From: Amycolatopsis marina
Lineage (GTDB): Bacteria > Actinomycetota > Actinomycetes > Mycobacteriales > Pseudonocardiaceae
Assembly (NCBI RefSeq): GCF_900111885.1
Contig: NZ_FOKG01000008.1
Location: 62,001-126,000 of the forward strand
Length of the DNA stretch: 64,000 nt
Direction: 5' to 3'
The notes beneath the pieces were generated by a model. That model was given only the letters and a program-made list of their open reading frames with translations, was not told the origin of the DNA and did not search any database. The position numbers were made by a program, and so were the translations under genes. Positions 1 through 64,000 of this stretch are shown here, piece after piece. Position 1 is the first letter of the stretch, and each line of letters opens with the position of its first letter.

Positions 1-1
1 G

Positions 2-1567
2 ATCGGCATCGTCGACCGGCCCTACGAGCAGCGCCGGGATCCACTGTGGGCCGACTTCTCCGGCGCAGCCGGACACGGTGTGCTCGTCGGCGGGCCGCAG
101 TCGGGCAAGTCGACCATGCTGCGAACGCTGATCATGTCGATGGCGCTGACACACACGCCGGAGGAGGCGCAGTTCTACTGTGTCGACCTCGGTGGTGGCA
201 CCCTGGCCGGGCTCGAGGACCTCCCGCACGTCGGTGGTGTGGCGGTCGCCCGCCGCGAGCCGGACAAGGCGCGCCGCATCGTCGCCGAGCTCACCACGCT
301 GGCCAACGAGCGGGAGTCCCGCTTCGGCGCGATGGGCATCGACTCGATGAACGAGTTCCGTAACCGCAAGCGCCGTGGGGAGATCTCCGCGGAACAGGAC
401 GGCTTCGGTGACGCGTTCCTCGTCGTCGACGGCTGGCGGGCGCTGCGCGACGACTTCGACGAGCTCGAGCCGCAGATCACGAAGCTGGCCGTGCAGGGCC
501 TGACCTACGGGGTGCACGTCATCATCGCGTCCAACCGGTGGGCCGACATCCGCCCGGCGATCAAGGACATGCTCGGCACCCGGTTCGAACTGCGCCTCGG
601 TGACCCGAGCGAGTCCGACATCGACCGGCGTGTCGCGGTGAACGTGCCCGCGGGGCGGCCTGGTCGCGGTCTGACCCGGGACAAACTGCACATGCTCACC
701 GGACTGCCGAGGATCGACGGTTCCAGCGACGCCGAGGATGTCGGCGCCGGGGTGGCCGACGCGGTGGCGAAGATCAAGGCGGCGTGGAAGGGCAGGCATG
801 CCCCGCAGGTGCGACTGCTGCCCGAGCTCATGCCCTACGAGGAGTTGCTGGCCGAGGACAAGCACCGCAACAGCAAGCTCGTGCCGATCGGTGTCAACGA
901 GGACGAACTCGCGCCCGTCTATCTGGACTTCGATGCCGAGCCGCACTTCATGGCGTTCGCGGACGGCGAGTCCGGCAAGACGAACCTGCTGCGGCAGATC
1001 GCGCGTGGGATCACCGACCGGTACACCAAGCAGGAAGCGGTCATCATCCTGGTCGATTACCGGCGCACCATGCTCGGTTACGTCGACGGTGACCAGTTGC
1101 TGGGCTACGCGGTGTCGGCGAACCAGCTGACCGAGATGATGAAGGACGTCGCCGGGTCGATGTCCAAACGGCTGCCCGGACCGGACGTCACCCAGGAGCA
1201 GCTCAAGACCCGGTCGTGGTGGACTGGGCCGGAACTGTTCCTGATGGTCGACGACTACGACCTCGTGGTGACGCAGACGAACAACCCGCTCAAGCCGCTC
1301 TCGGAGTACCTGGCTCAGGCCAAGGACGTCGGTCTGCACATGATCGTGGCGCGCCGTACCGGCGGTGCCTCGCGTGCGTCGTTCGACCCGATCGTCGGCA
1401 AGCTGAAGGAAATCGCGGCTCCCGGCCTCATCATGAACGGTTCCCGGGACGAAGGTGCGCTGCTGGGCAACGTCAAGCCCGGTCCGATGCCACCGGGACG
1501 AGGGACGTTCGTCAGCCGCAAGGTTGGCAAGCAGCTCATGCAGGTCTCCTGGATCAACCCCGAATAA
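2..1567 (+). CDS. eccC: EccC-type ESX ATPase (FtsK/SpoIIIE), C-terminal part, 5' end outside window
   Basis: Motor ATPase of a type VII (ESX) secretion system; EccC proteins sit at the inner membrane and bind the C-terminal signals of WXG100 substrates. The reading frame is open from base 2, so the N-terminal membrane part and first ATPase domain lie outside the window. Two FtsK-like domains are visible. The first has Walker A GGPQSGKS and Walker B-like LVVDG. The second has ADGESGKT and LMVDD. The downstream genes (Hsp70-like Rv3446c family, two WXG100 genes, rplM) match the mycobacterial ESX-4 order, so this is most likely EccC4. A 19-bp-arm palindrome follows the stop codon. The family call is secure; the ESX-4 class rests on context. 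Confidence 0.93.
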   Translation: MGIVDRPYEQRRDPLWADFSGAAGHGVLVGGPQSGKSTMLRTLIMSMALTHTPEEAQFYCVDLGGGTLAGLEDLPHVGGVAVARREPDKARRIVAELTTLANERESRFGAMGIDSMNEFRNRKRRGEISAEQDGFGDAFLVVDGWRALRDDFDELEPQITKLAVQGLTYGVHVIIASNRWADIRPAIKDMLGTRFELRLGDPSESDIDRRVAVNVPAGRPGRGLTRDKLHMLTGLPRIDGSSDAEDVGAGVADAVAKIKAAWKGRHAPQVRLLPELMPYEELLAEDKHRNSKLVPIGVNEDELAPVYLDFDAEPHFMAFADGESGKTNLLRQIARGITDRYTKQEAVIILVDYRRTMLGYVDGDQLLGYAVSANQLTEMMKDVAGSMSKRLPGPDVTQEQLKTRSWWTGPELFLMVDDYDLVVTQTNNPLKPLSEYLAQAKDVGLHMIVARRTGGASRASFDPIVGKLKEIAAPGLIMNGSRDEGALLGNVKPGPMPPGRGTFVSRKVGKQLMQVSWINPE

Positions 1568-1613
1568 CCGACGGCCTCCGGTTGCGAACAGGGCCGCGGG
1601 GTTCTGCGCGCCC

Positions 1614-1653
1614 GCCGGGGAGTGCGTTTAGCGGGCTAAACGCACTCCCCGGC
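1614..1653. repeat. Dispersed palindrome, copy 1
   Basis: Longest perfect copy: 19-bp arms around a GG centre, core TTAGCGGGCTAA. It lies 46 bases after the eccC stop and before the next gene on the same strand. No T-tract follows, and it is the only hairpin seen at this gene end. Confidence 0.9.
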
Positions 1654-1745
1654 CCGGGGCGGCGATGTGTGACCTCGGAGCCGGGGCGGTTGGGGATCTG
1701 GGAGAGTGACGCGGGGATCGAGAGCACGATGGGCGGGAGCGGCCG

Positions 1746-3671
1746 GTGACGTTGCGGGTGGCGGTGGACTTCGGGACATCGAGCACCTGTGTCGTCGCGT
1801 CGGTGAACGGTCGCGAACCCCAGGTCGTCGTGGTGGATGGCCAACCGCTGCTGTCCTCGGCCGTGTACGCCGCTCCTGACGGGACGCTGTTCGTCGGCCA
1901 GGAGGCCGAGCGGCAGGCCGCGGTCGACCCGTCTCGTTACGAACCGCACCCCAAACGACGGATCGACGAGGGGGAACTGCTGCTCGGTGCCACTGTGCTG
2001 CCGGTGCTGGACGTCGTGCACGCCGTTCTCCGGCGCGCGGTCACCGAAGCACGCAGGCTTGCCGGCGGAGCAGAGGTCGACCTCCTGGTCCTGACCCATC
2101 CCGCACAGTGGGGGGCGATGCGCACCCGCCTGCTGCGCCAGGCGGCGGGCAGGTTGGCACACGAGGTGGCGCTCGTGCCCGAACCCGTCGCCGCCGCGGT
2201 CTTCCACGCCGCGACGCACGCTCCGACCGACCTCGGCCAGGACCGCACCGTTGAGTTCAGCGGGCACGTGGGCGACACCATCGCCGTGCTCGACGTCGGC
2301 GGCGGCACGGTCGACGCCAGCGTCGTGCGCAGGATGCCGGCCTCCGGCCCCGGGCCTCGCCGTGGCGGATTCCAGGTGCTGGCCACTCGCGGTGATCCAA
2401 CCTTCGGTGGCGCCGACGTGGACCAGGCGTTGCTCGAGCACGTCGGCTCCCTGGTGTCGTCGGCCGACCCCCAGGCATGGCGACAGCTTGTCGAAGGCAG
2501 GGAGCTGACCGATCGCCGCCGGCGTCGTGTGCTGCGCCAGGACATTCGCGGTGCGAAGGAGACACTGTCCAGGCACGCCTACACCGATGTGCCGATGCCG
2601 CCGCCCTTCGCCGACGCGCACGTCACGAGGGAAGACCTGGAGCGGCTGGTCGCGGCCCCGCTGGGCCGTGCCGTCGACCTCACCACGACCACGATCGAGG
2701 CCGCCAAGATGCGAGCGAAGCAACTCACCGCGATCTTCCTGGTCGGTGGCTCCAGCAGGATTCCGATGGTCTCCCGCCTGGTGCACGAAAGGACGGGTGT
2801 GGTGCCGACCACCCTCGACCAGCCGGAGACCGTGGTTGCCCGCGGCGCACTCCGGGCCGTGCTGATCGATCCCGATCGCACCGGTGCGCTGCCCGGCGCA
2901 TCCGCGGTCCGCCCGGGGACGGCCCGTCAGTCCGGCGAGCAGCGCACCGAGATCGTCGGACCCAGGGAGATACCCCGGTCGGCGTACCGGCCGCAGCAGG
3001 CCCGGCGGGGGAGCAACCCGCCACCGGCACCGGCACGGCCTCCTGCGGCGCGCGGTGCGACCACGTCGATGTCCGCGCCGCCTCCCGGGCAGCAACGGCC
3101 GCCTGCTCCGCCGCCAAAGCCCGCCACCGAGAACGGGGGTCTGCGCCGCCAGTTGCCCTGGCTGCTCGGGGCAGGTGTGGCGCTGGCCGCCGCAGTGGCG
3201 GCCGTGCTGGTCCTGACGCTGGACGACATACCGGACGGGCGCACGTTCGCGCAGTACAACTACAGCTTCGTCGCGCCCCCCGAGTGGACCCAGACCGGGG
3301 ACAACGTCGCCGATCGACAGGTGATCGTGAAGCCGACCGATGCCGTGGGCGCCGACGATCTGGTCGTGGTGCAGGAGTTCGAACTGCCCTACGACGGTGT
3401 CGCGGAACACGACCGCCTCGTACAGGAGTTGCGGACCCAGATCGACAGCAGCACGGGCAGCGAGTTCGCCGACTTCGCCCCGGGAACCGAGTTCGCCGGT
3501 AAGGACACCGTGTTCTATCGGGAGTTGAAGTCCGGGGCCACCGTCGACTGGTATGTGGTCACCCAGGCGAACACGCAGGTCAGCGTGGGGTGCCAGTATG
3601 TGGCAAACCGTGACCGGGTAGCGGGAGCGTGCGAGCAGATCGTGCGGACACTGGAGATCAGGGCGGAATGA
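1746..3671 (+). CDS. Membrane-anchored Hsp70-like type VII secretion-associated protein (Rv3446c family)
   Basis: GTG start; 641 aa. Residues 1 to about 375 form an actin/Hsp70-type nucleotide-binding domain: DFGTSST near the N-terminus, DVGGGTVD near residue 182 and GGSSRIP near 334. The Hsp70 substrate-binding domain is absent. A Pro-rich linker is followed by one membrane helix (about 467-489) and an extracytoplasmic domain of about 150 aa that resembles the Rv3446c-family C-terminal domain found in ESX-4 loci. The predicted topology is a cytoplasmic ATPase linked to an outer sensor or scaffold domain. It sits between eccC and the WXG100 genes, which supports a role in ESX-4 assembly or regulation; no biochemical role can be read from the sequence. 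Confidence 0.85.
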   Translation: MTLRVAVDFGTSSTCVVASVNGREPQVVVVDGQPLLSSAVYAAPDGTLFVGQEAERQAAVDPSRYEPHPKRRIDEGELLLGATVLPVLDVVHAVLRRAVTEARRLAGGAEVDLLVLTHPAQWGAMRTRLLRQAAGRLAHEVALVPEPVAAAVFHAATHAPTDLGQDRTVEFSGHVGDTIAVLDVGGGTVDASVVRRMPASGPGPRRGGFQVLATRGDPTFGGADVDQALLEHVGSLVSSADPQAWRQLVEGRELTDRRRRRVLRQDIRGAKETLSRHAYTDVPMPPPFADAHVTREDLERLVAAPLGRAVDLTTTTIEAAKMRAKQLTAIFLVGGSSRIPMVSRLVHERTGVVPTTLDQPETVVARGALRAVLIDPDRTGALPGASAVRPGTARQSGEQRTEIVGPREIPRSAYRPQQARRGSNPPPAPARPPAARGATTSMSAPPPGQQRPPAPPPKPATENGGLRRQLPWLLGAGVALAAAVAAVLVLTLDDIPDGRTFAQYNYSFVAPPEWTQTGDNVADRQVIVKPTDAVGADDLVVVQEFELPYDGVAEHDRLVQELRTQIDSSTGSEFADFAPGTEFAGKDTVFYRELKSGATVDWYVVTQANTQVSVGCQYVANRDRVAGACEQIVRTLEIRAE

Positions 3672-4024
3672 TCAGCGACGAGGCCACGCGGCTGACCGCC
3701 ACCGTTCAGCATGCCGTCACGTTCAGTAGCCGAACCGTGGGAGAGGTCAAAGCCCGCAACGAGCGGTACCGGGCGGAAAACGCACGGCAGGTTTCCGGGG
3801 CGACCTCGGCCGCTGCTGCCACTCCGGAACACCTTCGCGCCGCCGCACGCCGGTTCCGTATCGGCCAGGGGCTGCCTCTCCCTGAGGCCGAAGAGCGGGT
3901 CCCGGTGCGCCGTACACGGCAAACCGAACCTCCAATGGGTGACGAGGAAGCGGACTTTTCGCAAGCGCGAATCATGGTTCGCGAGGACGGAACGCCACCG
4001 CCGCCCTCGTTTTACCGGGACTGA
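3668..4024 (+). CDS. Small acidic ESX-linked protein of unknown function
   Basis: 118 aa. The ATG overlaps the stop of the Hsp70-like gene (ATGA), so translation is probably coupled. The N-terminal half is predicted helical and charged; the C-terminal third is Pro-rich with an acidic DEEADFSQ segment. This tail resembles the ends of the coiled-coil proteins at 11955 (EEEDYAQTDW) and 17373 (DDDDFSNNSW), so all three may be members of one ESX-associated family. I recognise no domain. A role as partner or chaperone of ESX substrates is inference from position only. Confidence 0.75.
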   Translation: MISDEATRLTATVQHAVTFSSRTVGEVKARNERYRAENARQVSGATSAAAATPEHLRAAARRFRIGQGLPLPEAEERVPVRRTRQTEPPMGDEEADFSQARIMVREDGTPPPPSFYRD

Positions 4025-4240
4025 AACTGTTGTGTCCCAAGGGATGTGAGCGATCTTGGCAGCGGCGTACCAGGCCGCGGAATCCCCTGTTCACCTGCGG
4101 TTCCCGCAATGAGCGTTCACGCTAGCAACTACTTGCGAGCAAACGGGGACAACGCGGAACCAGTCATGGCAGGGTCTTCGTCGTAGGCACGTACGAACGA
4201 AGATGAGTACGGCATCCACCAACGAAGGGGGTAACTCCGA

Positions 4241-4555
4241 ATGAGCGGTTTTAAGGGCGAGATCGCCCAGTTCACGCAGGCCGAGAAGGACGTTGTCGAC
4301 ACCAAGAACGCGATGGTGCAGAACCTGAACACTCTGCGCGACAACATCGAGGCGACGCAGGCCGGCTGGTCCGGTCGTGCGGCTGAGGCGTTCAACAACG
4401 TGATGATGCGGTTCGACGAGAACTCGCGAAAGATGTACGAGTCGCTCGAGGGCATCGGCACCCTGCTTGAGCAGGCCGGTAGCAAGTACGAGGCCGCGGA
4501 AGAGGCACAGCTCGAAGCCGTGCAGAGCGCCTCGCGGGGCATGGAAGGCCTCTGA
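4241..4555 (+). CDS. WXG100 protein, EsxU-like
   Basis: 104 aa, the usual WXG100 length: a helical hairpin with the W-x-G turn at residues 43-45 (WSG) and a C-terminal YxxxE secretion signal (YEAAE, 83-87). The start is supported by an AAGGGGG ribosome site about 10 bases upstream. It is the first of a two-gene WXG100 pair after the Hsp70-like gene, the position of esxU in M. tuberculosis. The 216 bases upstream (4025-4240) hold no gene and no motif I can defend, so the pair may have its own promoter. Likely forms a heterodimer with the next gene product and is exported by the EccC-driven ESX-4 apparatus. Confidence 0.92.
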   Translation: MSGFKGEIAQFTQAEKDVVDTKNAMVQNLNTLRDNIEATQAGWSGRAAEAFNNVMMRFDENSRKMYESLEGIGTLLEQAGSKYEAAEEAQLEAVQSASRGMEGL

Positions 4556-4618
4556 GCCAGCTTCGGCTTTCGCGATTGTCCGCAAAACCACTGACTTTCA
4601 GAATCATAGGAGGGTGAA

Positions 4619-4906
4619 ATGCCGAACGGCATTGTCGTTGATTACCAGACCATCAACACCGCGGCTGAGGACTGCAACAAGACCGGTGGTGAGCTCGGTT
4701 CGCTGTTCGAGGACCTCAAGTCCAAGCTGAACCCGCTGATCAACACCTGGGAAGGTGAGGCGCAGGCCTCCTACCTCGAGCTGCAGACCAAGTGGGACCA
4801 GTCCTTCGAGGACATGAAGCAGCTGCTCGCGCAGATCGCCGCGGTGCTGCCGCAGATCGCCGACGGTTACCAGGGCACGGAAAAGGGCGTCACAGGAATG
4901 TTCTGA
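4619..4906 (+). CDS. WXG100 protein, EsxT-like
   Basis: 95 aa with WEG at residues 44-46 and YQGTE at 84-88. It has a good ribosome site (AGGAGGG, 6-7 bases upstream) and lies 63 bases after its partner. Position (second gene of the pair, before rplM) matches esxT. Both partners carry a YxxxE motif, whereas in many characterised pairs only one does. Most likely the heterodimer partner of the 4241 product; individual symbols are assigned by gene order, not by alignment. Confidence 0.92.
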   Translation: MPNGIVVDYQTINTAAEDCNKTGGELGSLFEDLKSKLNPLINTWEGEAQASYLELQTKWDQSFEDMKQLLAQIAAVLPQIADGYQGTEKGVTGMF

Positions 4907-4929
4907 GCCTTTCCGGCGATGCTCCACAG

Positions 4930-4969
4930 ACGACAGTGCCCCCAGCTCTCGAGCCGGGGGCACAGTCGT
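4930..4969. terminator. Hairpin terminator after the WXG100 pair
   Basis: Stem of 5 + 8 bp with one A/A mismatch (inner arms GTGCCCCC and GGGGGCAC), 12-base loop. It lies between the plus-strand WXG100 gene and the minus-strand gene ending at 4982, so it could serve both. Confidence 0.75.
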
Positions 4970-4981
4970 GTTCAGGGCTTG

Positions 4982-5476
4982 CTATTTCGGTGCGCCGACC
5001 TCGAACTCGGGCTTCTCGTTCAGCACTCTGATGGACACCGACTTCGACTCTCCGGAGACCTCGACAGTGCACTCGAAGGTCGTTCCATTGCGGACCGGCT
5101 GGTCGTCCGGACACACGGGATTGCTGACGTCGTGCTCGCCGTAGCTGTCCCGCAGCACGGTCGCGACCCCATGCTGCAGGGACTCCTGATCCAGCACGTC
5201 ACCCCGGAACGCGCCCAGCAGCCAGGCGGTCACCCCGCTTGCGCCGAGGACGAAAGTGATCGCGCCGGCGACAAGAAGCGTTTTGCGCTTGCCGCGCTTC
5301 GGCGCCTGCTCTGGCGAGGGGGTGCCGAACGCACCCAAGCCACCGTACTGAGACTGGAACGACCCACCGTAGTTGGGCGCAGGTCCCTGTGGCTGGTGTG
5401 GGGCGGGTCGCGGGGGTCCCTGGTCCACACCAGGCGGCCGCCACCAGCCCGGTGGCCCGCCGGGTGGTTGAGTCAT
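4982..5476 (-). CDS. Single-pass membrane protein with DUF4333 domain
   Basis: 164 aa. The N-terminal 60 residues are Pro/Gly-rich and cytoplasmic, then a basic KRGKRK stretch, one membrane helix (about 67-88) and a C-terminal extracytoplasmic domain with the DUF4333 pattern of two cysteines (VCPDDQPV and FECTVE) and a short beta-rich end. Such proteins are common in mycobacteria and Pseudonocardiaceae; function unknown. It lies downstream of the lipoprotein gene on the same strand, 45 bases away, so the two are probably co-transcribed, and both face away from rplM. Confidence 0.8.
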   Translation of the reverse strand: MTQPPGGPPGWWRPPGVDQGPPRPAPHQPQGPAPNYGGSFQSQYGGLGAFGTPSPEQAPKRGKRKTLLVAGAITFVLGASGVTAWLLGAFRGDVLDQESLQHGVATVLRDSYGEHDVSNPVCPDDQPVRNGTTFECTVEVSGESKSVSIRVLNEKPEFEVGAPK

Positions 5477-5521
5477 CGCTTCACCTCACGCACGTGTCGT
5501 ACGTCCGGGCGGCAGGTCCGT

Positions 5522-6436
5522 TCAGCCATCATTCTGGATCTTCCCGAGTCTGTCGTAGAAGTCACTGACCGCCGCGCGATCCTTCAGCACGGTGACCTCG
5601 TCGTCGTCCGGTACGGGCGGCAGGTCGTTCTCGGTCGGCGGCTCGAGGACCTGGTAGGCCATCCGCACCTCCAGCTCGTGGCCGTCGCCGGTGACGGTGC
5701 CGTTCATCTCGATCCGCTGGAGCTTGTCATCCGGGCCGAGCACGATGAGCGCCGTCAGGGGCTCCGACCTCATCTGCTCGCTCACGTTGGCGAGCAGTTT
5801 TTCGGGGACGCCGATGACCTCGTACTCGAGAAAGGTCCGCAGCGGGATCTCCGCGGTCAACTCGACGCTGCCGTCGGGCAGGCTCTTGGCCTCTTTGGCC
5901 GCGCGGCCGGCCTCGACCGCAGCCGCGACGCTGTTCAGCATCTTGCAGACCTTGTTGTACCCCGCCCAGAAACACTCGCCGTAGTTGTGGCCCGTGTACG
6001 GCATGGACACCCATGGCGTCGGAGCGAGACTGGAGTAGTGCGGCCCGAGGCGTAGGTACTCCACCTCACTCCCGGCCGGGTGATAGGAGTCGAGGAACGT
6101 GCCGGAGTCCCGGTTGGAGTGGTTTTTCGACAGGCGGGCAGGCGGGCTGCCGAATTGCACGGCCGTGATGGTGTCGTCGGCCTTCTTGTCGTCGATCCTG
6201 ATGAAGGAGTCGAGTGTGCTCTTGCGCGGTTCGTTGCCGGTGAAGTCCTCGCTGAGGTGCTGCAGCTTGTCGGCGAACTTCGCACTGACGTACTCCGCGG
6301 CCTCGGCGCCGTCGGGAACAGGGGTCGCGGTGTGGGCCGTGCCGCAGGCCGAGGTCACCAACGCGACACCGGTCGCCAGCGCCGCCAGCGCCCTCGCTCG
6401 ACGACGGCCGGACCTCGCGTCAGGTCGGTTGGTCAC
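5522..6436 (-). CDS. Predicted lipoprotein of unknown function
   Basis: 304 aa. Arg-rich N-terminus, hydrophobic segment (about 15-27), then TSAC with a possible lipid-anchored cysteine near residue 31; the lipobox is not ideal (T at -3). The mature part has no family I recognise. It is mixed alpha/beta with two cysteines in the middle (GECFWAGYNKVC). Divergent from rplM with about 180 bases between. The two-gene minus-strand unit interrupts the esxT-rplM order known from M. tuberculosis and may be an insertion. Confidence 0.75.
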   Translation of the reverse strand: MTNRPDARSGRRRARALAALATGVALVTSACGTAHTATPVPDGAEAAEYVSAKFADKLQHLSEDFTGNEPRKSTLDSFIRIDDKKADDTITAVQFGSPPARLSKNHSNRDSGTFLDSYHPAGSEVEYLRLGPHYSSLAPTPWVSMPYTGHNYGECFWAGYNKVCKMLNSVAAAVEAGRAAKEAKSLPDGSVELTAEIPLRTFLEYEVIGVPEKLLANVSEQMRSEPLTALIVLGPDDKLQRIEMNGTVTGDGHELEVRMAYQVLEPPTENDLPPVPDDDEVTVLKDRAAVSDFYDRLGKIQNDG

Positions 6437-6619
6437 CGTGAATCCCCCTGGTTGTCACGAGCGGTCTGCTGCGTCAGACTAGTATGAGTACCGGCGGGGA
6501 CCCCCCGCTTTGACCCTCATTCCGGCGGCCGAGTATCTTCATAAGCTGTTGTGCGCTGCGGCGCGTACGCGCTAGGCCCGCACGGAACCCACAAGCAATG
6601 TTGACGACGAGGTAGACCC

Positions 6620-7072
6620 TTGCCCACGTACAGCCCCAAGCCCGGCGACGTCACTCGTGCCTGGCACGTGATCGACGCCGAGGATGTCGTGCTCGGCCGG
6701 CTCGCGACCGAGGTCGCCACGCTGCTGCGCGGCAAGCACAAGCCCACCTACGCTCCGCACGTGGACACCGGTGACTTCGTCATCATCGTCAACGCCGAGA
6801 AGGTGGCGCTGACCGGCCACAAGCGTGAGCAGAAGTTCGCTTACCGCCACAGCGGTTACCCAGGTGGTCTGCGTAAGCGGTCCTTCGGTGAGCTGCTCGA
6901 CAGCCGTCCCGAGCGTCTGCTCGAGAAGGTCGTCAAGGGCATGCTGCCGAAGAACAAGCTTGGCCGCGCCCAGGGTAAGAAGCTCAAGGTCTACGCAGGC
7001 CCTGAGCACCCGCACTCGGCGCAGCAGCCCCAGCCGCACGAGATCACCAAGATCGCTCAGGTGACCAAGTGA
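6620..7072 (+). CDS. rplM: 50S ribosomal protein L13
   Basis: 150 aa, full length. TTG start chosen because the protein then begins [10 protein letters not shown], the usual actinobacterial L13 N-terminus, with GAGG 8-11 bases upstream. Family signatures visible: [24 protein letters not shown]-type loop (GKHKPTY) and [10 protein letters not shown]. It is an early-assembling 23S rRNA-binding protein. Translationally coupled to rpsI (GTGA overlap), as in most bacteria. Confidence 0.98.
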
Positions 7073-7572
7073 GTGAGGAACAGTCTGTGACCAGCACCGA
7101 GACCGAGGTTGTCGCCTCCACGGAGACGCCCGAGGCCGTCGCGACCAGTGAGACGCCGGCCGCGCCGAAGCCGTCGCGCGCCGCTGGTGGCGCTGCCCAG
7201 ACGGTCGGCCGCCGCAAGGAGGCCGTCGTCCGCGTGCGGCTCGTCCCCGGCTCCGGCGAGTTCAAGCTCAACGGCAAGAGCCTCGAGGAGTACTTCCCGA
7301 ACAAGGTGCACCAGCAGCTCATCCGTGAGCCCCTGGTGACCGTCGAGAAGCCCGAGTCGTTCGACATCTTCGGCAACCTGCACGGCGGCGGCATCTCCGG
7401 CCAGGCCGGCGCGCTGCGCCTCGCGATCGCCCGTGCGCTCGTCGAGGTGGACGCGGACGACCGCCCCGCGCTGAAGAAGGCCGGCTTCCTGACCCGGGAT
7501 GCCCGTGCCACCGAGCGTAAGAAGTACGGCCTCAAGAAGGCCCGTAAGGCTCCGCAGTACAGCAAGCGCTGA
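7069..7572 (+). CDS. rpsI: 30S ribosomal protein S9
   Basis: 167 aa; GTG start overlapping the rplM stop. The first 45 residues are an acidic/Ala-rich extension (many T, E, A), as in mycobacterial S9. The conserved core follows: [33 protein letters not shown], and the basic tail ending QYSKR that contacts P-site tRNA. Followed by a strong terminator, so rplM-rpsI form a closed two-gene unit. Confidence 0.98.
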
Positions 7573-7630
7573 CGCGCCCAGGTACTGCGACCGCCGCGAC
7601 GTTGCATCGTCTCGGCCGGAAGCAACCTCC

Positions 7631-7665
7631 GGAAGCGCTCATCCGTCATTCGGATGGGCGCTTCC
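7631..7665 (+). terminator. rpsI terminator hairpin
   Basis: A 15-bp stem with one G-U type pair (arms begin GGAAGCGC and end GCGCTTCC), 5-base loop. It lies in the 311-base gap 7573-7883 between rpsI and glmM; the gap also holds two copies of the dispersed palindrome and the glmM ribosome site, and no gene. Confidence 0.85.
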
Positions 7666-7710
7666 GTGCTTTCCGCTCCCTGTCGCCGCCGTCCCCGGCT
7701 CCACCCCCCG

Positions 7711-7736
7711 AGTGCATTTAGCCCGCTAACTGCACT
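7711..7736. repeat. Dispersed palindrome, copy 2
   Basis: 12-bp arms with one mismatch around CC; core TTAGCCCGCTAA. Downstream of the rpsI terminator and 22 bases from copy 3. Confidence 0.88.
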
Positions 7737-7757
7737 CCCCTGCCTCCAGGACGGTGG

Positions 7758-7783
7758 AGCGCGTTTAGCGGGCTAAATGCACT
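7758..7783. repeat. Dispersed palindrome, copy 3
   Basis: Core TTAGCGGGCTAA with GG centre, that is, the opposite orientation to neighbouring copy 2. The two copies make a head-to-head pair between rpsI and glmM. Confidence 0.88.
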
Positions 7784-7883
7784 CCGGGGGTGAGGGCGAG
7801 GGGGGCGGATCGGGCGTTGCCGGGGCCGCTAGGTTGTCGGGGTTGTTCGGATGCGGGGTAGTCCCGCACAAGGAGGTCGACAG

Positions 7884-9218
7884 ATGGCTCGCCTATTCGG
7901 CACGGATGGGGTCCGGGGTCTCGCCAACGGTGAGCTCACCCCCGAACTCGCGATGTCCGTCGCGGCCAGCGCTGCTCGTGTGCTCGCCGCTCACGACCGC
8001 TCCCACCGCCCCGTAGCGGTTGTCGGTCGCGACCCCAGGGCCAGTGGCGAGATGCTCGAGGCCGCCGTGGTCGCCGGACTGACCTCGGCGGGGGCTGATG
8101 TCATCCGGCTCGGCGTGCTGCCGACCCCCGGCGTTGCCTACCTCGTCGGCGCGCTGTCCGCGGATCTCGGCGTGATGATCTCGGCGTCCCACAACCCGAT
8201 GCCGGACAACGGCATCAAGCTGTTCGGCGACGGCGGGCACAAGCTGCCCGACGGTATCGAGGACGAGATCGAGGCAGCCCTCAGCGCCGCCCCGATCCGG
8301 CCGACCGGTGCCGAGATCGGCCGGGTCATCCAGGCCGATGACGCCGTCGACCGCTATGTCGCGCATCTGATCGAGGCCAGCCCCCAGTCGCTCGCCGGCA
8401 TCCGTGTCGTCGTGGACTGCGCGAACGGGGCCGCCTCCACCACCGCTCCCGAGGTGTACCGCAAGGCGGGCGCCGAGGTCATCGCCCTGTACGCGGAGCC
8501 GGACGGCGTGAACATCAACGACGGCTGCGGATCGACGCATCCGGAACGGCTCAGCGAAGCCGTGCTCGCACATGGCGCGGACCTCGGCATCGCCCATGAC
8601 GGCGACGCCGACCGCTGCCTTGCCGTGGACGCCGCGGGCAACCTCGTCGACGGCGACCAGATCATGGCGGTGCTGGCTATCGCCATGTCCGAGGCAGGCG
8701 AGCTGGTCGACGACACCCTGGTCGCGACTGTGATGAGCAACCTCGGTCTGCACCTCGCGATGCGCGAGCACGGGGTCGCACTGCGGACCACCGCTGTGGG
8801 TGACCGTTACGTGCTTGAGGAGCTACGCACCGGTGGCTTCTCCCTCGGTGGCGAGCAGTCCGGGCACGTCGTGCTCCCCGGTTACGCGACCACCGGCGAC
8901 GGACTGCTCACCGCCATGCGGTTGATGGCCAGGGTCGCGGCCACCGGCAAGTCGCTCGCCGAACTCGCGGGCGTGATGCGGCGACTGCCGCAGGTCCTGA
9001 TCAACGTGAAGGTCGCGGACAAGGCGGCCGTGGCCGCCTCCCAGGCCGTCCGGGACGCCGTCGACGCGGTGACCGCTGAACTCGGCGACGAGGGCAGGGT
9101 GTTGCTGCGCCCCTCCGGAACCGAACAACTGGTGCGGGTCATGGTCGAGGCGCCCGCCGAGGACACCGCCCAAGCCGCGGCCGACCGGCTCGCCGGGGTT
9201 GTCTCCACCGCCTCCTGA
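7884..9218 (+). CDS. glmM: Phosphoglucosamine mutase
   Basis: 444 aa. Converts glucosamine-6-phosphate to glucosamine-1-phosphate for UDP-GlcNAc, peptidoglycan and cell-wall precursor synthesis. The start has a textbook AAGGAGGT ribosome site. Signatures: [10 protein letters not shown] at the N-terminus, active-site serine in ISASHNP (residue 102, phosphorylated in the family), metal loop HDGDADRC, substrate loop GGEQSGH, and the phosphate-binding [12 protein letters not shown] near the C-terminus. Its product pathway links to glmS about 10 kb downstream. Confidence 0.98.
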
Positions 9219-9270
9219 GACACCGTTTCGTCCGCTTCTCCCGAACCGCCTGCGCCCGTTTCCGCCGCTC

Positions 9271-9284
9271 GGTACATTCTGTGT
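9271..9284 (+). promoter_or_regulatory. Candidate promoter shared with the second cassette
   Basis: GGTACATTCTGTGTGC lies 44-57 bases before the EspC-like gene at 9328. A near copy (GGTACATTTCGTGTGC) begins at 14446 before the second EspC-like gene. TACATT fits an actinobacterial -10 box. No convincing -35 was seen at either site. Confidence 0.45.
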
Positions 9285-9327
9285 GCGCGCATCAGCGCAG
9301 CGTCAGCGACGGTAGTGGAGGGGAGCC

Positions 9328-9633
9328 ATGGCGGGCGGCCATTCAGTGGAGACCGATGGGCTGGCACTCGCGGCCGGCGCTTTGAACGACGTGCCCCGGC
9401 GGGCACTCGAAACGCCGCTGCGCGCGGTCAAGGACGTCCAGATCGGTCCGGCGGACTTCGGGCGGGCCCACGGTGAGTGCTCCAGGCCCTACACCGAAGG
9501 GGTGATGAAGCTGGCTGCCTGTGCCGAGACGTACCTGGCCGCGGCTGAAGAGTTCGGCAACCGGTTCGACAGCGCCGGTGCGCAGTATGTGGCGAACGAG
9601 GATCAGGCCGCCGGCGAGATGGGGAGGTACTGA
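9328..9633 (+). CDS. EspC-like ESX secretion-associated small protein (cassette A)
   Basis: 101 aa, helical hairpin type resembling the DUF2580/EspC family of ESX substrates. Conserved landmarks: ADFGRAHGECSRPY at mid-protein and a C-terminal YxxxE signal (YVANE, 87-91). Ribosome site GGAGGGG just upstream. One-base overlap (TGATG) with the following large gene, so the two are co-translated. M. tuberculosis has a similar small gene (Rv3440c) at this place after glmM. It is a paralogue of the 14546 product. Likely the secretion-signal-carrying partner of the large protein, by analogy with EspC or PE/PPE pairs; this is inference. Confidence 0.8.
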   Translation: MAGGHSVETDGLALAAGALNDVPRRALETPLRAVKDVQIGPADFGRAHGECSRPYTEGVMKLAACAETYLAAAEEFGNRFDSAGAQYVANEDQAAGEMGRY

Positions 9634-11930
9634 TGAGTCTCGCCGCGGTGGGAGACGGCGCGGCGGACATCCCGAGTCGTCAGGAAGTGGAACAACTTCT
9701 GGACGACCCGAATCCACGAGGAGAGATCCAACGTGGTTTCGCCCTGCGCTACCTCGACTATGTCGAGGAGGACCCGACAGCGTACGGATTCCGCGACGAG
9801 GCGGATTTCCACGCGTTCAAAGAGAAGTACAAGGAACGGCTCTCCATCAGTGACGGGGATCTGTTTCGTTCCTTGGCCGGTGCCGAGGACGACGTTCAGT
9901 ACTACTACACGAAGGCCAAGGAAGATCACGACAAAATCCGCGCCGATGCCAGGCAGGGTGATCGGGACGCCGTCAATGGTGGCGCGAGCGCATTGGAAGC
10001 GATCCGGGGCAGAAGTTCCGAGGCTAATCCCGGTGCCGCCAACTCGAACGAGATACTCGATGCCGGGCTGTCCGGGCTGAGGGCCTTCGACGTATGGCTG
10101 CCGCTGTACAACCGGTCGTTGGCGATCATCGGTGGCGGTGCCGCCGTTCCGCTCGAAGAGATCTACCGGCTCTACGACGAGCAGCGCGACATTCCGTTCG
10201 ACAAGTTCGATGCCGGAGCCGGGGAGCTGGCGACGTTGCGTGATGCGATCGACGGCTCGTCGGCAGAGGTGGAAGGAAAGCTCCAGAGCGCCTTTTCCAC
10301 GTGGGAGGGTGCTGCCGCCGATCAAGCACGCGAGTATCAGCGGGGCTTCACGGAGAAGACCTCGGTGGTTGCCGATGCCATCGGCACATCAGCCGAAGGC
10401 CTACGACACACACTCGGCTCTGTGGGGAAGTTCTGTCAGGAGAAGGCGGACTGGGTTCTCACCTACTACTTCGATTCCTTCGGTGACATCACCGCGCAGG
10501 ACATGGAACGTCTTGTTCGAGTCGCCGAGGGGCACGGTAGCCAGAACGACATCATTCACTGCATCGGATTTCTGGGGATCGAGGCGAAGAACCGGTTCAA
10601 TGACGACTGGGGCGGCCTTGATCAGGAGACAGTGGATTTCATTGTCGAGCAAGCAGGAGTCTGGCTCAGGGATGTTTTCTGCACGTGGTTCGGGGAACAT
10701 CTCAACAACTACCGGATGATGTGCGAGAACATCAGGGTGGCGGTCGACGGCGCGTGGAGCGCCTTTCCGGAAATGCTCGCCCGAATTCCGGAGAACCCTT
10801 ACGCCGAACTCGGCACCATCGTTGCTGCCAAGCAGTCGCCGCCCGCGGGACCGCCTGCGCCCGGTGGCCCGGTCGCCGGGCAGACCGTCGGAGCGGGTGG
10901 CGGTGCGGTGTCCCCGCCCGGTACGGGTGGAGCGGGTTCCGACGTGCCGGCCCCGGCTGTTCCCGCACCGGCCGTGCCCACCGCGGTCACGGAGCCCGCC
11001 GCGAACGTGCCCACTTCGGACACCGTGCCTCAGGCCACTCCCTCCGTAGTGCCCGAGCCGGAATCGAAGGACTTGCCGAGCGAACCAGGGGTCCTGACCA
11101 TCTCGCACGGGGACTACGAGATTTCGCTGAGCATGCCGACTGACGACGGCACGATGGAAATCACGCTGGATGACGGTTCCGGCGCGCCCCAGGACTATGT
11201 TCTCGATTTCGCCGCGCAGAGTCCGGATCTTGCTGCCGAGCCTGAAGGCAGGGAAGCGTTCGGTCCTGCCGGCACCCCGCACGAGGACGACCGGCACCGC
11301 CCGAATGCCGACGGAAGGATCCAGGTCGAGGACGGTGGTCTTCGGGTCGTTGCCGAGCAGCCGGACGGGCCGGACGGCGACACCGTGGTGACCGTTGATG
11401 ACGGCAGGGGCGAGCCCACGACGTACACACTGGGCGCCGAAGCAAGGCCGCAAACGGTTGAGCACGCGGGCGCTGGGGATCCGGCTGAACCCGCACCGAC
11501 CGGTGCGGCTCGGGCTGCCGAGCAGGTGACCAGCCCCCAATCGGTGTCCGGGCAGAGCGGAGTGGCAGCGGGTGCGGCGGTCGGAGACATCAGCCGTGGC
11601 GCGATGGCGGGTGATCCGGAGCCCGGCGTCCCGGTGTCCGGAGCCGACGTCGGTGGGTCGCCACGTCAGCCGGCACCGGGCGCGGGGCTTGGATCCGCGC
11701 CCGGTGGTGCCGCCCCTGCAGGGGGTGACCAGAGCACCTCAGCATCCACCGGCATGGGCATGATGGGTGGTGCAGGCGGCGCGGCCGGAGGTTCCGGGGG
11801 TGACCAGGAGCGAGGTGCGGGCGCCTACCGGGTCGCCGGAGACATTTTCGATACCGGAGGCTTCGGCGACCGCATCAGCGGAACGCTGGGCGTCGAAGAA
11901 GACCATGACCGGTCAGCGGACGAGCGATAG
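9633..11930 (+). CDS. Large WXG-type candidate ESX substrate (cassette A)
   Basis: 765 aa. N-terminal about 400 residues are predicted helical, with a W-E-G turn at 224-226 inside a WXG100-like segment. Then a Pro/Ala/Val-rich linker (about 405-485), two copies of a roughly 45-residue beta-type repeat (487-526 and 555-604) ending VDDG-x-GEP-x-x-Y-x-L or similar, and a Gly/Ala-rich tail. The extreme C-terminus has a signature shared with the 14866 protein: GDQERG, then YR, IF-D/E-T and RISG-S/T-L. No signal peptide or membrane helix seen. Co-translated with the EspC-like gene. Positionally matches Rv3439c (alanine/proline-rich). Likely exported by ESX-4; function unknown. Confidence 0.75.
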   Translation: MSLAAVGDGAADIPSRQEVEQLLDDPNPRGEIQRGFALRYLDYVEEDPTAYGFRDEADFHAFKEKYKERLSISDGDLFRSLAGAEDDVQYYYTKAKEDHDKIRADARQGDRDAVNGGASALEAIRGRSSEANPGAANSNEILDAGLSGLRAFDVWLPLYNRSLAIIGGGAAVPLEEIYRLYDEQRDIPFDKFDAGAGELATLRDAIDGSSAEVEGKLQSAFSTWEGAAADQAREYQRGFTEKTSVVADAIGTSAEGLRHTLGSVGKFCQEKADWVLTYYFDSFGDITAQDMERLVRVAEGHGSQNDIIHCIGFLGIEAKNRFNDDWGGLDQETVDFIVEQAGVWLRDVFCTWFGEHLNNYRMMCENIRVAVDGAWSAFPEMLARIPENPYAELGTIVAAKQSPPAGPPAPGGPVAGQTVGAGGGAVSPPGTGGAGSDVPAPAVPAPAVPTAVTEPAANVPTSDTVPQATPSVVPEPESKDLPSEPGVLTISHGDYEISLSMPTDDGTMEITLDDGSGAPQDYVLDFAAQSPDLAAEPEGREAFGPAGTPHEDDRHRPNADGRIQVEDGGLRVVAEQPDGPDGDTVVTVDDGRGEPTTYTLGAEARPQTVEHAGAGDPAEPAPTGAARAAEQVTSPQSVSGQSGVAAGAAVGDISRGAMAGDPEPGVPVSGADVGGSPRQPAPGAGLGSAPGGAAPAGGDQSTSASTGMGMMGGAGGAAGGSGGDQERGAGAYRVAGDIFDTGGFGDRISGTLGVEEDHDRSADER

Positions 11931-11954
11931 CTGACACCGGCCGAAGGAAAGCAC

Positions 11955-12410
11955 ATGGACTCCACGGAGAACTTGCAGCAGCTGCGCAGCAGACTCGGCT
12001 CGATCGGCCGGGAGAACAGCGAGCGGCTCGCACTCATCGAGCAGCGAGCGGCCAAGGCCGCCAAGGAGAGCAAGGACACCACCCAGCGACTCGCGACGGA
12101 CACCGACGAGGTCCTTGCCCGCCTGAGCGAACGTGCTCAGCGCGTCAAGAACGCGGGCGGCTGGGCTACCGAAGGCAGTGTCGCCAAGTCGACCGTTGAG
12201 GAGAACGACTTCGGCTTCGACGAGGACGACCAGGCGCGGGAGCCGCAGCCGGACGCCGCTCCCGCAACTCGTCCGCTGCCACCTGTGCCGCCCACTCCGC
12301 CGGTGGTGGCCCCGCCGATGGCGCCCGCGAGAGCAGCCAGTGTCAGGCACGTGCGCAGAGCACCCGTCGAGGAGGAGGACTATGCCCAGACCGACTGGAC
12401 CGCTGACTGA
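11955..12410 (+). CDS. Small coiled-coil protein with acidic tail (cassette A)
   Basis: 151 aa. Residues 1 to about 65 are charged heptad-like helix, then AGGWATE, an FGFDEDD segment, a Pro-rich linker and an acidic aromatic tail (EEEDYAQTDW). Shares AGGWATE, the FGxxxD segment and the tail type with the 17373 product, and occupies the same third position in its cassette. No known domain. Twenty-four bases after the large gene, presumably in one operon. A cytosolic chaperone or EccC adaptor is possible but unproven. Confidence 0.7.
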   Translation: MDSTENLQQLRSRLGSIGRENSERLALIEQRAAKAAKESKDTTQRLATDTDEVLARLSERAQRVKNAGGWATEGSVAKSTVEENDFGFDEDDQAREPQPDAAPATRPLPPVPPTPPVVAPPMAPARAASVRHVRRAPVEEEDYAQTDWTAD

Positions 12411-12412
12411 GC

Positions 12413-14131
12413 GTGGCTGAGACCGCTATGGGCGATCGGCCCGCTCTCGACATCCCCCGGCGCGCACTGACCGCGTACCTGCCCGACCGCGCGGAGCGGG
12501 ACGAGCCCGCGTTCACCTGGACCGATCGTGCCGGTGCCGAGCACACCCTGAACTGGACGGCCCTGCTCGCGCGAGTGCAGGCGCTCGCCGCCAGGTTGCG
12601 GTCCGTCGCGACTCCCGGTGACCGGGTCGCCGTGCTCACCCGTCAGGACCTGGACTACGTCGTGGGCTTCCTCGGCGTGCTGTACGCGGGTCTGGTCGCG
12701 GTGCCGTTGTTCGCCCCCGAGACCCGGGCGCACCGGCCACGGTTGACCGCCGCCCTGCGGGACAGCGCGCCCTCGGTGTGGCTGACCTCTGTCCGTGGCG
12801 AAGACCGGCTGCGTGAGTTGGTTGAGAACGAGGCACTGCCCGCTCCCGCGTACGTGATCGCGGTGAACGAGGTACGGGATGGTCCCGGCGGGCCCCCGGC
12901 CGACGTCGGCCTGGGTGACGCGGCCTATCTGCAGTACACCTCGGGCTCCACCCGCGATCCGGCTGGAGCGGTGATCACCCACCGAGCCCTGACTGCCAGC
13001 GTCTGTCAGGTCGCCGCGGCCTACGACGTGCATCGGGGCACGACCTGCGCGGGCTGGATCCCCTTCTCCCATGACATGGGCCTGATCCAGCTGCTCTGTG
13101 TGCCGGTGTTCACCGGAGCACGGTCGGTCTTCATGGAGCCGCTGGAGTTCATCCGCAGGCCACGGCGGTGGTTGGAGCAGTTGTCCGGCTACCCGGACGT
13201 CTTCACCGCGGCCCCCAACTTCGCTTACGACCTCGCCGTGGACGCCGTCCCCGCGCCCGCGCGGGCCGGTCTGAATCTCTCCGCAGTCCGGGTCGCGCTC
13301 AATGGGAGCGAGCCGGTGCGGCCGGCCACGATCGATGCGTTCGCCGACGCCTTCGGGCCGTGCGGATTCGCGCCCGTGGCGCACCGCCCTTCCTACGGGC
13401 TCGCAGAGGCCACGGTCTATGTCTCCAGCGCGGGCCCGGAGGGACCGATCGTCACGGAGTTCGACCGAGTCGCGCTCGCACGTGGCAGGGCCGAACCGCC
13501 CGCGACGAAGCAGGACGCGCGCGGTCTCGTGTCCGTGGGCCGCCCGGTCGGGCAGCTGGTGCGGATCGTGGACCCCGACGCGTGCCGGCTGCGTCCCGAC
13601 GGCCAGGAGGGCGAGGTCTGGGTGCACGGCCCCCATCTCGCCGAGGGCTACTGGCGCAAGCCGGAGAGCACGGCGACGACGTTTAGCGGGCTAATTGCAG
13701 ATCCCGCGCCCGGGGTGCCACGGGACGGGTGGCTGCGCACCGGAGACCTCGGCCTGGTTCATGAGGGGCAGCTTTACATCACGGGTCGGCTCAAGGACGT
13801 CATCGTCATCGACGGACACAACCACTATCCGCAGGACATCGAGGACACCGTCGCCGGTGCCGATGCGGCGATCCGCCGGGACCGGATCGCGGCGTTCGCC
13901 GTGGACGGCGCGGGTGGTGAGGGGGTGATGGTGGTCGCCGAGCACGTCCGTGACGCCGACCTCACCGAACTGGATCGCCCGCGCATCGCGACGGCCGTCC
14001 GGAGGGCGGTCGCCGAGCACCACGACCTGGCCCTGCGCGCGTTCGAGCTGGTCGGCCCCGGAAATGTGCCGCGGACGTCCAGCGGGAAGGTCGCGAGGTT
14101 AGCGGCCCGGCAGCGTTACGGGCCGCGGTGA
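12413..14131 (+). CDS. Fatty acyl-AMP ligase (FAAL-type FadD)
   Basis: 572 aa, GTG start two bases after the previous stop. Activates a fatty acid as acyl-AMP and usually passes it to an acyl carrier protein. Visible motifs: P-loop YTSGSTRDPAGAV, the FAAL hallmark WIPFSHDMGL, SYGLAEATVYV, GWLRTGDLG and the C-terminal catalytic lysine in TSSGKVAR. No ketosynthase or other PKS domain lies nearby; the next gene is an ACP. One dispersed palindrome is translated here as FSGLIA (residues 424-429), just before the core 8 loop, a place where FAALs normally have a TFGA-type segment. Sits between two ESX-substrate cassettes, so it may acylate an ESX or envelope partner (inference). Confidence 0.88.
   Translation: MAETAMGDRPALDIPRRALTAYLPDRAERDEPAFTWTDRAGAEHTLNWTALLARVQALAARLRSVATPGDRVAVLTRQDLDYVVGFLGVLYAGLVAVPLFAPETRAHRPRLTAALRDSAPSVWLTSVRGEDRLRELVENEALPAPAYVIAVNEVRDGPGGPPADVGLGDAAYLQYTSGSTRDPAGAVITHRALTASVCQVAAAYDVHRGTTCAGWIPFSHDMGLIQLLCVPVFTGARSVFMEPLEFIRRPRRWLEQLSGYPDVFTAAPNFAYDLAVDAVPAPARAGLNLSAVRVALNGSEPVRPATIDAFADAFGPCGFAPVAHRPSYGLAEATVYVSSAGPEGPIVTEFDRVALARGRAEPPATKQDARGLVSVGRPVGQLVRIVDPDACRLRPDGQEGEVWVHGPHLAEGYWRKPESTATTFSGLIADPAPGVPRDGWLRTGDLGLVHEGQLYITGRLKDVIVIDGHNHYPQDIEDTVAGADAAIRRDRIAAFAVDGAGGEGVMVVAEHVRDADLTELDRPRIATAVRRAVAEHHDLALRAFELVGPGNVPRTSSGKVARLAARQRYGPR
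13676..13701. repeat. Dispersed palindrome, copy 4, inside a coding region
   Basis: Core TTAGCGGGCTAA within the FAAL gene. The element carries stops in two of three frames on each strand; here it is read in the single open frame as F-S-G-L. The outer arms are the least symmetric of all copies, as if adapted to coding. Confidence 0.85.
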
Positions 14132-14159
14132 GGCCGCGAATCCCGGAGATAATGGCCGC

Positions 14160-14441
14160 ATGGGCAACGACGAGGCTTCGGGGCAGGCAGCGCACATCGG
14201 CGATATCCGGAAGATCGTCTGTGACTCACTGCTGCTGGACCCCGCGGCGATCGATGACACGACACCGCTGGCCGACGTCGGGGTGGACTCGAAGCGGCGG
14301 GTGCAACTGCTCGCCACGCTGGAGATCCACTACGAGGTGACCATCGACCTCGACGAGCGCGACCGGATGACGACGGTGGCCGGTATCGCGGAGGTCCTCG
14401 AGGAGGCCCTTCGGGGCAAATCGGCCATCTCCGAGGGGTGA
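14160..14441 (+). CDS. Stand-alone acyl carrier protein
   Basis: 93 aa with an acidic helical ACP fold. The phosphopantetheine serine is in GVDSKRR (Ser44), preceded by LLLDPAAIDDTTPLADV, typical of PKS/NRPS-type ACPs rather than AcpP (which has DSLD). Twenty-eight bases after the FAAL gene, so it is the probable acceptor of the acyl group. No thioesterase or synthase is adjacent, leaving the final acceptor unknown. Confidence 0.88.
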   Translation: MGNDEASGQAAHIGDIRKIVCDSLLLDPAAIDDTTPLADVGVDSKRRVQLLATLEIHYEVTIDLDERDRMTTVAGIAEVLEEALRGKSAISEG

Positions 14442-14445
14442 CCAC

Positions 14446-14461
14446 GGTACATTTCGTGTGC
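14446..14461 (+). promoter_or_regulatory. Candidate promoter, second copy
   Basis: GGTACATTTCGTGTGC matches the element at 9271 in 14 of 16 positions and lies about 85-100 bases before the EspC-like gene of cassette B. Confidence 0.45.
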
Positions 14462-14545
14462 ATCTGCGACGGCACCGAATCGGGCTGTGGTGCGTCGTAG
14501 GTCCGGACACGCACCCGGAAGACCTCAGAACAGGGGGAGCGCGCG

Positions 14546-14866
14546 GTGGGCGCACAGGGCGAGGGTTACAAGACAGACGCCGACGCTATGGCGGCCGCGT
14601 CGAAGCGGATCGCGGAGTTGGCTGAGGATCTTCCGGACGACAACAAGGATCTCGGCGACACCAAGGTGAACGCGGCGGGCTTCGGTGAGGCGCACGGCGA
14701 GCACGCCACCAGCTACACCACCGGAGTGAGCACCCTCGACGCCGCGGTGAAGGGCCTCGGTACCACCCTCAACGGTTTCGCGGGGCGAATCGGTGGCGCG
14801 GGCACCGCCTACACCGCCGGTGACGACGCGCGGACCGGCGACATGAACGCTGCGGGGAGGCAGTAA
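14546..14866 (+). CDS. EspC-like ESX secretion-associated small protein (cassette B)
   Basis: 106 aa; GTG start with AGGGGGAG upstream. Paralogue of the 9328 product: same length, a central AGFGEAHGEHATSY segment matching ADFGRAHGECSRPY, and a C-terminal YTAGD (89-93), the YxxxD form of the type VII signal. The stop overlaps the next start (TAATG). Predicted to pair with or escort the 14866 protein through ESX-4. Confidence 0.8.
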   Translation: MGAQGEGYKTDADAMAAASKRIAELAEDLPDDNKDLGDTKVNAAGFGEAHGEHATSYTTGVSTLDAAVKGLGTTLNGFAGRIGGAGTAYTAGDDARTGDMNAAGRQ

Positions 14867-17340
14867 TGGCCAAGTCGTGGGAGGAAGTCAAGACCGTCCT
14901 CGACGATCCGGGAGTCTCGCCGGAGACCAAGCAGATGCTGCTGTCCTCGTGGCTGAACACGCCCGAGGGTTGGCAGGCGGACCGCGATGAGGTCGATGAG
15001 TACTCGGAGGCCTACAACGCCTATCCGTTCGGCTTCGGCCCCGGCAACGTGGACGAGATCTACGACAGCGCGCAGCAGGAGGCGGAGCAGGCCAGCTACA
15101 ACGATCGTGAGCAGGGCGAAGCCGTCGACCAGGGCAAACAGGACCTGGAGGATGCGCGGCCACCCGCGGCCGGTGGCGTGGGGACCAAGACCTCCGACGA
15201 GCTGCTTGACACCGCGGTGGCGGCGCTGAAGGTTTTCGAGAACTTCGGCCCACTGCTGGCGGAACTGCCGGGCGACTGTGTCGGGCAAACCAGGCCACTC
15301 GATTTCAACACCGACATCAAGAAGCGCTTCGACGAACAGCGCGGCATCAGCTTCGAGAACTTCCTGACCGACGCCGAGCGGTTCAGCACCGGGGCGACAA
15401 CGGTCGACACGACCATGCGGGATACCCAGGGGCAGCTGAGCTCCCTGTTCCAGAACTGGACCGGTGACGCGGCGGACGCGGCGCACGATCACTACACCGA
15501 GAAGATCGCGCCGAAGGCACAGGAACTCAGCCGGGACCTCACCGATGCCGCGGAAGCGGTCGAACTCGCCGTGGACACCGTGTACCAGCTCGTGAAGGGC
15601 AAGGCCGACGCCGTCAACGAGCTCTACACCGATCAGGTGGGCAAGGCCGACCTGGCGATGGCCAAGAAGGTCATCAACATCGCCAACGGTTCCGCTGCTG
15701 GCATGGACGAACTCAACGACGTCGCGGGCTGGATGGACGTCAACTTCGGCACCAACCTGCGCGAGACCCTCAACGACGACGGGTGCTGCGACGACGACGA
15801 GATCAAGGAAGAGGGGATCCGGCTCGCCAAGCAGTGGATCCAGAACCAGTTCAACCCGGACATGTGGGACTGGCTGTACCTGTCCTTTGACAAGACCTGC
15901 ACCGACAGTCTCGAGCTGGTGAACCAGGCGTACGAAGCGCTGGACGAGGTCATGGGCGATCTGGAGAACGAGTTCCAGGGTGCGTCCGACCAGCCGCCGC
16001 CCGGCGAGAAGGAGGAGCGTGGGGGCGGTGGTGACACCGGCGGTGGCGGTGGTACCGGTGGCGGCGGCACCGGAGGTGGCACTGGGGGTGGCACCGGCGG
16101 AGGTACCGGTGGCGGTGGTACAGGCGGCGGGGGTGACGTTCCGACCACCGAGCAGCCCGGCACGAATCCGGTCACCGGAAAGCCGCTGGAGGTCGATCCC
16201 GAAACCGGCAAGCCCTACCCGATCGACCCGGAGACAGGTGAGGCGATCAAGGACGCGGGTGACGACCGGGACACCCTCACCGTTGAGCAGGGTGACAAGA
16301 CAATCTCGATGAACGAGCCCGACGCCGAGGGCGAGATGGAGATCTCCGTCGACGACGGGACCGGCGAGCCGAAGGAATACAAGCTGGACTTCAGTGCCGA
16401 GGAGGAAGGCGCCGAAGGCGAGCAGTCCGGTGAGTTCGGGCCGGAGGGCAGCAAGGACGGCGCGGAGCAGATCTACCGGCCCGGTCCCGACGGGAAGATC
16501 CACATCGAGGACGGGAACCTCAAGATCACTGCCGAGCAGCCGGAAGGCCCGGACGGCCCGACGGTCGTCACCGTCGACGACGGCAGCGGGGAGCCGACGA
16601 CGTACACCCTCGGCGAGGAGAAGGCCGAGGACAGCGCTGCGCGCGCCGGTGAACCTCGTCCGGGCGGTCCGCGAGGCGATGCCGTGGCCGGCGGGGCGGG
16701 CGACTCCGGTACCGGGGACTCCTCCGGCAGTGCGGAAGGCAGCGAGGACATCCGCACGATGCCTGCTCCAGCCGAAGGTCCGGAATCTGTCTCCGACGAG
16801 GCAGATGTGGCAGAGGACGGCGCTGTCGAGGGCGGAGCGGGCGGTGGCGGCGGCGATGGTGCCGCAGGTGGTGGCTCGGGGCCCGGTGGAGACGATGCGA
16901 GCAGTGAAGGCACGGCCGGTGACGGTGGTGGACCGACCGAGCCACAGTCCGTCGGCGCAGGGGCGAGCGGTGGCGTCGCGGCCGGAGTGGACGCAGGAGG
17001 CGTGTCGTCCGGGATCGGCGGTGCCGGTGAAGCGGTCATGGACGGCGGGGTGCAGACCTCGGCCAGCGCCCCGGCTGCGGCCGGGCTCGGGACGGCACCG
17101 GGCGGCGTCGCGGAACCGGTCGCGGCCGGTGCGGCGCAGGGTGCATCCGGTGGAATGGGCGGCGGCATGGGCATGATGGGCGGTGGCGCGGCCGGCGGTG
17201 GCGGTGGCGGCGGTGACCAGGAACGAGGCTCCAGCCAGTACCGGCTGGACGGTGGAATCTTCGAGACCAGCGCAAGCACCAACCGGATCAGCGGTTCGCT
17301 GGACGACGAGGGCGACCGTTCGATCAGCTACGAGCGATGA
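14866..17340 (+). CDS. Large WXG-type candidate ESX substrate (cassette B)
   Basis: 824 aa. Same plan as the 9633 protein: helical N-terminal region with a W-T-G turn at 198-200, a DGCCDDDE acidic cysteine pair near 306, a pure Gly/Thr linker (about 386-424, many GGGTGGG units), two beta-type repeats (about 466-509 and 536-585) each containing VDDG-T/S-GEP and an aromatic-x-Leu end, a long Gly/Ala/Asp tail, and the shared terminal GDQERG / YR / IFET / RISGSL signature. No signal peptide or membrane helix. Divergence from cassette A is large in the linkers and small in the repeats and terminus, pointing to those as the functional parts. Probably an exported surface or envelope protein. Confidence 0.75.
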   Translation: MAKSWEEVKTVLDDPGVSPETKQMLLSSWLNTPEGWQADRDEVDEYSEAYNAYPFGFGPGNVDEIYDSAQQEAEQASYNDREQGEAVDQGKQDLEDARPPAAGGVGTKTSDELLDTAVAALKVFENFGPLLAELPGDCVGQTRPLDFNTDIKKRFDEQRGISFENFLTDAERFSTGATTVDTTMRDTQGQLSSLFQNWTGDAADAAHDHYTEKIAPKAQELSRDLTDAAEAVELAVDTVYQLVKGKADAVNELYTDQVGKADLAMAKKVINIANGSAAGMDELNDVAGWMDVNFGTNLRETLNDDGCCDDDEIKEEGIRLAKQWIQNQFNPDMWDWLYLSFDKTCTDSLELVNQAYEALDEVMGDLENEFQGASDQPPPGEKEERGGGGDTGGGGGTGGGGTGGGTGGGTGGGTGGGGTGGGGDVPTTEQPGTNPVTGKPLEVDPETGKPYPIDPETGEAIKDAGDDRDTLTVEQGDKTISMNEPDAEGEMEISVDDGTGEPKEYKLDFSAEEEGAEGEQSGEFGPEGSKDGAEQIYRPGPDGKIHIEDGNLKITAEQPEGPDGPTVVTVDDGSGEPTTYTLGEEKAEDSAARAGEPRPGGPRGDAVAGGAGDSGTGDSSGSAEGSEDIRTMPAPAEGPESVSDEADVAEDGAVEGGAGGGGGDGAAGGGSGPGGDDASSEGTAGDGGGPTEPQSVGAGASGGVAAGVDAGGVSSGIGGAGEAVMDGGVQTSASAPAAAGLGTAPGGVAEPVAAGAAQGASGGMGGGMGMMGGGAAGGGGGGGDQERGSSQYRLDGGIFETSASTNRISGSLDDEGDRSISYER
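16021..16137 (+). repeat. Gly-rich low-complexity coding repeat
   Basis: In-frame GGTGGC/ACC-type units encode the poly-Gly/Thr linker of the large WXG protein. Prone to slippage; copy number may vary between strains. Confidence 0.8.
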
Positions 17341-17372
17341 CGGCGCGCAGGCGGCGGGGTTGAGGAGGACTC

Positions 17373-17891
17373 ATGGACATGTCGGGACGTGTCGAGCGCA
17401 TGCGGGCGACACTGGGGGCGCTCGTACGGGAACAGTCCGATCGGCGAGAGCTGCGTGACCGTCAGGGCCAGGAGTTGAAGGCCCGCTCCCAGGAGTACAT
17501 GACGAAGCAGGTCCAGGCGGCCGAGCGGTACGTCCAGCACCGGCGGGAACTGGGTAAGCGCAAGGAAGAGGCAGGTGGCTGGGCGACCGAGAAGACGTTG
17601 TCGGACAAGAGCAATGTGATGGGCTTCGGGCCGGAGGACCCGGAGGAGGCTCCCGCGGCCGGGTTCGCCCAGTACACGGCCCCCGTTCCGGTGGCACCCG
17701 CCGTGCCGACGCCAGAGCCGCCTCCGGCAGCGGGGGGCTGGCAGGAGCCTCCGTCACCACCCCCGGCTCCGGCCGCTCCGGCACCGGCGGTCGCGGAGGA
17801 ACCGAAGGCGCCGAAGCGGCCGGGCCGCCACGCGCGTCCGCAGGAATCCTTCGACGACGACGACTTCTCCAACAACAGCTGGATGAAGTAA
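17373..17891 (+). CDS. Small coiled-coil protein with acidic tail (cassette B)
   Basis: 172 aa; ribosome site GAGGAGG 8 bases before ATG. Long charged helix (1-65), AGGWATE, an FGPEDPEE segment, Pro-rich linker, basic KRPGRHARP and an acidic aromatic end (DDDDFSNNSW). Third gene of cassette B and paralogue of the 11955 protein. Function unknown; strict co-occurrence with the large WXG gene suggests it acts on that protein. Confidence 0.7.
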   Translation: MDMSGRVERMRATLGALVREQSDRRELRDRQGQELKARSQEYMTKQVQAAERYVQHRRELGKRKEEAGGWATEKTLSDKSNVMGFGPEDPEEAPAAGFAQYTAPVPVAPAVPTPEPPPAAGGWQEPPSPPPAPAAPAPAVAEEPKAPKRPGRHARPQESFDDDDFSNNSWMK

Positions 17892-17907
17892 CGCGCTTGG
17901 GTGGACG

Positions 17908-18726
17908 TCAGGTCGGGACGGGATCCTGGCTGCTGTCGACCGCGATCGACGCCTGCTTGAGGTCGGCGTCCAGCAGTGGACGGTAGCTGTTGCTGCCGGT
18001 GAGGTGGGTCAGGAAGAACGCGGTGAACAGCGCGCGCACCAGGCGCTGGGTGGGCCGGTGTGGCTTGCCGTGCAGCAGCAGCTGGCTCCAGTGCCGCCCT
18101 TCGGTCACCCCGAGGTGCGAGGACTTGGCGATGGTGCGCAGTTGCACAGGGCCGCGCCAGGCTCGGGCGATGGCCTCAGCGTTGCTGGGAGCGGGCGTCA
18201 CCAGATCCTCGTCGGCGACGAGGTGCAGCCCTGGCGCGTCGATGGCGCGGGCGGCCTCGGTGGCAGGAGGGACGGTCTGCGCGGCAGCGATGGTCGCGAC
18301 GGCCTTGATCCGTGCGTCCTGTTCGGCAGCGGCCAGCACCGCGGCACCGCCGCCGATGGAATGACCGGCGAGTCCGAGTGCGGCAGGGTCGACGCTGATG
18401 CCCGCAGGACCGAGCCGGACACCGGTGACGATATCCAGCGTGCTGTGCAGATCGGCGGCGAAAAGGCGGTGCGACGGAACCGGACCGCGCTGCGTCGCGG
18501 GGGCGGCCGCGACGATTCCCCAGCTGGCGAGGTGTCGCAGCAGGCCGAGGTAGCGGTCGGGGGACTGCAGCCAACCGTGCCCGAAGACGACGGCGGGCAG
18601 GTTCAGCCCGCTGGTCGGCGTGAAGACCACACCGGGCAGCCCGACGAGGGCGAGGTCGCCGCGCAGCACCTCGTGGGGCCCGGGGTGGGACAGCTGCTCG
18701 AGTAACCGCTTGGGCTTGGGAGCCAT
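17908..18726 (-). CDS. Alpha/beta hydrolase (dienelactone hydrolase-like)
   Basis: 272 aa. Nucleophile elbow GHSIGGGAAV, oxyanion-side HGW near residue 50, candidate acid in DEDLVTP and a late histidine (SSHLG). Resembles chlorophyllase/PET-hydrolase-like secretory lipases but no signal peptide is visible, so it is probably cytoplasmic. Converges with cassette B and diverges from glmS. M. tuberculosis Rv3438 occupies the same place, so this is an ancestral neighbour. Substrate unknown. Confidence 0.8.
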   Translation of the reverse strand: MAPKPKRLLEQLSHPGPHEVLRGDLALVGLPGVVFTPTSGLNLPAVVFGHGWLQSPDRYLGLLRHLASWGIVAAAPATQRGPVPSHRLFAADLHSTLDIVTGVRLGPAGISVDPAALGLAGHSIGGGAAVLAAAEQDARIKAVATIAAAQTVPPATEAARAIDAPGLHLVADEDLVTPAPSNAEAIARAWRGPVQLRTIAKSSHLGVTEGRHWSQLLLHGKPHRPTQRLVRALFTAFFLTHLTGSNSYRPLLDADLKQASIAVDSSQDPVPT

Positions 18727-18774
18727 GGCGCGAGCGTAACTGTTCCGGCGCCCGGTGGCCGGGCAGGCTGGGGA

Positions 18775-18800
18775 AGTGCATTTAGCCCGCTAACTGCACT
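18775..18800. repeat. Dispersed palindrome, copy 5
   Basis: Core TTAGCCCGCTAA, arms of 12 bp with one mismatch. It lies between divergent genes (hydrolase and glmS), so it cannot be a terminator for either of them. Confidence 0.88.
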
Positions 18801-18844
18801 CCGTCCGGCCCAGCTCCCAGGGCGACGTGCTTCGGCGGTTGAGA

Positions 18845-18883
18845 CCCGGGGGTGCGTTTAGCCCGCTAAACGCACCCCCCGGG
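18845..18883. repeat. Dispersed palindrome, copy 6
   Basis: 15-bp perfect arms around CC, extended to about 19 with one bulged C. Second copy in the divergent hydrolase/glmS gap, 44 bases after copy 5. Confidence 0.88.
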
Positions 18884-18948
18884 CTCCCGAGGCGGGCGGG
18901 TGTCGAGCCGGTCGAGGCGGCTGGAGGGGGCTCGTTACGCTGGTATGC

Positions 18949-20811
18949 GTGTGCGGAATCGTGGGATATGTGGGCCATCGCCAGGCGCTCGACGTCGTTC
19001 TCGGCGGCCTTCGGCGAATGGAGTATCGAGGGTATGACTCGGCGGGCGTCGCCGTTCTCGACGGCGCGGGCGCGCTGATCGTCGAGCGTAAGGCGGGCAG
19101 GCTGGCCAATCTGGAGGCCGCCCTGGACGAGGTCGGCCGGGACGGTTTCGGCGGAACCGCGGGCATGGGGCACACCCGATGGGCCACCCACGGGGCACCC
19201 GTGGACCGCAACTCCCACCCGCATCGCGATGCTTCCGGTCAGGTCGCCGTCGTGCACAACGGCATCATCGAGAACTTCGCCGCGCTGCGGGCCGAGCTGG
19301 AGTCCGACGACATCGAGCTGACCAGCGACACCGATTCCGAGACCGCCGCGCACCTGGTCGCCCGTGCCTACAGCTCCGGACCCACCGAGGGGGATCTCCC
19401 CGCCAGCGTCGGGGCCGTCTGCCGCCGTCTCGAGGGTGCGTTCACGCTGGTCGTCACTCACGCGGACGATCCCGACCGCATCGTCGCGGCCCGCCGGTCA
19501 TCCCCGCTCGTGGTGGGTGTCGGCGAGGGGGAGACGTTCGTCGCCTCCGACGTCGCCGCGTTCATCGAGCACACCCGGGAGGCGGTCGAGCTGGGGCAGG
19601 ACCAGCTCGTGGTCATCTCGCGCGACGGGTATGAGGTGACCGACTTCGTCGGCGAGCCTGCGCAGGCCAAGCCGTTCACAGTGGACTGGGACCTGTCGGC
19701 CGCCGAGAAGGGCGGCCATGAGTACTTCATGCTCAAGGAGATCGAGGAGCAGCCCGAAGCGCTGGCCAACACGCTGCGCGGGCACTTCGACGGTGGCCGT
19801 ATCATCCTCGACGAGCAGCGGATCTCCGATCAGGACCTGCGCGACGTCGACAAGGTCTTCGTCGTCGCGTGTGGATCCGCCTACCACTCCGGCCTGGTGG
19901 CCAAGTACGCGATCGAGCATTGGACCAGGCTGCCGGTGGAGGTCGAACTCGCCAGCGAGTTCCGCTACCGGGACCCGGTGCTCGATCGCGACACCCTGGT
20001 GGTGGCGGTGTCCCAGTCCGGCGAGACGGCCGACACGCTGGAGGCGGTCCGGCACGCACGGGAACAGAAGGCGCGGGTGCTCGCGGTCTGCAACACGAAC
20101 GGGGCACAGATTCCCCGTGAGTCCGACGCGGTGCTCTACACCCATGCGGGGCCGGAGATCGGCGTGGCGTCGACGAAGGCGTTCCTCGCCCAGATCGCGG
20201 CCAACTACCTGGTCGGATTGGCCCTGGCGCAGGCTCGCGGCACCAAGTACCCCGACGAGGTGGCCCGCGAGTTCGCCGAACTCGAGGCCATGCCGGCCGC
20301 CGTGCAGAAGGTGCTGTCCACGGTGGAGCAGGTGCGGGCCCTGGCGCGGAACATCGCCGATTCGAAGGCGATTCTGTTCCTCGGCAGGCACGTCGGTTTC
20401 CCGGTTGCCCTCGAGGGTGCGCTCAAGCTGAAGGAACTCGCCTACATGCACGCCGAGGGCTTTGCGGCGGGCGAGCTCAAGCACGGGCCGATCGCGCTCA
20501 TCGAGGAGGGGCTGCCAGTCGTCGTGGTGATGCCCTCCCCGAAGGGCCGCGCCGTGCTGCACGCCAAGCTGGTCTCCAACATCAGCGAGATCCAGGCGCG
20601 GGGAGCGCGCACGATCGTGATCGCGGAGGAGGGCGACGAGACGGTGCGTCCGTTCGCGGACGAACTCGTCGAGATCCCCGCGGTGTCGACGCTGCTGCAG
20701 CCGCTGGTCTCGACGGTTCCGCTGCAGGTGCTCGCCGCCGAGATCGCGAAGACCCGCGGTTACGACGTCGACAAGCCGCGCAACCTGGCCAAGTCCGTCA
20801 CCGTGGAGTGA
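18949..20811 (+). CDS. glmS: Glutamine-fructose-6-phosphate aminotransferase (isomerizing)
   Basis: 620 aa, full length. Makes glucosamine-6-phosphate from fructose-6-phosphate and glutamine, feeding GlmM. The GTG start gives M-C-G-I-V-G-Y-V-G with the catalytic Cys2 exposed after Met removal. Glutaminase domain landmarks: RTRWATHG-type (HTRWATHG) and HNGIIENF. Two SIS domains follow (SQSGETADT, STKAFLAQ), ending KSVTVE. A possible -10 (TACGCT) 7 bases before the GTG suggests a leaderless transcript; the purine run further up is too distant for a ribosome site. No glmS ribozyme was seen, as expected for actinobacteria. Confidence 0.98.
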   Translation: MCGIVGYVGHRQALDVVLGGLRRMEYRGYDSAGVAVLDGAGALIVERKAGRLANLEAALDEVGRDGFGGTAGMGHTRWATHGAPVDRNSHPHRDASGQVAVVHNGIIENFAALRAELESDDIELTSDTDSETAAHLVARAYSSGPTEGDLPASVGAVCRRLEGAFTLVVTHADDPDRIVAARRSSPLVVGVGEGETFVASDVAAFIEHTREAVELGQDQLVVISRDGYEVTDFVGEPAQAKPFTVDWDLSAAEKGGHEYFMLKEIEEQPEALANTLRGHFDGGRIILDEQRISDQDLRDVDKVFVVACGSAYHSGLVAKYAIEHWTRLPVEVELASEFRYRDPVLDRDTLVVAVSQSGETADTLEAVRHAREQKARVLAVCNTNGAQIPRESDAVLYTHAGPEIGVASTKAFLAQIAANYLVGLALAQARGTKYPDEVAREFAELEAMPAAVQKVLSTVEQVRALARNIADSKAILFLGRHVGFPVALEGALKLKELAYMHAEGFAAGELKHGPIALIEEGLPVVVVMPSPKGRAVLHAKLVSNISEIQARGARTIVIAEEGDETVRPFADELVEIPAVSTLLQPLVSTVPLQVLAAEIAKTRGYDVDKPRNLAKSVTVE

Positions 20812-20835
20812 GCTTCGAGACGACCGGAGGACAGC

Positions 20836-22284
20836 GTGCAGGGAATCTGGATCACCGAACGGATTCGCGACGCTGAGCAGCGGTTGCTCGCCGTCACGCC
20901 GGAAGGCGCCCTGATGTACCGGGCCGCGTTCGGGCTGGCCGTCCACGCGGCAGAGATGCTCAAGGAGCATGCGGGACGGGTGGCCGGTCGGCGAGTCGCA
21001 TTGCTGGTCGGCGCGGGGAACAACGGCGGCGACGCACTGTGGGCGGGTGCGTTTCTGCGCCGACGTGGTGTGGGCGTCACGGCGCTCCTGCTCGCTGCCG
21101 ACCGCGCGCATCCCGCAGGCCTGGCCGCGCTGCGTAGAGCGGGTGGGCGTGTGTTGCCCGCCGAGGACGGTGCGTCCGTGCTCGAGCAGGCCGATCTGGT
21201 GATCGACGGCATTGTCGGTATCTCCGCGAGCGGTCCCCTGCGGCCCGGTGCCGCGAACCTGCTCGAACACATCAGCGCGCCCGTGCTCGCGGTGGATCTG
21301 CCCAGCGGTGTGGACCCGGACACCGGCACGGTCGACGGTCCTGCGATCACAGCAGCGCGCACCGTGACCTTTGGTGCCCGGAAGCCGGTGCACGTCCTGA
21401 ACCCGGCGCGGTGCGGTGACGTGGACCTGGTGGACATCGGGCTCTCCGGGGAGCTCGGAGAACCCGACCTGCTGCGACTGGACACCGCGGATGCTGCCGG
21501 TGCCTGGCCGGTGCCCGGCCCCGAGGACGACAAGTACACACAGGGCGTGGTGGGGATCGCCGCGGGGTCGGCCGCTTTCCCCGGTGCGGCGGTGCTGGCT
21601 GCCGGAGCCGCCGTCCGCGCCACGTCGGGCATGGTGCGTTACGCGGGGCCGGCCGCGGACGTCGTTCGCGATCACTGGCCGGAGGTCGTGGCCACCGGTT
21701 CTGTGTTCGACGCGGGCCGGGTGCAGGCATGGGTGGTCGGTCCCGGCATTGGAACGGGCCGCGAGGGGCGTGAGGTGCTGGAGCATGCCCTTGCTCAGGG
21801 CGTGCCTGTGTGCGCCGATGCCGACGCGATCACCATCATCGCGAACTCGCCCGAGGTGCTCGACGCCAGGGAACCGGGCACGCCGTTGCTGCTCACCCCA
21901 CACGCAGGGGAGTTCGAGCGGTTGACCGGGCGCCCTCCTGGGTCGGACAGGGTCTCTGCGGCGCGTGCGGCGGCAGCTCGGTTCGACGCGGTACTGCTGC
22001 TCAAGGGGCATTGCACCGTGGTGGCGGATGCGGGTGGCCGGGTGCTGGTCAATCCGGCACGGGGGTCCTGGCCCGCCACGGCCGGGTCCGGTGACGTCCT
22101 GTCCGGGATGACCGGCGCGCTGCTGGCGGCACGGCTGGACCCGTGGCTTGCGGGCGGGGTGGCCGCCTACGTCCACTCGCTGGCCGCCGAACGCGCCGCC
22201 CGAGGCGTGCCCGTGCCGGCCTCCGGCATCCTCGACGCGATCCCGGAGGCGGTCCGCACCATCCGCGCGCTCGGGCAGGGCTGA
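20836..22284 (+). CDS. nnr: Bifunctional NAD(P)H-hydrate epimerase / ADP-dependent dehydratase
   Basis: 482 aa. Repairs hydrated NAD(P)H. N-terminal YjeF_N epimerase domain (1 to about 215; LVGAGNNGGDALW, VDLPSGVDPDTG) fused to a C-terminal YjeF_C kinase-like dehydratase (TPHAGEFERLTG, LLKGHCTVV, GSGDVLSGMTGALLA). GTG start 24 bases after glmS. The same order (glmS then Rv3433c) holds in M. tuberculosis. A palindrome copy begins one base after the stop. Confidence 0.96.
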   Translation: MQGIWITERIRDAEQRLLAVTPEGALMYRAAFGLAVHAAEMLKEHAGRVAGRRVALLVGAGNNGGDALWAGAFLRRRGVGVTALLLAADRAHPAGLAALRRAGGRVLPAEDGASVLEQADLVIDGIVGISASGPLRPGAANLLEHISAPVLAVDLPSGVDPDTGTVDGPAITAARTVTFGARKPVHVLNPARCGDVDLVDIGLSGELGEPDLLRLDTADAAGAWPVPGPEDDKYTQGVVGIAAGSAAFPGAAVLAAGAAVRATSGMVRYAGPAADVVRDHWPEVVATGSVFDAGRVQAWVVGPGIGTGREGREVLEHALAQGVPVCADADAITIIANSPEVLDAREPGTPLLLTPHAGEFERLTGRPPGSDRVSAARAAAARFDAVLLLKGHCTVVADAGGRVLVNPARGSWPATAGSGDVLSGMTGALLAARLDPWLAGGVAAYVHSLAAERAARGVPVPASGILDAIPEAVRTIRALGQG

Positions 22285-22308
22285 GTGCGTTTAGCGGGCT
22301 AAATGCAC
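22285..22308. repeat. Dispersed palindrome, copy 7
   Basis: Core TTAGCGGGCTAA, arms of 11 bp with one G-T pair. Directly abuts the nnr stop codon. Confidence 0.9.
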
Positions 22309-22346
22309 CCACGAGCACCCCGACGGGCCGGGAGTTATCGGATTAT

Positions 22347-22356
22347 GTGTTAACAC
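22347..22356. promoter_or_regulatory. Candidate operator of the polyol operon
   Basis: Perfect 10-bp palindrome GTGTTAACAC, 30 bases before the dehydrogenase start, in an AT-richer patch of an otherwise GC-rich gap. The operon encodes its own DeoR repressor, the obvious candidate ligand. Confidence 0.45.
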
Positions 22357-22385
22357 GGCGGCGGTGTTCTGGTAGGAATGCCGCG

Positions 22386-23459
22386 ATGGGTGACTTGGGC
22401 GACACCGGCGGCGTCGAGGCGCTTCCCGACACGATGGCGGTGTCGGTGCTCCGTGGGGTGCATGACGTCATCCTGGAACGGCGTCCCGTGCCCACTCCGG
22501 CACCGGACGAGGTGCTTGTGCGCGTCCACTCCGTCGGCACCTGCGGTTCCGACGTCCACTACTACGAGCACGGCCGGATCGGCGACTTCGTCGTCGAACA
22601 GCCGCTCGTCCTCGGCCACGAACCCAGCGGTGTCGTCGTCGCGCGGGGCGCGTCCGCCACCCGGCACGACATCGGCACCCGGGTCGCGCTCGAGCCGGGT
22701 GTGCCCTGCTCCCACTGCGCCGAATGCCGCCTCGGCCGCTACAACCTGTGCCCCCGCATGCGGTTCTTCGGCACTCCGCCGATCGATGGCGCCTTCTGCG
22801 AGTTCGTCACCCTTCGCGAGGACTTCGCCCACCCCGTCCCCGAAGCACTCAGCGACGACGCAGCGGGCCTGCTGGAGCCCCTGTCCGTCGGCGTGTGGGC
22901 CTGCCGCAAGGCCAGGGTCGGGCCGGGCTCGCGGGTGCTCGTCACCGGTGCGGGTCCGATCGGGCTGGTCGCGGCACAGACGGCGCGAGCATTCGGAGCC
23001 ACCGAGGTGGTGGTTACCGACGTCAATTCCGGACGTCTGCGCGTGGCCGCCGAACTGGGCGCGACCGCGACGATCGACGTGTCGACTACCGACCTGGCCG
23101 AGTCCGGGTTCGAGCCGGACGTCCTGCTCGAGTGCTCCGGCGTCGCCGCGGCCGCCGCGCAGGCCATCCGCCGGGTCGGCCGGGCGGGCCGGGTCGTGCT
23201 TGTCGGCATGGGCGGTGACGAGATCCCACTGCCGCTGGCGCATGTCCAGGGGTTCGAGGTCGAGGTCACCGGCACGTTCCGCTACGCCAACACCTGGCCG
23301 ACGGCGATCGCGCTCGCGGCGGGAAGTGAGATCGACCTCGATCGGTTGGTCACCCACCGGTTCGGCCTGGCCGAGGTGGAGCAGGCGCTCACCGTCGCTC
23401 GCCACGACGAAACGGTGATCAAGGCCGTGGTCCGGCCACAGGAAACCATCCATGGATAA
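22386..23459 (+). CDS. Zinc-dependent polyol (sorbitol/xylitol-type) dehydrogenase
   Basis: 357 aa, MDR superfamily. Oxidises a sugar alcohol to a ketose with NAD. Catalytic zinc site CGSDVHYYEHG and GHEPSG; structural zinc cysteines in PCSHCAECRLGRYNLC; Rossmann motif VTGAGPIGLVAAQ. The ATG at 22386 is chosen for AGGA 10 bases upstream; a longer frame would run through nnr and the palindrome. Overlaps the DeoR gene by 8 bases. Together with the kinase it would convert a pentitol or hexitol to a ketose phosphate. Absent from this place in M. tuberculosis, so probably an inserted operon. Confidence 0.92.
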   Translation: MGDLGDTGGVEALPDTMAVSVLRGVHDVILERRPVPTPAPDEVLVRVHSVGTCGSDVHYYEHGRIGDFVVEQPLVLGHEPSGVVVARGASATRHDIGTRVALEPGVPCSHCAECRLGRYNLCPRMRFFGTPPIDGAFCEFVTLREDFAHPVPEALSDDAAGLLEPLSVGVWACRKARVGPGSRVLVTGAGPIGLVAAQTARAFGATEVVVTDVNSGRLRVAAELGATATIDVSTTDLAESGFEPDVLLECSGVAAAAAQAIRRVGRAGRVVLVGMGGDEIPLPLAHVQGFEVEVTGTFRYANTWPTAIALAAGSEIDLDRLVTHRFGLAEVEQALTVARHDETVIKAVVRPQETIHG

Positions 23460-24264
23460 GGTGCGCCCGCCGCGCGGTGACCGGGCTGCGGTCGAGCGCA
23501 GGCGCCAGGAGGTGCTGGACGCAGTGATCGCGCAGGGCGAGGTGCGGATCGACGATCTCACCGAGCGCTTCGGCGTGAGCCTGATGACCATGCACCGGGA
23601 CCTCGACGAACTGGCCGATCGCCGCTTGCTGCGCAAGCTTCGCGGGCGCGTTGCCGCCTATCCGGCACTCACCATGGAGACCGCGAAGCGCTTCCGGGTG
23701 GGGCTGCACCGGGAGCTCAAGGTGGCACTGAGTGCCGCCGCTGCCGAGGAGATCGACCGGGGACAGACCCTGATCATCGACGACTCGACCACGTTGTTCC
23801 CGCTCGCTCGCGGGCTCGGCGCACGCGAACCGGCCACTGTGATCACCCACTCGCCCGACGTCGCCAGGTTCGTCTCGGCCGCGACCGACGCCGAGGTGGT
23901 GCTGCTCGGCGGTCGCTACACCGAATTCGACTCCTGCGTCGGCCCGGACACGGTCGCCGCACTGCACAAGGTGCGCGCGGACACCGCCGTCCTCTCGGTC
24001 ACCGCCCTGGCCGGCGGACACCTTTACCATCCGGTTCGCGAGTACGCCGAGGTCAAGACCGCCATTCTCCAAGCGTGCAGGCGGGCTCTGCTGGTGGTCG
24101 ACCATTCCAAGTTCGGCCGGACCGCGACCTACGCGCACGGGGACGCCGGAGACTTCGATCTGGTGCTCACCGACGACGAGACACCGGCCGAGGAGATCAA
24201 GGCAATCCAGGCGCTGGGAACCCGTGTCCGGACAGTCAGTGTGAGAAACGAGGAGCGGCCATGA
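23452..24264 (+). CDS. DeoR-family transcriptional repressor
   Basis: 270 aa. N-terminal winged helix-turn-helix with the family pattern [21 protein letters not shown], followed by the DeoR sugar-phosphate sensor domain ([16 protein letters not shown], and VVDHSKFG near the C-terminus). Sits inside the operon it most likely controls, responding to the phosphorylated sugar made by the kinase. ATGA overlap with the next gene. Confidence 0.93.
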
Positions 24265-25703
24265 CGGCTGACAGACAGACCCTGGTGGCCGGGGTCGATT
24301 CGTCCACCCAGTCCACCAAGGTGATGGTGTGCGACGCGGACACCGGTGAGGTGATCCGCAGCGGCCGGGCAGAGCATCCGGACACCACCGAGGTCGACCC
24401 CCAGGTGTGGTGGGACGCGCTCGGCGCGGCCTCCGGCGGGCTGCTCTCGGGTGTGCGGGCGGTCGGAATCGCGGGGCAGCAGCACGGCATGGTGACCCTC
24501 GACGAGAAGAACAGCGTCGTTCGGCCCGCCCTGTTGTGGAACGACACTCGTTCCGGGCAGGCGGCGGCCGATCTCACCGACGAACTGGGCGGCCCGCAGG
24601 TGTGGGCGGATGCGGTCGGAGCGGTGCCGGTGGCCAGCTTCACCATCACCAAACTGCGCTGGATGGCCGAGCACGAGCCCGGTCTGGCCGACCGCGTCGC
24701 CCGCGTGCTGCTGCCGCATGACTGGCTCACCTGGCGGTTGCTCGGCGACGGCGCGGAGCCCGTCACCGACAGGGGGGACGCCTCGGGCACCGGGTACTAC
24801 TCGGCCGCCTCCGCCGCGTACCGCACGGACCTGCTCTCCCACGCGTTCGGCGGCCGGACACCGGAGCTGCCCAGGGTGCTCGGGCCAGCCGAAGCGGCCG
24901 GGCACACCCCCGACGGCGTGCTCGTGTCGGCGGGCACCGGCGACAACATGGCGGCTGGACTGGCGCTGGAGCTGGACGAGGGTGACGTCGTGGTGTCGCT
25001 CGGCACCAGCGGCACGGTGTTCGGCGTCAGCGAGACGCAGCCGGCCGACCCGTCCGGCACCGTCGCCGGGTTCGCCGACGCCACCGGCCGATTCCTGCCA
25101 CTGGCCTGCACACTCAACGCCGCCAGGGTCCTCACCGCCACCGCCAGCATGCTCGGTACCGACCTGGCCGGGCTGGACCGGCTCGCGCTCACGGCCGAAC
25201 CGGGTGCGGGCGGGCTCACACTGCTGCCGTACCTCGACGGCGAGCGCACCCCGAACCTGCCCGACGCCAGCGGGAGCCTGATCGGGTTGCGCAGGGCCAA
25301 CATGACCCAGGAGAACCTGGCCAGGGCCGCGGTGGAAGGGATGTTGTGCGGGCTTGCCGCAGGCCTGGACGCGTTGCGTGCGCACGGGCTCGTCGCGCGC
25401 AGGGTGCTGCTCATCGGCGGCGCGGCACAATCGGCCGCCGTGCGTGCGGCCGCGCCTGCCGTTTTCGGCGTGCCCGTCGCCGTCCCGCCACCGGGTGAGC
25501 ATGTCGCCATCGGAGCGGCACGCCAGGCCGCGTGGGCACTGTCCGCGTCCACCAGTTCCGGGCAGGCCGATCCGCCGCGCTGGCAGGGCAGCGCGACCGT
25601 GCACCTGGACGAGCCCACCTCTGCCGAGGCGGCGGCCGGGGAGCAGGCCAGGCACCGGCATGCCGAGGCACGCGAGCAGGTGCACGGCATGCCTCGAAGT
25701 TGA
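24261..25703 (+). CDS. xylB: Xylulokinase-type FGGY carbohydrate kinase
   Basis: 480 aa. FGGY fold: N-terminal [15 protein letters not shown] phosphate loop, catalytic Asp likely in [21 protein letters not shown] and [10 protein letters not shown], and a C-terminal [10 protein letters not shown] adenosine motif. Phosphorylates xylulose or a related ketose to enter the pentose phosphate pathway. Start overlaps the DeoR stop. Tail beyond residue 440 is Ala/Gln-rich and poorly conserved. No transporter gene accompanies the three-gene operon. Confidence 0.92.
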
Positions 25704-25794
25704 CATCCTTTTCCCTGCCAAGGGCTGACGTGGCGCGCACCACCATGGCCGGCCAGGGGAGGGGCTCGGCAGCTGTGGGAAACTCGGCAGTGTT

Positions 25795-26925
25795 ATGAAC
25801 GCTGACCTGCACCGACGCGCCGAGGTCCTTATCGACCTGGACGCCATCCGGCACAACATCGCGCTGCTCGCCGAGCGAGCGGCCGCGTCCGGCGCCGCGA
25901 CCATGGCCGTCGTCAAGGCGGACGGTTACGGCCACGGAGCTGTACCGGTGGCGCGCGCCGCCGTCGACGGGGGCGCGACCTGGTTGGGGACCTGTTCTCT
26001 CGCCGAGGCGCTGGACCTGCGGGCGGCGGGGGTCACGGTGCGCCTGCTGAGCTGGCTGGACAGCGACGACGTGGACTTCGCGCCCGGTATCGAGCAGGGC
26101 GTGGACCTCGCGGCCAGCTCGATGGGCGAGCTGAGCCGGATCGCCGCCGCCGCGAGCAGGACCGGTGCCCGGGCCCGGGTGCACCTCAAGATCGACACGG
26201 GACTCAACCGCAACGGGTGCCCCCCGGAGAGCTGGCCGCAACTGGTCAAGGCGGCCGCCGCGGAGTCGGATGTGGACGTAGTAGCCATTTGGTCGCATCT
26301 CGCGTGTGCGGACGAGCCGGGGCACCCGTCCATCGACCTGCAGGCCGCGCGGTTCGACACCGCGTACTCGCAGGCACGCGAGGCCGGGCTCAATCCCTTG
26401 CGGCATCTCGCGAACTCGGCCGCCACCCTGACGCGCCCCGACTTGCACTTCGACCTCGTGCGTCCCGGGATCGCCGGATATGGGCTCAATCCCGTGTCCA
26501 CCGACGACGACCTGCGGCCCGCGATGACCTTCCGGTCCACAGTGGTCCTCACAAAGCGCATCGCGGCGGGCGAGTCCGTCTCCTATGGACATACGTGGAC
26601 CGCGAGCCGGGACACCACGTTGGCACTGGTTCCGGCCGGGTACGCCGACGGTGTTCCGCGCACTCTTTCCGGGCGGATGAGTGTCTGGCTCGGTGGTATG
26701 CGCCGCCCGGTGGTCGGCCGTGTTTGCATGGATCAGATCGTGGTGGACTGTGGCGACGACGAACCGCCGGTCGGGGCCGATGTGGTGCTGTTCGGCGCCG
26801 GTGCGGAGGGCGGTCCGACCGCACGGGAGTGGGCGGACACGATCGGCACCATCGACTACGAGATCGTCACCGGCATGTACCGGCCGCGAGTGCACCGGCG
26901 GTACCTCGGAGGTGCGGGGCGATGA
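25795..26925 (+). CDS. alr: Alanine racemase
   Basis: 376 aa. PLP enzyme making D-alanine for peptidoglycan. PLP lysine in AVVKADGYGHG (Lys41), catalytic tyrosine in VSYGHTW, substrate loop RPGIAGYGL and CMDQIVVD near the C-terminal beta-domain. It is the head of an alr, hydrolase, tsaE unit with overlapping stops and starts. Confidence 0.97.
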   Translation: MNADLHRRAEVLIDLDAIRHNIALLAERAAASGAATMAVVKADGYGHGAVPVARAAVDGGATWLGTCSLAEALDLRAAGVTVRLLSWLDSDDVDFAPGIEQGVDLAASSMGELSRIAAAASRTGARARVHLKIDTGLNRNGCPPESWPQLVKAAAAESDVDVVAIWSHLACADEPGHPSIDLQAARFDTAYSQAREAGLNPLRHLANSAATLTRPDLHFDLVRPGIAGYGLNPVSTDDDLRPAMTFRSTVVLTKRIAAGESVSYGHTWTASRDTTLALVPAGYADGVPRTLSGRMSVWLGGMRRPVVGRVCMDQIVVDCGDDEPPVGADVVLFGAGAEGGPTAREWADTIGTIDYEIVTGMYRPRVHRRYLGGAGR

Positions 26926-28040
26926 CTCCATCACGCCGGATTCTCGGAATCGCCGGCGGAGTCGGGGCAGTGCTCACCGGGACCGTTGCCGCCGCGCTCG
27001 CGGTGACGACCCAACAACGCCGAAACCGGGTGGACCCGTTCGTGGACGAGCCGCTCGGCCAATTGCAGCCGGATCGCACCTCGACCGTGGCCGCCGACGA
27101 CGGAACGCCCCTCGCGGTCTCCGAGGTCGACCCGGAAGAGGAGGCGGAGCCGGCACTGACCGTCATCGGCGTCCACGGTTTCGCGCTGTCCCAGCTCAGT
27201 TGGCACTTCCAGCGCCGTGACCTCGCCTCGCTGCGCCTGCCCGGCGTTCGGCAGGTCTACTACGACCACCGGGGGCACGGCCTTTCCGGCCCTGCCTCGC
27301 AGGAGAGCAGCACTATCGAGCAGTTGGCGAGGGACCTCGACGCGGTGGTGCGAGCCGTCGCCCCCGAAGGGCCGATCGTCCTGATCGGACACTCGATGGG
27401 CGGCATGGTGATCATGGAGCTGGCCCAGCAGGTTCCCGAGTTGTTCGCCGACCGGGTGCACGGGGTGGCCCTGATCGCGACGGCGGCGGGTGAGGTCGGT
27501 GCACGAGGACTCCCGCGGTCGCTGCTGTCGAAGTACAACCCTCTCACCAGAGGGGTCGGCGAACTCGCGGGCTGGCAGCCGGGACTTGTCGAGTTCGCGC
27601 GTGCCGCGGGTGGCCAGCTGACCCGCCAGGCGATCCGCAGCCTCGCGTTCGGCGGGCGGGATGTCAGCCCCAAACTCGTGGACTTCATGCTGGAGATGCT
27701 CGCGGTCACCCCGGTCCGCGGGCTGGTGAACTTCGTGGACACCCTGGGCAGTCACAACCGCTACGCCGCGCTCGCCGGGTTGAAGAACACGCACGTGCTG
27801 GTGATCGGGGCGGCCGACGACCGGCTCACGCCGTTCTCTCACGCCGAGCGGATGGCGGCCGAACTGCCCGACGCCGAACTCGTCCGGGTGCGCGGTGCCG
27901 GGCACATGGTGCAGCTGGAACAACCCGAACTGGTGAACAGTCACCTCATCGACCTGCTGCAGCGTGCGTCCGGTGTCGACGGGGTTGGTGTGGACGGCGG
28001 GATCCGGACTCGGGAACGGGGCAGGTGGTGGCGATGGTGA
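26922..28040 (+). CDS. Membrane-anchored alpha/beta hydrolase
   Basis: 372 aa. N-terminal hydrophobic segment (about 7-27, GGVGAVLTGTVAAALAV), then an alpha/beta hydrolase fold: HGFALSQLSWHFQ oxyanion region, YYDHRGHGLS, nucleophile GHSMGGMV, acid in GAADDRLTP and histidine in GAGHMVQLE. Overlaps alr (ATGA). Conserved between alr and tsaE in related actinobacteria; substrate unknown. Confidence 0.85.
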   Translation: MTPSRRILGIAGGVGAVLTGTVAAALAVTTQQRRNRVDPFVDEPLGQLQPDRTSTVAADDGTPLAVSEVDPEEEAEPALTVIGVHGFALSQLSWHFQRRDLASLRLPGVRQVYYDHRGHGLSGPASQESSTIEQLARDLDAVVRAVAPEGPIVLIGHSMGGMVIMELAQQVPELFADRVHGVALIATAAGEVGARGLPRSLLSKYNPLTRGVGELAGWQPGLVEFARAAGGQLTRQAIRSLAFGGRDVSPKLVDFMLEMLAVTPVRGLVNFVDTLGSHNRYAALAGLKNTHVLVIGAADDRLTPFSHAERMAAELPDAELVRVRGAGHMVQLEQPELVNSHLIDLLQRASGVDGVGVDGGIRTRERGRWWRW

Positions 28041-28522
28041 GCATGGAACTGGCGACCGCCGAGGACACGATGGCATTCGGCCGTGCACTCGGCGCCCGGC
28101 TACGGCGGGGTGATCTGGTGTTGTTGGCCGGCCCACTCGGCGCGGGCAAGACGACACTGACGCGGGGTATCGCCGAGGGGCTCGGTGTGCGGGGCAGGGT
28201 CAGCTCGCCGACGTTCGTCCTGGCGCGGGTGCATCCGGCCGGAACGGCGGAGAACGGCGGAGGCGTACCGCTGGTGCACGTGGACGCCTACCGCCTCGGT
28301 GGGGACCTCACGGAACTCGACGATCTCGACCTCGATGCCGACCTCGAGCGGTCCGCCGTCGTGGTGGAGTGGGGCGAGGGCTCCGCGGAGCGGCTGTCGG
28401 AGAACTACCTGGTCGTCCGCCTCGACCGCCGTCAGGACAGCGACGACGAAACCCGCACCCTCTCCCTCGAACCGCACGGCACCTGGTCCGAGCGCACCCC
28501 AGAACTACATTTAGCCCGCTAA
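28034..28522 (+). CDS. tsaE: tRNA threonylcarbamoyladenosine biosynthesis ATPase TsaE
   Basis: 162 aa. P-loop GPLGAGKTTL, SSPTFVL switch region and HVDAYRL; works with TsaB and TsaD (both encoded about 5-7 kb downstream) in t6A37 tRNA modification. ATG at 28034 preferred for the GGGGCAGG just upstream; in-frame GTG at 28025 is an alternative. The last four residues (HLAR) and the TAA stop come from a copy of the dispersed palindrome, so the element has probably trimmed or replaced the original C-terminus. Confidence 0.93.
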   Translation: MVSMELATAEDTMAFGRALGARLRRGDLVLLAGPLGAGKTTLTRGIAEGLGVRGRVSSPTFVLARVHPAGTAENGGGVPLVHVDAYRLGGDLTELDDLDLDADLERSAVVVEWGEGSAERLSENYLVVRLDRRQDSDDETRTLSLEPHGTWSERTPELHLAR

Positions 28523-28528
28523 CTGCAG
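28505..28528. repeat. Dispersed palindrome, copy 8 (supplies tsaE stop)
   Basis: Core TTAGCCCGCTAA; its CATTTAGCCCGCTAA part is read as H-L-A-R-stop at the end of tsaE. Confidence 0.88.
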
Positions 28529-28578
28529 GTCAGAGGGCCGGTCCCGGAACTGGGCCGTGGGTGCGGCTGGGCCGGGGA

Positions 28579-28602
28579 CGACATTCAGCCCGCTAACTGC
28601 GG
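28579..28602. repeat. Dispersed palindrome, copy 9 (supplies carboxyltransferase stop)
   Basis: Variant core TCAGCCCGCTAA. On the minus strand its AGT-TAG gives the final Ser codon and stop of the carboxyltransferase gene. Copies 8 and 9 therefore end two facing genes. Confidence 0.85.
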
Positions 28603-29945
28603 GTCCTGGGGGTGACGATGCCTTCGGCTGTGCCGAGGGCCACGACGTCGCTGGGACGCAGGCGGAGTTGGTCGGCTGTGGCGGGCACCTCGTCCGGGGC
28701 TCTTTTGAGGATGGAGGCCGCCGCCTCCGGCGAGGTCACCGAGAAGTAGCTGTCCGGCGTCATCCACGTCCGCCCCGGCGCGGCGAAAGCCAGTGCACCG
28801 CCCGAGCCGCCTTCGCCGATCACCAGCGTCGACACCGGCACCCGCGCCGAGGCCACCGCCGCGAACACCTCCGCGATCGCCCCGCCGATCCCCGCCCGCT
28901 CCGCTGCGGCGTCGTTGGCCGCGCCGGGCGTGTCCACGAGGGTGAGTACCGGAATGCCGAGCCGGTCGGCGAGCCGGATCAGCCGCGCGGCCGTGCGGAA
29001 GCCTGCCGGAGTTGTGGCCGTGCCGCACTGCGCGGCGTAGGCGATCACCTGCCCGGCCCGGCGACCGAACCCACACGCCACCCCCGGATCCACGCCGCCA
29101 CCGCAGCGGTCGCCGCTGATGCCCTCCCTGTGGTCGAAGTAGTCGTCGAGATAGGCCTCGGCACGCGGGCGCTGTTCCGTCCTGGCGGCCCGCACCGCAG
29201 CCCACCCGGACATCGGCTCGGTGCCGGCGCCAAGCGCCCTCGGCGGGACAGGGACCCCGCCACGGGGCGCGGTCAGCAGACGCAGCCAGCTCGCCAGGGT
29301 GCCCGGCAGGTCCTCCGGGGAAACGAGCCGGTCGACGTGCCCGCCCGCGAACTGGCTCTCCGCCGTGTACGCCGCCGCTGCGCTGTCGTCCCCGGCAGGA
29401 CGGACTCGTGAACCCGCGAATCCGACCTGTGCTCCTGGCAGGGCCAGCGTGACGTCGGCCCCCGCACCGAGCGTGGCCCAGCCGCCACCCGTCGTCGGAT
29501 CCCGCAACACGGCCACGTGCGGCAGACCCGCTCCCCGGACGCGGGCAGCGGCCGCGGCGATCCGCTGCAACTGCGAGAGCGCCGCCATTCCCTCCTGCAT
29601 CCGGCTGCCCCCGGTCGCCACGGCCGTGACCACCGGCAGGCGGTAGTGGATCGCGTAATCGAACGCCGCCTCGATCCGGTCGCCCGTCCGCCTGCCGAGC
29701 GAGCCACCGAGGAACCCGAACTCGAACACCACCAGCACCGCGGCGACCCCGCCGACGTCGCCGGTCCCGCACACCACGGACTCACGCTCGCCGGTGCGCT
29801 CGGCCGCGCGGTCGCGGGCGTCGTCATAGCCTGCCCAGCCGATCGGCCCGTCGGTCTCCGCAGCGGCCTGGTCCACCAGCGGAAGGTCGGTGAAACCCTC
29901 CGCGAACTCCTTGATCAGCTCCCGCGCGGATTTGCGGTCAGGCAT
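28593..29945 (-). CDS. Fused AccD/AccA-type acyl-CoA carboxyltransferase of the malonate cluster
   Basis: 450 aa. N-terminal half is beta-like (FEFGFLGGSLG, GGSRMQEGMAAL, LRDPTTGG), C-terminal half alpha-like (TLVDTPGAANDAAAE, GEGGSGGALAFA). The AccD zinc ribbon is missing. No biotin carboxylase or carrier gene lies nearby. Last gene of a minus-strand operon with matB (8-base overlap) and matC. In that context it may decarboxylate malonyl-CoA to acetyl-CoA, in the way the related MdcD/MdcE subunits do for malonyl-ACP, taking the place of MatA; the alternative is a conventional carboxylase subunit. Fold call is firm, reaction direction is inference. Confidence 0.82.
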   Translation of the reverse strand: MPDRKSARELIKEFAEGFTDLPLVDQAAAETDGPIGWAGYDDARDRAAERTGERESVVCGTGDVGGVAAVLVVFEFGFLGGSLGRRTGDRIEAAFDYAIHYRLPVVTAVATGGSRMQEGMAALSQLQRIAAAAARVRGAGLPHVAVLRDPTTGGGWATLGAGADVTLALPGAQVGFAGSRVRPAGDDSAAAAYTAESQFAGGHVDRLVSPEDLPGTLASWLRLLTAPRGGVPVPPRALGAGTEPMSGWAAVRAARTEQRPRAEAYLDDYFDHREGISGDRCGGGVDPGVACGFGRRAGQVIAYAAQCGTATTPAGFRTAARLIRLADRLGIPVLTLVDTPGAANDAAAERAGIGGAIAEVFAAVASARVPVSTLVIGEGGSGGALAFAAPGRTWMTPDSYFSVTSPEAAASILKRAPDEVPATADQLRLRPSDVVALGTAEGIVTPRTRS

Positions 29946-31395
29946 GCAGGGCTCGCTTCAGCACCTTGCCCATGTCGTTGCGTGGCAGGGCATCCACGAA
30001 GTGCACGACCCTCGGTCGCTTGTGCGGCGCCAGCAGCCGGGACACATGGTCGGCCAGTTCCAGCTCGTCCGGCCGCGCTCCGGACGGCACGATCCAGGCC
30101 ACGATCCGCTCGCCCAGATCCGGGTCCGGCTCGCCGGTCACGGCCGCCTCGCTCACACCGGGATGCTCCAGCAGCGCGTTCTCGATCTCGCCCGCGCCGA
30201 TCTTGTAGCCACCGCTCTTGATCAGGTCGGTGGCCTTGCGCCCGACGATGCGCAGGTAGCCGTCCGCGTCCCTGACGGCCATGTCGCCGGTCCGGAACCA
30301 GCCGTCCACGAACGCCTCCGCCGTGGCATCCGGGCGATTGAGGTACTCGGTGAACAGATTGGCTCCACGCACCTGGATCTCACCGACGGTCTCCCCGTCG
30401 CTGTCCTCGATCGGCGTCCCGTTCTCTTCCACGAGGCGCACCTCGACGCCGCGCAGCGGCACGCCGACCGTCCCCGGCCTGCGTTCCCCGTCCGCGCGCA
30501 CGCTGGTGTTCATCAGCGTCTCGGTCATGCCGTACCGCTCCACCACCTGCTGCCCGGTGGCGGCCGTGATCCGCTCGTGGTCGTGCACAGGCAGGGCAGC
30601 CGAACCGGACACCAGCAGCCGTGCGCCCGCGAGCGCATCGCGCAGCGCCGGATCGTCCTGCACCTCGGCGGCGATCCGGTGGTACATCGTCGGCACGCCG
30701 AACATCATCGTGGCGCCGTTCGCGAGTTCCTCGGTGAGCGGTGCGGTGGCGAAGCGGCCGAGGTGACGAACCTCCGCGGCCCGTCGCAACGGACCGAGCA
30801 CGCCGAGGATCAGCCCGTGTACGTGGAACAGGGGCAGGGCGTGCACCAGCACGTCCTCGGCGCTCCACTGCCATGCGTCCTCGAGCGCGTCGAGAGTCTC
30901 GGCGATGGCTCGGCGGGGCAGCACCACGCCCTTCGGCGGGCCCGTGGTTCCGGAGGTGTAGACGATCAGCGCCGGAGATTCGGGGCCAGGCTCGTCGGGC
31001 AGCGCACCAGCGGAGCCGGTGAGTGTGACGTCCGTGCGGTGCAGTTCGCGCAATCCGGCGGGCAGTTCGGCGCCTGGCTCCGCGAGTACGCGTACCGGGC
31101 TGCTGTCGGTGACGATATGGGCGAGTTCGCGTTCGCCGATCTTCGGGTTGACCGGCACCGCGGGCACCCCGGCCAGCAGGGCGGCGACCACCGCGACGCT
31201 CGTCTCGATCGTGGCCGTGGCCCAGACCGCGACGCGCACCGGCGTCTCGCCCGTCCCCCGCAGTGCGCGCAGCTCCCGCGCCAGCGTTCCGGCCACTTCG
31301 GCCAGTTCCGCATAGGTCAGTGCGCGGTCGCCGAACCGGAGGGCCTGCTTGGCCTGCGTCGACTTCTCCTGTAGTGCCGGGAACAGCACGCTCAC
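29938..31395 (-). CDS. matB: Malonyl-CoA synthetase
   Basis: 485 aa; GTG start with AAGGAG upstream. ANL-superfamily acyl-CoA synthetase: YTSGTTGPPKGV, PLFHVHGLILG, RYGMTETLM, GWFRTGDMA and C-terminal lysine in NDMGKVLKRAL. The HVHGL segment and the linkage to a MatC-type carrier and a GntR regulator mark it as MatB (malonate + ATP + CoA to malonyl-CoA). It can supply malonyl-CoA for synthesis or feed the adjacent carboxyltransferase for breakdown. Confidence 0.88.
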   Translation of the reverse strand: MSVLFPALQEKSTQAKQALRFGDRALTYAELAEVAGTLARELRALRGTGETPVRVAVWATATIETSVAVVAALLAGVPAVPVNPKIGERELAHIVTDSSPVRVLAEPGAELPAGLRELHRTDVTLTGSAGALPDEPGPESPALIVYTSGTTGPPKGVVLPRRAIAETLDALEDAWQWSAEDVLVHALPLFHVHGLILGVLGPLRRAAEVRHLGRFATAPLTEELANGATMMFGVPTMYHRIAAEVQDDPALRDALAGARLLVSGSAALPVHDHERITAATGQQVVERYGMTETLMNTSVRADGERRPGTVGVPLRGVEVRLVEENGTPIEDSDGETVGEIQVRGANLFTEYLNRPDATAEAFVDGWFRTGDMAVRDADGYLRIVGRKATDLIKSGGYKIGAGEIENALLEHPGVSEAAVTGEPDPDLGERIVAWIVPSGARPDELELADHVSRLLAPHKRPRVVHFVDALPRNDMGKVLKRALHA

Positions 31396-31419
31396 CCGAA
31401 CTCCTTCTCGTCGTCGTTC

Positions 31420-32727
31420 TCAGCCGAAACCCGGCACGATCATGACCAGCCACACCACCGCGGGCATCACCGCGACAATGATGCCGCCGTAGACCATCAA
31501 CTGCCGGAAGAATCGATCGCGATCCACCTCCGCCGCGTTGGCGAGTACCAGCGCGCCATTGGTGCTGAACGGACTGACGTCCACCACGGTCGAAGCGACG
31601 GCCAGGCCGACGATCATGCCGATCGGCCCGATGGTCCCCTGGTCGAGGAAGGGCACCGCCAGCGGGATCAGCGCGCCCATGATGCCCACCGAGGAGGCGA
31701 ACGCGGACACGATCGCGCCGATGTAGCAGAGCAGTAACGCCGCCAGCAGCGGGATGGCGACGTTGCCGACCGCGTTACCCGCGTACTCGATGGTGCCCAG
31801 TTCTTGCAGAACCCCCACGTAGGTGAGCACTCCGCAGATCAGGAGCACCGTCGGCCAGGTGATCTCGGTGACGGCCTTGCGACTGCTTTCGGACCAGAAC
31901 ACACTGAGCAGCACGGCCAGCGTGATCGCCGTGAGCCCGACGTCGAGGTCGAAGACCAGGGTCGCGACGACCAGTGCGGCAAGACTGAGCAGGGTCGCGA
32001 TCCTGGCCGGATTCAACCGGAAAGTTTCGGTCAGCTTGGTGCCCGCGGTGGCCGCAGTGGCCGCTCCCGGACCGCCCGTTCCGATCGTGCCTGGTGCGAT
32101 CTCGTCCGTGGTGCTGGTCTCCCGGCTCAGCCGCAGGCCGCCGAACACCACGAACACCACCGCTGCGATCACGAGGTTCACCGCGAAGCTGGCGGCGAAC
32201 AGGACGAGTTCGCTGCCCGCCAGGGCCTCCCGCTCGACGATGCCGTTGACGATCGTGCCGTAGATGCTGATCGGCGAGAACCCGCCCGCCTGCGCGCCGT
32301 GGACGACCATCGCGCCCATGAGCAGCGGGTGGATCCCATAGCGGGCGGCGAAGCCGAGCGCGATGGGCGCGACGATCGCGACAGCGGCAGGACTCACCGC
32401 ACCGATCGCGGTGAGCGTGGCGCTGATACCGAACATGACCCAGGGGATCAGCGCCAGCCGCCCGCCGACGAGCCGGATCGCCGCGTGCACCAGCCAGTCC
32501 GTTGTGCCGTTGGATCTCGCGATGGCGAACAGGAAAGTCACCCCGACCAGCACTACGAACAGGTCTGCGGGGAACCCGCTGAAGATCGCGTCGGCGTCCA
32601 TGCCTCCCGCGAGGGTGCCGACGGCGAACGCGGCTGCGAAGGCCAGCGCACCCATGTTGATCGATTTGGTGGTCGCGATGACGAACACGACCACGAGAAC
32701 AAGGATGGAGATCAGTTCGGCGGACAT
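31420..32727 (-). CDS. matC: Malonate (dicarboxylate) carrier, MatC-type
   Basis: 435 aa, about 12 hydrophobic segments arranged as two repeats with a polar Thr/Ala/Gly loop in the middle (about 205-235). Landmarks AVSPAAVAIVAP, HGAQAGGFSPISIYG and VVDVSPFSTNGALVLA are typical of the MatC/DASS-like carriers. ATG at 32727 with GGGAG upstream; the longer frame would cross the operator region. First gene of the operon, 24 bases before matB, and divergent from the GntR gene. Imports malonate or a similar dicarboxylate. Confidence 0.88.
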   Translation of the reverse strand: MSAELISILVLVVVFVIATTKSINMGALAFAAAFAVGTLAGGMDADAIFSGFPADLFVVLVGVTFLFAIARSNGTTDWLVHAAIRLVGGRLALIPWVMFGISATLTAIGAVSPAAVAIVAPIALGFAARYGIHPLLMGAMVVHGAQAGGFSPISIYGTIVNGIVEREALAGSELVLFAASFAVNLVIAAVVFVVFGGLRLSRETSTTDEIAPGTIGTGGPGAATAATAGTKLTETFRLNPARIATLLSLAALVVATLVFDLDVGLTAITLAVLLSVFWSESSRKAVTEITWPTVLLICGVLTYVGVLQELGTIEYAGNAVGNVAIPLLAALLLCYIGAIVSAFASSVGIMGALIPLAVPFLDQGTIGPIGMIVGLAVASTVVDVSPFSTNGALVLANAAEVDRDRFFRQLMVYGGIIVAVMPAVVWLVMIVPGFG

Positions 32728-32809
32728 CAGGCTCCCGTCGTTGGGCGCCGCACCGGCAGCGGATCGGTCGATGTTGGTCGAGAGCCAGAGGCCTGGCGGA
32801 CCAGTGGTC

Positions 32810-32826
32810 AAGTGGCTGAACCACTT
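32810..32826. promoter_or_regulatory. FadR/GntR-type operator 1
   Basis: AAGTGGCTGAACCACTT: perfect 6-bp arms around CTGAA, matching the FadR-subfamily pattern TGG-N5-CCA. In the matC/GntR divergent gap. A looser TGGCGGACCA lies at 32794-32803. Confidence 0.75.
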
Positions 32827-32865
32827 TGCGGTGTCGTGGTTCACAATGTCAAGAAGAAACTGGAC

Positions 32866-32882
32866 AACTGGCTGAGCCACTT
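32866..32882. promoter_or_regulatory. FadR/GntR-type operator 2
   Basis: AACTGGCTGAGCCACTT differs from operator 1 at two positions and lies 56 bp from it, centre to centre, near the GntR start. The pair would let one repressor control both divergent units. Confidence 0.75.
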
Positions 32883-32948
32883 GGCCGCGTTCGTGCTCAC
32901 GGGCTGTTATCCTGCGAGGAAGAACCGGGCGAAGTACGAGGGGGATCT

Positions 32949-33677
32949 GTGTCCGACGCCTTGCGGCCGATGGCCCGTTCCCGCTTGTACGAGCAGGTTC
33001 TGGAGCGCATCCGGGACTACGTGTCCGACGGCAAGCTCGGGGTGGGTGATCGGCTGCCACCGGAACGGGAACTGGCTCAGCGGCTGGGGGTCAGCCGGGC
33101 GTCGGTGAAGCAGGCGATCGTGGTCCTCGAGGTGCAGGGCTTCGTCGAGGTACGGCACGGCGGCGGCACCTACCTGGTGCGCGACACGCTCGACGCGGAA
33201 CCGGTGGAGCAGCTCGTCGAGCGGCGCAGGCGGCTGCCCGACGTGCTGGAAGCGCGCGAGGCCATGGAGACGAAACTCGCCGAACTGGCCGCACAGCGGC
33301 GGACGAAGGACGACCTGGACGCCATGGAGGCCGCGCTGGCCCACATGCGTGTCGAGGTCGACGCGGGAGAGTCCGGCGTCGAGGGCGATCGGCGATTCCA
33401 CGCCGCGGTGACGGCGGCAGCGCACAGTTCACTGCTCGCGGAGTTCATGCGGACGATCGCCGAGCAGATCACCGAGAGCCGGACCGAGTCCCTGCGCCAG
33501 CCTGGCAGGCCGAAGCGCTCGCTCGCACAGCACCAGCGGATTTTCGACGCGATCAGCCTCGGTGACGCGAAAGCGGCGGCAGCCGCGATGCGCAGGCACG
33601 TGCGAACCGTGGCGAAGGTCCGGTTGCTCAGCTGGAACCCGGACGAGGAGCAGGGAGCCGCGCCGGACCAGCCCTGA
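32949..33677 (+). CDS. GntR-family (FadR subfamily) regulator of the malonate cluster
   Basis: 242 aa; GTG start with GAGGGGGA upstream. N-terminal winged helix (RLYEQVLERIRDYVSDG, DRLPPERELAQRLGVSRASVKQAI, GTYLV) and an all-helical FCD ligand domain whose metal histidines are suggested by DRRFHAAV and the later QHQRIFDAI and MRRHV. Divergent from matC with two palindromic operators between. Very probably the malonate-responsive regulator (MatR-like), relieving repression when malonate or malonyl-CoA is present. Confidence 0.9.
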   Translation: MSDALRPMARSRLYEQVLERIRDYVSDGKLGVGDRLPPERELAQRLGVSRASVKQAIVVLEVQGFVEVRHGGGTYLVRDTLDAEPVEQLVERRRRLPDVLEAREAMETKLAELAAQRRTKDDLDAMEAALAHMRVEVDAGESGVEGDRRFHAAVTAAAHSSLLAEFMRTIAEQITESRTESLRQPGRPKRSLAQHQRIFDAISLGDAKAAAAAMRRHVRTVAKVRLLSWNPDEEQGAAPDQP

Positions 33678-33746
33678 GCACCCGCCGAAGCCGAGCCGCG
33701 GCAGGTTGTGTGTGGACGCGGGCACGGGGGGTCGTACGCTCGTCAC

Positions 33747-34427
33747 GTGCTTGTTCTCGCCATCGACACCGCGACCCCCGCCGTCACCGCGGGAGTGGTC
33801 GCGCTGGAACCGTCCGGCGTCAGGGTGCTGGGTACGCGGGTCACCCAGGACGCGCGGGCGCACGGTGAACTGCTCACCCCGCACGTGCTCGAGGCCGTCG
33901 CGCAGGCCGGAACGCACCTGCGCGAACTCGACGCGATCGCCTGCGGCATCGGGCCGGGTCCCTACACCGGCCTGCGGGCCGGGATGGCCACCGCGGGCGC
34001 GCTCGGGCACAGTCTGGGTGTGCCGGTGTATCCGGTCTGCAGTCTCGACGCGATCGCGGCCGAGGTCGCGACCGGCGACCAGAACGCGCCATTCGTCGTC
34101 GTGACCGACGCGCGTCGCAAGGAGGTCTACTGGGCCACCTACGACGCCTCGGGTGCGCGGACGGACGGACCTGGCGTGCAGCGGCCCGCCGAGCTGGCGG
34201 TCAGGCTCGCAGCCGGGACCGTGGCCGCAGGACAGGGCGCAGAACTGCACCGGGAGGCGCTCGGTGTCACGGTGCTCCAACCGGCCACTCCCACGGTCGC
34301 CGGCCTTGTCCGGGCGGCGCGCGAAGGTCTGCTCGCGGGGACACCACCCGGCCCACTGACGCCGTTGTATCTGCGCAGGCCGGACGCCCAGGAACCGGGA
34401 CAGCGGAAGCGGGTGACGGCGCTGTGA
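33747..34427 (+). CDS. tsaB: tRNA threonylcarbamoyladenosine biosynthesis protein TsaB
   Basis: 226 aa; GTG start giving [13 protein letters not shown], the usual TsaB opening. ASKHA fold with [13 protein letters not shown], the family hallmark. Partner of TsaD. Start of a tightly packed tsaB-rimI-tsaD unit with 1-4 base overlaps. Confidence 0.95.
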
Positions 34428-34906
34428 GATTGGAACCGTTGCGCCGCAAACACATTCCGAGATGCGTGGCACTGGAGAAGCTGCTGTTCCCCGGCGACAG
34501 CCCGTGGAGCGCACACGCCTTCCACGCCGAACTGGACGCAGGCGCCCACTACGTCGCGGCCGTCACCGAGGACGACGTGCTCGCCGGGTACGCGGGGCTG
34601 GCGATCATGGGACCGCCCGCCGACCCGGAAACCAGCCTCCACACCATTGGTGTCGATCCCGAGTTCCAGGGCGCGGGCGTGGGAACGGCCTTGCTGCGCG
34701 CGGTGTTGCGGCGGGCCGACGAACTCGGGGCACCGGTGTTCCTGGAGGTGCGGACGGACAACGAGCGGGCAATCGGTCTGTACGAGCGGCACGGATTCCA
34801 GCGTCTCGGGTTGCGCAGGCGTTACTACCAGCCCTCCGGTGCCGATGCCTACACGATGAAGCGGCCGCCCGTGCGCGTGGCCGAGGCGGGGGAGGCGACG
34901 GCCTGA
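34424..34906 (+). CDS. rimI: Ribosomal-protein-alanine N-acetyltransferase (GNAT)
   Basis: 160 aa. GNAT acetyl-CoA motif [16 protein letters not shown], then [19 protein letters not shown] and the [15 protein letters not shown] terminus of RimI (S18 N-terminal acetylation). GTG start overlaps tsaB stop, and its stop overlaps the tsaD start. The tsaB-rimI-tsaD order is conserved across actinobacteria. Confidence 0.95.
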
Positions 34907-35952
34907 TGGCGCGGATCGTGCTGGGAATCGAGAGTTCCTGTGATGAGACCGGAGTCGGTCTTGTGCGCTTGCACGGGGACGGAACGGTCGAACTGCTGGC
35001 CGACGACGTCGCCTCGAGCGTGGAGCAGCATGCCCGTTTCGGCGGGGTGGTGCCTGAGGTCGCGAGCCGCGCACACCTGGAAGCCATGACTCCAACCGCG
35101 GAGCGGGCCCTCGCCACCGCCGGGCTCTCTTTGTCCGATGTAGACGCCATCGCGGTTACCGCGGGCCCCGGCCTCGCTGGTGCGTTGCTGGTTGGCGTCG
35201 CGGCGGCCAAGGCCTACGCGGCCGCGCTGAACGTACCGCTGTTCGGCGTCAACCATCTCGCGGGGCACATCGCGGTGGACACCTTGCAGCACGGGCCATT
35301 GCCGTCGCCATGTCTGGCGCTGCTGGTCTCCGGCGGGCACACCCAGTTACTTCGGGTGGACGACGTCGCCACCACGATCACCGAAATCGGCTCCACTGTG
35401 GACGATGCGGCCGGTGAGGCTTACGACAAGGTGGCCAGGGTACTCGAACTGCCCTATCCCGGCGGTCCTCCGATCGACACGGCGGCGAGGCGGGGAAACC
35501 CGGCCGCGATCGCCTTTCCCCGGGGAATGACGGGGCCGAGAGACGCGGCGTTCGACTTCTCCTTCTCCGGGCTGAAGACCGCGGTGGCGCGCTGGGTCGA
35601 GGCAGCGGAGCGACGTGGCGAGACGATCCCGGTCGACGACGTGGCGGCGTCGTTCCAAGAGGCCGTCGCCGACGTGCTGACCGCCAAGGCCGTCCGAGCG
35701 GCCACGGAAGCGGGGATCGGCACCCTCGTGATCTCCGGCGGTGTCGCCGCCAACTCCCGGCTGTCCACACTGGCCGCCGAGCGATGCGTGGAGGCCGGGA
35801 TCGAACTGCGGGTGCCACGGCCCAGGCTGTGCACCGACAACGGGGCGATGATCGCCGCACTCGGTGCGCACGTACTGGCAGCGGGAGTGAAGCCGTCCGC
35901 GTTGGATCTTTCTGCCGATCCGTCGTTGCCGGTGAGCACCATCTCGATCTGA
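34906..35952 (+). CDS. tsaD: tRNA N6-adenosine threonylcarbamoyltransferase TsaD
   Basis: 348 aa. Transfers threonylcarbamoyl to A37 of ANN-decoding tRNAs. ASKHA ATPase with GIESSCDET, the metal-site [20 protein letters not shown] and [10 protein letters not shown]. Start overlaps the rimI stop (TGATG). The older family names Gcp and YgjD refer to the same enzyme. Confidence 0.97.
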
Positions 35953-35977
35953 GACCGTGGTCGTCCCACCTCGGCGG

Positions 35978-36008
35978 TTGACCTTCGAGTGGCTTGAACG
36001 CACAGAAT
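35978..36008 (+). promoter_or_regulatory. MerR-type promoter with 19-bp spacer and dyad
   Basis: -35 TTGACC (35978-35983), 19-bp spacer, -10 CAGAAT (36003-36008). The spacer contains the near dyad TTCGAG-TGG-CTTGAA. Long spacers with a central dyad are the hallmark of MerR-controlled promoters. The ATG of the MerR gene follows 7 bases after the -10, so the transcript is likely leaderless and autoregulated. Confidence 0.65.
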
Positions 36009-36015
36009 CGCGGTC

Positions 36016-37092
36016 ATGGACGAGAACGACGCATCGCTGAGCATCGGAGCCTTCGCACGCAGGGTCGGGCTCACACCCAGTGCCCTGCGCTTCTATGACG
36101 ACTGTGCCGTCTTGCGGCCTGCCCGCGTCGACCAGGCAACCGGATACCGGTTCTACGGCGAGTACCAGGAGCCCCGGGCGGTCCTGTTGCGCAGGTTGCG
36201 GTCGACCGGTCTGCCGTTGTCGGAGGTCACGAGCGTGCTGGACGGCTCCGCGGAGGACACGCGCACCCTGCTGCGGGAACACCTGCATCGGATGCGGGCG
36301 CAGGCCAACGCGGCGCAGGAGGCCGTAGCGGAACTGTTGCGCTCGTTGCCGGTACCGGAACTGGAGGCAGTGCTCGGCGGTCCGGAGTTGGCCAGCGCGA
36401 TACGGCAGGTGGTTCCGTCCGCGGCGACACGGGAGGGCTATCCGGTTCTCGGTTGCGTGTTGATCGAGTTCGCCGATGCCGAGGTGCGGCTGGTCGCGAC
36501 AGACCGCTACCGGCTGGCGATGCGGGTACTGCTGCCACGATCCCTGCGTGGTGATCCGGCGCGGCTGTTGGTGCCGGCGCCCGAACTGGCAAGACTTGGT
36601 TCCTGGGCCGCTCGCGCGGGAGACGTGGCGGTGGAGTTCAACGCGGGGGAGGCGCGATTGCGCGCGGGTGCGGAATCGGTGTCACTGCCCATTGTGGACG
36701 GGGACTTTCCCGCATATCGCGAAATTCTCCGCGGACTCGACGTGGCGCCGCACCGGATCATCGTCGATCGGACAGCGCTGCGTGCCGCGCTGGCCGACGG
36801 TGTGCGGCGGGTGCTGCTGCGGGCCGATGGGGAGGAACTCGTCGTGGAGCGGGAGCACGAGTGCGCCACAATGCCCGCGATCTGTCAGGGCAGGCCGCCC
36901 AGGATCGCGTTCGACCCGGCTGTTCTCGGCCCCGCGGTGGAGGCAGGGGTCGGTCCCGATGTACTGCTCGAGATCGCGGGTGTCGCCCAGCCTGTGGTCG
37001 TGCGTTCGGCGGATCAGGGCAGCTTTACGACACTGGTGATGCCGGTGGCAACCGAGGACTCGGAGTTCGCTGGGGACAACGGTGGACACTGA
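36016..37092 (+). CDS. MerR-family regulator fused to a DNA polymerase III beta (sliding-clamp)-like domain
   Basis: 358 aa. Residues 1-70 are a MerR winged helix (SIGAFARRVGLTPSALRFYDDC, GYRFYGEYQ), followed by a short dimerisation helix to about 115. The rest resembles DnaN domains 2 and 3: LIEFADAEVRLVATDRYRLA, SLPIVDGDFPAYREILR (compare the clamp pattern EGRFPDYRRVLP) and a C-terminal FTTLVMPV (clamp LIMPVRL). The clamp's first domain is missing. The clamp-like part may serve as a ligand, dimer or DNA-encircling module. Genes of this design occur in actinobacteria, but I know of no established function. The next gene overlaps by 11 bases. Confidence 0.85.
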   Translation: MDENDASLSIGAFARRVGLTPSALRFYDDCAVLRPARVDQATGYRFYGEYQEPRAVLLRRLRSTGLPLSEVTSVLDGSAEDTRTLLREHLHRMRAQANAAQEAVAELLRSLPVPELEAVLGGPELASAIRQVVPSAATREGYPVLGCVLIEFADAEVRLVATDRYRLAMRVLLPRSLRGDPARLLVPAPELARLGSWAARAGDVAVEFNAGEARLRAGAESVSLPIVDGDFPAYREILRGLDVAPHRIIVDRTALRAALADGVRRVLLRADGEELVVEREHECATMPAICQGRPPRIAFDPAVLGPAVEAGVGPDVLLEIAGVAQPVVVRSADQGSFTTLVMPVATEDSEFAGDNGGH

Positions 37093-37372
37093 CAATGTGG
37101 TGGTGCAGCTGTGCATCCAGGGGATGCGGGCCGAAGGGGACGGTGCCGCGGAGCGGGCCGATCGGGTGGGCGATGCGCGGGTCACGAGTTTCTACCCGTC
37201 GTTGCACGCCAACATCGGCCGTGCCTGCCTCGAGCTTGACCGGGCGGATGAGGCCGGGGAGCAGTTCCGCCTTGCGGCGGAACGGATCGTGGACCTCCCG
37301 GCGGGGCCGTACACCGAATGGCTCCGCGACGCGATCGCGGAGGGCCCGCGCGTGACGGCCGCCGACACGTGA
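37082..37372 (+). CDS. Short TPR-type protein, probably internally deleted
   Basis: 96 aa; GTG start inside the MerR gene. The ends match a recurrent actinobacterial protein of about 150 aa: VVQLCIQGMRAEGDG at the start, RVTSFYPSLHANIGRACLELDRADEAGEQFRLAAERIVDLPAGPY at the end (TPR-like). The expected middle segment of about 50 residues seems to be missing, the join being at DGAAERADRVGD. If so, one helical repeat has been lost in frame. Co-translated with the MerR-clamp gene. Family memory is unaided by alignment, so the deletion is a proposal. Confidence 0.6.
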   Translation: MDTDNVVVQLCIQGMRAEGDGAAERADRVGDARVTSFYPSLHANIGRACLELDRADEAGEQFRLAAERIVDLPAGPYTEWLRDAIAEGPRVTAADT

Positions 37373-37401
37373 CAGTCGTCCCCGGCTCCAGTTGGTACGT
37401 C

Positions 37402-37508
37402 TGCAAGTACCCCCATGCAAGATCGTTTGCGTCGTCAGCCGCTACCAAGGCGACTCGCCTTGGTAGCGGCTGAGGGCGGTGTGGATCTTGCATGGATGTA
37501 CTTGCAGG
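37402..37508. repeat. 107-bp nested inverted repeat (cruciform-like element)
   Basis: Outer 24-bp arms (37402-37425 and 37485-37508) with two mismatches, beginning CTGCAAGTAC. A central palindrome of 18-bp perfect arms around a single C (37437-37473). The 11-base segments between do not pair. It fills the gap between two converging genes (stops at 37372 and 37514). Could be a bidirectional terminator, a small MITE or a REP-like element; no second copy in the window. Confidence 0.85.
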
Positions 37509-37513
37509 CGCTC

Positions 37514-39466
37514 CTAGCGGCGCGTGGGCAGGATCAGGACGTCGTCGGCCTTGACGAAAGCGACGCGGTGGCCGAACTGGATCTGCACGTAGCGGGTCTT
37601 GCCACGGACCACCTGGTGCTGGGCCGGGTCGAACGTCACCGCGCGGTAGTACTCCGAGCCGGTCACCTGAGCGACCGAGTAACGCTGCCCCTCGGGCAGC
37701 GAGTACTGCAACGGCACGATGTCCTGCACCGGCACGCCATCGGGGTATGCCGCGGGTTCCGGGTAGGCCCGGCCGTACACCGGCACCGGCCCCTTGCCGG
37801 GCACCGCGACCGCCATCTTGCCCATGGCGGCGTGCGCGGCGGGAGCGCTGCGCGGGTTGTGGAACCAGCCCTTCTGCCCGAGGTACCAGACGGCGGTCCA
37901 CTCACCGCGGACCTCGGCGACGGCGTACTGCTGCCCGGTCTCCATCCGGCTGCCGATGTCGGATACCCGCATCGTGGCGGGCGATCCGTCGGGGCGCAGG
38001 CCGATGTCGGAGAGCAGCGGGGCGTCGGCACTGGGTTCGGTGTGCAGCACGACCGAGCCGGAACCGCGTGCGGGACAGAGCTCCAAAGGAGCATCCCGGT
38101 CACAGCCGAAGAAGGCGGGCTGGTTGGCCTCGAACCTGGGCGCGATCGTCACGAGCTGTGTGTCCGCCGCGACCGGTCTGCCCTGCAACGGGGCGCCGAG
38201 CAACTCGAAGTAGTGTGCCCAGTTCCAGTAGGGGCCCGGGTCCCAGTGCATGCCGGCGACCCGATCCGGAGTGGTGCCCGGGATGTTGTCGTGGCCGAGG
38301 ATGTGTCCGCGATCCAGCGGGATGTCGTGCAGGTCGGCCAGATATCGCACCAGTTTCGCCGAAGTGCGGTACATCGCCTCGGTGTACCAGGTGCCCTTGG
38401 CGGCGAAGCCCTCGTGCTCCAGTCCGACCGACTTCGCGTTGACGTACCAGTTGCCCGCGTGCCAGCCGACGTCCTTGGTCTTGATGTGCTGCGCGATGTG
38501 CCCGTCGGCGGATCGGAGCGAGTAGTGCCAGCTGACGTAGGTGGGGTCCTGCACCAGATCCAGAACGGTGTCCCAGTAACCCTCGGTGTCGTGAATGATG
38601 ATGTAGTCGACGTCCTGGCTCTCGGGGCGCTGTGCCTTGTCATGATTGCCGTAGTCGTCGCCGTCGAGTCGTTGGTACGGCGCAGGAATCCACTCGCAGG
38701 AGATCGTCGGCGGACATTCCACATCGGACTTTCCGGTGTCGCGGAGTCCGAGTTCCGCCAGTTGCTCCTTTTCGGGGGCCAGACCGGGCTGTGCCGCGAG
38801 CCGGACCTGCTGGCCGTCATCGGTGACCCGCTGCTCGCCCGAGGTGATCACCCCGAACACCTCGTCGGCGAAAGCGGCCGCAGCGGCGGTGTCCGAGCCC
38901 CCGCTGTAGCGCGCCACCGCGCCGTACCAGTCCTCGGCACCGCCGGACCTCGGCTGCTCGCCGAGTTCGCGCTGGTAGTGCGCGAGGACAGCGGCGCCAC
39001 CACGGATGTTCGCGGCCGGGTCGGCGCGCAGCGTGTCGGTGGCGATGCCGGTGAGGTCGGCCGCGAGGTCGATCGTCTGCAGCGCCTCGACCGGTTCGGC
39101 GGGCTCCGGTTCGGCCGGGTGGAGGACGTCGCGGGCGTCGTCGCCGCGGGGGTCCTCCTTGCCGTCGTCGTGATGGGTACCCGCGCCGGCCGTGCGCAGA
39201 TCGGTCAGGTGCATCGGCCCGTACCCGGCGCTCGTACTGGGCGTGCCCGCGTTGTGGTCCCACCGCGATTGCAGGTAGGAGACGCCGAGCAACACCTCCT
39301 CCGGAACGCCGAACTCCGCAGCCGCCGCGCTGAAGGCCTGCTGGCGGTGCTGGTCAGGGGCCGCGGCGCCGGCGCCGGACGGGACCGCCAGCGCGAGGCC
39401 CGCGCTGACCGCGGTGATCGACAGTGCGACGAGGGCACGACGCGTCGTGCGGGAACCAAGGGACAT
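37514..39466 (-). CDS. Secreted N-acetylmuramoyl-L-alanine amidase (Amidase_2/PGRP fold)
   Basis: 650 aa. Signal peptide at the N-terminus (SRTTRRALVALSITAVSAGLALAVPSGAGAAA; cleavage near AGA-AA). Residues about 45-250 look like a lytic-enzyme-type helical region (FGVPEEVLLGVSYLQSRWD). An amidase_2 domain follows (about 285-420) with zinc ligands in IIHDTEG, the later SVGLEHEG and the catalytic-side HILGHDNIPG. The C-terminal part (about 440-650) is beta-rich, with two SH3-like stretches (YAVAEVRGEWTAVWYLGQKGWFH). Acts on peptidoglycan outside the cell. No partner genes. Confidence 0.9.
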   Translation of the reverse strand: MSLGSRTTRRALVALSITAVSAGLALAVPSGAGAAAPDQHRQQAFSAAAAEFGVPEEVLLGVSYLQSRWDHNAGTPSTSAGYGPMHLTDLRTAGAGTHHDDGKEDPRGDDARDVLHPAEPEPAEPVEALQTIDLAADLTGIATDTLRADPAANIRGGAAVLAHYQRELGEQPRSGGAEDWYGAVARYSGGSDTAAAAAFADEVFGVITSGEQRVTDDGQQVRLAAQPGLAPEKEQLAELGLRDTGKSDVECPPTISCEWIPAPYQRLDGDDYGNHDKAQRPESQDVDYIIIHDTEGYWDTVLDLVQDPTYVSWHYSLRSADGHIAQHIKTKDVGWHAGNWYVNAKSVGLEHEGFAAKGTWYTEAMYRTSAKLVRYLADLHDIPLDRGHILGHDNIPGTTPDRVAGMHWDPGPYWNWAHYFELLGAPLQGRPVAADTQLVTIAPRFEANQPAFFGCDRDAPLELCPARGSGSVVLHTEPSADAPLLSDIGLRPDGSPATMRVSDIGSRMETGQQYAVAEVRGEWTAVWYLGQKGWFHNPRSAPAAHAAMGKMAVAVPGKGPVPVYGRAYPEPAAYPDGVPVQDIVPLQYSLPEGQRYSVAQVTGSEYYRAVTFDPAQHQVVRGKTRYVQIQFGHRVAFVKADDVLILPTRR

Positions 39467-39538
39467 GGCGACCCTCTCGATGGGAGCAAGGAGAGTCAGA
39501 ACCTAACAAAGAACATATGGGTCGCGTAAGAAATATGC

Positions 39539-39583
39539 CTCGTTCGGCGGCGCGACCGAGGTCGGGTCGCGCCGCCGAACGAG
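39539..39583 (-). terminator. Terminator hairpin of the PhoD gene
   Basis: 19-bp perfect arms (beginning CTCGTTCGG) around a 7-base loop, 6 bases after the minus-strand phosphatase stop and upstream of the amidase start. Confidence 0.85.
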
Positions 39584-39589
39584 ACGTGT

Positions 39590-41266
39590 TCAGGCCGGGT
39601 CGACCTCGGTGAGCCCGGGGCGGCGGTCGGCCACGACGAACGACGCACGGGTCCGGACCGGGGAACCCGGCTCGGTCACCTTGTCGAGCACACGGAAGTC
39701 CGCCCGCAGGTCGTTGCGGGTGATCCGGGTGCGCACGTACCCGCGCTGCTGGTTGAAGAACTTGATGTGCGGATTGCGCTGCAGGTTGGGGTCGGTCGAG
39801 GGGTCGGAGTCCTTGCCGTTGCCGCCGGAGGTGATGGACGTGGTGACCAGCTCGGTGCCGACGCAGGCACTGTCCGGGTCGGTGTAGTCGGCCTTGAGCT
39901 CGTTGGCCCAGTGTGTGTGCACATCACCGGTCAACACCACCGGATTACGTACGCCGCCCTCGATCCAGCCCTGGGTGATCCGCTCCCGCGATCCCTGGTA
40001 GCCGTCCCAGCCATCCATGCTCCTTGCGCCGGAGGCGCTGAGCCGCTGGGCGAAGAACACCTGCTGGCCGAGGATGTCCCAGCGGGCCCTGGATGCACGG
40101 AAGTTGCGCAGCAGCCAGGCCTCCTGCTCGTCTCCGGTCAGGGTGCGGGCCGGGTTGGCGGCGTCTTCGCAGACCTTCCAGCCGTCGTCGCAGGCCTGGT
40201 CGTCGCGGTGCTGCCGCGTGTCGAGCATGTGGAAATTGGCGAGTGAGCCCCAGGAGACCTTGCGGTACAGCTGGATCTCCGACCCGGACGGCTTGCTGCG
40301 CCTGCGCAGCGGCATGTTCTCGTAGTAGGCACGGAAGGCGTTGGCCCTGCGCTGGATGAAGTCCGGCTGCGGGATGTGCGGCTTCTCGTAGATGTCACCC
40401 GCCCAGTTGTTGTCCACCTCGTGGTCGTCGGGAACGACCAGCCACGGGGCCACCGCGTGTGCGGCGCGCAGGTCCGCGTCGCTGCGGTACTGGGCGTAGC
40501 GCTGCCGGTAGTTGGCGAGTGACTCGGTCTCCGGGCCGGAGTGGTCACGCACGTTGCCGTCGGGGGAGATGTAGACCTGCGGTTTGTACTCGTAGACGTA
40601 GTCCCCGAGGTGCAGCACCAGGTCGGGTTCGTCGGCGGCGAGGTGGCGGTACGCGGTGAACCAGCCGTGCTCGAACTGCGAGCAGGAGGCGAAGCTCATC
40701 GCGAGGCCGGAGCCGAACACGCCGATCAGCGGGGCCGTGCGCGTGCGGCCGGTCTCGGAGACGTGCCTGCCGACGCGGAAGCGGTAGAAGTACTCCCAGC
40801 CGGGGAGCAGGCCCGCGACCTCGGCGTGCACGGCGAAACCGTGGTCGGGCCCGGTGCGCTCGTGCCCACGGCGCACTACCTTGCGGAACCGCTCGTCCAG
40901 TGCCAGTTCCCAGTGCACCTCGACGTTCCGGGAACCCATCCCGCCGAAGCCGTCCTCGGCGAGGGGGTCGGTGGCGAGGCGGGTCCACAGTACGACGCTG
41001 TGCTGGTCGGGGTCACCGGAGGCGACTCCGAGGGTGAACGGGTCACCGGCGGGTGTTCTCCCCGTGCCCGAACCCGCGGCCGGGGTGGCGGCGGCGAACG
41101 AGCCGGTCAGCCCGGTGGCGACAGCGGCTGCGCCGACGGCCGCGCTCCCGGCGAGCACGTGACGGCGTGAGGTCGTCCTGGGTGTGTTGTCACCTGATTC
41201 GGTCACGGAAAAGCTCCCCATGGTGGTCGAGTCAGTCAGATCTAGGACAGCCTGCGACGCCGTCAT
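39590..41266 (-). CDS. phoD: Tat-exported PhoD-type alkaline phosphatase/phosphodiesterase
   Basis: 558 aa from the ATG at 41266 (GGGGGG-rich site upstream; a later ATG at 41221 is possible). The longer open frame is rejected because it would translate palindrome copy 10. Tat signal SRRHVLAGSAAVGAAAVATG near residue 35. Metal-site motifs FASCSQFEHGW, HLGDYVYEY, VPDDHEVDNNW and TGDVHTHWANE. Hydrolyses phosphate mono- or diesters outside the cell, using Fe/Ca in the characterised PhoD. No Pho-box search could be run. Confidence 0.92.
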   Translation of the reverse strand: MTASQAVLDLTDSTTMGSFSVTESGDNTPRTTSRRHVLAGSAAVGAAAVATGLTGSFAAATPAAGSGTGRTPAGDPFTLGVASGDPDQHSVVLWTRLATDPLAEDGFGGMGSRNVEVHWELALDERFRKVVRRGHERTGPDHGFAVHAEVAGLLPGWEYFYRFRVGRHVSETGRTRTAPLIGVFGSGLAMSFASCSQFEHGWFTAYRHLAADEPDLVLHLGDYVYEYKPQVYISPDGNVRDHSGPETESLANYRQRYAQYRSDADLRAAHAVAPWLVVPDDHEVDNNWAGDIYEKPHIPQPDFIQRRANAFRAYYENMPLRRRSKPSGSEIQLYRKVSWGSLANFHMLDTRQHRDDQACDDGWKVCEDAANPARTLTGDEQEAWLLRNFRASRARWDILGQQVFFAQRLSASGARSMDGWDGYQGSRERITQGWIEGGVRNPVVLTGDVHTHWANELKADYTDPDSACVGTELVTTSITSGGNGKDSDPSTDPNLQRNPHIKFFNQQRGYVRTRITRNDLRADFRVLDKVTEPGSPVRTRASFVVADRRPGLTEVDPA

Positions 41267-41339
41267 GGCTACCGCCCCCCGATCAAGTGAGCGCCCGGTG
41301 AACTTTCCCGCCGGTTCCCCTGGCCGCGCGCAGGTGAGA

Positions 41340-41371
41340 GGAAGTGCGTTTAGCGGGCTAAATGCACTTCC
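41340..41371. repeat. Dispersed palindrome, copy 10
   Basis: 15-bp arms with one G-T pair around GG, core TTAGCGGGCTAA. In the 382-base divergent gap between phoD and groES (41267-41648), which otherwise holds the CIRCE/promoter and no gene. Confidence 0.9.
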
Positions 41372-41427
41372 GGGGTCGGGGACGGCACGCGGTGTGGCGG
41401 CGCTGAGATGGTCTTGGGGGACCCTGG

Positions 41428-41462
41428 TTGCGCGGCTAGCACTCACGTCGCTAGAGTGCTAA
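41428..41462 (+). promoter_or_regulatory. CIRCE operator overlapping the groES promoter
   Basis: CTAGCACTC-N9-GAGTGCTAA at 41436-41462, one base off the HrcA/CIRCE consensus TTAGCACTC-N9-GAGTGCTAA. It covers a plausible promoter: TTGCGC (41428-41433), 18-bp spacer, TAGAGT (41452-41457). Heat-shock control by HrcA is the expected result. Confidence 0.93.
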
Positions 41463-41648
41463 TTGCACGGCACCAAACACGCCCCGGCACCCGCGACGGC
41501 GGGGGTGGTAGGCGCCGTAACCGTGAGACGACGGGCTTGCGGGTTCCGACCGAGCGTATGCGAGCGAGGATTCCGCAGGTCCTGAATCGAGCACTGCAAT
41601 CAGTTACGTACCTGCCGACGCTTTCGACGACCCGTGGAGGTCAACCCG

Positions 41649-41942
41649 GTGAGCGTGAACATCAAGCCGCTCGAGGACAAGATTGTTGTCCAGACGAGCG
41701 AGGCCGAGGAGACGACGGCTTCCGGTCTCGTCATCCCCGACACTGCGAAGGAAAAGCCCCAGGAGGGCAAGGTCCTGGCCGTAGGCCCGGGCCGCATCGA
41801 CGACAAGGGCAACCGCGTCCCGGTGGACGTCAAGGAAGGCGACGTCGTCATCTACTCGAAGTACGGCGGCACCGAGGTCAAGTACAACGGTGAGGACTAC
41901 TTGATCCTGTCCGCCCGCGACGTGCTGGCCGTCATCAACTGA
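41649..41942 (+). CDS. groES: Co-chaperonin GroES (Cpn10)
   Basis: 97 aa. GTG at 41649 chosen: it follows GTGGAGG by 8 bases and gives [14 protein letters not shown], the normal N-terminus; the upstream in-frame GTG would overlap the ribosome site. Mobile loop [21 protein letters not shown] and roof [20 protein letters not shown] are intact. Lid of the GroEL chamber; first gene of a CIRCE-controlled unit. Confidence 0.98.
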
Positions 41943-41961
41943 CGATCGGCATCAGCGTCGA

Positions 41962-42000
41962 ACGCCCCGGAGTCCCGCATAGCCGGGGACCGGGGCGTTT
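41962..42000 (+). terminator. Hairpin between groES and groEL
   Basis: 10-bp outer stem AACGCCCCGG/CCGGGGCGTT plus an inner 4-bp stem, followed by TCGTCG. Could cut transcription partly so that groES exceeds groEL, or act as an RNA processing site. Confidence 0.65.
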
Positions 42001-42023
42001 CGTCGTCCAACCCCGAAAGGTAA

Positions 42024-43655
<1,632 letters not shown>

Positions 43656-43673
43656 CGAACACCAGCACGACCC

Positions 43674-43713
43674 GAACGGGCCGGCACTTCCACGAGGAAG
43701 TGTCGGCCCGTTC
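43674..43713 (+). terminator. groEL terminator
   Basis: 18-bp arms with one G-U pair, tetraloop ACGA, then TTCATTTTGT: the most classical intrinsic terminator in the window. Confidence 0.9.
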
Positions 43714-43758
43714 ATTTTGTCCGTTTCGTGCAGCTCCGTCCCGTTCGCTGGGGGCCGG

Positions 43759-43788
43759 GAAGTGCGTTTAGCCCGCTAAACGCACTTC
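43759..43788. repeat. Dispersed palindrome, copy 11
   Basis: 14-bp perfect arms around CC, core TTAGCCCGCTAA. Its last base touches the stop codon (43789-43791) of the minus-strand SDR gene. Confidence 0.9.
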
Positions 43789-44541
43789 TCAGGCCGTGAA
43801 GCCGCCGTCGACGGTGATCGACGTGCCGGTCACGTAGCGGGCTCCCGGACCGGCTAGGTAGGCGACCGCCGCGGCGATGTCGGCGGGCTGCGCGAACCGG
43901 CCGAGTGGGATGTCGGCCAGCTGACTCGGTGCCGTTGGCCCGTCGGCCGGGTTCATCTCGGTGTCCGTCGAACCGGGGTGCACGACGTTCGCGGTGATGC
44001 CGCGCGGCCCGAGGTCCCTGGCCAGCCCCTTGCTCAGCCCAGTCAGTGCCGACTTGCTCGCCGAGTACAGGCTCAGGCCGGGAAATGCCGCCCGATCGGC
44101 CAGGTCGCTGCCGATGCTGATGATCCTGCCGTCCGGCTGTGCACCCGCGGTCATGTGTCGCACGGCCGCCTTCGCCGCCACGAGTACTGATCCCACATGG
44201 ATCGCCAGTGTCCGGTCGATCAGTTCTGGGGTCAGGTCGTCGATCGGCAGGGCCGGGAAGATTCCGGCGTTGTTCACCAGGATGTCCAACCCGCCGAAGG
44301 TCGCCGCCGTCGTGTCCACGGCGGCCGTCACCGCTGCGGCGTCCGCGCTGTCCGCCTGGACCGCCAGCGCCTTGCGCCCGAGTCCTTCGATCTCGCCGAC
44401 CACTCCGGCCGCGCGTTCTGCCGCCGACTCGTACGTGATCGCGACGTGGGCGCCCTCGCGTGCCAGCCGTGCCGCGATCGCCGCGCCGATTCCCCGGCTG
44501 CCCCCGGTCACCAGAGCCACCTTGCCGTCCAGTTCGGACAT
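43789..44541 (-). CDS. Short-chain dehydrogenase/reductase
   Basis: 250 aa. Classical SDR: TGGSRGIGAAIA cofactor loop, NNAGIF, SIGSDLADR with catalytic Ser, YSASKSAL (Tyr-x3-Lys) and VHPGSTDTEMNP. The acidic-free loop after beta2 (TYESAAER) is compatible with NADP. ATG at 44541 with AAGGGG upstream. Divergent from a TetR gene with palindromic operators between, so probably its target. Substrate unknown. Confidence 0.9.
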   Translation of the reverse strand: MSELDGKVALVTGGSRGIGAAIAARLAREGAHVAITYESAAERAAGVVGEIEGLGRKALAVQADSADAAAVTAAVDTTAATFGGLDILVNNAGIFPALPIDDLTPELIDRTLAIHVGSVLVAAKAAVRHMTAGAQPDGRIISIGSDLADRAAFPGLSLYSASKSALTGLSKGLARDLGPRGITANVVHPGSTDTEMNPADGPTAPSQLADIPLGRFAQPADIAAAVAYLAGPGARYVTGTSITVDGGFTA

Positions 44542-44556
44542 CTCAAACCCCTTTTC

Positions 44557-44572
44557 TGTATCGGTCGATACA
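44557..44572. promoter_or_regulatory. TetR operator 1 (SDR side)
   Basis: TGTATCGGTCGATACA: perfect 7-bp arms around GT, 15 bases upstream of the SDR start. Confidence 0.7.
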
Positions 44573-44610
44573 TAATTGGAGCGCGACACGCCCTGAGTCA
44601 AGCACTTTTG

Positions 44611-44626
44611 TGTCGATCGATATAGA
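44611..44626. promoter_or_regulatory. TetR operator 2 and likely -10 (tetR side)
   Basis: TGTCGATCGATA (44611-44622) shares the TCGATC/GATCGATA core with operator 1 and overlaps TATAGA (44621-44626), a plausible -10 for a leaderless tetR transcript starting near the ATG at 44636. Confidence 0.6.
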
Positions 44627-44635
44627 ATGCGAGTC

Positions 44636-45262
44636 ATGTCACCCCGAGGACGGCCACGTGCATTCGACCGCGAGGCCGCACTGGTCCGCGCCATGCACGT
44701 GTTCTGGGAACGCGGTTACGAGGGAACCTCGCTCGCCGACCTCACCGCGGCGATGGGGATCAACTCGCCGAGCCTCTACGCGGCGTTCGGCGGCAAGGAG
44801 GCGCTCTTCCGCGAGACCGTGCGGCTCTACGGCAACACGCACGGCGGCAAGACGACGCGCGCCCTCCGCGAGCAGCCGACCGCGCGGGCCGCGGTCGACG
44901 CCATGCTGCGGTCCAACGCCGAGACGTACGCCGATCCCGACCTGCCCAGCGGCTGCATGATCGTGCTGTCGGCCACCAACTACACCCCGAGCAACGAGGG
45001 AGTTCGTGACTTCCTCGCCGAGATGCGCAAGGACGGCATCGACGACCTGCGGCAGCGGCTCAAGCAGGGAATCGCCGACGGTGATCTGCCCGCGCACGCC
45101 GATGTCGAGGGCATGGCCGCGTTCTACGGCACGGTGCTACACGGGCTGTCCATCCAGGCGAGGGACAGCGCGTCCATCGACGAGCTGATTGGGGTCATCG
45201 ATACCGCCATGGCGTGCTGGGATCGCTTCGCCGGCGCGGAGACAGGTGCTGCCGAACGCTGA
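44636..45262 (+). CDS. TetR-family regulator
   Basis: 208 aa. N-terminal helix-turn-helix [32 protein letters not shown] and a TetR_C domain of the AcrR/YcdC-like kind ([24 protein letters not shown]). Start at 44636 favoured since the ATG at 44627 overlaps the -10; the longer form would add MRV. Divergent from and probably repressing the SDR gene and itself. The stop lies inside the shared terminator hairpin. Confidence 0.9.
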
Positions 45263-45296
45263 ACGGGGTGGCACCGAAAGGCGCCACCCCGTTCAG
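45259..45296. terminator. Bidirectional terminator tetR/whiB
   Basis: 14-bp perfect arms (CTGAACGGGGTGGC and its complement), 10-base loop, overlapping the tetR stop and 37 bases from the facing whiB stop. Confidence 0.85.
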
Positions 45297-45332
45297 TCCC
45301 CTGCCGTGGTTCTGCTGTGCTACCTGCTCGCG

Positions 45333-45635
45333 TCAACTGCCTGCCAAGGTCAGCGCCCGCTTGCCGGACTTGATGATGTTCTCGCGTTCCGATTCCGACA
45401 GTCCGCCCCAGATGCCGTACGGCTCGTGTACAGCCAGCGCGTGGCTGCGGCACATTTCCAGTACTGGGCAGGCTTGACAGATCGCTTTTGCCCTCGCTTC
45501 CCGCCTTGCTCTTGCAGGCCCCCGCTCCCCGTCCGGATGGAAGAAGGACCCGCTGTCCATCCCCCTGCATGACCCCTCGAGTTGCCAGTCCCACACATCC
45601 GCGTTCGGGCCAGGGAGTCTGCGCGTGTCTGCCAT
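45333..45635 (-). CDS. whiB3: WhiB-family iron-sulfur regulator, WhiB3/WhiD type
   Basis: 100 aa. Four cluster-binding cysteines (C23, C53, C56, C62), the G-I-W-G-G turn at 74-78 and a short basic C-terminal end. The opening LPGPNADVWDWQLEGSCRGMDS closely recalls M. tuberculosis WhiB3, and the place next to groEL1 agrees. Predicted to bind a [4Fe-4S] cluster and the housekeeping sigma factor, reporting redox or nitric oxide. The 238-base gap to the next gene (45636-45873) probably holds both promoters; I could not define them. Confidence 0.93.
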   Translation of the reverse strand: MADTRRLPGPNADVWDWQLEGSCRGMDSGSFFHPDGERGPARARREARAKAICQACPVLEMCRSHALAVHEPYGIWGGLSESERENIIKSGKRALTLAGS

Positions 45636-45873
45636 CGTGACCGCCTCCGCTGTCCGGCTCCATCAGCGCCGGACTCTGCAGTTGTTTGGTGCGACTCTGC
45701 GGACGGAACGTGTCAACGTCAGGTTCGGAGTTGGGCCCTCATCTCCCGATCCGCCCCCCCTGCCGTTGAGCCGCCCGTCCGCTACTCCATTCGGTGCAAC
45801 GGGCGTAACGTTAGAACCGCGCCAAGAGTTGTTCAAGAGGATCCTGACGATTCAACCGTTAGGCTTCCCCCGG

Positions 45874-47049
45874 ATGTGTGAGCAGGCTGGAGACCCGAGG
45901 TTGCCGGTATGGGGCCAGGCCGGGATATTGGGCGGCGTGGGATCCGAGTCTGGCTCAGGTCACGCAGCCGGCGATAGGCCGGCTGCGCGGGCTCCCACTT
46001 CAACCATCGGCATCTCGACCGCGCCGACCCGCGCAAGCGCACCGGTTGACTCCCCGGAACCCACGCTGCCGGTCGCCTCGGTCGCCCGGCGCCTCGGTGT
46101 CGCTCCCTCGACCCTGCGCACCTGGGACCGGCGCTACGGGCTCGGGCCGAGCCGGCACACCGACGGCCGTCACCGGCGCTACGGCTCCGCCGACATCGGC
46201 AGACTGGAACTGATGCAGCGGGCCCTGTTGCGTGGCGCTTCGACAGCCGAGGCGGCGCGATACGCCCTGCAACGGATGCCGAAGGCACCACCGGACGCCA
46301 CGCCGCGTCCGGCCGCTCCCGCACCGCCGCCGACCATGTCGCTGCGGATCGACACCCCGGACGGCGCCGTCGTGCTACCCGCCGAGGAACCTCCCGGTGC
46401 CGCCGAGGACGGCGGCATTTTCGGCCCGTCCAGGTTCGCGCGCAGGCTCAGCGCCGCGGCGCTGGCCATGGACGTGCACGGGGTGCAGCGTCTGCTCGCC
46501 GAGGCCATCACCGAGGACGGACCGCTCTACGCCTGGGAGGAGGTCATCCATCCGGTGCTCTCCGCGCTCGGTGGACGTGGCAGGTCCACTGGTGACTCCA
46601 CGGGTGCCGCGGTGGAGCACATGCTCGGCGAATCCGCCTTGGCGGCACTGATCAGGGCGACTCCCGTGCTCGCTGCGCCCAGGAACCGGCGCCCGATCCT
46701 GCTCGGCTGCGTACCCGAGGAACGTCAGGGGCTGCCACTGCACGTGCTGGCCGCGGGACTCGCCGGGCGCGGACTGTTCAGTCAGGTGCTGGGGCCCGCG
46801 CAGCCCGCCGACGTGCTGGCGGTCGCGATCCGCAGGGTGCTGCCGTCCGCGGTCGTGCTCTGGGCGCAGCGCGGCAGTGCGGCCGATCCACGGCTGTTCA
46901 CCAGGCTTTCCAGGGGACGGCAGCGCAGCAGGATGTTCGCCTCCGGCCCGGGCTGGGATCCGGCCCGTCTCCCGCCGAAGGTCGAGTTTCTCGGCGAGCC
47001 GCCGGCTGCCGTGGAACGCATCGAGTACGTCCTGCTCGGCACGGGATGA
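45874..47049 (+). CDS. MerR-type regulator with degenerate cobalamin-binding domain
   Basis: About 391 aa from ATG 45874 (start uncertain; GTG near 45939 also possible). A Pro/Ser-rich N-terminus precedes a MerR HTH (VASVARRLGVAPSTLRTWDRRYG, TDGRHRRYGSADIGRLELM). The C-terminal half resembles the B12-binding domains of CarH/LitR: helical cap with WEEVIHPVLSALG and VEHMLGE, then an alpha/beta half (ILLGCVPEERQGLPLHVLAAGLAGRG, SAVVLWAQ). The Trp of the W-x9-EH light-sensing motif is replaced (Ser/Gly) though EH remains, so AdoCbl binding is doubtful. Co-translated with the next gene. Confidence 0.75.
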   Translation: MCEQAGDPRLPVWGQAGILGGVGSESGSGHAAGDRPAARAPTSTIGISTAPTRASAPVDSPEPTLPVASVARRLGVAPSTLRTWDRRYGLGPSRHTDGRHRRYGSADIGRLELMQRALLRGASTAEAARYALQRMPKAPPDATPRPAAPAPPPTMSLRIDTPDGAVVLPAEEPPGAAEDGGIFGPSRFARRLSAAALAMDVHGVQRLLAEAITEDGPLYAWEEVIHPVLSALGGRGRSTGDSTGAAVEHMLGESALAALIRATPVLAAPRNRRPILLGCVPEERQGLPLHVLAAGLAGRGLFSQVLGPAQPADVLAVAIRRVLPSAVVLWAQRGSAADPRLFTRLSRGRQRSRMFASGPGWDPARLPPKVEFLGEPPAAVERIEYVLLGTG

Positions 47050-47930
47050 CGGCCACCGGAGAATCCGGCCGGATCACCGAAGACCGACTGCGGCGCGTGG
47101 CCTTCGGTGATCAGCCCTCGATCGACGAGCGTGTCCTGGCGGCCGCGGCTCGGGGTGCGGCCCGTAGCCGCTGGCTCGCGGCAGTCGTCCTCGGTGCGCA
47201 AGGGCGTTATGCCGCGGCCGCGACCCTGCTCGGCGAGTTGATCCGCACCGATCCGCCGCTGGTTGGCGGCCTCGCGTGCGCCACACTCGCCGCGCACAGA
47301 CGGCAACTGGGCGGGCATGCGGCGGCGCTGCCGCTCGACGGCGCGGCCCTGCTCCGTGCGGGGCGGGCCGACGCGGCGGACTCGTGGGACCCGGACGGGA
47401 TCGACCTGGCGGGTGCTCGCGCGGACGCACTGCTCGGTCTGGCGGCCGACAACCTCGCACTCGGCAGGCCCGATGTGAGCCGGCGGCTGCTCGCCGCCGC
47501 CGATCCGGACCGCGCCGGTTGGCGCGGGCGGGTCCGGGCAGGCTGGGTACGCGCCGAGGTCGAACTCGTCTGCGGAAATCCCGGCGCCGCTGTGCCGCCG
47601 GCGGAGGCGTCCGCGCAACTCGCCGCGGCCAGGACCGCCGTGCGGCACGGGGTGAAATCGGACCTGGTGCTGGCGGCCGCGCTCGCCGCGACGGGCGAGA
47701 CCGCCGCCCGGCAGCGGGCCGCCGAACTGGCCGACGGCGCGGCGGCGGTCGCCGGACGCCATGGTCTGCGCTCGTTGGCGTGGCCCGCAGGCCTCATCGC
47801 GGCGGATCTCGAGCCCACCGACGCCGAGCGGCATCGCTCTCAGGTTACTGACGAGTTATACGCTGTGTTACTGGCGACTGACCCAGCCGGACGTCGTCTC
47901 GCCCGCGAATCTCCTTGGGTACCGTGGTGA
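47046..47930 (+). CDS. Conserved hypothetical helical-repeat protein (Rv3415c position)
   Basis: 294 aa, ATGA overlap with the MerR-type gene. Ala/Leu/Arg-rich helical repeats (AAAATLLGELIRTDP, DNLALGRPDVSRRLLAAADPDRAG) suggest a TPR-like solenoid. No catalytic motif. It lies between the whiB3 region and sigD, as does Rv3415c. Function unknown; coupling to the regulator suggests it modulates it. Confidence 0.75.
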   Translation: MTATGESGRITEDRLRRVAFGDQPSIDERVLAAAARGAARSRWLAAVVLGAQGRYAAAATLLGELIRTDPPLVGGLACATLAAHRRQLGGHAAALPLDGAALLRAGRADAADSWDPDGIDLAGARADALLGLAADNLALGRPDVSRRLLAAADPDRAGWRGRVRAGWVRAEVELVCGNPGAAVPPAEASAQLAAARTAVRHGVKSDLVLAAALAATGETAARQRAAELADGAAAVAGRHGLRSLAWPAGLIAADLEPTDAERHRSQVTDELYAVLLATDPAGRRLARESPWVPW

Positions 47931-48069
47931 CTGTGTTTCCTGCGTCACACGGCCGATACCGACATCCGGGCGAGGCTTTCTCAAAAAAAGCCACCGGATC
48001 GTGTCAAGGTTCCGCCCAAAGCGTCCGATAGGGATAGGGAATGTCACCCGGCTGCAGGAAGGAAACCCC

Positions 48070-48666
48070 GTGACGACGGTCTTGATCTGCGACGACCGAC
48101 GCAGTGTTCGCGAAGGGCTCACCCGCGTGATGTCTGCCGTCCCCGGCGTCAGTCGCATCGACTGTGTAGCGCACGGTGACGAGTTGCTTGCCCGGTACTC
48201 CCGGCAGCCGGTAGATGTCGTGCTGGTCGGCACCCAGCGCGCGGTGCCGACCGGCGTCGAGGCGACACGTCGCCTTGTGTCCGCGAACCCGCAGGCGAAT
48301 GTCATCGTGTTCGGCGCGCCGGACGACGCGGGCAGCATCGCGGCCGCGATCGCCGGTGGCGCTCGCGGCTACCTGCGTTGGGACGCCTCGCGTCCCGAAC
48401 TCGTCGCCGCGCTCGCGCACACGCTGGCCAGCACCTCCGTACCCGCACCCCGACAGCCCTCCGACCCTGGTGTGCAGCTCACCGAGCGCGAGCTCCAGGT
48501 ACTGCGCGGGATGAGCCAGGGCAAGAGCAACGGCCAGATCGGCCGCGAGCTCTACCTCTCGGAGGACACCGTGAAGACCCACGCCCGCAGGCTGTTCCGC
48601 AAGCTGGGCGTGCGCGACCGGGCGCAGGCCGTTGCCCACGGCTTCCGCCGCGGTCTCGTCTCCTGA
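48070..48666 (+). CDS. bldM: BldM-type atypical response regulator (LuxR/FixJ HTH)
   Basis: 198 aa; GTG start after AGGAAGGA. Receiver domain (1 to about 120) plus LuxR-type HTH (LTEREVL-type ERELQVLRGMSQGKSNGQIGRELYLSEDTVKTHARRLFRKLGV). The receiver keeps the acidic pair (CDD, near residue 8) but has Gly at residue 54, where the phosphoacceptor Asp should be (VVLVGTQR), and lacks the Ser/Thr and Lys switch residues. Matches Streptomyces BldM in HTH and in gene place next to sigD and guaB. Acts as homo- or heterodimer (with WhiI) in Streptomyces development; here phosphorylation-independent by prediction. Confidence 0.9.
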   Translation: MTTVLICDDRRSVREGLTRVMSAVPGVSRIDCVAHGDELLARYSRQPVDVVLVGTQRAVPTGVEATRRLVSANPQANVIVFGAPDDAGSIAAAIAGGARGYLRWDASRPELVAALAHTLASTSVPAPRQPSDPGVQLTERELQVLRGMSQGKSNGQIGRELYLSEDTVKTHARRLFRKLGVRDRAQAVAHGFRRGLVS

Positions 48667-48692
48667 ACTTCCGAGTAGTTCCGGCAGCCTGA

Positions 48693-48730
48693 TCGGCATG
48701 GAGGCACCAGTTCTGGTGCCTCCATGCCGG
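48693..48730 (+). terminator. bldM terminator
   Basis: 17-bp perfect arms (CGGCATGGAGGCACCAG and complement) with TT at the tip, so the real loop is larger; followed by TTTCGT. The rest of the 275-base gap to sigD (to 48941) is presumed promoter; I see no further structure I can support. Confidence 0.85.
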
Positions 48731-48941
48731 TTTCGTATGCCTGTCTGCAAGTTTTGTTGAACTTTCGAGAACAAGGAGTAAGCTCCGGAGTCCGCGTCGA
48801 ACCGAGACGCGCCGGCGCCGACCGTGAGCTAGTGCCGGCAGAGCCGGAAGGTACGGTAGGTATCACCGGCGTGAGGGATGTTCTTGGCCGCACGCCGGCC
48901 TCTTTGCACGCCTACACGTAACACCGGGACTGTTGTCTGCG

Positions 48942-49514
48942 ATGGCCAATGTGGGGGATGGACTGGACGAGCCAGTCGCCGCCGCTGTCGAGGGTGAACC
49001 TCAGGCAGTTGAGCGGCTGCTGGCCGCTATCCGTCCCCTCGTGGTGCGGTACTGCCGCGCCAGGGTCGGAAGACAGGAACGTTCGTTTGCTTCGGCTGAC
49101 GATGTCGCGCAGGAGGTGTGTCTCGCGGTGCTTACGGCATTGCCCTCGTACCGTGATCAGGGCCGCCCTTTCCTGGCCTTCGTCTACGGCATCGCTCAGC
49201 ACAAGGTGGCCGACGCCCATCGGGCGGCCGCACGCAACCGGTCCGAACCGGTGGCCGAGGTACCTGACGAGATCGAGGTCGGGATCGGCCCCGAGCAGCG
49301 CGCCCTGCAGGGCGAGTTGAACGAGCACATGTCGCAGTTGCTCCGGGTCCTGCCCGACAAACAGCGAGAGATCGTGGTGTTGCGTGTGGTCGTCGGACTC
49401 TCCGCGGAGGAGACCGCGGAGGCGGTCGGATCGACTCCGGGTGCGGTAAGGGTCGCCCAGCACCGTGCACTCGCCAGGCTTCGCAAGGTGCTCGCCGCTG
49501 AGGAGGTGGTCTGA
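48942..49514 (+). CDS. sigD: RNA polymerase ECF sigma factor SigD
   Basis: 190 aa from ATG 48942 (TTG at 48933 also possible). Region 2 with ADDVAQEVCLAVLTALPSYRDQGRPFLAFVYGIAQHKVADAHR and region 4 with LPDKQREIVVLRVVVGLSAEETAEAVGSTPGAVRVAQHRAL. Followed without a gap by its anti-sigma gene, as in M. tuberculosis sigD-rsdA. Expected to respond to stationary-phase or starvation cues after proteolysis of the anti-sigma factor. Confidence 0.93.
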   Translation: MANVGDGLDEPVAAAVEGEPQAVERLLAAIRPLVVRYCRARVGRQERSFASADDVAQEVCLAVLTALPSYRDQGRPFLAFVYGIAQHKVADAHRAAARNRSEPVAEVPDEIEVGIGPEQRALQGELNEHMSQLLRVLPDKQREIVVLRVVVGLSAEETAEAVGSTPGAVRVAQHRALARLRKVLAAEEVV

Positions 49515-50534
49515 GTGACGGAACGGGATGACCAGCGCACACGCGCATTCGACGCTACGCCCGATACGGAGTCTGATGAGAGTGCGCCCGTCACAGGCCG
49601 GTTCACGGTGAGCGACAACGATCCCTCCGGCACTGCCGTGTCCAACGGCTCCGGTACTCCGGTCGAGGACGAGTACTCCACGCCCCCGGATCTCTCCCTG
49701 GTCCAGGCGGATGACGCGCTGCTCGACGCGCTCGGCGGTTCCGACCCCAAGGTGGCCGACGGCTTCGGTGACCAGGAACTCAACGCCCTGCTGCTCGCCT
49801 GGCGCAGGGATATCGACAGTGAGCCGTTCCCGGACCTGATGGACGCCGACGAGGCGGCGACCACCGTCCGCACGGCGACCCTGGCGAAGCGGCACGCGGC
49901 AGGCGGCCGCAGGCGCAGGATGCTGGTGCCGGTGGCAGCGGCCGCGGCGGTGCTGGCGATCGCCTTCACCGGCAGTGGCCTCGCGGCGCGTGACGCACAG
50001 CCCGGGGACACGTTGTGGGGGCTCACCAAGGTCCTCTACGCCGACCACGCCCGGTCCGTCGAGGCCGCGGCCGCGGTGCGGATCGACCTGCAGCAGGCTC
50101 AGCTGGCGATCACCCAGGGCCGGTTCGACGAGGCCAGGCAGGCTCTCGAGCAGGCGCGGCTGTCGCTGGGCGAGGTGGCGGCCGAGGACAACGCCGATGT
50201 GTTGCGTGCCCAGCACCTGGAGCTCTCCCTCCGGCTGAACGAGCCGGAGACACCGAGCAAGGAGACACCGAAGAAGCCGTCGGAGCCGGGGGTCACCCAG
50301 AGCCCGCCGCCGGACGAGACGACCAGTGGTGGTTCCACGCCGACGCCGACTCCGGCTCCGGAGTTGCCGCCGGGCACGACCACGAACCCGCCGCCGTCCT
50401 CCACGTCCTCGTCGCCGCCGCCGTCGACGACCCAGTCCGGTGACGGCACCGGGACCGAAAGTCAATCCGGCAGCAGCCCGCGAAGTGATACCGACTCCGA
50501 CGGTGCCCAGCCGGTCGCGCCAGCGGCACCCTGA
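49515..50534 (+). CDS. rsdA: Anti-sigma-D factor, single-pass membrane protein
   Basis: 339 aa; GTG directly after the sigD stop. The cytoplasmic N-terminal part includes DDALLDALGG and LNALLLAWRRDIDSEPFPDL, like the SigD-binding segment of RsdA. One membrane helix (about 136-157, MLVPVAAAAAVLAIAFTGSGLAA). Outside, a helical DUF5667-like piece (DTLWGLTKVLYADHARSVEAA) and a long Pro/Ser/Thr-rich tail. Sequesters SigD at the membrane. Confidence 0.9.
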   Translation: MTERDDQRTRAFDATPDTESDESAPVTGRFTVSDNDPSGTAVSNGSGTPVEDEYSTPPDLSLVQADDALLDALGGSDPKVADGFGDQELNALLLAWRRDIDSEPFPDLMDADEAATTVRTATLAKRHAAGGRRRRMLVPVAAAAAVLAIAFTGSGLAARDAQPGDTLWGLTKVLYADHARSVEAAAAVRIDLQQAQLAITQGRFDEARQALEQARLSLGEVAAEDNADVLRAQHLELSLRLNEPETPSKETPKKPSEPGVTQSPPPDETTSGGSTPTPTPAPELPPGTTTNPPPSSTSSSPPPSTTQSGDGTGTESQSGSSPRSDTDSDGAQPVAPAAP

Positions 50535-50563
50535 TCCGCCGCGGTGACACAGCGCACGAAAAG

Positions 50564-50592
50564 GGGCGCGTGACCCCAGGGGTCACGCGCCC
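50564..50592. terminator. Bidirectional terminator rsdA/DUF5319
   Basis: 14-bp perfect arms (GGGCGCGTGACCCC and complement) around one A, followed by TTCTTCG; flanked by A-rich bases on the other side, suiting both facing genes. Confidence 0.85.
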
Positions 50593-50610
50593 TTCTTCGT
50601 GAGTTCGGCC

Positions 50611-50997
50611 TCAGTATGCGCTCTCGGTCGCGGTCACTCCGTCGGCGAATCCGCGGCAGTAGTCCCAGCTGACGTAGTCGGACGGGTTGGGATCGAACGC
50701 GGGCTCGTGCGGCCGCATCCGGCCGTCGGCGAGCAGTTGCTCGAGACTGGCGCGCAGCAAGTGCCAGTCGTGATAGTGCGGTTGGTCACATTCGCCGCAG
50801 TCCACCACGATCCCACGCACCCCTCGCGGAGCCAGAAGAGCCTGGTAGACCGCCAGATCGGAGAGATCGGCGAGCAGTTCGGCGCGCTCGTCGGCGCTGA
50901 TGGGTTCGCCCGGCTCGTCGTCCAGGGCAGCGATCTCCCTGGCCGGGTCGTCCGGGTCGTTGGCGAAGGGGTCTGGGGGCAACACGTCGTGCGGCAC
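50611..50997 (-). CDS. DUF5319 family protein
   Basis: 128 aa from GTG 50997 (alternative GTG 50985). Conserved core VVDCGECDQPHYHDWHLL and WDYCRGFADGVTA: a C-x2-C-x4-H-x-H cluster plus a later Cys that could bind zinc or iron. Rv3412 of M. tuberculosis holds the same place between the sigD unit and guaB2. Function unknown. Divergent from guaB2 with about 100 bases between. Confidence 0.85.
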   Translation of the reverse strand: MPHDVLPPDPFANDPDDPAREIAALDDEPGEPISADERAELLADLSDLAVYQALLAPRGVRGIVVDCGECDQPHYHDWHLLRASLEQLLADGRMRPHEPAFDPNPSDYVSWDYCRGFADGVTATESAY

Positions 50998-51049
50998 GGC
51001 CTGCACGGTACCCGGCGGCCCCCGGGGTACGTCCAGATACCATCGATAA

Positions 51050-52606
<1,557 letters not shown>

Positions 52607-52608
52607 CC

Positions 52609-52630
52609 TGCAGTTAGCGGGCTAAATGCA
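52609..52630. repeat. Dispersed palindrome, copy 12
   Basis: 10-bp arms with one mismatch around GG, core TTAGCGGGCTAA. The flank CGCTGACC before it (containing the gene stop) is the same as at copies 13 and 14. Confidence 0.9.
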
Positions 52631-52712
52631 CTTTTGAGGGCGGTGGGCGGCCGCGATCGGGCGATGACGACAATGGTGCGCGGCAGTGCAGGGTGGCGAG
52701 AAGGGACTTGAC

Positions 52713-53864
52713 GTGCGTGATCTGGTCGAGATCGGCATGGGGCGTACCGCGCGGAGGGCGTACCAGCTCGACGACATCGAGATCGTGCCCTCCCGGCGCA
52801 CGCGCTCGTCCGGCAATGTCTCCACCGCGTGGCAGATCGACGCCTACCGGTTCGACCTGCCGCTGGTGACGCACCCGACCGACGCGATCGTCTCGCCGGA
52901 CACCGCGGTGGCGGTCGGGCAGCTCGGTGGGCTCGGCGTGCTCAACGCCGAGGGCATCTGGGCCCGGCACGAGGATGCCGAGGGCGCGCTCGCCCGGATC
53001 ACCGACGCCGCCGAACGCAGCCTCGCCGACGACGACCCGACCGCGCTCGTGCGGCTGCTGCAGGAGTTGCACGCGGCCCCGCTGCGGATGGACCTGGTCA
53101 GCAAGGCCATCCAGACCGTGCGCGACTCCGGGGTGACGGTCGCGGCGCGGGTGAGCCCGCAGCACGCCGCGGAGTTGACGCCGGACCTGCTCGCTGCCGG
53201 GGTGGAGATCCTCGTCGTGCAGGGCACCATCGTCTCGGCCGAGCACGTGGTGACGGACTCGCCCGACGTGGAGCCACTCAATCTCAAGGAGTTCATCGCC
53301 GATCTCGACGTGCCGGTGGTCGCCGGCGGTGTGAGCGACTACCGCACGGCGATGCACCTGATGCGTACCGGTGCCGCCGGCGTGATCGTCGGGCACGGTG
53401 CCAGTCCCGGGGTCACCAGCACGGACCGGGTGCTGGGGATCGGGGTGCCGATGGCGACGGCGATCATCGACGCGGCCGCGGCCCGACGCGACTACCTGGA
53501 CGAGACGGGTGGCCGGTACGTGCACGTCCTCGCCGACGGTGGGGTGAGCGTGTCCGGCGACATCGCCAAGGCGATCGCCTGCGGTGCGGACGCGGTGATG
53601 CTCGGTGCTCCGCTCGCCGCCGCGGGCGAGGCGCCCGGCAAGGGCCTGTACTGGACTTCGGCCGCGGCGCACCCGTCGCTGCCGCGCTCACGGGTGGCCG
53701 CGGGGCCGGAGTACACCGTGGACCTGAAGACGCTGCTGTTCGGCCCGTCCACGGACGCCGAGGGTGTGGTGAACCTTTTCGGCGCCCTGCGCAGGGCAAT
53801 GGCCAAGACCGGGTACTCCGACCTGAAGGAGTTCCAGAAAGTCGGTCTCAGCATCCGCGGCTGA
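52713..53864 (+). CDS. guaB3: GuaB3 family IMP dehydrogenase-related protein
   Basis: 383 aa. GTG at 52713 chosen (GAGAAGGGA upstream, typical opening VEIGMGRTARRAYQLDDI). TIM barrel related to IMPDH but without CBS domains; [25 protein letters not shown] phosphate site is present, while the IMPDH catalytic GPGSICTTR loop is not, so it probably does not act as a standard IMPDH. Function of the group is not settled. Same order as M. tuberculosis guaB2-guaB3-choD. Confidence 0.93.
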   Translation: MRDLVEIGMGRTARRAYQLDDIEIVPSRRTRSSGNVSTAWQIDAYRFDLPLVTHPTDAIVSPDTAVAVGQLGGLGVLNAEGIWARHEDAEGALARITDAAERSLADDDPTALVRLLQELHAAPLRMDLVSKAIQTVRDSGVTVAARVSPQHAAELTPDLLAAGVEILVVQGTIVSAEHVVTDSPDVEPLNLKEFIADLDVPVVAGGVSDYRTAMHLMRTGAAGVIVGHGASPGVTSTDRVLGIGVPMATAIIDAAAARRDYLDETGGRYVHVLADGGVSVSGDIAKAIACGADAVMLGAPLAAAGEAPGKGLYWTSAAAHPSLPRSRVAAGPEYTVDLKTLLFGPSTDAEGVVNLFGALRRAMAKTGYSDLKEFQKVGLSIRG

Positions 53865-53908
53865 CTCCTGTGCGGCGCTTTCCTCAGAGCGCGGTGCTGT
53901 GAACTCGC

Positions 53909-53947
53909 GGGTAACTTACCCCTGGTCAGGAGTTAACCCCCGGGTTA
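53909..53947. promoter_or_regulatory. Two operator-like dyads before choD
   Basis: GGGTAA-C-TTACCC (53909-53921) and TAACCC-CC-GGGTTA (53934-53947), centres about 25 bp apart, 10 bases before the GTG start. Both perfect. Not a KstR-type site (no TNNAACNNGTTNNA). Confidence 0.55.
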
Positions 53948-53957
53948 CGCTTTATCT

Positions 53958-55676
53958 GTGACTGCGCGTAACACCACCACGGGCCAGGACAGTACGGAAC
54001 ACGACTACGACGTGGTCGTGGTCGGCAGCGGGTTCGGTGGCAGCGTCGCCGCCCTTCGCCTGACCGAGAAGGGCTACCGCGTCGCGGTGATCGAGGCGGG
54101 CAGGCGTTTCGCCGACGACGAGTTCGCCAAAACGTCCTGGGACCTGCGTCGCTACCTGTGGGCGCCGCAGCTCGGCTGCTTCGGCATTCAGCGCATCCAC
54201 ATGCTCAAGGACGTCATGGTGCTGGCCGGTTCCGGCGTCGGCGGCGGGTCGCTGGTGTACGCGAACACGCTCTACCGGCCGCTCAAGCCGTTCTATCAGG
54301 ATCGGCAGTGGGCACACATCACCGACTGGGAGTCCGAACTCGCGCCGCATTACGACCAGGCCAGCCGCATGCTCGGGATCGTCACGAATCCCACGGTCAC
54401 CCCGTCGGACGAGGTCATGCGGAAGGTCGCGGCGGACATGGGCGTCGCCGAGTCCTACCACCCGACCCCCGTGGGTGTGTACTTCGGCAAGCCGGGGCAG
54501 CAGTCCGCCGACCCCTACTTCGGCGGGGTCGGGCCCGCTCGCACCGGCTGCACCGAGTGCGGCTCGTGCATGACCGGCTGCCGGGTCGGTGCGAAGAACA
54601 CACTGGTCAAGAACTATCTGTACCTGGCGGAGCAAGGTGGGGCGAAGGTCATCCCGCTGACCACCGTGACCGCGCTGCGTCCGCGCGGCGACGGCTCGTT
54701 CGAAGTCGACATCCGCAAGACCGGCACCACCTCCCGGCGCTTCACCCACACCCTCACCGCGGGCCAGGTCGTGCTCGCCGCCGGTACGTGGGGAACACAG
54801 AACCTCCTGCACTCCATGCGCGACAGTGGGACCCTGCCGCGGCTCTCCGACCGCCTCGGGGAACTGACCAGGACCAACTCCGAGGCCATCATCGGCGCGG
54901 GCCGGCCCAAGGTCGACCCCGAGCACGACTACAGCCGGGGCGTCGCGATCACCTCGTCGATCCACCCCGACGAGATCACCCACATCGAGCCGGTCCGCTA
55001 CGGCAAGGGCAGCAACGCGATGAGCCTGCTGCAGACCATCGCGACCGAGGGCGACTCCGGGGTGCCGCGCTGGCGCCAGGCGCTGCGGTTCATGGTCCGG
55101 CACCCGGTGCAGACCATGACCCTGCTCAACGGGCGCCGCTGGAGCGAGCGGACGGTGATCCTGCTGGTGATGCAGAGCCTGGACAACTCGATCACGACCT
55201 ACACCAGGCGCGGGTTGTTCGGTCGCCGCCGCTATACCTCGAGGCAGGGGCACGGCGAGCCGAATCCGAGCTTCATCAGGGCCGGGCACGAGGCGAACCT
55301 GCGCACCGCGGAGCACATCGGTGGCGTCGCGGGCGGGACCTGGGGTGAGATCTTCAACATCCCGCTGACCGCGCACTTCATCGGTGGGGCGCCGATCGCG
55401 GAGAGCGCGGAGAAGGGGGTCATCGACCCCTATCACCGCGTCTTCAACTACCCGAACCTTTCCGTGGTGGACGGCACGGCGATCACCGCGAACCTCGGTG
55501 TGAACCCGTCGTTGACGATCACCGCGCAGGCCGAGCGGGCGTTCTCGTACTGGCCGAACAAGGGCGAGGTGGACCCACGGCCCTCGCAGGCCGCGGGCTA
55601 CGTCCGCCTCGATCCGATCCCCCCGAAGAACCCCGCGGTCCCGGCGCACGCCCCCGGTGCCCTCCCGGCTCGCTGA
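53958..55676 (+). CDS. choD: GMC-family cholesterol oxidase (ChoD-like)
   Basis: 572 aa; GTG start. FAD Rossmann motif VVVGSGFGGSVAALRLTEKGYRVAVIEAG, a GSGVGGGSLVYANT GMC signature and the Cys-rich GCTECGSCMTGCRVGAKNTL typical of ChoD-type enzymes, with C-terminal GTAITANLGVNPSLTITA. No Tat or Sec signal, unlike secreted Streptomyces ChoA. M. tuberculosis Rv3409c sits in the same place. Steroid oxidation is the family assignment but true substrates of this subgroup are debated. Confidence 0.9.
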   Translation: MTARNTTTGQDSTEHDYDVVVVGSGFGGSVAALRLTEKGYRVAVIEAGRRFADDEFAKTSWDLRRYLWAPQLGCFGIQRIHMLKDVMVLAGSGVGGGSLVYANTLYRPLKPFYQDRQWAHITDWESELAPHYDQASRMLGIVTNPTVTPSDEVMRKVAADMGVAESYHPTPVGVYFGKPGQQSADPYFGGVGPARTGCTECGSCMTGCRVGAKNTLVKNYLYLAEQGGAKVIPLTTVTALRPRGDGSFEVDIRKTGTTSRRFTHTLTAGQVVLAAGTWGTQNLLHSMRDSGTLPRLSDRLGELTRTNSEAIIGAGRPKVDPEHDYSRGVAITSSIHPDEITHIEPVRYGKGSNAMSLLQTIATEGDSGVPRWRQALRFMVRHPVQTMTLLNGRRWSERTVILLVMQSLDNSITTYTRRGLFGRRRYTSRQGHGEPNPSFIRAGHEANLRTAEHIGGVAGGTWGEIFNIPLTAHFIGGAPIAESAEKGVIDPYHRVFNYPNLSVVDGTAITANLGVNPSLTITAQAERAFSYWPNKGEVDPRPSQAAGYVRLDPIPPKNPAVPAHAPGALPAR

Positions 55677-55678
55677 CC

Positions 55679-55700
55679 TGCAGTTAGCGGGCTAAATGCA
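55679..55700. repeat. Dispersed palindrome, copy 13
   Basis: Identical 22-bp unit to copy 12, two bases after the choD stop; followed by a decayed copy of the aldehyde dehydrogenase gene end. Confidence 0.9.
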
Positions 55701-55789
55701 CTTTTCCAGTGGGGGGCGCCGGTGAGGCCGGTGGCGCGTTCCACGCTCGGGCCGGTGCCTGTCCTCGGTGTGCACCCGGTTCGCTGACC
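55701..55789 (-). pseudogene. Duplicated remnant of the choD/aldehyde dehydrogenase junction
   Basis: On the minus strand this codes VERATGLTGAPHW, matching the real enzyme end VERVTVLTGVPL. On the plus strand its end codes VPVLGVHPVR-stop, resembling choD's end (APGALPAR-stop) and sharing CGCTGACCTGCAG with it. It is a 111-bp tandem copy of the gene junction, too short to be a gene. Confidence 0.7.
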
Positions 55790-55811
55790 TGCAGTTAGCG
55801 GGCTAAATGCA
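55790..55811. repeat. Dispersed palindrome, copy 14
   Basis: Same unit as copy 13, exactly 111 bp away, 4 bases from the aldehyde dehydrogenase stop. Confidence 0.9.
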
Positions 55812-55815
55812 TTTT

Positions 55816-57261
55816 CTAGAGGGGGACGCCGGTGAGGACGGTGACCCGCTCCACCGTCAGGTCGCGCATGGCGGGGAGGACGCCTTCGCGGCCGACGCCG
55901 GAGCCCTTCACGCCGCCGTAGGGCATCTGGTCGGCCCGGTACGAGGGCACGTCGCCGACGATGACGCCGCCGACGTCGAGGGTCGCGGCCGCCTCGAACG
56001 CCAGGCGCACGTCCCTGGTGAAGATGCCGGCCTGCAGGCCGTAGTCGGAGTCGTTCACCGCCGCGAACGCGTCCTGCGCCGAATCGACCACGGACACCGC
56101 AAGCACCGGGCCGAACACCTCCTCGGCCCACACCTTCGCCGAAGCCGGGACGTCGGCGAGCAGCGTCGGCTGCACGGTCGCGCCGTCCCGGGCGCCGCCG
56201 ACCAGCAGCGTCGCCCCGGCCTGGACGGCCTCGTCGACCCAGGACACGACCCGCTCCGCCGCGGCCTCGTCCACCACCGGCCCGACCGACACGGTGGTGT
56301 CGTACGGGTCCCCGGTCGCCTGCCCGCGCACCGCGGCCTCCAGCTTCGGCAGGAACTCCCCGGCGATCTCGCGTTCGACGATCACCCGCTGCACGGCGAT
56401 GCAGGACTGACCCGCCTGGTAGTTGCCGAAGGTGGCGATCCGCTCCGCCGCGCCCTCGAGATCCGGCCAGTCGGCGAGCACCACGGCGGCGGCGTTGCCG
56501 CCGAGTTCCAGCACCACGTGCTTGCGTGGGGCGGCGTCCGTGAGCGACCAGCCGACCGGACCGGAGCCGGTGAACGACACCACGGGCAGCCGCGGATCGC
56601 GCACCAGTCCGGCGGTCTCCTCGTTGCCGAGGGGAAGCACCGAGAACGCTCCCTCGGGCAGGTCGGTCTCGGCGAGGATCTCACCCAGGATCAGCGCCGA
56701 CAGCGGGGTCCGCGGCGCGGGCTTGATCACGATCGGGGCGCCGACCGCCAGCGCGGGAGCCACCTTGTGCGCGACCAGGTTCAGCGGGAAGTTGAACGGC
56801 GCGATGCCCAGCACGGGTCCGCGCGGGACGCGGGTCACCAGCGCGAGGCGCTCCTCGCCCGCGGGGTCACTGTCCAGGCGCTGCATCTCGCCGTTGAACC
56901 GGCGCGCCTCCTCCGCGGCGATCCGGAACACCGAGATCGCCCGGCTCACCTCGGCCTCGGCCCAGCGCAGCGGCTTGCCGTTCTCCGCGGTGATCACCTC
57001 GGCGATCTCGTCGGCCCGGGCCGCCAGCCCCCTGCTGACGTGCTCGAGCGCGGCTGCCCTGCTGTGCGCCGGTGCCCGGCGGAACTCCGCGGCGACGGCC
57101 GCCGCCGCGGCGACCGCGCGCTCCACCTGCTCCGCACCGGGAACGGCCACGGTGGCCACCTCGCTGCCGTCGAACGGATGGGTGACGACGAGGGTCCCCT
57201 CGCCCTGCTCGGCATGACCGGCGATCCAGGCTGGCCGGGGTTCCGGCGTGATCGTGTCCAT
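55816..57261 (-). CDS. NAD(P)-dependent aldehyde dehydrogenase
   Basis: 481 aa. ALDH superfamily: FNFPLNLVAHKVAPAL, FTGSGPVGW cofactor loop, catalytic Glu in ELGGNA and catalytic Cys in GQSCIAVQ, EEVFGPVLAV near the C-terminus. Resembles the succinate-semialdehyde/phosphonoacetaldehyde-type branch; substrate not deducible. Divergent from guaA. Not present between choD and guaA in the M. tuberculosis order as I recall it, so possibly acquired. Confidence 0.92.
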   Translation of the reverse strand: MDTITPEPRPAWIAGHAEQGEGTLVVTHPFDGSEVATVAVPGAEQVERAVAAAAAVAAEFRRAPAHSRAAALEHVSRGLAARADEIAEVITAENGKPLRWAEAEVSRAISVFRIAAEEARRFNGEMQRLDSDPAGEERLALVTRVPRGPVLGIAPFNFPLNLVAHKVAPALAVGAPIVIKPAPRTPLSALILGEILAETDLPEGAFSVLPLGNEETAGLVRDPRLPVVSFTGSGPVGWSLTDAAPRKHVVLELGGNAAAVVLADWPDLEGAAERIATFGNYQAGQSCIAVQRVIVEREIAGEFLPKLEAAVRGQATGDPYDTTVSVGPVVDEAAAERVVSWVDEAVQAGATLLVGGARDGATVQPTLLADVPASAKVWAEEVFGPVLAVSVVDSAQDAFAAVNDSDYGLQAGIFTRDVRLAFEAAATLDVGGVIVGDVPSYRADQMPYGGVKGSGVGREGVLPAMRDLTVERVTVLTGVPL

Positions 57262-57388
57262 GCCAGCACGGTATTCGGCCGGGGTGGTGCGCGCATGAAC
57301 AAATCCGGTCCGGGCAGGTCGGCCACGAGGCTGGGAACTCGACCTGGGACGATGAGCCCGCCCGGTCGTGTTGAGCAGGAGGTTCGCG

Positions 57389-58987
57389 GTGGCTAGTGCC
57401 GACTCCGCGGTAGGAAGTGCAACTGGAGAGGCAGGGGCGCCCGAGGGCCCCGTGCTGGTCGTGGACTACGGCGCGCAGTACGCGCAGCTGATCGCGCGGC
57501 GCGTGCGTGAAGCGCAGGTGTACTCGGAGGTCGTGCCGCACACGGCCGACGCGGGCGAGATCCTCGGCAGGAAGCCGTCGGCGATCATCCTCTCCGGCGG
57601 CCCGGCCAGTGTGTACGCCGAAGGCGCGCCTGCGATCGATTCCGCGCTGGTCGAGTCCGGTGTGCCGGTCTTCGGCATCTGCTACGGCTTCCAACTCCTC
57701 GCCGGCGCGCTCGGTGGCACAGTCGAGCACACTGGCGCGCGCGAGTACGGCCGCACCGACGTGCGCATCACCGGGGAAGGTGGTGTCCTGCACGGGGAAT
57801 TGCCCGCACGGCACCCGGTGTGGATGAGCCACGGCGACAGCGTCACCAAGGCCCCCGAAGGAGCGACGGTCACCGCGACCACCGACGGTGCCCCGGTGGC
57901 CGGTTTCGAGAACCGGGAACGTCGTTTCGCCGGGGTCCAGTACCACCCCGAGGTCGCGCACTCCCCGCACGGCCAGGAGGTCCTGCGTCGTTTCCTGCAC
58001 GACATCGCCGGTATCCGGCCACAGTGGACCACCGCGTCCATCGTCGAGGACCAGGTCGCCCGCATTCGCCAGCAGATCGGTGCGGGCAGGGCGATCTGTG
58101 GCCTGTCCGGCGGAGTGGACTCGGCCGTGGCCGCCGCACTGGTGCAGCGGGCCATCGGTGACCGGCTGACGTGTGTCTTCGTGGACCACGGTCTGCTGCG
58201 GGCGGGGGAGCGGACGCAGGTCGAACGTGACTTCGTGGCGGCGACCGGGGTGAACCTGGTCACCGTCGACGCCCGCGAGCGCTTCCTGGACGCGCTGGCC
58301 GGGTTCAGCGACCCGGAGGAGAAGCGCAAGATCATCGGCCGGGAGTTCATCCGGGTGTTCGAGCAGGCCGAGCGCGACCTCAAGGCGCAGGGCGACTACC
58401 GCTTCCTGGTGCAGGGCACCCTCTACCCGGACGTCGTCGAGTCCGGCGGCGGGACGGGCACCTCGAACATCAAGAGTCACCACAACGTCGGCGGGCTGCC
58501 GGACGACCTGCAGTTCGAACTGGTCGAACCGCTGCGCCTGCTGTTCAAGGACGAGGTCCGACGGGTGGGTCTCGAGCTGGGACTGCCCGAGACGATCGTG
58601 CACCGTCAGCCGTTCCCCGGCCCCGGCCTCGGCATCCGGATCATCGGTGAGGTGACCGCCGACCGGCTGGAGATCCTGCGCGCGGCTGACGCGATCGCCC
58701 GCGAGGAGCTGACCGCGGCCGGCCTGGACCGTGACATCTGGCAGTGCCCCGTTGTGCTGCTCGCCGACGTCCGCAGCGTGGGCGTGCAGGGCGACGGCCG
58801 CACCTACGGCCATCCGGTGGTGTTGCGACCGGTGTCCAGTGAGGACGCCATGACCGCAGACTGGACCCGCCTGCCCTACGACGTGCTCGAGCGCATCTCC
58901 ACCCGCATCACGAACGAGGTGGCGGAGGTGAACCGGGTGGTGCTCGATGTGACGAGCAAGCCACCCGGCACGATTGAGTGGGAGTGA
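57389..58987 (+). CDS. guaA: GMP synthase (glutamine-hydrolysing)
   Basis: 532 aa from GTG 57389 (AGGAGG 7-11 bases upstream; TTG 57368 rejected). Class I amidotransferase domain first ([12 protein letters not shown] with catalytic Cys, QYHPEVAHS), then the ATP pyrophosphatase P-loop [10 protein letters not shown] and the C-terminal dimerisation domain ending KPPGTIEWE. Turns XMP into GMP, completing the pathway begun by guaB upstream. Confidence 0.98.
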
Positions 58988-59013
58988 GCACACCGACCTG
59001 GGGGTAAAGGCGT

Positions 59014-59802
59014 ATGTGGATCTTGATCGGGCTCCTGCTGATCGCGGCGGGCGTGGGCGGGTTCTTCTACATGCAGCACACCAAGCGTGAACTGCACGCG
59101 ATGATCGGCACGGACACGCTGACGATCCCGCAGCTGGAGGACCTGCGCCGCATTTCGGACGACCTGGGTGCCAGGGGGGGCTTCCGGAAGGTCGCCGAGG
59201 TGGTGGGGACCGCGCACCCGCGGCCGGAGGGGGCGCTGGTCTCCGAGGTCAGCAAGAGCGAGTGCGTCTGGTACCGCTACCGCATCGATCGGCAGTACGA
59301 GCACGTCGAGTACCGCGACGGCAGGCGCTACCGCAGCAAGCGCACGGAGAAGGTCGTCGAGCACACCTCGGCGGAGGGGTACGCGCTCATCGACGAGCAG
59401 GGCCGCACCATCGGCGTTGATCCGAACGGGACCAATCCGGACGGGGTCGAGCAGTCGGTGAACCGGTTCGAGCCCCACCACGGTGGCGGCGGGCACTCCG
59501 AACTGTTCGGCATCCGGCTGCCCGCGGTGCTCGGTGGCGGGCGCGACTCGACGCTCGGGTACGAGTACAAGGAGTGGCTGATCCGTCCCGGCCGCAGGAT
59601 GTACATCCTCGGTGAGGTGCACGACAAGATCGGCCCGCTGGTCATCGGCAAGCCGGAGCAGGGAGGGCACTTCCTGATCTCCACCCGCACCGAGGACGAG
59701 TTGCGGGCCGACCGCGTCCAGCGGCACAAGTTCCTCGCCGTCGGCGTGATCGTCGCCGTCGTCGGCGGCATCGCGGCCGTCATCGGCGGTCTCGTGAGCT
59801 GA
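59014..59802 (+). CDS. Two-pass membrane protein with GIDE (MUL1-like) domain, no RING
   Basis: 262 aa. N-terminal membrane helix (WILIGLLLIAAGVGGFFYM), long outer or cytoplasmic loop and a second helix at about 238-260. The loop resembles the GIDE domain of mitochondrial MUL1: VVGTAHPRPEGALVSEVSKSECVWYRYRIDRQYEH early, and EWLIRPGRRMYILGEVHDK late. Eukaryotic MUL1 adds a C-terminal RING; here there is none, so no ligase activity is implied. Bacterial members are known as domain matches with no defined role. Confidence 0.8.
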   Translation: MWILIGLLLIAAGVGGFFYMQHTKRELHAMIGTDTLTIPQLEDLRRISDDLGARGGFRKVAEVVGTAHPRPEGALVSEVSKSECVWYRYRIDRQYEHVEYRDGRRYRSKRTEKVVEHTSAEGYALIDEQGRTIGVDPNGTNPDGVEQSVNRFEPHHGGGGHSELFGIRLPAVLGGGRDSTLGYEYKEWLIRPGRRMYILGEVHDKIGPLVIGKPEQGGHFLISTRTEDELRADRVQRHKFLAVGVIVAVVGGIAAVIGGLVS

Positions 59803-59818
59803 TCGGCCTGGCCACGAC

Positions 59819-59858
59819 ACGAAGCGGCCCCGGGGCGGGAACCCCGGGGCCGCTTCGT
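59819..59858. terminator. Terminator after the GIDE gene
   Basis: 17-bp arms (core GAAGCGGCCCCGGGG) with a 6-base loop; serves the plus-strand gene and possibly the facing minus-strand gene ending at 59876. Confidence 0.88.
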
Positions 59859-59875
59859 CGAGTGGTGTGCGGGCC

Positions 59876-60130
59876 TCAACAGCCCTTGCGTCCGCCGCGC
59901 ATCGACGCGCCGAGCATCAGGACGCCGACCAGTACCGCGCCGCCCGCCAGGATCCATCGCAGGTCGAACGACGGCAGCCAGCTGTCGCCGTCGGAGAGGA
60001 CGTAGGCCGAGATCAGCAGGGTGGCGACACCGGCCACCAGGGTGAACAGGTCCACCCCGCGCCGTGTGGGCTGCTCAGGAGCAGCCGGCTCGTCGTAGTC
60101 GTACGGGTTCGACGTGTCCGATTCAGCCAC
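59876..60130 (-). CDS. Small two-helix membrane protein
   Basis: 84 aa; GTG start overlapping the stop of the PspC gene by 8 bases. Short acidic, Pro-rich head (DYDEPAAPEQP) and two membrane helices (about 28-45 and 60-77). Co-translated with PspC; a membrane partner of unknown role. Confidence 0.75.
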   Translation of the reverse strand: MAESDTSNPYDYDEPAAPEQPTRRGVDLFTLVAGVATLLISAYVLSDGDSWLPSFDLRWILAGGAVLVGVLMLGASMRGGRKGC

Positions 60131-61427
60131 GGTGCACCTCAACATTTCCGGTCGTGGTCTGGACGTGCAGGGAGATGTTCAGGCCGCCCGGCCCGTCGCT
60201 GCCGACGTCGGTGCCGGTCACCGGGTCGTTGCCCACCCCGGATCGCTGCAGGCCGAGGCACTCGATGTTGCCGATGCCGTTCTCGCAGGTGAAGGTGACG
60301 TCCGCCGTCTCGGGCACGAGCACCGAACTGTTTCCCGCGCCGGTGCGGACCACAGTGCTCACCGCGCCGTTGTCCGGCAGGTTCCGCAGGTCCAGGTCGA
60401 TGTTGCCGAGGCTGCGCTCGTAGACCGGCTGCACTGCGGCGATGGTGCGGGGCGCTTCGGTCAACTCGCCGACGCCCCCTCGGAAGTCGTTGACCGGTGC
60501 CGAGGTGAGGAGCAGCCCGACGATCGACAGGGGGATCGCGAGGCCGACCAGACCGCGTCCGCCACGGGCGAAGGAACCCGCCACCATGCCGATGCCCAGC
60601 ACACCGAGCACCAGCCCGACGACGTGCTGCGGGGTGAACCAGGGTTCGCCCTCGGCGACCAGTACGGCGCCGACACCGGCGACCACCAGGGCGATGGCGA
60701 ACGTGAAGAGCCCGATCTTGGATCGCGGTGCCCGGGGTGCGGGCGGCTGCGGGGACGGCGGTGGTGTGTACGGGTCGGCCTGGGCGTCCGGCAGGTCCCA
60801 GGCCAGCGGGGCGGCACCCAGCGGATCCCAGGCGGGCGGGCCCGTGCCCGAACCTGACGCAGGCGCCGACACGGACGCCGCGGTGAACGATGCGGACTGC
60901 TCCTGCCAGTCCGTGCCCACCGGTCCCGCGACTCCACGCGGGGCAGGACGGTTCAGGTGACCCCGGCCGCGGTGCAGCAGGTAGAGCGCCGCGATCAGCA
61001 GGGCGAGCCAGATGAAGCCCCCACCGTCGAACCAGCCGCCGCCGGAGAACATCCAGCTGGCGGCCGGGAGCAGCGCGAGGCACAGAACGACGGTGAGCGC
61101 GGTGGAGGTGGAACTGCGACCGCGGCCGATCAGTCCCTCGATAGGCGCGACCTCGTCGCGCTCGTCCGCGAAGAACAGCCAGCCGAGGATGTAGAACATC
61201 AGCCCGACACCGCCGAACATGGTCGCCACGACCAGCGCCACCCGAACCACCACGGGATCGATGCCGTACCTGTTGCCGACAGCTGCGGCCACACCGGCGA
61301 TCTTGCGTCCGTGTTGCGGCCTGCGCGGTCTGCTCGCCCAGAAGTCCTTCACGGTGTCCTCGATGCCGCCCTGGGCAGGCGGACCCGAGCCCTGCGTTCC
61401 TGTCGCACCACTCATGTCATCGAGCAT
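60123..61427 (-). CDS. PspC-domain multi-pass membrane protein
   Basis: 434 aa from ATG 61427 (61415 possible). N-terminal PspC domain with a helix (RKIAGVAAAVGNRYGIDPVVVRVALVVATMFGGVGLMFYILGWLFF), further paired membrane helices, a Pro-rich loop and a C-terminal soluble part (RSLGNIDLDLRNLP, TFTCENGIGNIECLG) like the beta-type DUF4097/LiaF adhesin-like fold. Divergent from a kinase that also starts with a PspC domain: together they look like an envelope-stress sensing system. Confidence 0.87.
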   Translation of the reverse strand: MLDDMSGATGTQGSGPPAQGGIEDTVKDFWASRPRRPQHGRKIAGVAAAVGNRYGIDPVVVRVALVVATMFGGVGLMFYILGWLFFADERDEVAPIEGLIGRGRSSTSTALTVVLCLALLPAASWMFSGGGWFDGGGFIWLALLIAALYLLHRGRGHLNRPAPRGVAGPVGTDWQEQSASFTAASVSAPASGSGTGPPAWDPLGAAPLAWDLPDAQADPYTPPPSPQPPAPRAPRSKIGLFTFAIALVVAGVGAVLVAEGEPWFTPQHVVGLVLGVLGIGMVAGSFARGGRGLVGLAIPLSIVGLLLTSAPVNDFRGGVGELTEAPRTIAAVQPVYERSLGNIDLDLRNLPDNGAVSTVVRTGAGNSSVLVPETADVTFTCENGIGNIECLGLQRSGVGNDPVTGTDVGSDGPGGLNISLHVQTTTGNVEVHRG

Positions 61428-61541
61428 GCGTGACGCGGTCGACGCGCACATCGGGGAACTCCCCTGAGGTTTGCCGCCCCCCGGGTCAGGGTGACCGGAT
61501 CAGGGGTTTCCCTGATGAAACGGCCACATGGGCGTGCGAGC

Positions 61542-62924
61542 ATGGATGACGTGCAGGAACAGGCGACAGAAGAGGCAACGGCCTCCCCGACCGGCGCTGC
61601 CCGCACGCCGTCGCAGCCCGAGCAGGCGGACGGGGCCGTGCAGCCTGCCACCGGCACCGCGCTCACCGAGCCGCCCAAGATGTACCGGCGTCGTTCGGGG
61701 CGGGTGCTCGCCGGTGTCGCCAGCGGGCTCGCCGACCATCTCGGTGTCAAGGTGTTCTGGGTCCGGGTGGTGTTCGCCGTGCTGGCCGGGCTCGGGGGAG
61801 CCGGGCTGTTCGCGTACGGACTGCTGTGGGTGTTCGCACCGCAGCGGCCGAGCGAGGAGGAGCGGCAAGGCGACTCGCCCAAGGAACGCCAGCAGGCGTT
61901 CGGGCTGCTGGCGCTGGGTCTGGGGCTCGCCGTGGCCAGCGGAGCCATCGCCGGAGTCTTCAGCGGCTGGGCCGCGATCCCGATCGCCGTGGTCATCGTC
62001 GGTGCCGCGGTGGTGTGGCGGGAGGCCGACGAGTCACAGCGGCGCCGCTGGCGAGACGGGGCGAAGTCGGGGGTCGCGGGTGCCGTCGTCGGCGGCGGTG
62101 GCTGGTCGGCCGCGGTCCGGGTGCTCGCCGGAGTGGCCCTGGTGATGACCGGCATCGGTGTCGTGGTGCTGCGCAGCGGAAGCCTCGACCAGGTGCAGTT
62201 CGCCCTGATCGCGGTGCTGGCCACACTCGTCGGCGTCGCCGTGCTCACCGTGCCGTTCTGGTTGCGGCTCGTCGGGGATCTCGGTGAGGAACGCAGGGCG
62301 CGTATCCGGACCGAGGAACGCGCGGAGATCGCGGCGCACCTGCACGACTCGGTGCTGCAGACACTGGCGTTGATCCAGAAGCAGGCCGAGTCGCCCCGCG
62401 AGGTCGCCCGGCTCGCCCGCGGGCAGGAACGGGAGCTCCGTGGCTGGCTGTACGGCCCGTCGGGCTACGGCAAGCCGAAGGACGGCTCGGGCGAGCAGGC
62501 CGGTGGCCGGTTCTCTGCCGTGCTCGCGGCGGCCTGCGGAGAGGTGGAGGACGCCTTCGCGGTGTCGGTCCAGCAGGTTGTCGTGGGGGAGGCCGAGCTC
62601 GACGAGCCGCTGACCGCACTGGTGTACGCGGCCAGGGAGGCTATCGTGAACGCGGCCAAGCATGCGGGTGTGGACGAGGTGAGCGTCTACGCGGAGGTCG
62701 AGCCCGCCGCGGTGACCGTGTTCGTGCGGGACAGGGGCAAGGGGTTCGATCCGGACACCGTTCCGGGTGACCGGCACGGCCTCGCGGACTCGATCCGGGG
62801 CAGGATGGAACGCAACGGCGGATCGTGCCGGTTGCGCACGGCGCCAGGAGAGGGCACCGAGGTGCAGTTGGAGATGCCGTTGAAGATCGGCAAGGCGACC
62901 GCGTCGAGCGAGGGAGCATCGTGA
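61542..62924 (+). CDS. PspC-domain sensor histidine kinase (NarL/DesK type)
   Basis: 460 aa (start ATG 61542; 61515 possible). PspC domain (about 45-110, MYRRRSGRVLAGVASGLADHLGV), several membrane helices, then HisKA_3 with phospho-acceptor His268 in AAHLHDSVLQTLALIQ and an ATPase domain with REAIVNAAKHAG (N-box), DRGKGFDPD (G1) and GEGTEV. GTGA overlap with the response regulator gene, so a complete two-component pair. Confidence 0.93.
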   Translation: MDDVQEQATEEATASPTGAARTPSQPEQADGAVQPATGTALTEPPKMYRRRSGRVLAGVASGLADHLGVKVFWVRVVFAVLAGLGGAGLFAYGLLWVFAPQRPSEEERQGDSPKERQQAFGLLALGLGLAVASGAIAGVFSGWAAIPIAVVIVGAAVVWREADESQRRRWRDGAKSGVAGAVVGGGGWSAAVRVLAGVALVMTGIGVVVLRSGSLDQVQFALIAVLATLVGVAVLTVPFWLRLVGDLGEERRARIRTEERAEIAAHLHDSVLQTLALIQKQAESPREVARLARGQERELRGWLYGPSGYGKPKDGSGEQAGGRFSAVLAAACGEVEDAFAVSVQQVVVGEAELDEPLTALVYAAREAIVNAAKHAGVDEVSVYAEVEPAAVTVFVRDRGKGFDPDTVPGDRHGLADSIRGRMERNGGSCRLRTAPGEGTEVQLEMPLKIGKATASSEGAS

Positions 62925-63595
62925 CGGAGAACGAGCAGGGGCGAGCGCCGGTCTCGGTGTTCCTGGTGGACGACCATGCGCTGTTCCGCGCCGGAGTCCG
63001 CACCGAGCTGGAGTCGATCACCGACGAGGTGCGCGTGGTCGGCGAGGCCGGGTCGGTGGCCGAGGCCGCCGCGGGGATCACGCGAACCCGGCCGCAGGTG
63101 GTCCTGCTGGACGTGCACATGCCGGACGGCGGGGGAGCCGAGGTCCTGCGGCGTGTCCGTACCGAACTGCCGGACGTGGTGTTCCTCGCGCTCTCGGTGT
63201 CGGACGCGGCCGAGGATGTCATCGCGGTCATCCGTGCGGGCGCCCGCGGCTATGTCACGAAAACCATTTCGTCGAAGGAACTCGTCCGCGCGGTGGTTCG
63301 GGTGTCCGACGGTGACGCCGTGTTCTCGCCGCGCCTGGCGGGGTTCGTGCTGGACGCGTTCGCGGACCGTCCGGGGTCCGCGCCGATCAGCGATCCGGAA
63401 CTGGACCTGCTCACCCCGCGCGAACGTGACGTGCTCCGCCTGCTGGCCCGCGGCTACGCCTACAAGGAGATCGCGTCGGAGCTGTTCATCTCGGTCAAGA
63501 CCGTGGAGACGCACGTGTCGAGCGTCCTGCGTAAGACGCAGTTGTCCAACCGCTACGAACTCTCCCGCTGGGCGTCGGACCGCAGGCTGGTCTGA
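62921..63595 (+). CDS. NarL/LuxR-type response regulator
   Basis: 224 aa. Receiver with acidic pair in VDDHALF, phospho-acceptor Asp64 (LLDVHMPDG), Ser in LALSVSDAAED and Lys in GYVTKTIS, all intact. C-terminal LuxR HTH (LTPRERDVLRLLARGYAYKEIASELFISVKTVETHVSSVLRK). Cognate of the PspC-kinase just upstream; likely controls the divergent PspC operon, by analogy with LiaRS-like systems. Confidence 0.95.
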   Translation: MTENEQGRAPVSVFLVDDHALFRAGVRTELESITDEVRVVGEAGSVAEAAAGITRTRPQVVLLDVHMPDGGGAEVLRRVRTELPDVVFLALSVSDAAEDVIAVIRAGARGYVTKTISSKELVRAVVRVSDGDAVFSPRLAGFVLDAFADRPGSAPISDPELDLLTPRERDVLRLLARGYAYKEIASELFISVKTVETHVSSVLRKTQLSNRYELSRWASDRRLV

Positions 63596-63600
63596 CGGCG

Positions 63601-63640
63601 CCGGAGTGACCCGCCGTTGCTTTGTGGCGGGCCACTCCGG
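63601..63640. terminator. Bidirectional terminator after the response regulator
   Basis: 8 + 6 bp stem with one mismatch (CCGGAGTG...CACTCCGG), loop GTTGCTTTGT, between converging genes. Confidence 0.8.
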
Positions 63641-63649
63641 CTCTGTGGC

Positions 63650-64000
63650 CTACGCTTCCGCGCGGCGGCGACGGCTGAACAGCAGCGCGCCGACACCCGC
63701 GAGCACCGCGGCGAGTCCTGCCCCTATGGGGGCGAGGATGTCGACACCGGTGCTGGCCAGGCCGACAGGCGTACTTCCGCCGTCGCCCCCAGACCCGATG
63801 GGTGGCGTGGCCGCAGGGCTCTCCGGCGGGTCGGTCTCGGATCCGGTGCCGTTGTCCCCGTTGTCCCCCTCGTCCGGATCCGGCACGTTCGGTCCGGGCA
63901 CGACGTAAACGGCCCACCCCTGGCTACGTGGGTCGTTGGCCTTGACATGGACGTATGCGTTCTCGTCTCGGAGCTTCCACGGCCCGTAGACGCGTGGCGT
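63650..64000 (-). CDS. LAXTG-anchored surface protein, C-terminal end only
   Basis: The frame is open to the window edge; 116 residues visible, N-terminus missing. A short beta-type stretch (VHVKANDPRSQGWAVYVV), an Asp/Pro/Gly-rich spacer, then LASTG, a membrane helix and an RRRRAEA tail: a classical cell-wall sorting signal of the LAXTG kind recognised by actinobacterial class E sortases. No sortase gene is in the window. Confidence 0.85.
   Translation of the reverse strand, partial: TPRVYGPWKLRDENAYVHVKANDPRSQGWAVYVVPGPNVPDPDEGDNGDNGTGSETDPPESPAATPPIGSGGDGGSTPVGLASTGVDILAPIGAGLAAVLAGVGALLFSRRRRAEA

Follow-up and report, generated by a model that had tools for sequence, protein, structure and literature searches.

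Why a fatty acyl-AMP ligase (FAAL) and a free-standing acyl carrier protein (ACP) should lie among genes that resemble those for type VII secretion system (T7SS) substrates is the question raised by a locus of Amycolatopsis marina. We examined a stretch of 64,000 nucleotides that contains it (the ‘window’), the genome from which the window comes (7.0 Mb, 58 contigs), and the corresponding loci of related genomes.

Two paralogous units beside ESX-4

The cassette sits between glmM and glmS, beside a locus for ESX-4, the oldest ESX type. The genes on its 5′ side are, in order, eccC, a gene for an Rv3446c-like Hsp70-domain protein, an EsxU/EsxT-like pair, two minus-strand genes, rplM, rpsI and glmM; glmM is followed by the cassette, an alpha/beta hydrolase gene and glmS (rplM, rpsI, glmM and glmS were named by eye). 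An earlier note on this DNA had described eight ORFs organized as two units of the same order, each with a one-base overlap between its first two genes and a like promoter motif in front, and with FAAL and ACP between them. All eight ORFs were found at those positions (Table 1), with unit A spanning 9328–12410, unit B spanning 14546–17891, and GC3 values of 0.73–0.88 across the set; the overlaps within the EspC/Big pairs are present at 9633 and 14866. FAAL begins two bases after CC-A, so that unit A, FAAL and ACP form a single gene run.

Unit B has its own copy of the upstream motif, separate from that of unit A; the sequence common to both, CGGTACATTNNGTGTGC, is exact at 9270 and 14445, as the like promoter motif of the earlier note implied. 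The core of the motif, GGTACATTNNGTGTGC, has two exact sites genome-wide (7.0 Mb), both in this cassette, and nine further sites with two mismatches, while a reversed control pattern has 12 sites at two or fewer mismatches. Of 182 loci, counting that of the window itself and those that overlap, 32 contain the exact core, and those core sites that were placed lie upstream of EspC.

Table 1. Features of the cassette and of the neighboring ESX-4 genes, in window coordinates
Feature	Description	Position	Strand
EccC	EccC of ESX-4 (3′ part; gene start upstream of the window)	80..1567	+
EsxU/EsxT-like pair	WXG100 pair	4241..4906 (4241-4555, 4619-4906)	+
cis motif, unit A	CGGTACATTCTGTGTGC, upstream of EspC-A	9270..9286	+
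EspC-A	EspC-like small partner in unit A, YxxxE near C-terminus	9328..9633	+
Big-A	unit A large WXG protein, 765 aa; Gln at Lys244-equivalent position	9633..11930	+
CC-A	unit A small coiled-coil/Pro-rich protein	11955..12410	+
FAAL	fatty acyl-AMP ligase with catalytic motifs	12413..14131	+
ACP	free-standing acyl carrier protein, phosphopantetheine Ser44 (GVDSK)	14160..14441	+
cis motif, unit B	CGGTACATTTCGTGTGC, upstream of EspC-B	14445..14461	+
EspC-B	EspC-like partner in unit B, YxxxD near C-terminus	14546..14866	+
Big-B	unit B large protein, Lys244-bearing	14866..17340	+
CC-B	unit B coiled-coil protein, His56 and GGWAT motif	17373..17891	+

The two units share their gene order, and homology extends to each of the three gene pairs (E 4e-52 with 29% identity for Big, E 1e-9 for CC and E 6e-12 for EspC), but Big-A and Big-B are placed in different clades of the Big tree (100 of 141 rows, with F-type rows thinned to 23 of 62). 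The units that had been called duplicated are therefore old paralogues, and a recent tandem duplication is ruled out.

The protein labels that had been proposed were borne out in part. Both EspC-like proteins carry the expected YxxxE/D near the C-terminus (YVANE in EspC-A, YTAGD in EspC-B), and the motif tyrosine has a conservation of 1.00 across the 82 module-bearing units (counting the tyrosine alone and not the acidic residue), but neither protein matched the Pfam EspC model (PF10824) at E 0.1. Similarly, Big-B passes the Pfam WXG100 cut-off of 27.3 bits (32.1 bits), whereas Big-A falls below it (22 bits). Big-B scored 14.2 bits against Pfam EspC (cut-off 23.5), and the Pfam scan returned no PPE (PF00823) match.

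Big-B comprises a helical WXG-type, possibly PPE-like N-domain (residues 1–370), a Gly-rich linker, two four-strand beta repeats (approximately residues 466–591) and a conserved tail. The WXG motif is located in a helical hairpin of the predicted model, and Lys244 on the long helix that follows the WXG turn; W198-x-G200 is invariant in 57 rows of the Big alignment (A5). Foldseek returned no match to the N-domain model at E 0.001, and only a second structural aligner suggested a resemblance to the EsxA/EsxEF and PPE41 folds. The C-domain model had no match in the PDB at E 0.001. The closest named match to the C-terminal domain of Big-B comes from Amycolatopsis palatopharyngis DSM 44832 (88%). 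Among 298 genomes of the order the domain was found in 47 at E 1e-6, all within the window's own family, with no match to its repeats outside that family at the same threshold.

FAAL matches Pfam AMP-binding with 202 bits, and FadD32, FadD23 and FadD28 are among its highest-scoring PDB entries. It is nearer to FAALs than to CoA ligases (312 bits to FadD28 versus 76 to FadD13) and scores below the NCBIfam subfamily cut-offs. The YTSG, YGLAE and TGDLG motifs and Lys547 are kept in 62 of 62 rows; other motif positions vary (S167 is Ser in 49 and Thr in 13; K449 is present in 61 of 62). The ACP matches PF00550 (40.7 bits, cut-off 20.8), and its phosphopantetheine serine is kept in 81 of 81 rows. 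The pair corresponds to the FAAL and free-standing ACP, with no adjacent PKS, that had been described from the sequence. A role for the FAAL as a PKS component was considered and rejected, since no PKS adjoins it; the two FAAL paralogues examined in the same genome (L165 and L166) do adjoin a KS.

Linkage of the acyl module to the cassette in other genomes

We searched 150 genomes of the window's family, with 46 genera sampled. The window ACP, as sole query, matched 39 of the 150 at 1e-6, and in 24 of the 29 loci read (L010–L038) the hit adjoins a homologue of Big or of CC, with CC only within the sequence examined at L030 and L037; in five it does not. In profile searches of the same genomes the Big C-domain was found in 109 and ACP in 72. 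The 57 best ACP-profile hits include 37, from 31 genomes, with Big no more than 4 kb away; all 37 rank among the top 39, and the 18 weaker hits are unlinked. The profile was built from linked ACPs and so favors this result, the single-ACP search being free of such bias.

A Big C-domain scan of the genome collection gave 77 distinct loci (from the best 80 of 114 matches), all from Amycolatopsis, Prauserella, Qaidamihabitans, Saccharomonospora or one Actinomycetes MAG. Within this set of the best 80 of 114 matches, a complete FAAL-ACP-EspC-Big-CC unit is present at 55 of the 77 loci, 28 with glmM/glmS and 27 without, and 26 of the latter are clearly at other sites; the remaining one (L120) is a short contig that still carries the hydrolase gene of the glmM–glmS site. 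Nine loci of the 77 have CC-ACP-KS in place of FAAL, mostly with CLF, and ten have no ACP in the sequence examined, three of which (L094, with CLF, L102 and L153) end at contig edges. ACP is present in cut or reduced form at another three, where L100 and L117 end before CC and L096 is without FAAL or KS. No FAAL without ACP, and no FAAL together with KS, was found among the 77. The standalone units have no ESX-4 or glmM/glmS genes within the sequence examined, and by eye their flanks are not alike in L127/L142 (with some genes in common), L131 and L149.

The earlier note had made its interpretation depend on FAAL and ACP being linked to the cassette elsewhere. The link survives, and does so at a second chromosomal site as well, but the pair goes with unit B and not with unit A, a distinct paralogue found also where FAAL-ACP is absent. 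We conclude that the acyl module and the cassette are very probably functionally coupled.

An alternative acyl source

The order EspC-Big-CC-ACP-KS-CLF occurs in Prauserella, Qaidamihabitans, Amycolatopsis arida and further genera. Loci of this KS type from the genome collection are L084, L088, L091, L095, L098, L106, L138, L157 and L086, whose contig ends in KS; others include L044, L045, L047, L050, L051, L053 and L058. Three genomes from a single genus (L063, L064 and L172) have the ACP-KS-CLF trio between CC and EspC instead, in inverted orientation. Weak CLF matches only were found at L067, as if after loss, and L096/L177 (one genome) keep ACP without FAAL, KS or CLF. The Cys-His-His residues of KS are present in 20 of 21 rows, one row being partial, and the cassette KS rows group together at 89/89 in the KS tree. 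The best PDB matches of the L051 KS and CLF are chains A and B of 6kxd, and that of the window ACP is chain C of 6kxf. The latter entry is the ishigamide ACP-KS-CLF complex (PMC7949117), a type II PKS core that the cassette trio resembles.

In an ACP tree of 85 columns (F-type rows thinned to 25 of 61), a 100/98 branch separates the FAAL-type ACPs from the ACPs of KS-type cassettes and from unlinked ACPs, the latter two kinds forming two groups. The three kinds meet at one node, the drawn root being the midpoint; because the tree is unrooted, it is consistent both with a single ACP that swapped partners and with two recruitments. Under either history, two acyl sources serve one cassette type.

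Residues that accompany the module

Lysine is found at position 244 of Big in 82 of 82 module-bearing units and in 5 of 59 others, in which arginine is commonest; module class was assigned to each unit by distance rules, two of the three ‘K0’ rows (W and L083) are A-units beside FAAL-ACP that are counted among the 59, and some ‘none’ rows (e.g. L102 and L153) come from contigs that end within the locus. Among 64 Big columns conserved at 95% or more, Lys244 is the most module-specific, and arginine occurs there in 0 of 82 module units. Four Arg rows fall in the clade to which every sampled module unit belongs; each is without a module of its own or without KS-CLF. Histidine 56 of CC is present in 74 of 76 proteins with a module, 0 of 15 A-units and 5 of 15 other units (CC rows being missing for 32 of the 141 Big units), and so tracks Lys244 loosely; both residues are lost in L058-A and L092. 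Two CC arginines behave in a similar manner, with conservation of 0.99 with a module, 0.07 in A-units and 0.27 in ‘none’ units for Arg25, and 0.92, 0.07 and 0.13 for Arg28.

Common descent confounds the Lys244/His56 pattern, and the fetched loci overlap with named records, so that ‘unique’ rows are unique sequences and not independent species. As read from these alignments, the module-specific Big lysine and CC histidine make the acylation proposal set out below specific and testable.

A proposed model of an acylated T7SS substrate and its alternatives

The gene linkage suggests that the exported protein, or its cargo, receives a lipid before export. Our preferred reading, which we hold tentatively and at slightly less than an even chance, is that this is a T7SS substrate cassette with its own acyl-ACP supply, in which Big-B is acylated via CC-B and a lipidated dimer is exported. 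The chemistry of FAALs and YxxxD/E-dependent export through T7SSs are known from their families. By analogy with them, the FAAL would adenylate a fatty acid and load it onto ACP, a KS-CLF pair in other genera would build the chain on ACP instead, and EspC-B and Big-B would assemble as a heterodimer of the PE/PPE kind, with YxxxD/E as its signal for export. The loading enzymes would be swappable, with FAAL in most Amycolatopsis and KS-CLF in Prauserella and others. The acyl group might then pass in the cytoplasm from ACP to Lys244 of Big-B, with CC-B (His56) probably acting as transferase or docking factor, and the lipidated EspC-B/Big-B dimer could leave most likely via the adjacent ESX-4, after which Big may be anchored in, or interact with, a membrane. 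Judged from position and fold alone, ESX-4 is the likely export route; it is not certain, because the genome has three EccC above cut-off and three EccD, i.e. three type VII systems. That Big itself is acylated is a tentative proposition, somewhat short of even, and Lys244 as the acylated residue is a candidate of lower probability still. More doubtful again is the full scheme, in which a swappable acyl-ACP module (FAAL or KS-CLF) lipidates a T7SS substrate before export by the path ACP to His56 to Lys244, and which would represent a new class of protein acylation, dependent on acyl-ACP, in Gram-positive bacteria.

The module (FAAL-ACP, often with a P450-like enzyme, or ACP-KS-CLF as a polyene core) might instead make a small lipid or modified fatty acid that serves as cargo, ligand or envelope component of the exported Big/EspC, with no covalent acylation; we regard this as possible, if on the doubtful side. 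In 33 of 71 FAAL-bearing sources, the window not among them, FAAL has a divergently oriented P450-like neighbor, and the one such gene scanned matched Pfam P450 weakly (16 bits, under the cut-off). No protein acyltransferase was recognized (the five CC proteins scanned in Pfam include no HlyC-type acyltransferase), and the window ACP and the L051 KS and CLF find their best matches in chains of 6kxf and 6kxd, the former being the ishigamide complex. Yet the standalone copies consist of five genes with no P450. Furthermore, no release enzyme, condensing partner or exporter was seen to recur in the unit, and the Lys/His pattern would be left without an explanation.

Alternatively, acyl- or holo-ACP might dock on Arg25/28 of CC and Lys244/246 of Big, with ACP acting as a chaperone or regulator that ties secretion to fatty-acid status. 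ACPs are acidic, and Arg25 and Arg28 are conserved with the module and much less common in A- and ‘none’ units. An arginine at 244 would retain the charge, yet no module unit has one, and the existence of two different acyl-loading routes implies that the acyl chain itself matters; we consider docking improbable. Finally, it is highly improbable that the lipid genes arrived by chance in a glmM–glmS insertion hot spot, variable as that interval is (10 of the 77 loci from the best 80 of 114 matches have no ACP in the sequence examined, three of them ending at contig edges, and L047 has an inserted ORF that is transposase-like by eye): chance insertion is largely refuted by the standalone units, with five genes in unchanged order at 26 loci elsewhere in that same set, and the retention of the residues and the joining of two different acyl sources to one cassette type also count against it.

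Comparison with known systems

The link between an acyl-ACP module and a T7SS-type cassette is well supported, and acylation of the protein is the specific proposal that we put forward from sequence comparison. No description of such a coupling was found among the titles and abstract openings listed by searches of open PMC papers. The roles of ESX-4 and of neighboring large substrates are poorly known; if the proposal is true, so that a substrate cassette brings its own enzymes for acyl loading and homologous substrates are paired with either of two such sets, some T7SS substrates would act as lipid-modified proteins. One lysine (Lys244) and one histidine (His56) can be named as testable residues, in actinomycetes that are not known to be pathogens.

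The proposed logic resembles that of RTX toxin acylation, in which HlyC transfers the acyl group of acyl-ACP by way of its His23 to a lysine of HlyA (PMC8339906). Both would involve an acyl-ACP donor, a histidine of a small helper and an internal lysine of a secreted protein; the cassette differs in that no sequence relation was found, in having its own ACP and acyl source, and in export of the T7SS type rather than type I. The FAAL-ACP starter modules of PKS/NRPS clusters, of the FadD32 and FadD28 kind, likewise pair an ACP with a neighboring FAAL that has the catalytic motifs, whereas here there is no adjacent PKS/NRPS and the pair is embedded among secretion substrates. The highly reducing type II PKS of ishigamide (Iga10/11 and CLF; 6KXF) provides the best matches for the window ACP and the L051 KS/CLF, but the window contains neither KS nor CLF, no ketoreductase or dehydratase was noticed beside them, and T7SS-type substrates adjoin. 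Also comparable are the PE/PPE and EspC/EspA pairs of ESX systems: in both, a small YxxxD/E partner adjoins a large helical WXG-type protein beside an ESX locus, and the second aligner suggests that the Big N-domain may resemble the PPE41 and EsxEF folds. In contrast to those pairs, the cassette has neither a PPE match nor an above-threshold EspC match in Pfam, and it adds a beta-repeat domain and tail, a coiled-coil gene, and an ACP with either FAAL or KS-CLF.

FAAL and neighbouring genes at related loci

A P450-like gene lies divergent from the fatty acyl-AMP ligase (FAAL) gene in many Amycolatopsis loci, the spacing between the two ranging from a 24-base overlap to an 86-base gap across the loci compared. 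Both of the P450-like proteins inspected (from loci L043 and L087) contain an FGLGRHxCPG heme-type motif, and the match to Pfam P450 reaches only 16 bits. The chain carried by the acyl carrier protein (ACP) may be a substrate for modification by this protein.

The Prauserella rugosa cassette (L096 and L177, one genome) retains the ACP and lacks both FAAL and KS-CLF; its large WXG protein, Big, has Arg at the Lys244 position. A FAAL paralogue elsewhere in the A. marina genome is a possible origin of the cassette FAAL.

Two features were judged by eye: three genes resembling another WXG-type cassette lie 5' of the standalone unit in L131 (2753-5251), and a transposase-like ORF in L047 (13608-14882) forms an insertion separating glmM from the cassette.

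Cis motif and type VII neighbourhood

The core of the cis motif has two exact sites genome-wide and was found again in relatives. The Rv3446c-like protein scores 101.6 bits against HSP70 and 92.9 bits against T7SS_Rv3446c. The DUF4333 and lipoprotein-like genes recur in many relatives. Besides the ESX-4 locus of the window, the genome holds two type VII secretion loci with EccC and EccD matches above cut-off.

Coordinates of features in the window, the A. marina genome (G000) and a related locus
Feature	Location	Strand	Remarks
FAAL paralogue (L165)	G000:C15:48849-50534		adjoins KS; 58% identity to cassette FAAL
Cis motif CGGTACATTNNGTGTGC	window 9270-9286 and 14445-14461		
P450-like gene	L043:11799-12776		divergent from FAAL; matches in 32 further loci
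Rv3446c-like protein, HSP70-like ATPase domain	window 1746-3671		ESX-4 locus
DUF4333 protein and lipoprotein-like gene	window 4982-6436	minus	between EsxT-like gene and rplM
Further type VII secretion locus	G000 C13:89955-95377		
Further type VII secretion locus	G000 C31:4504-17070
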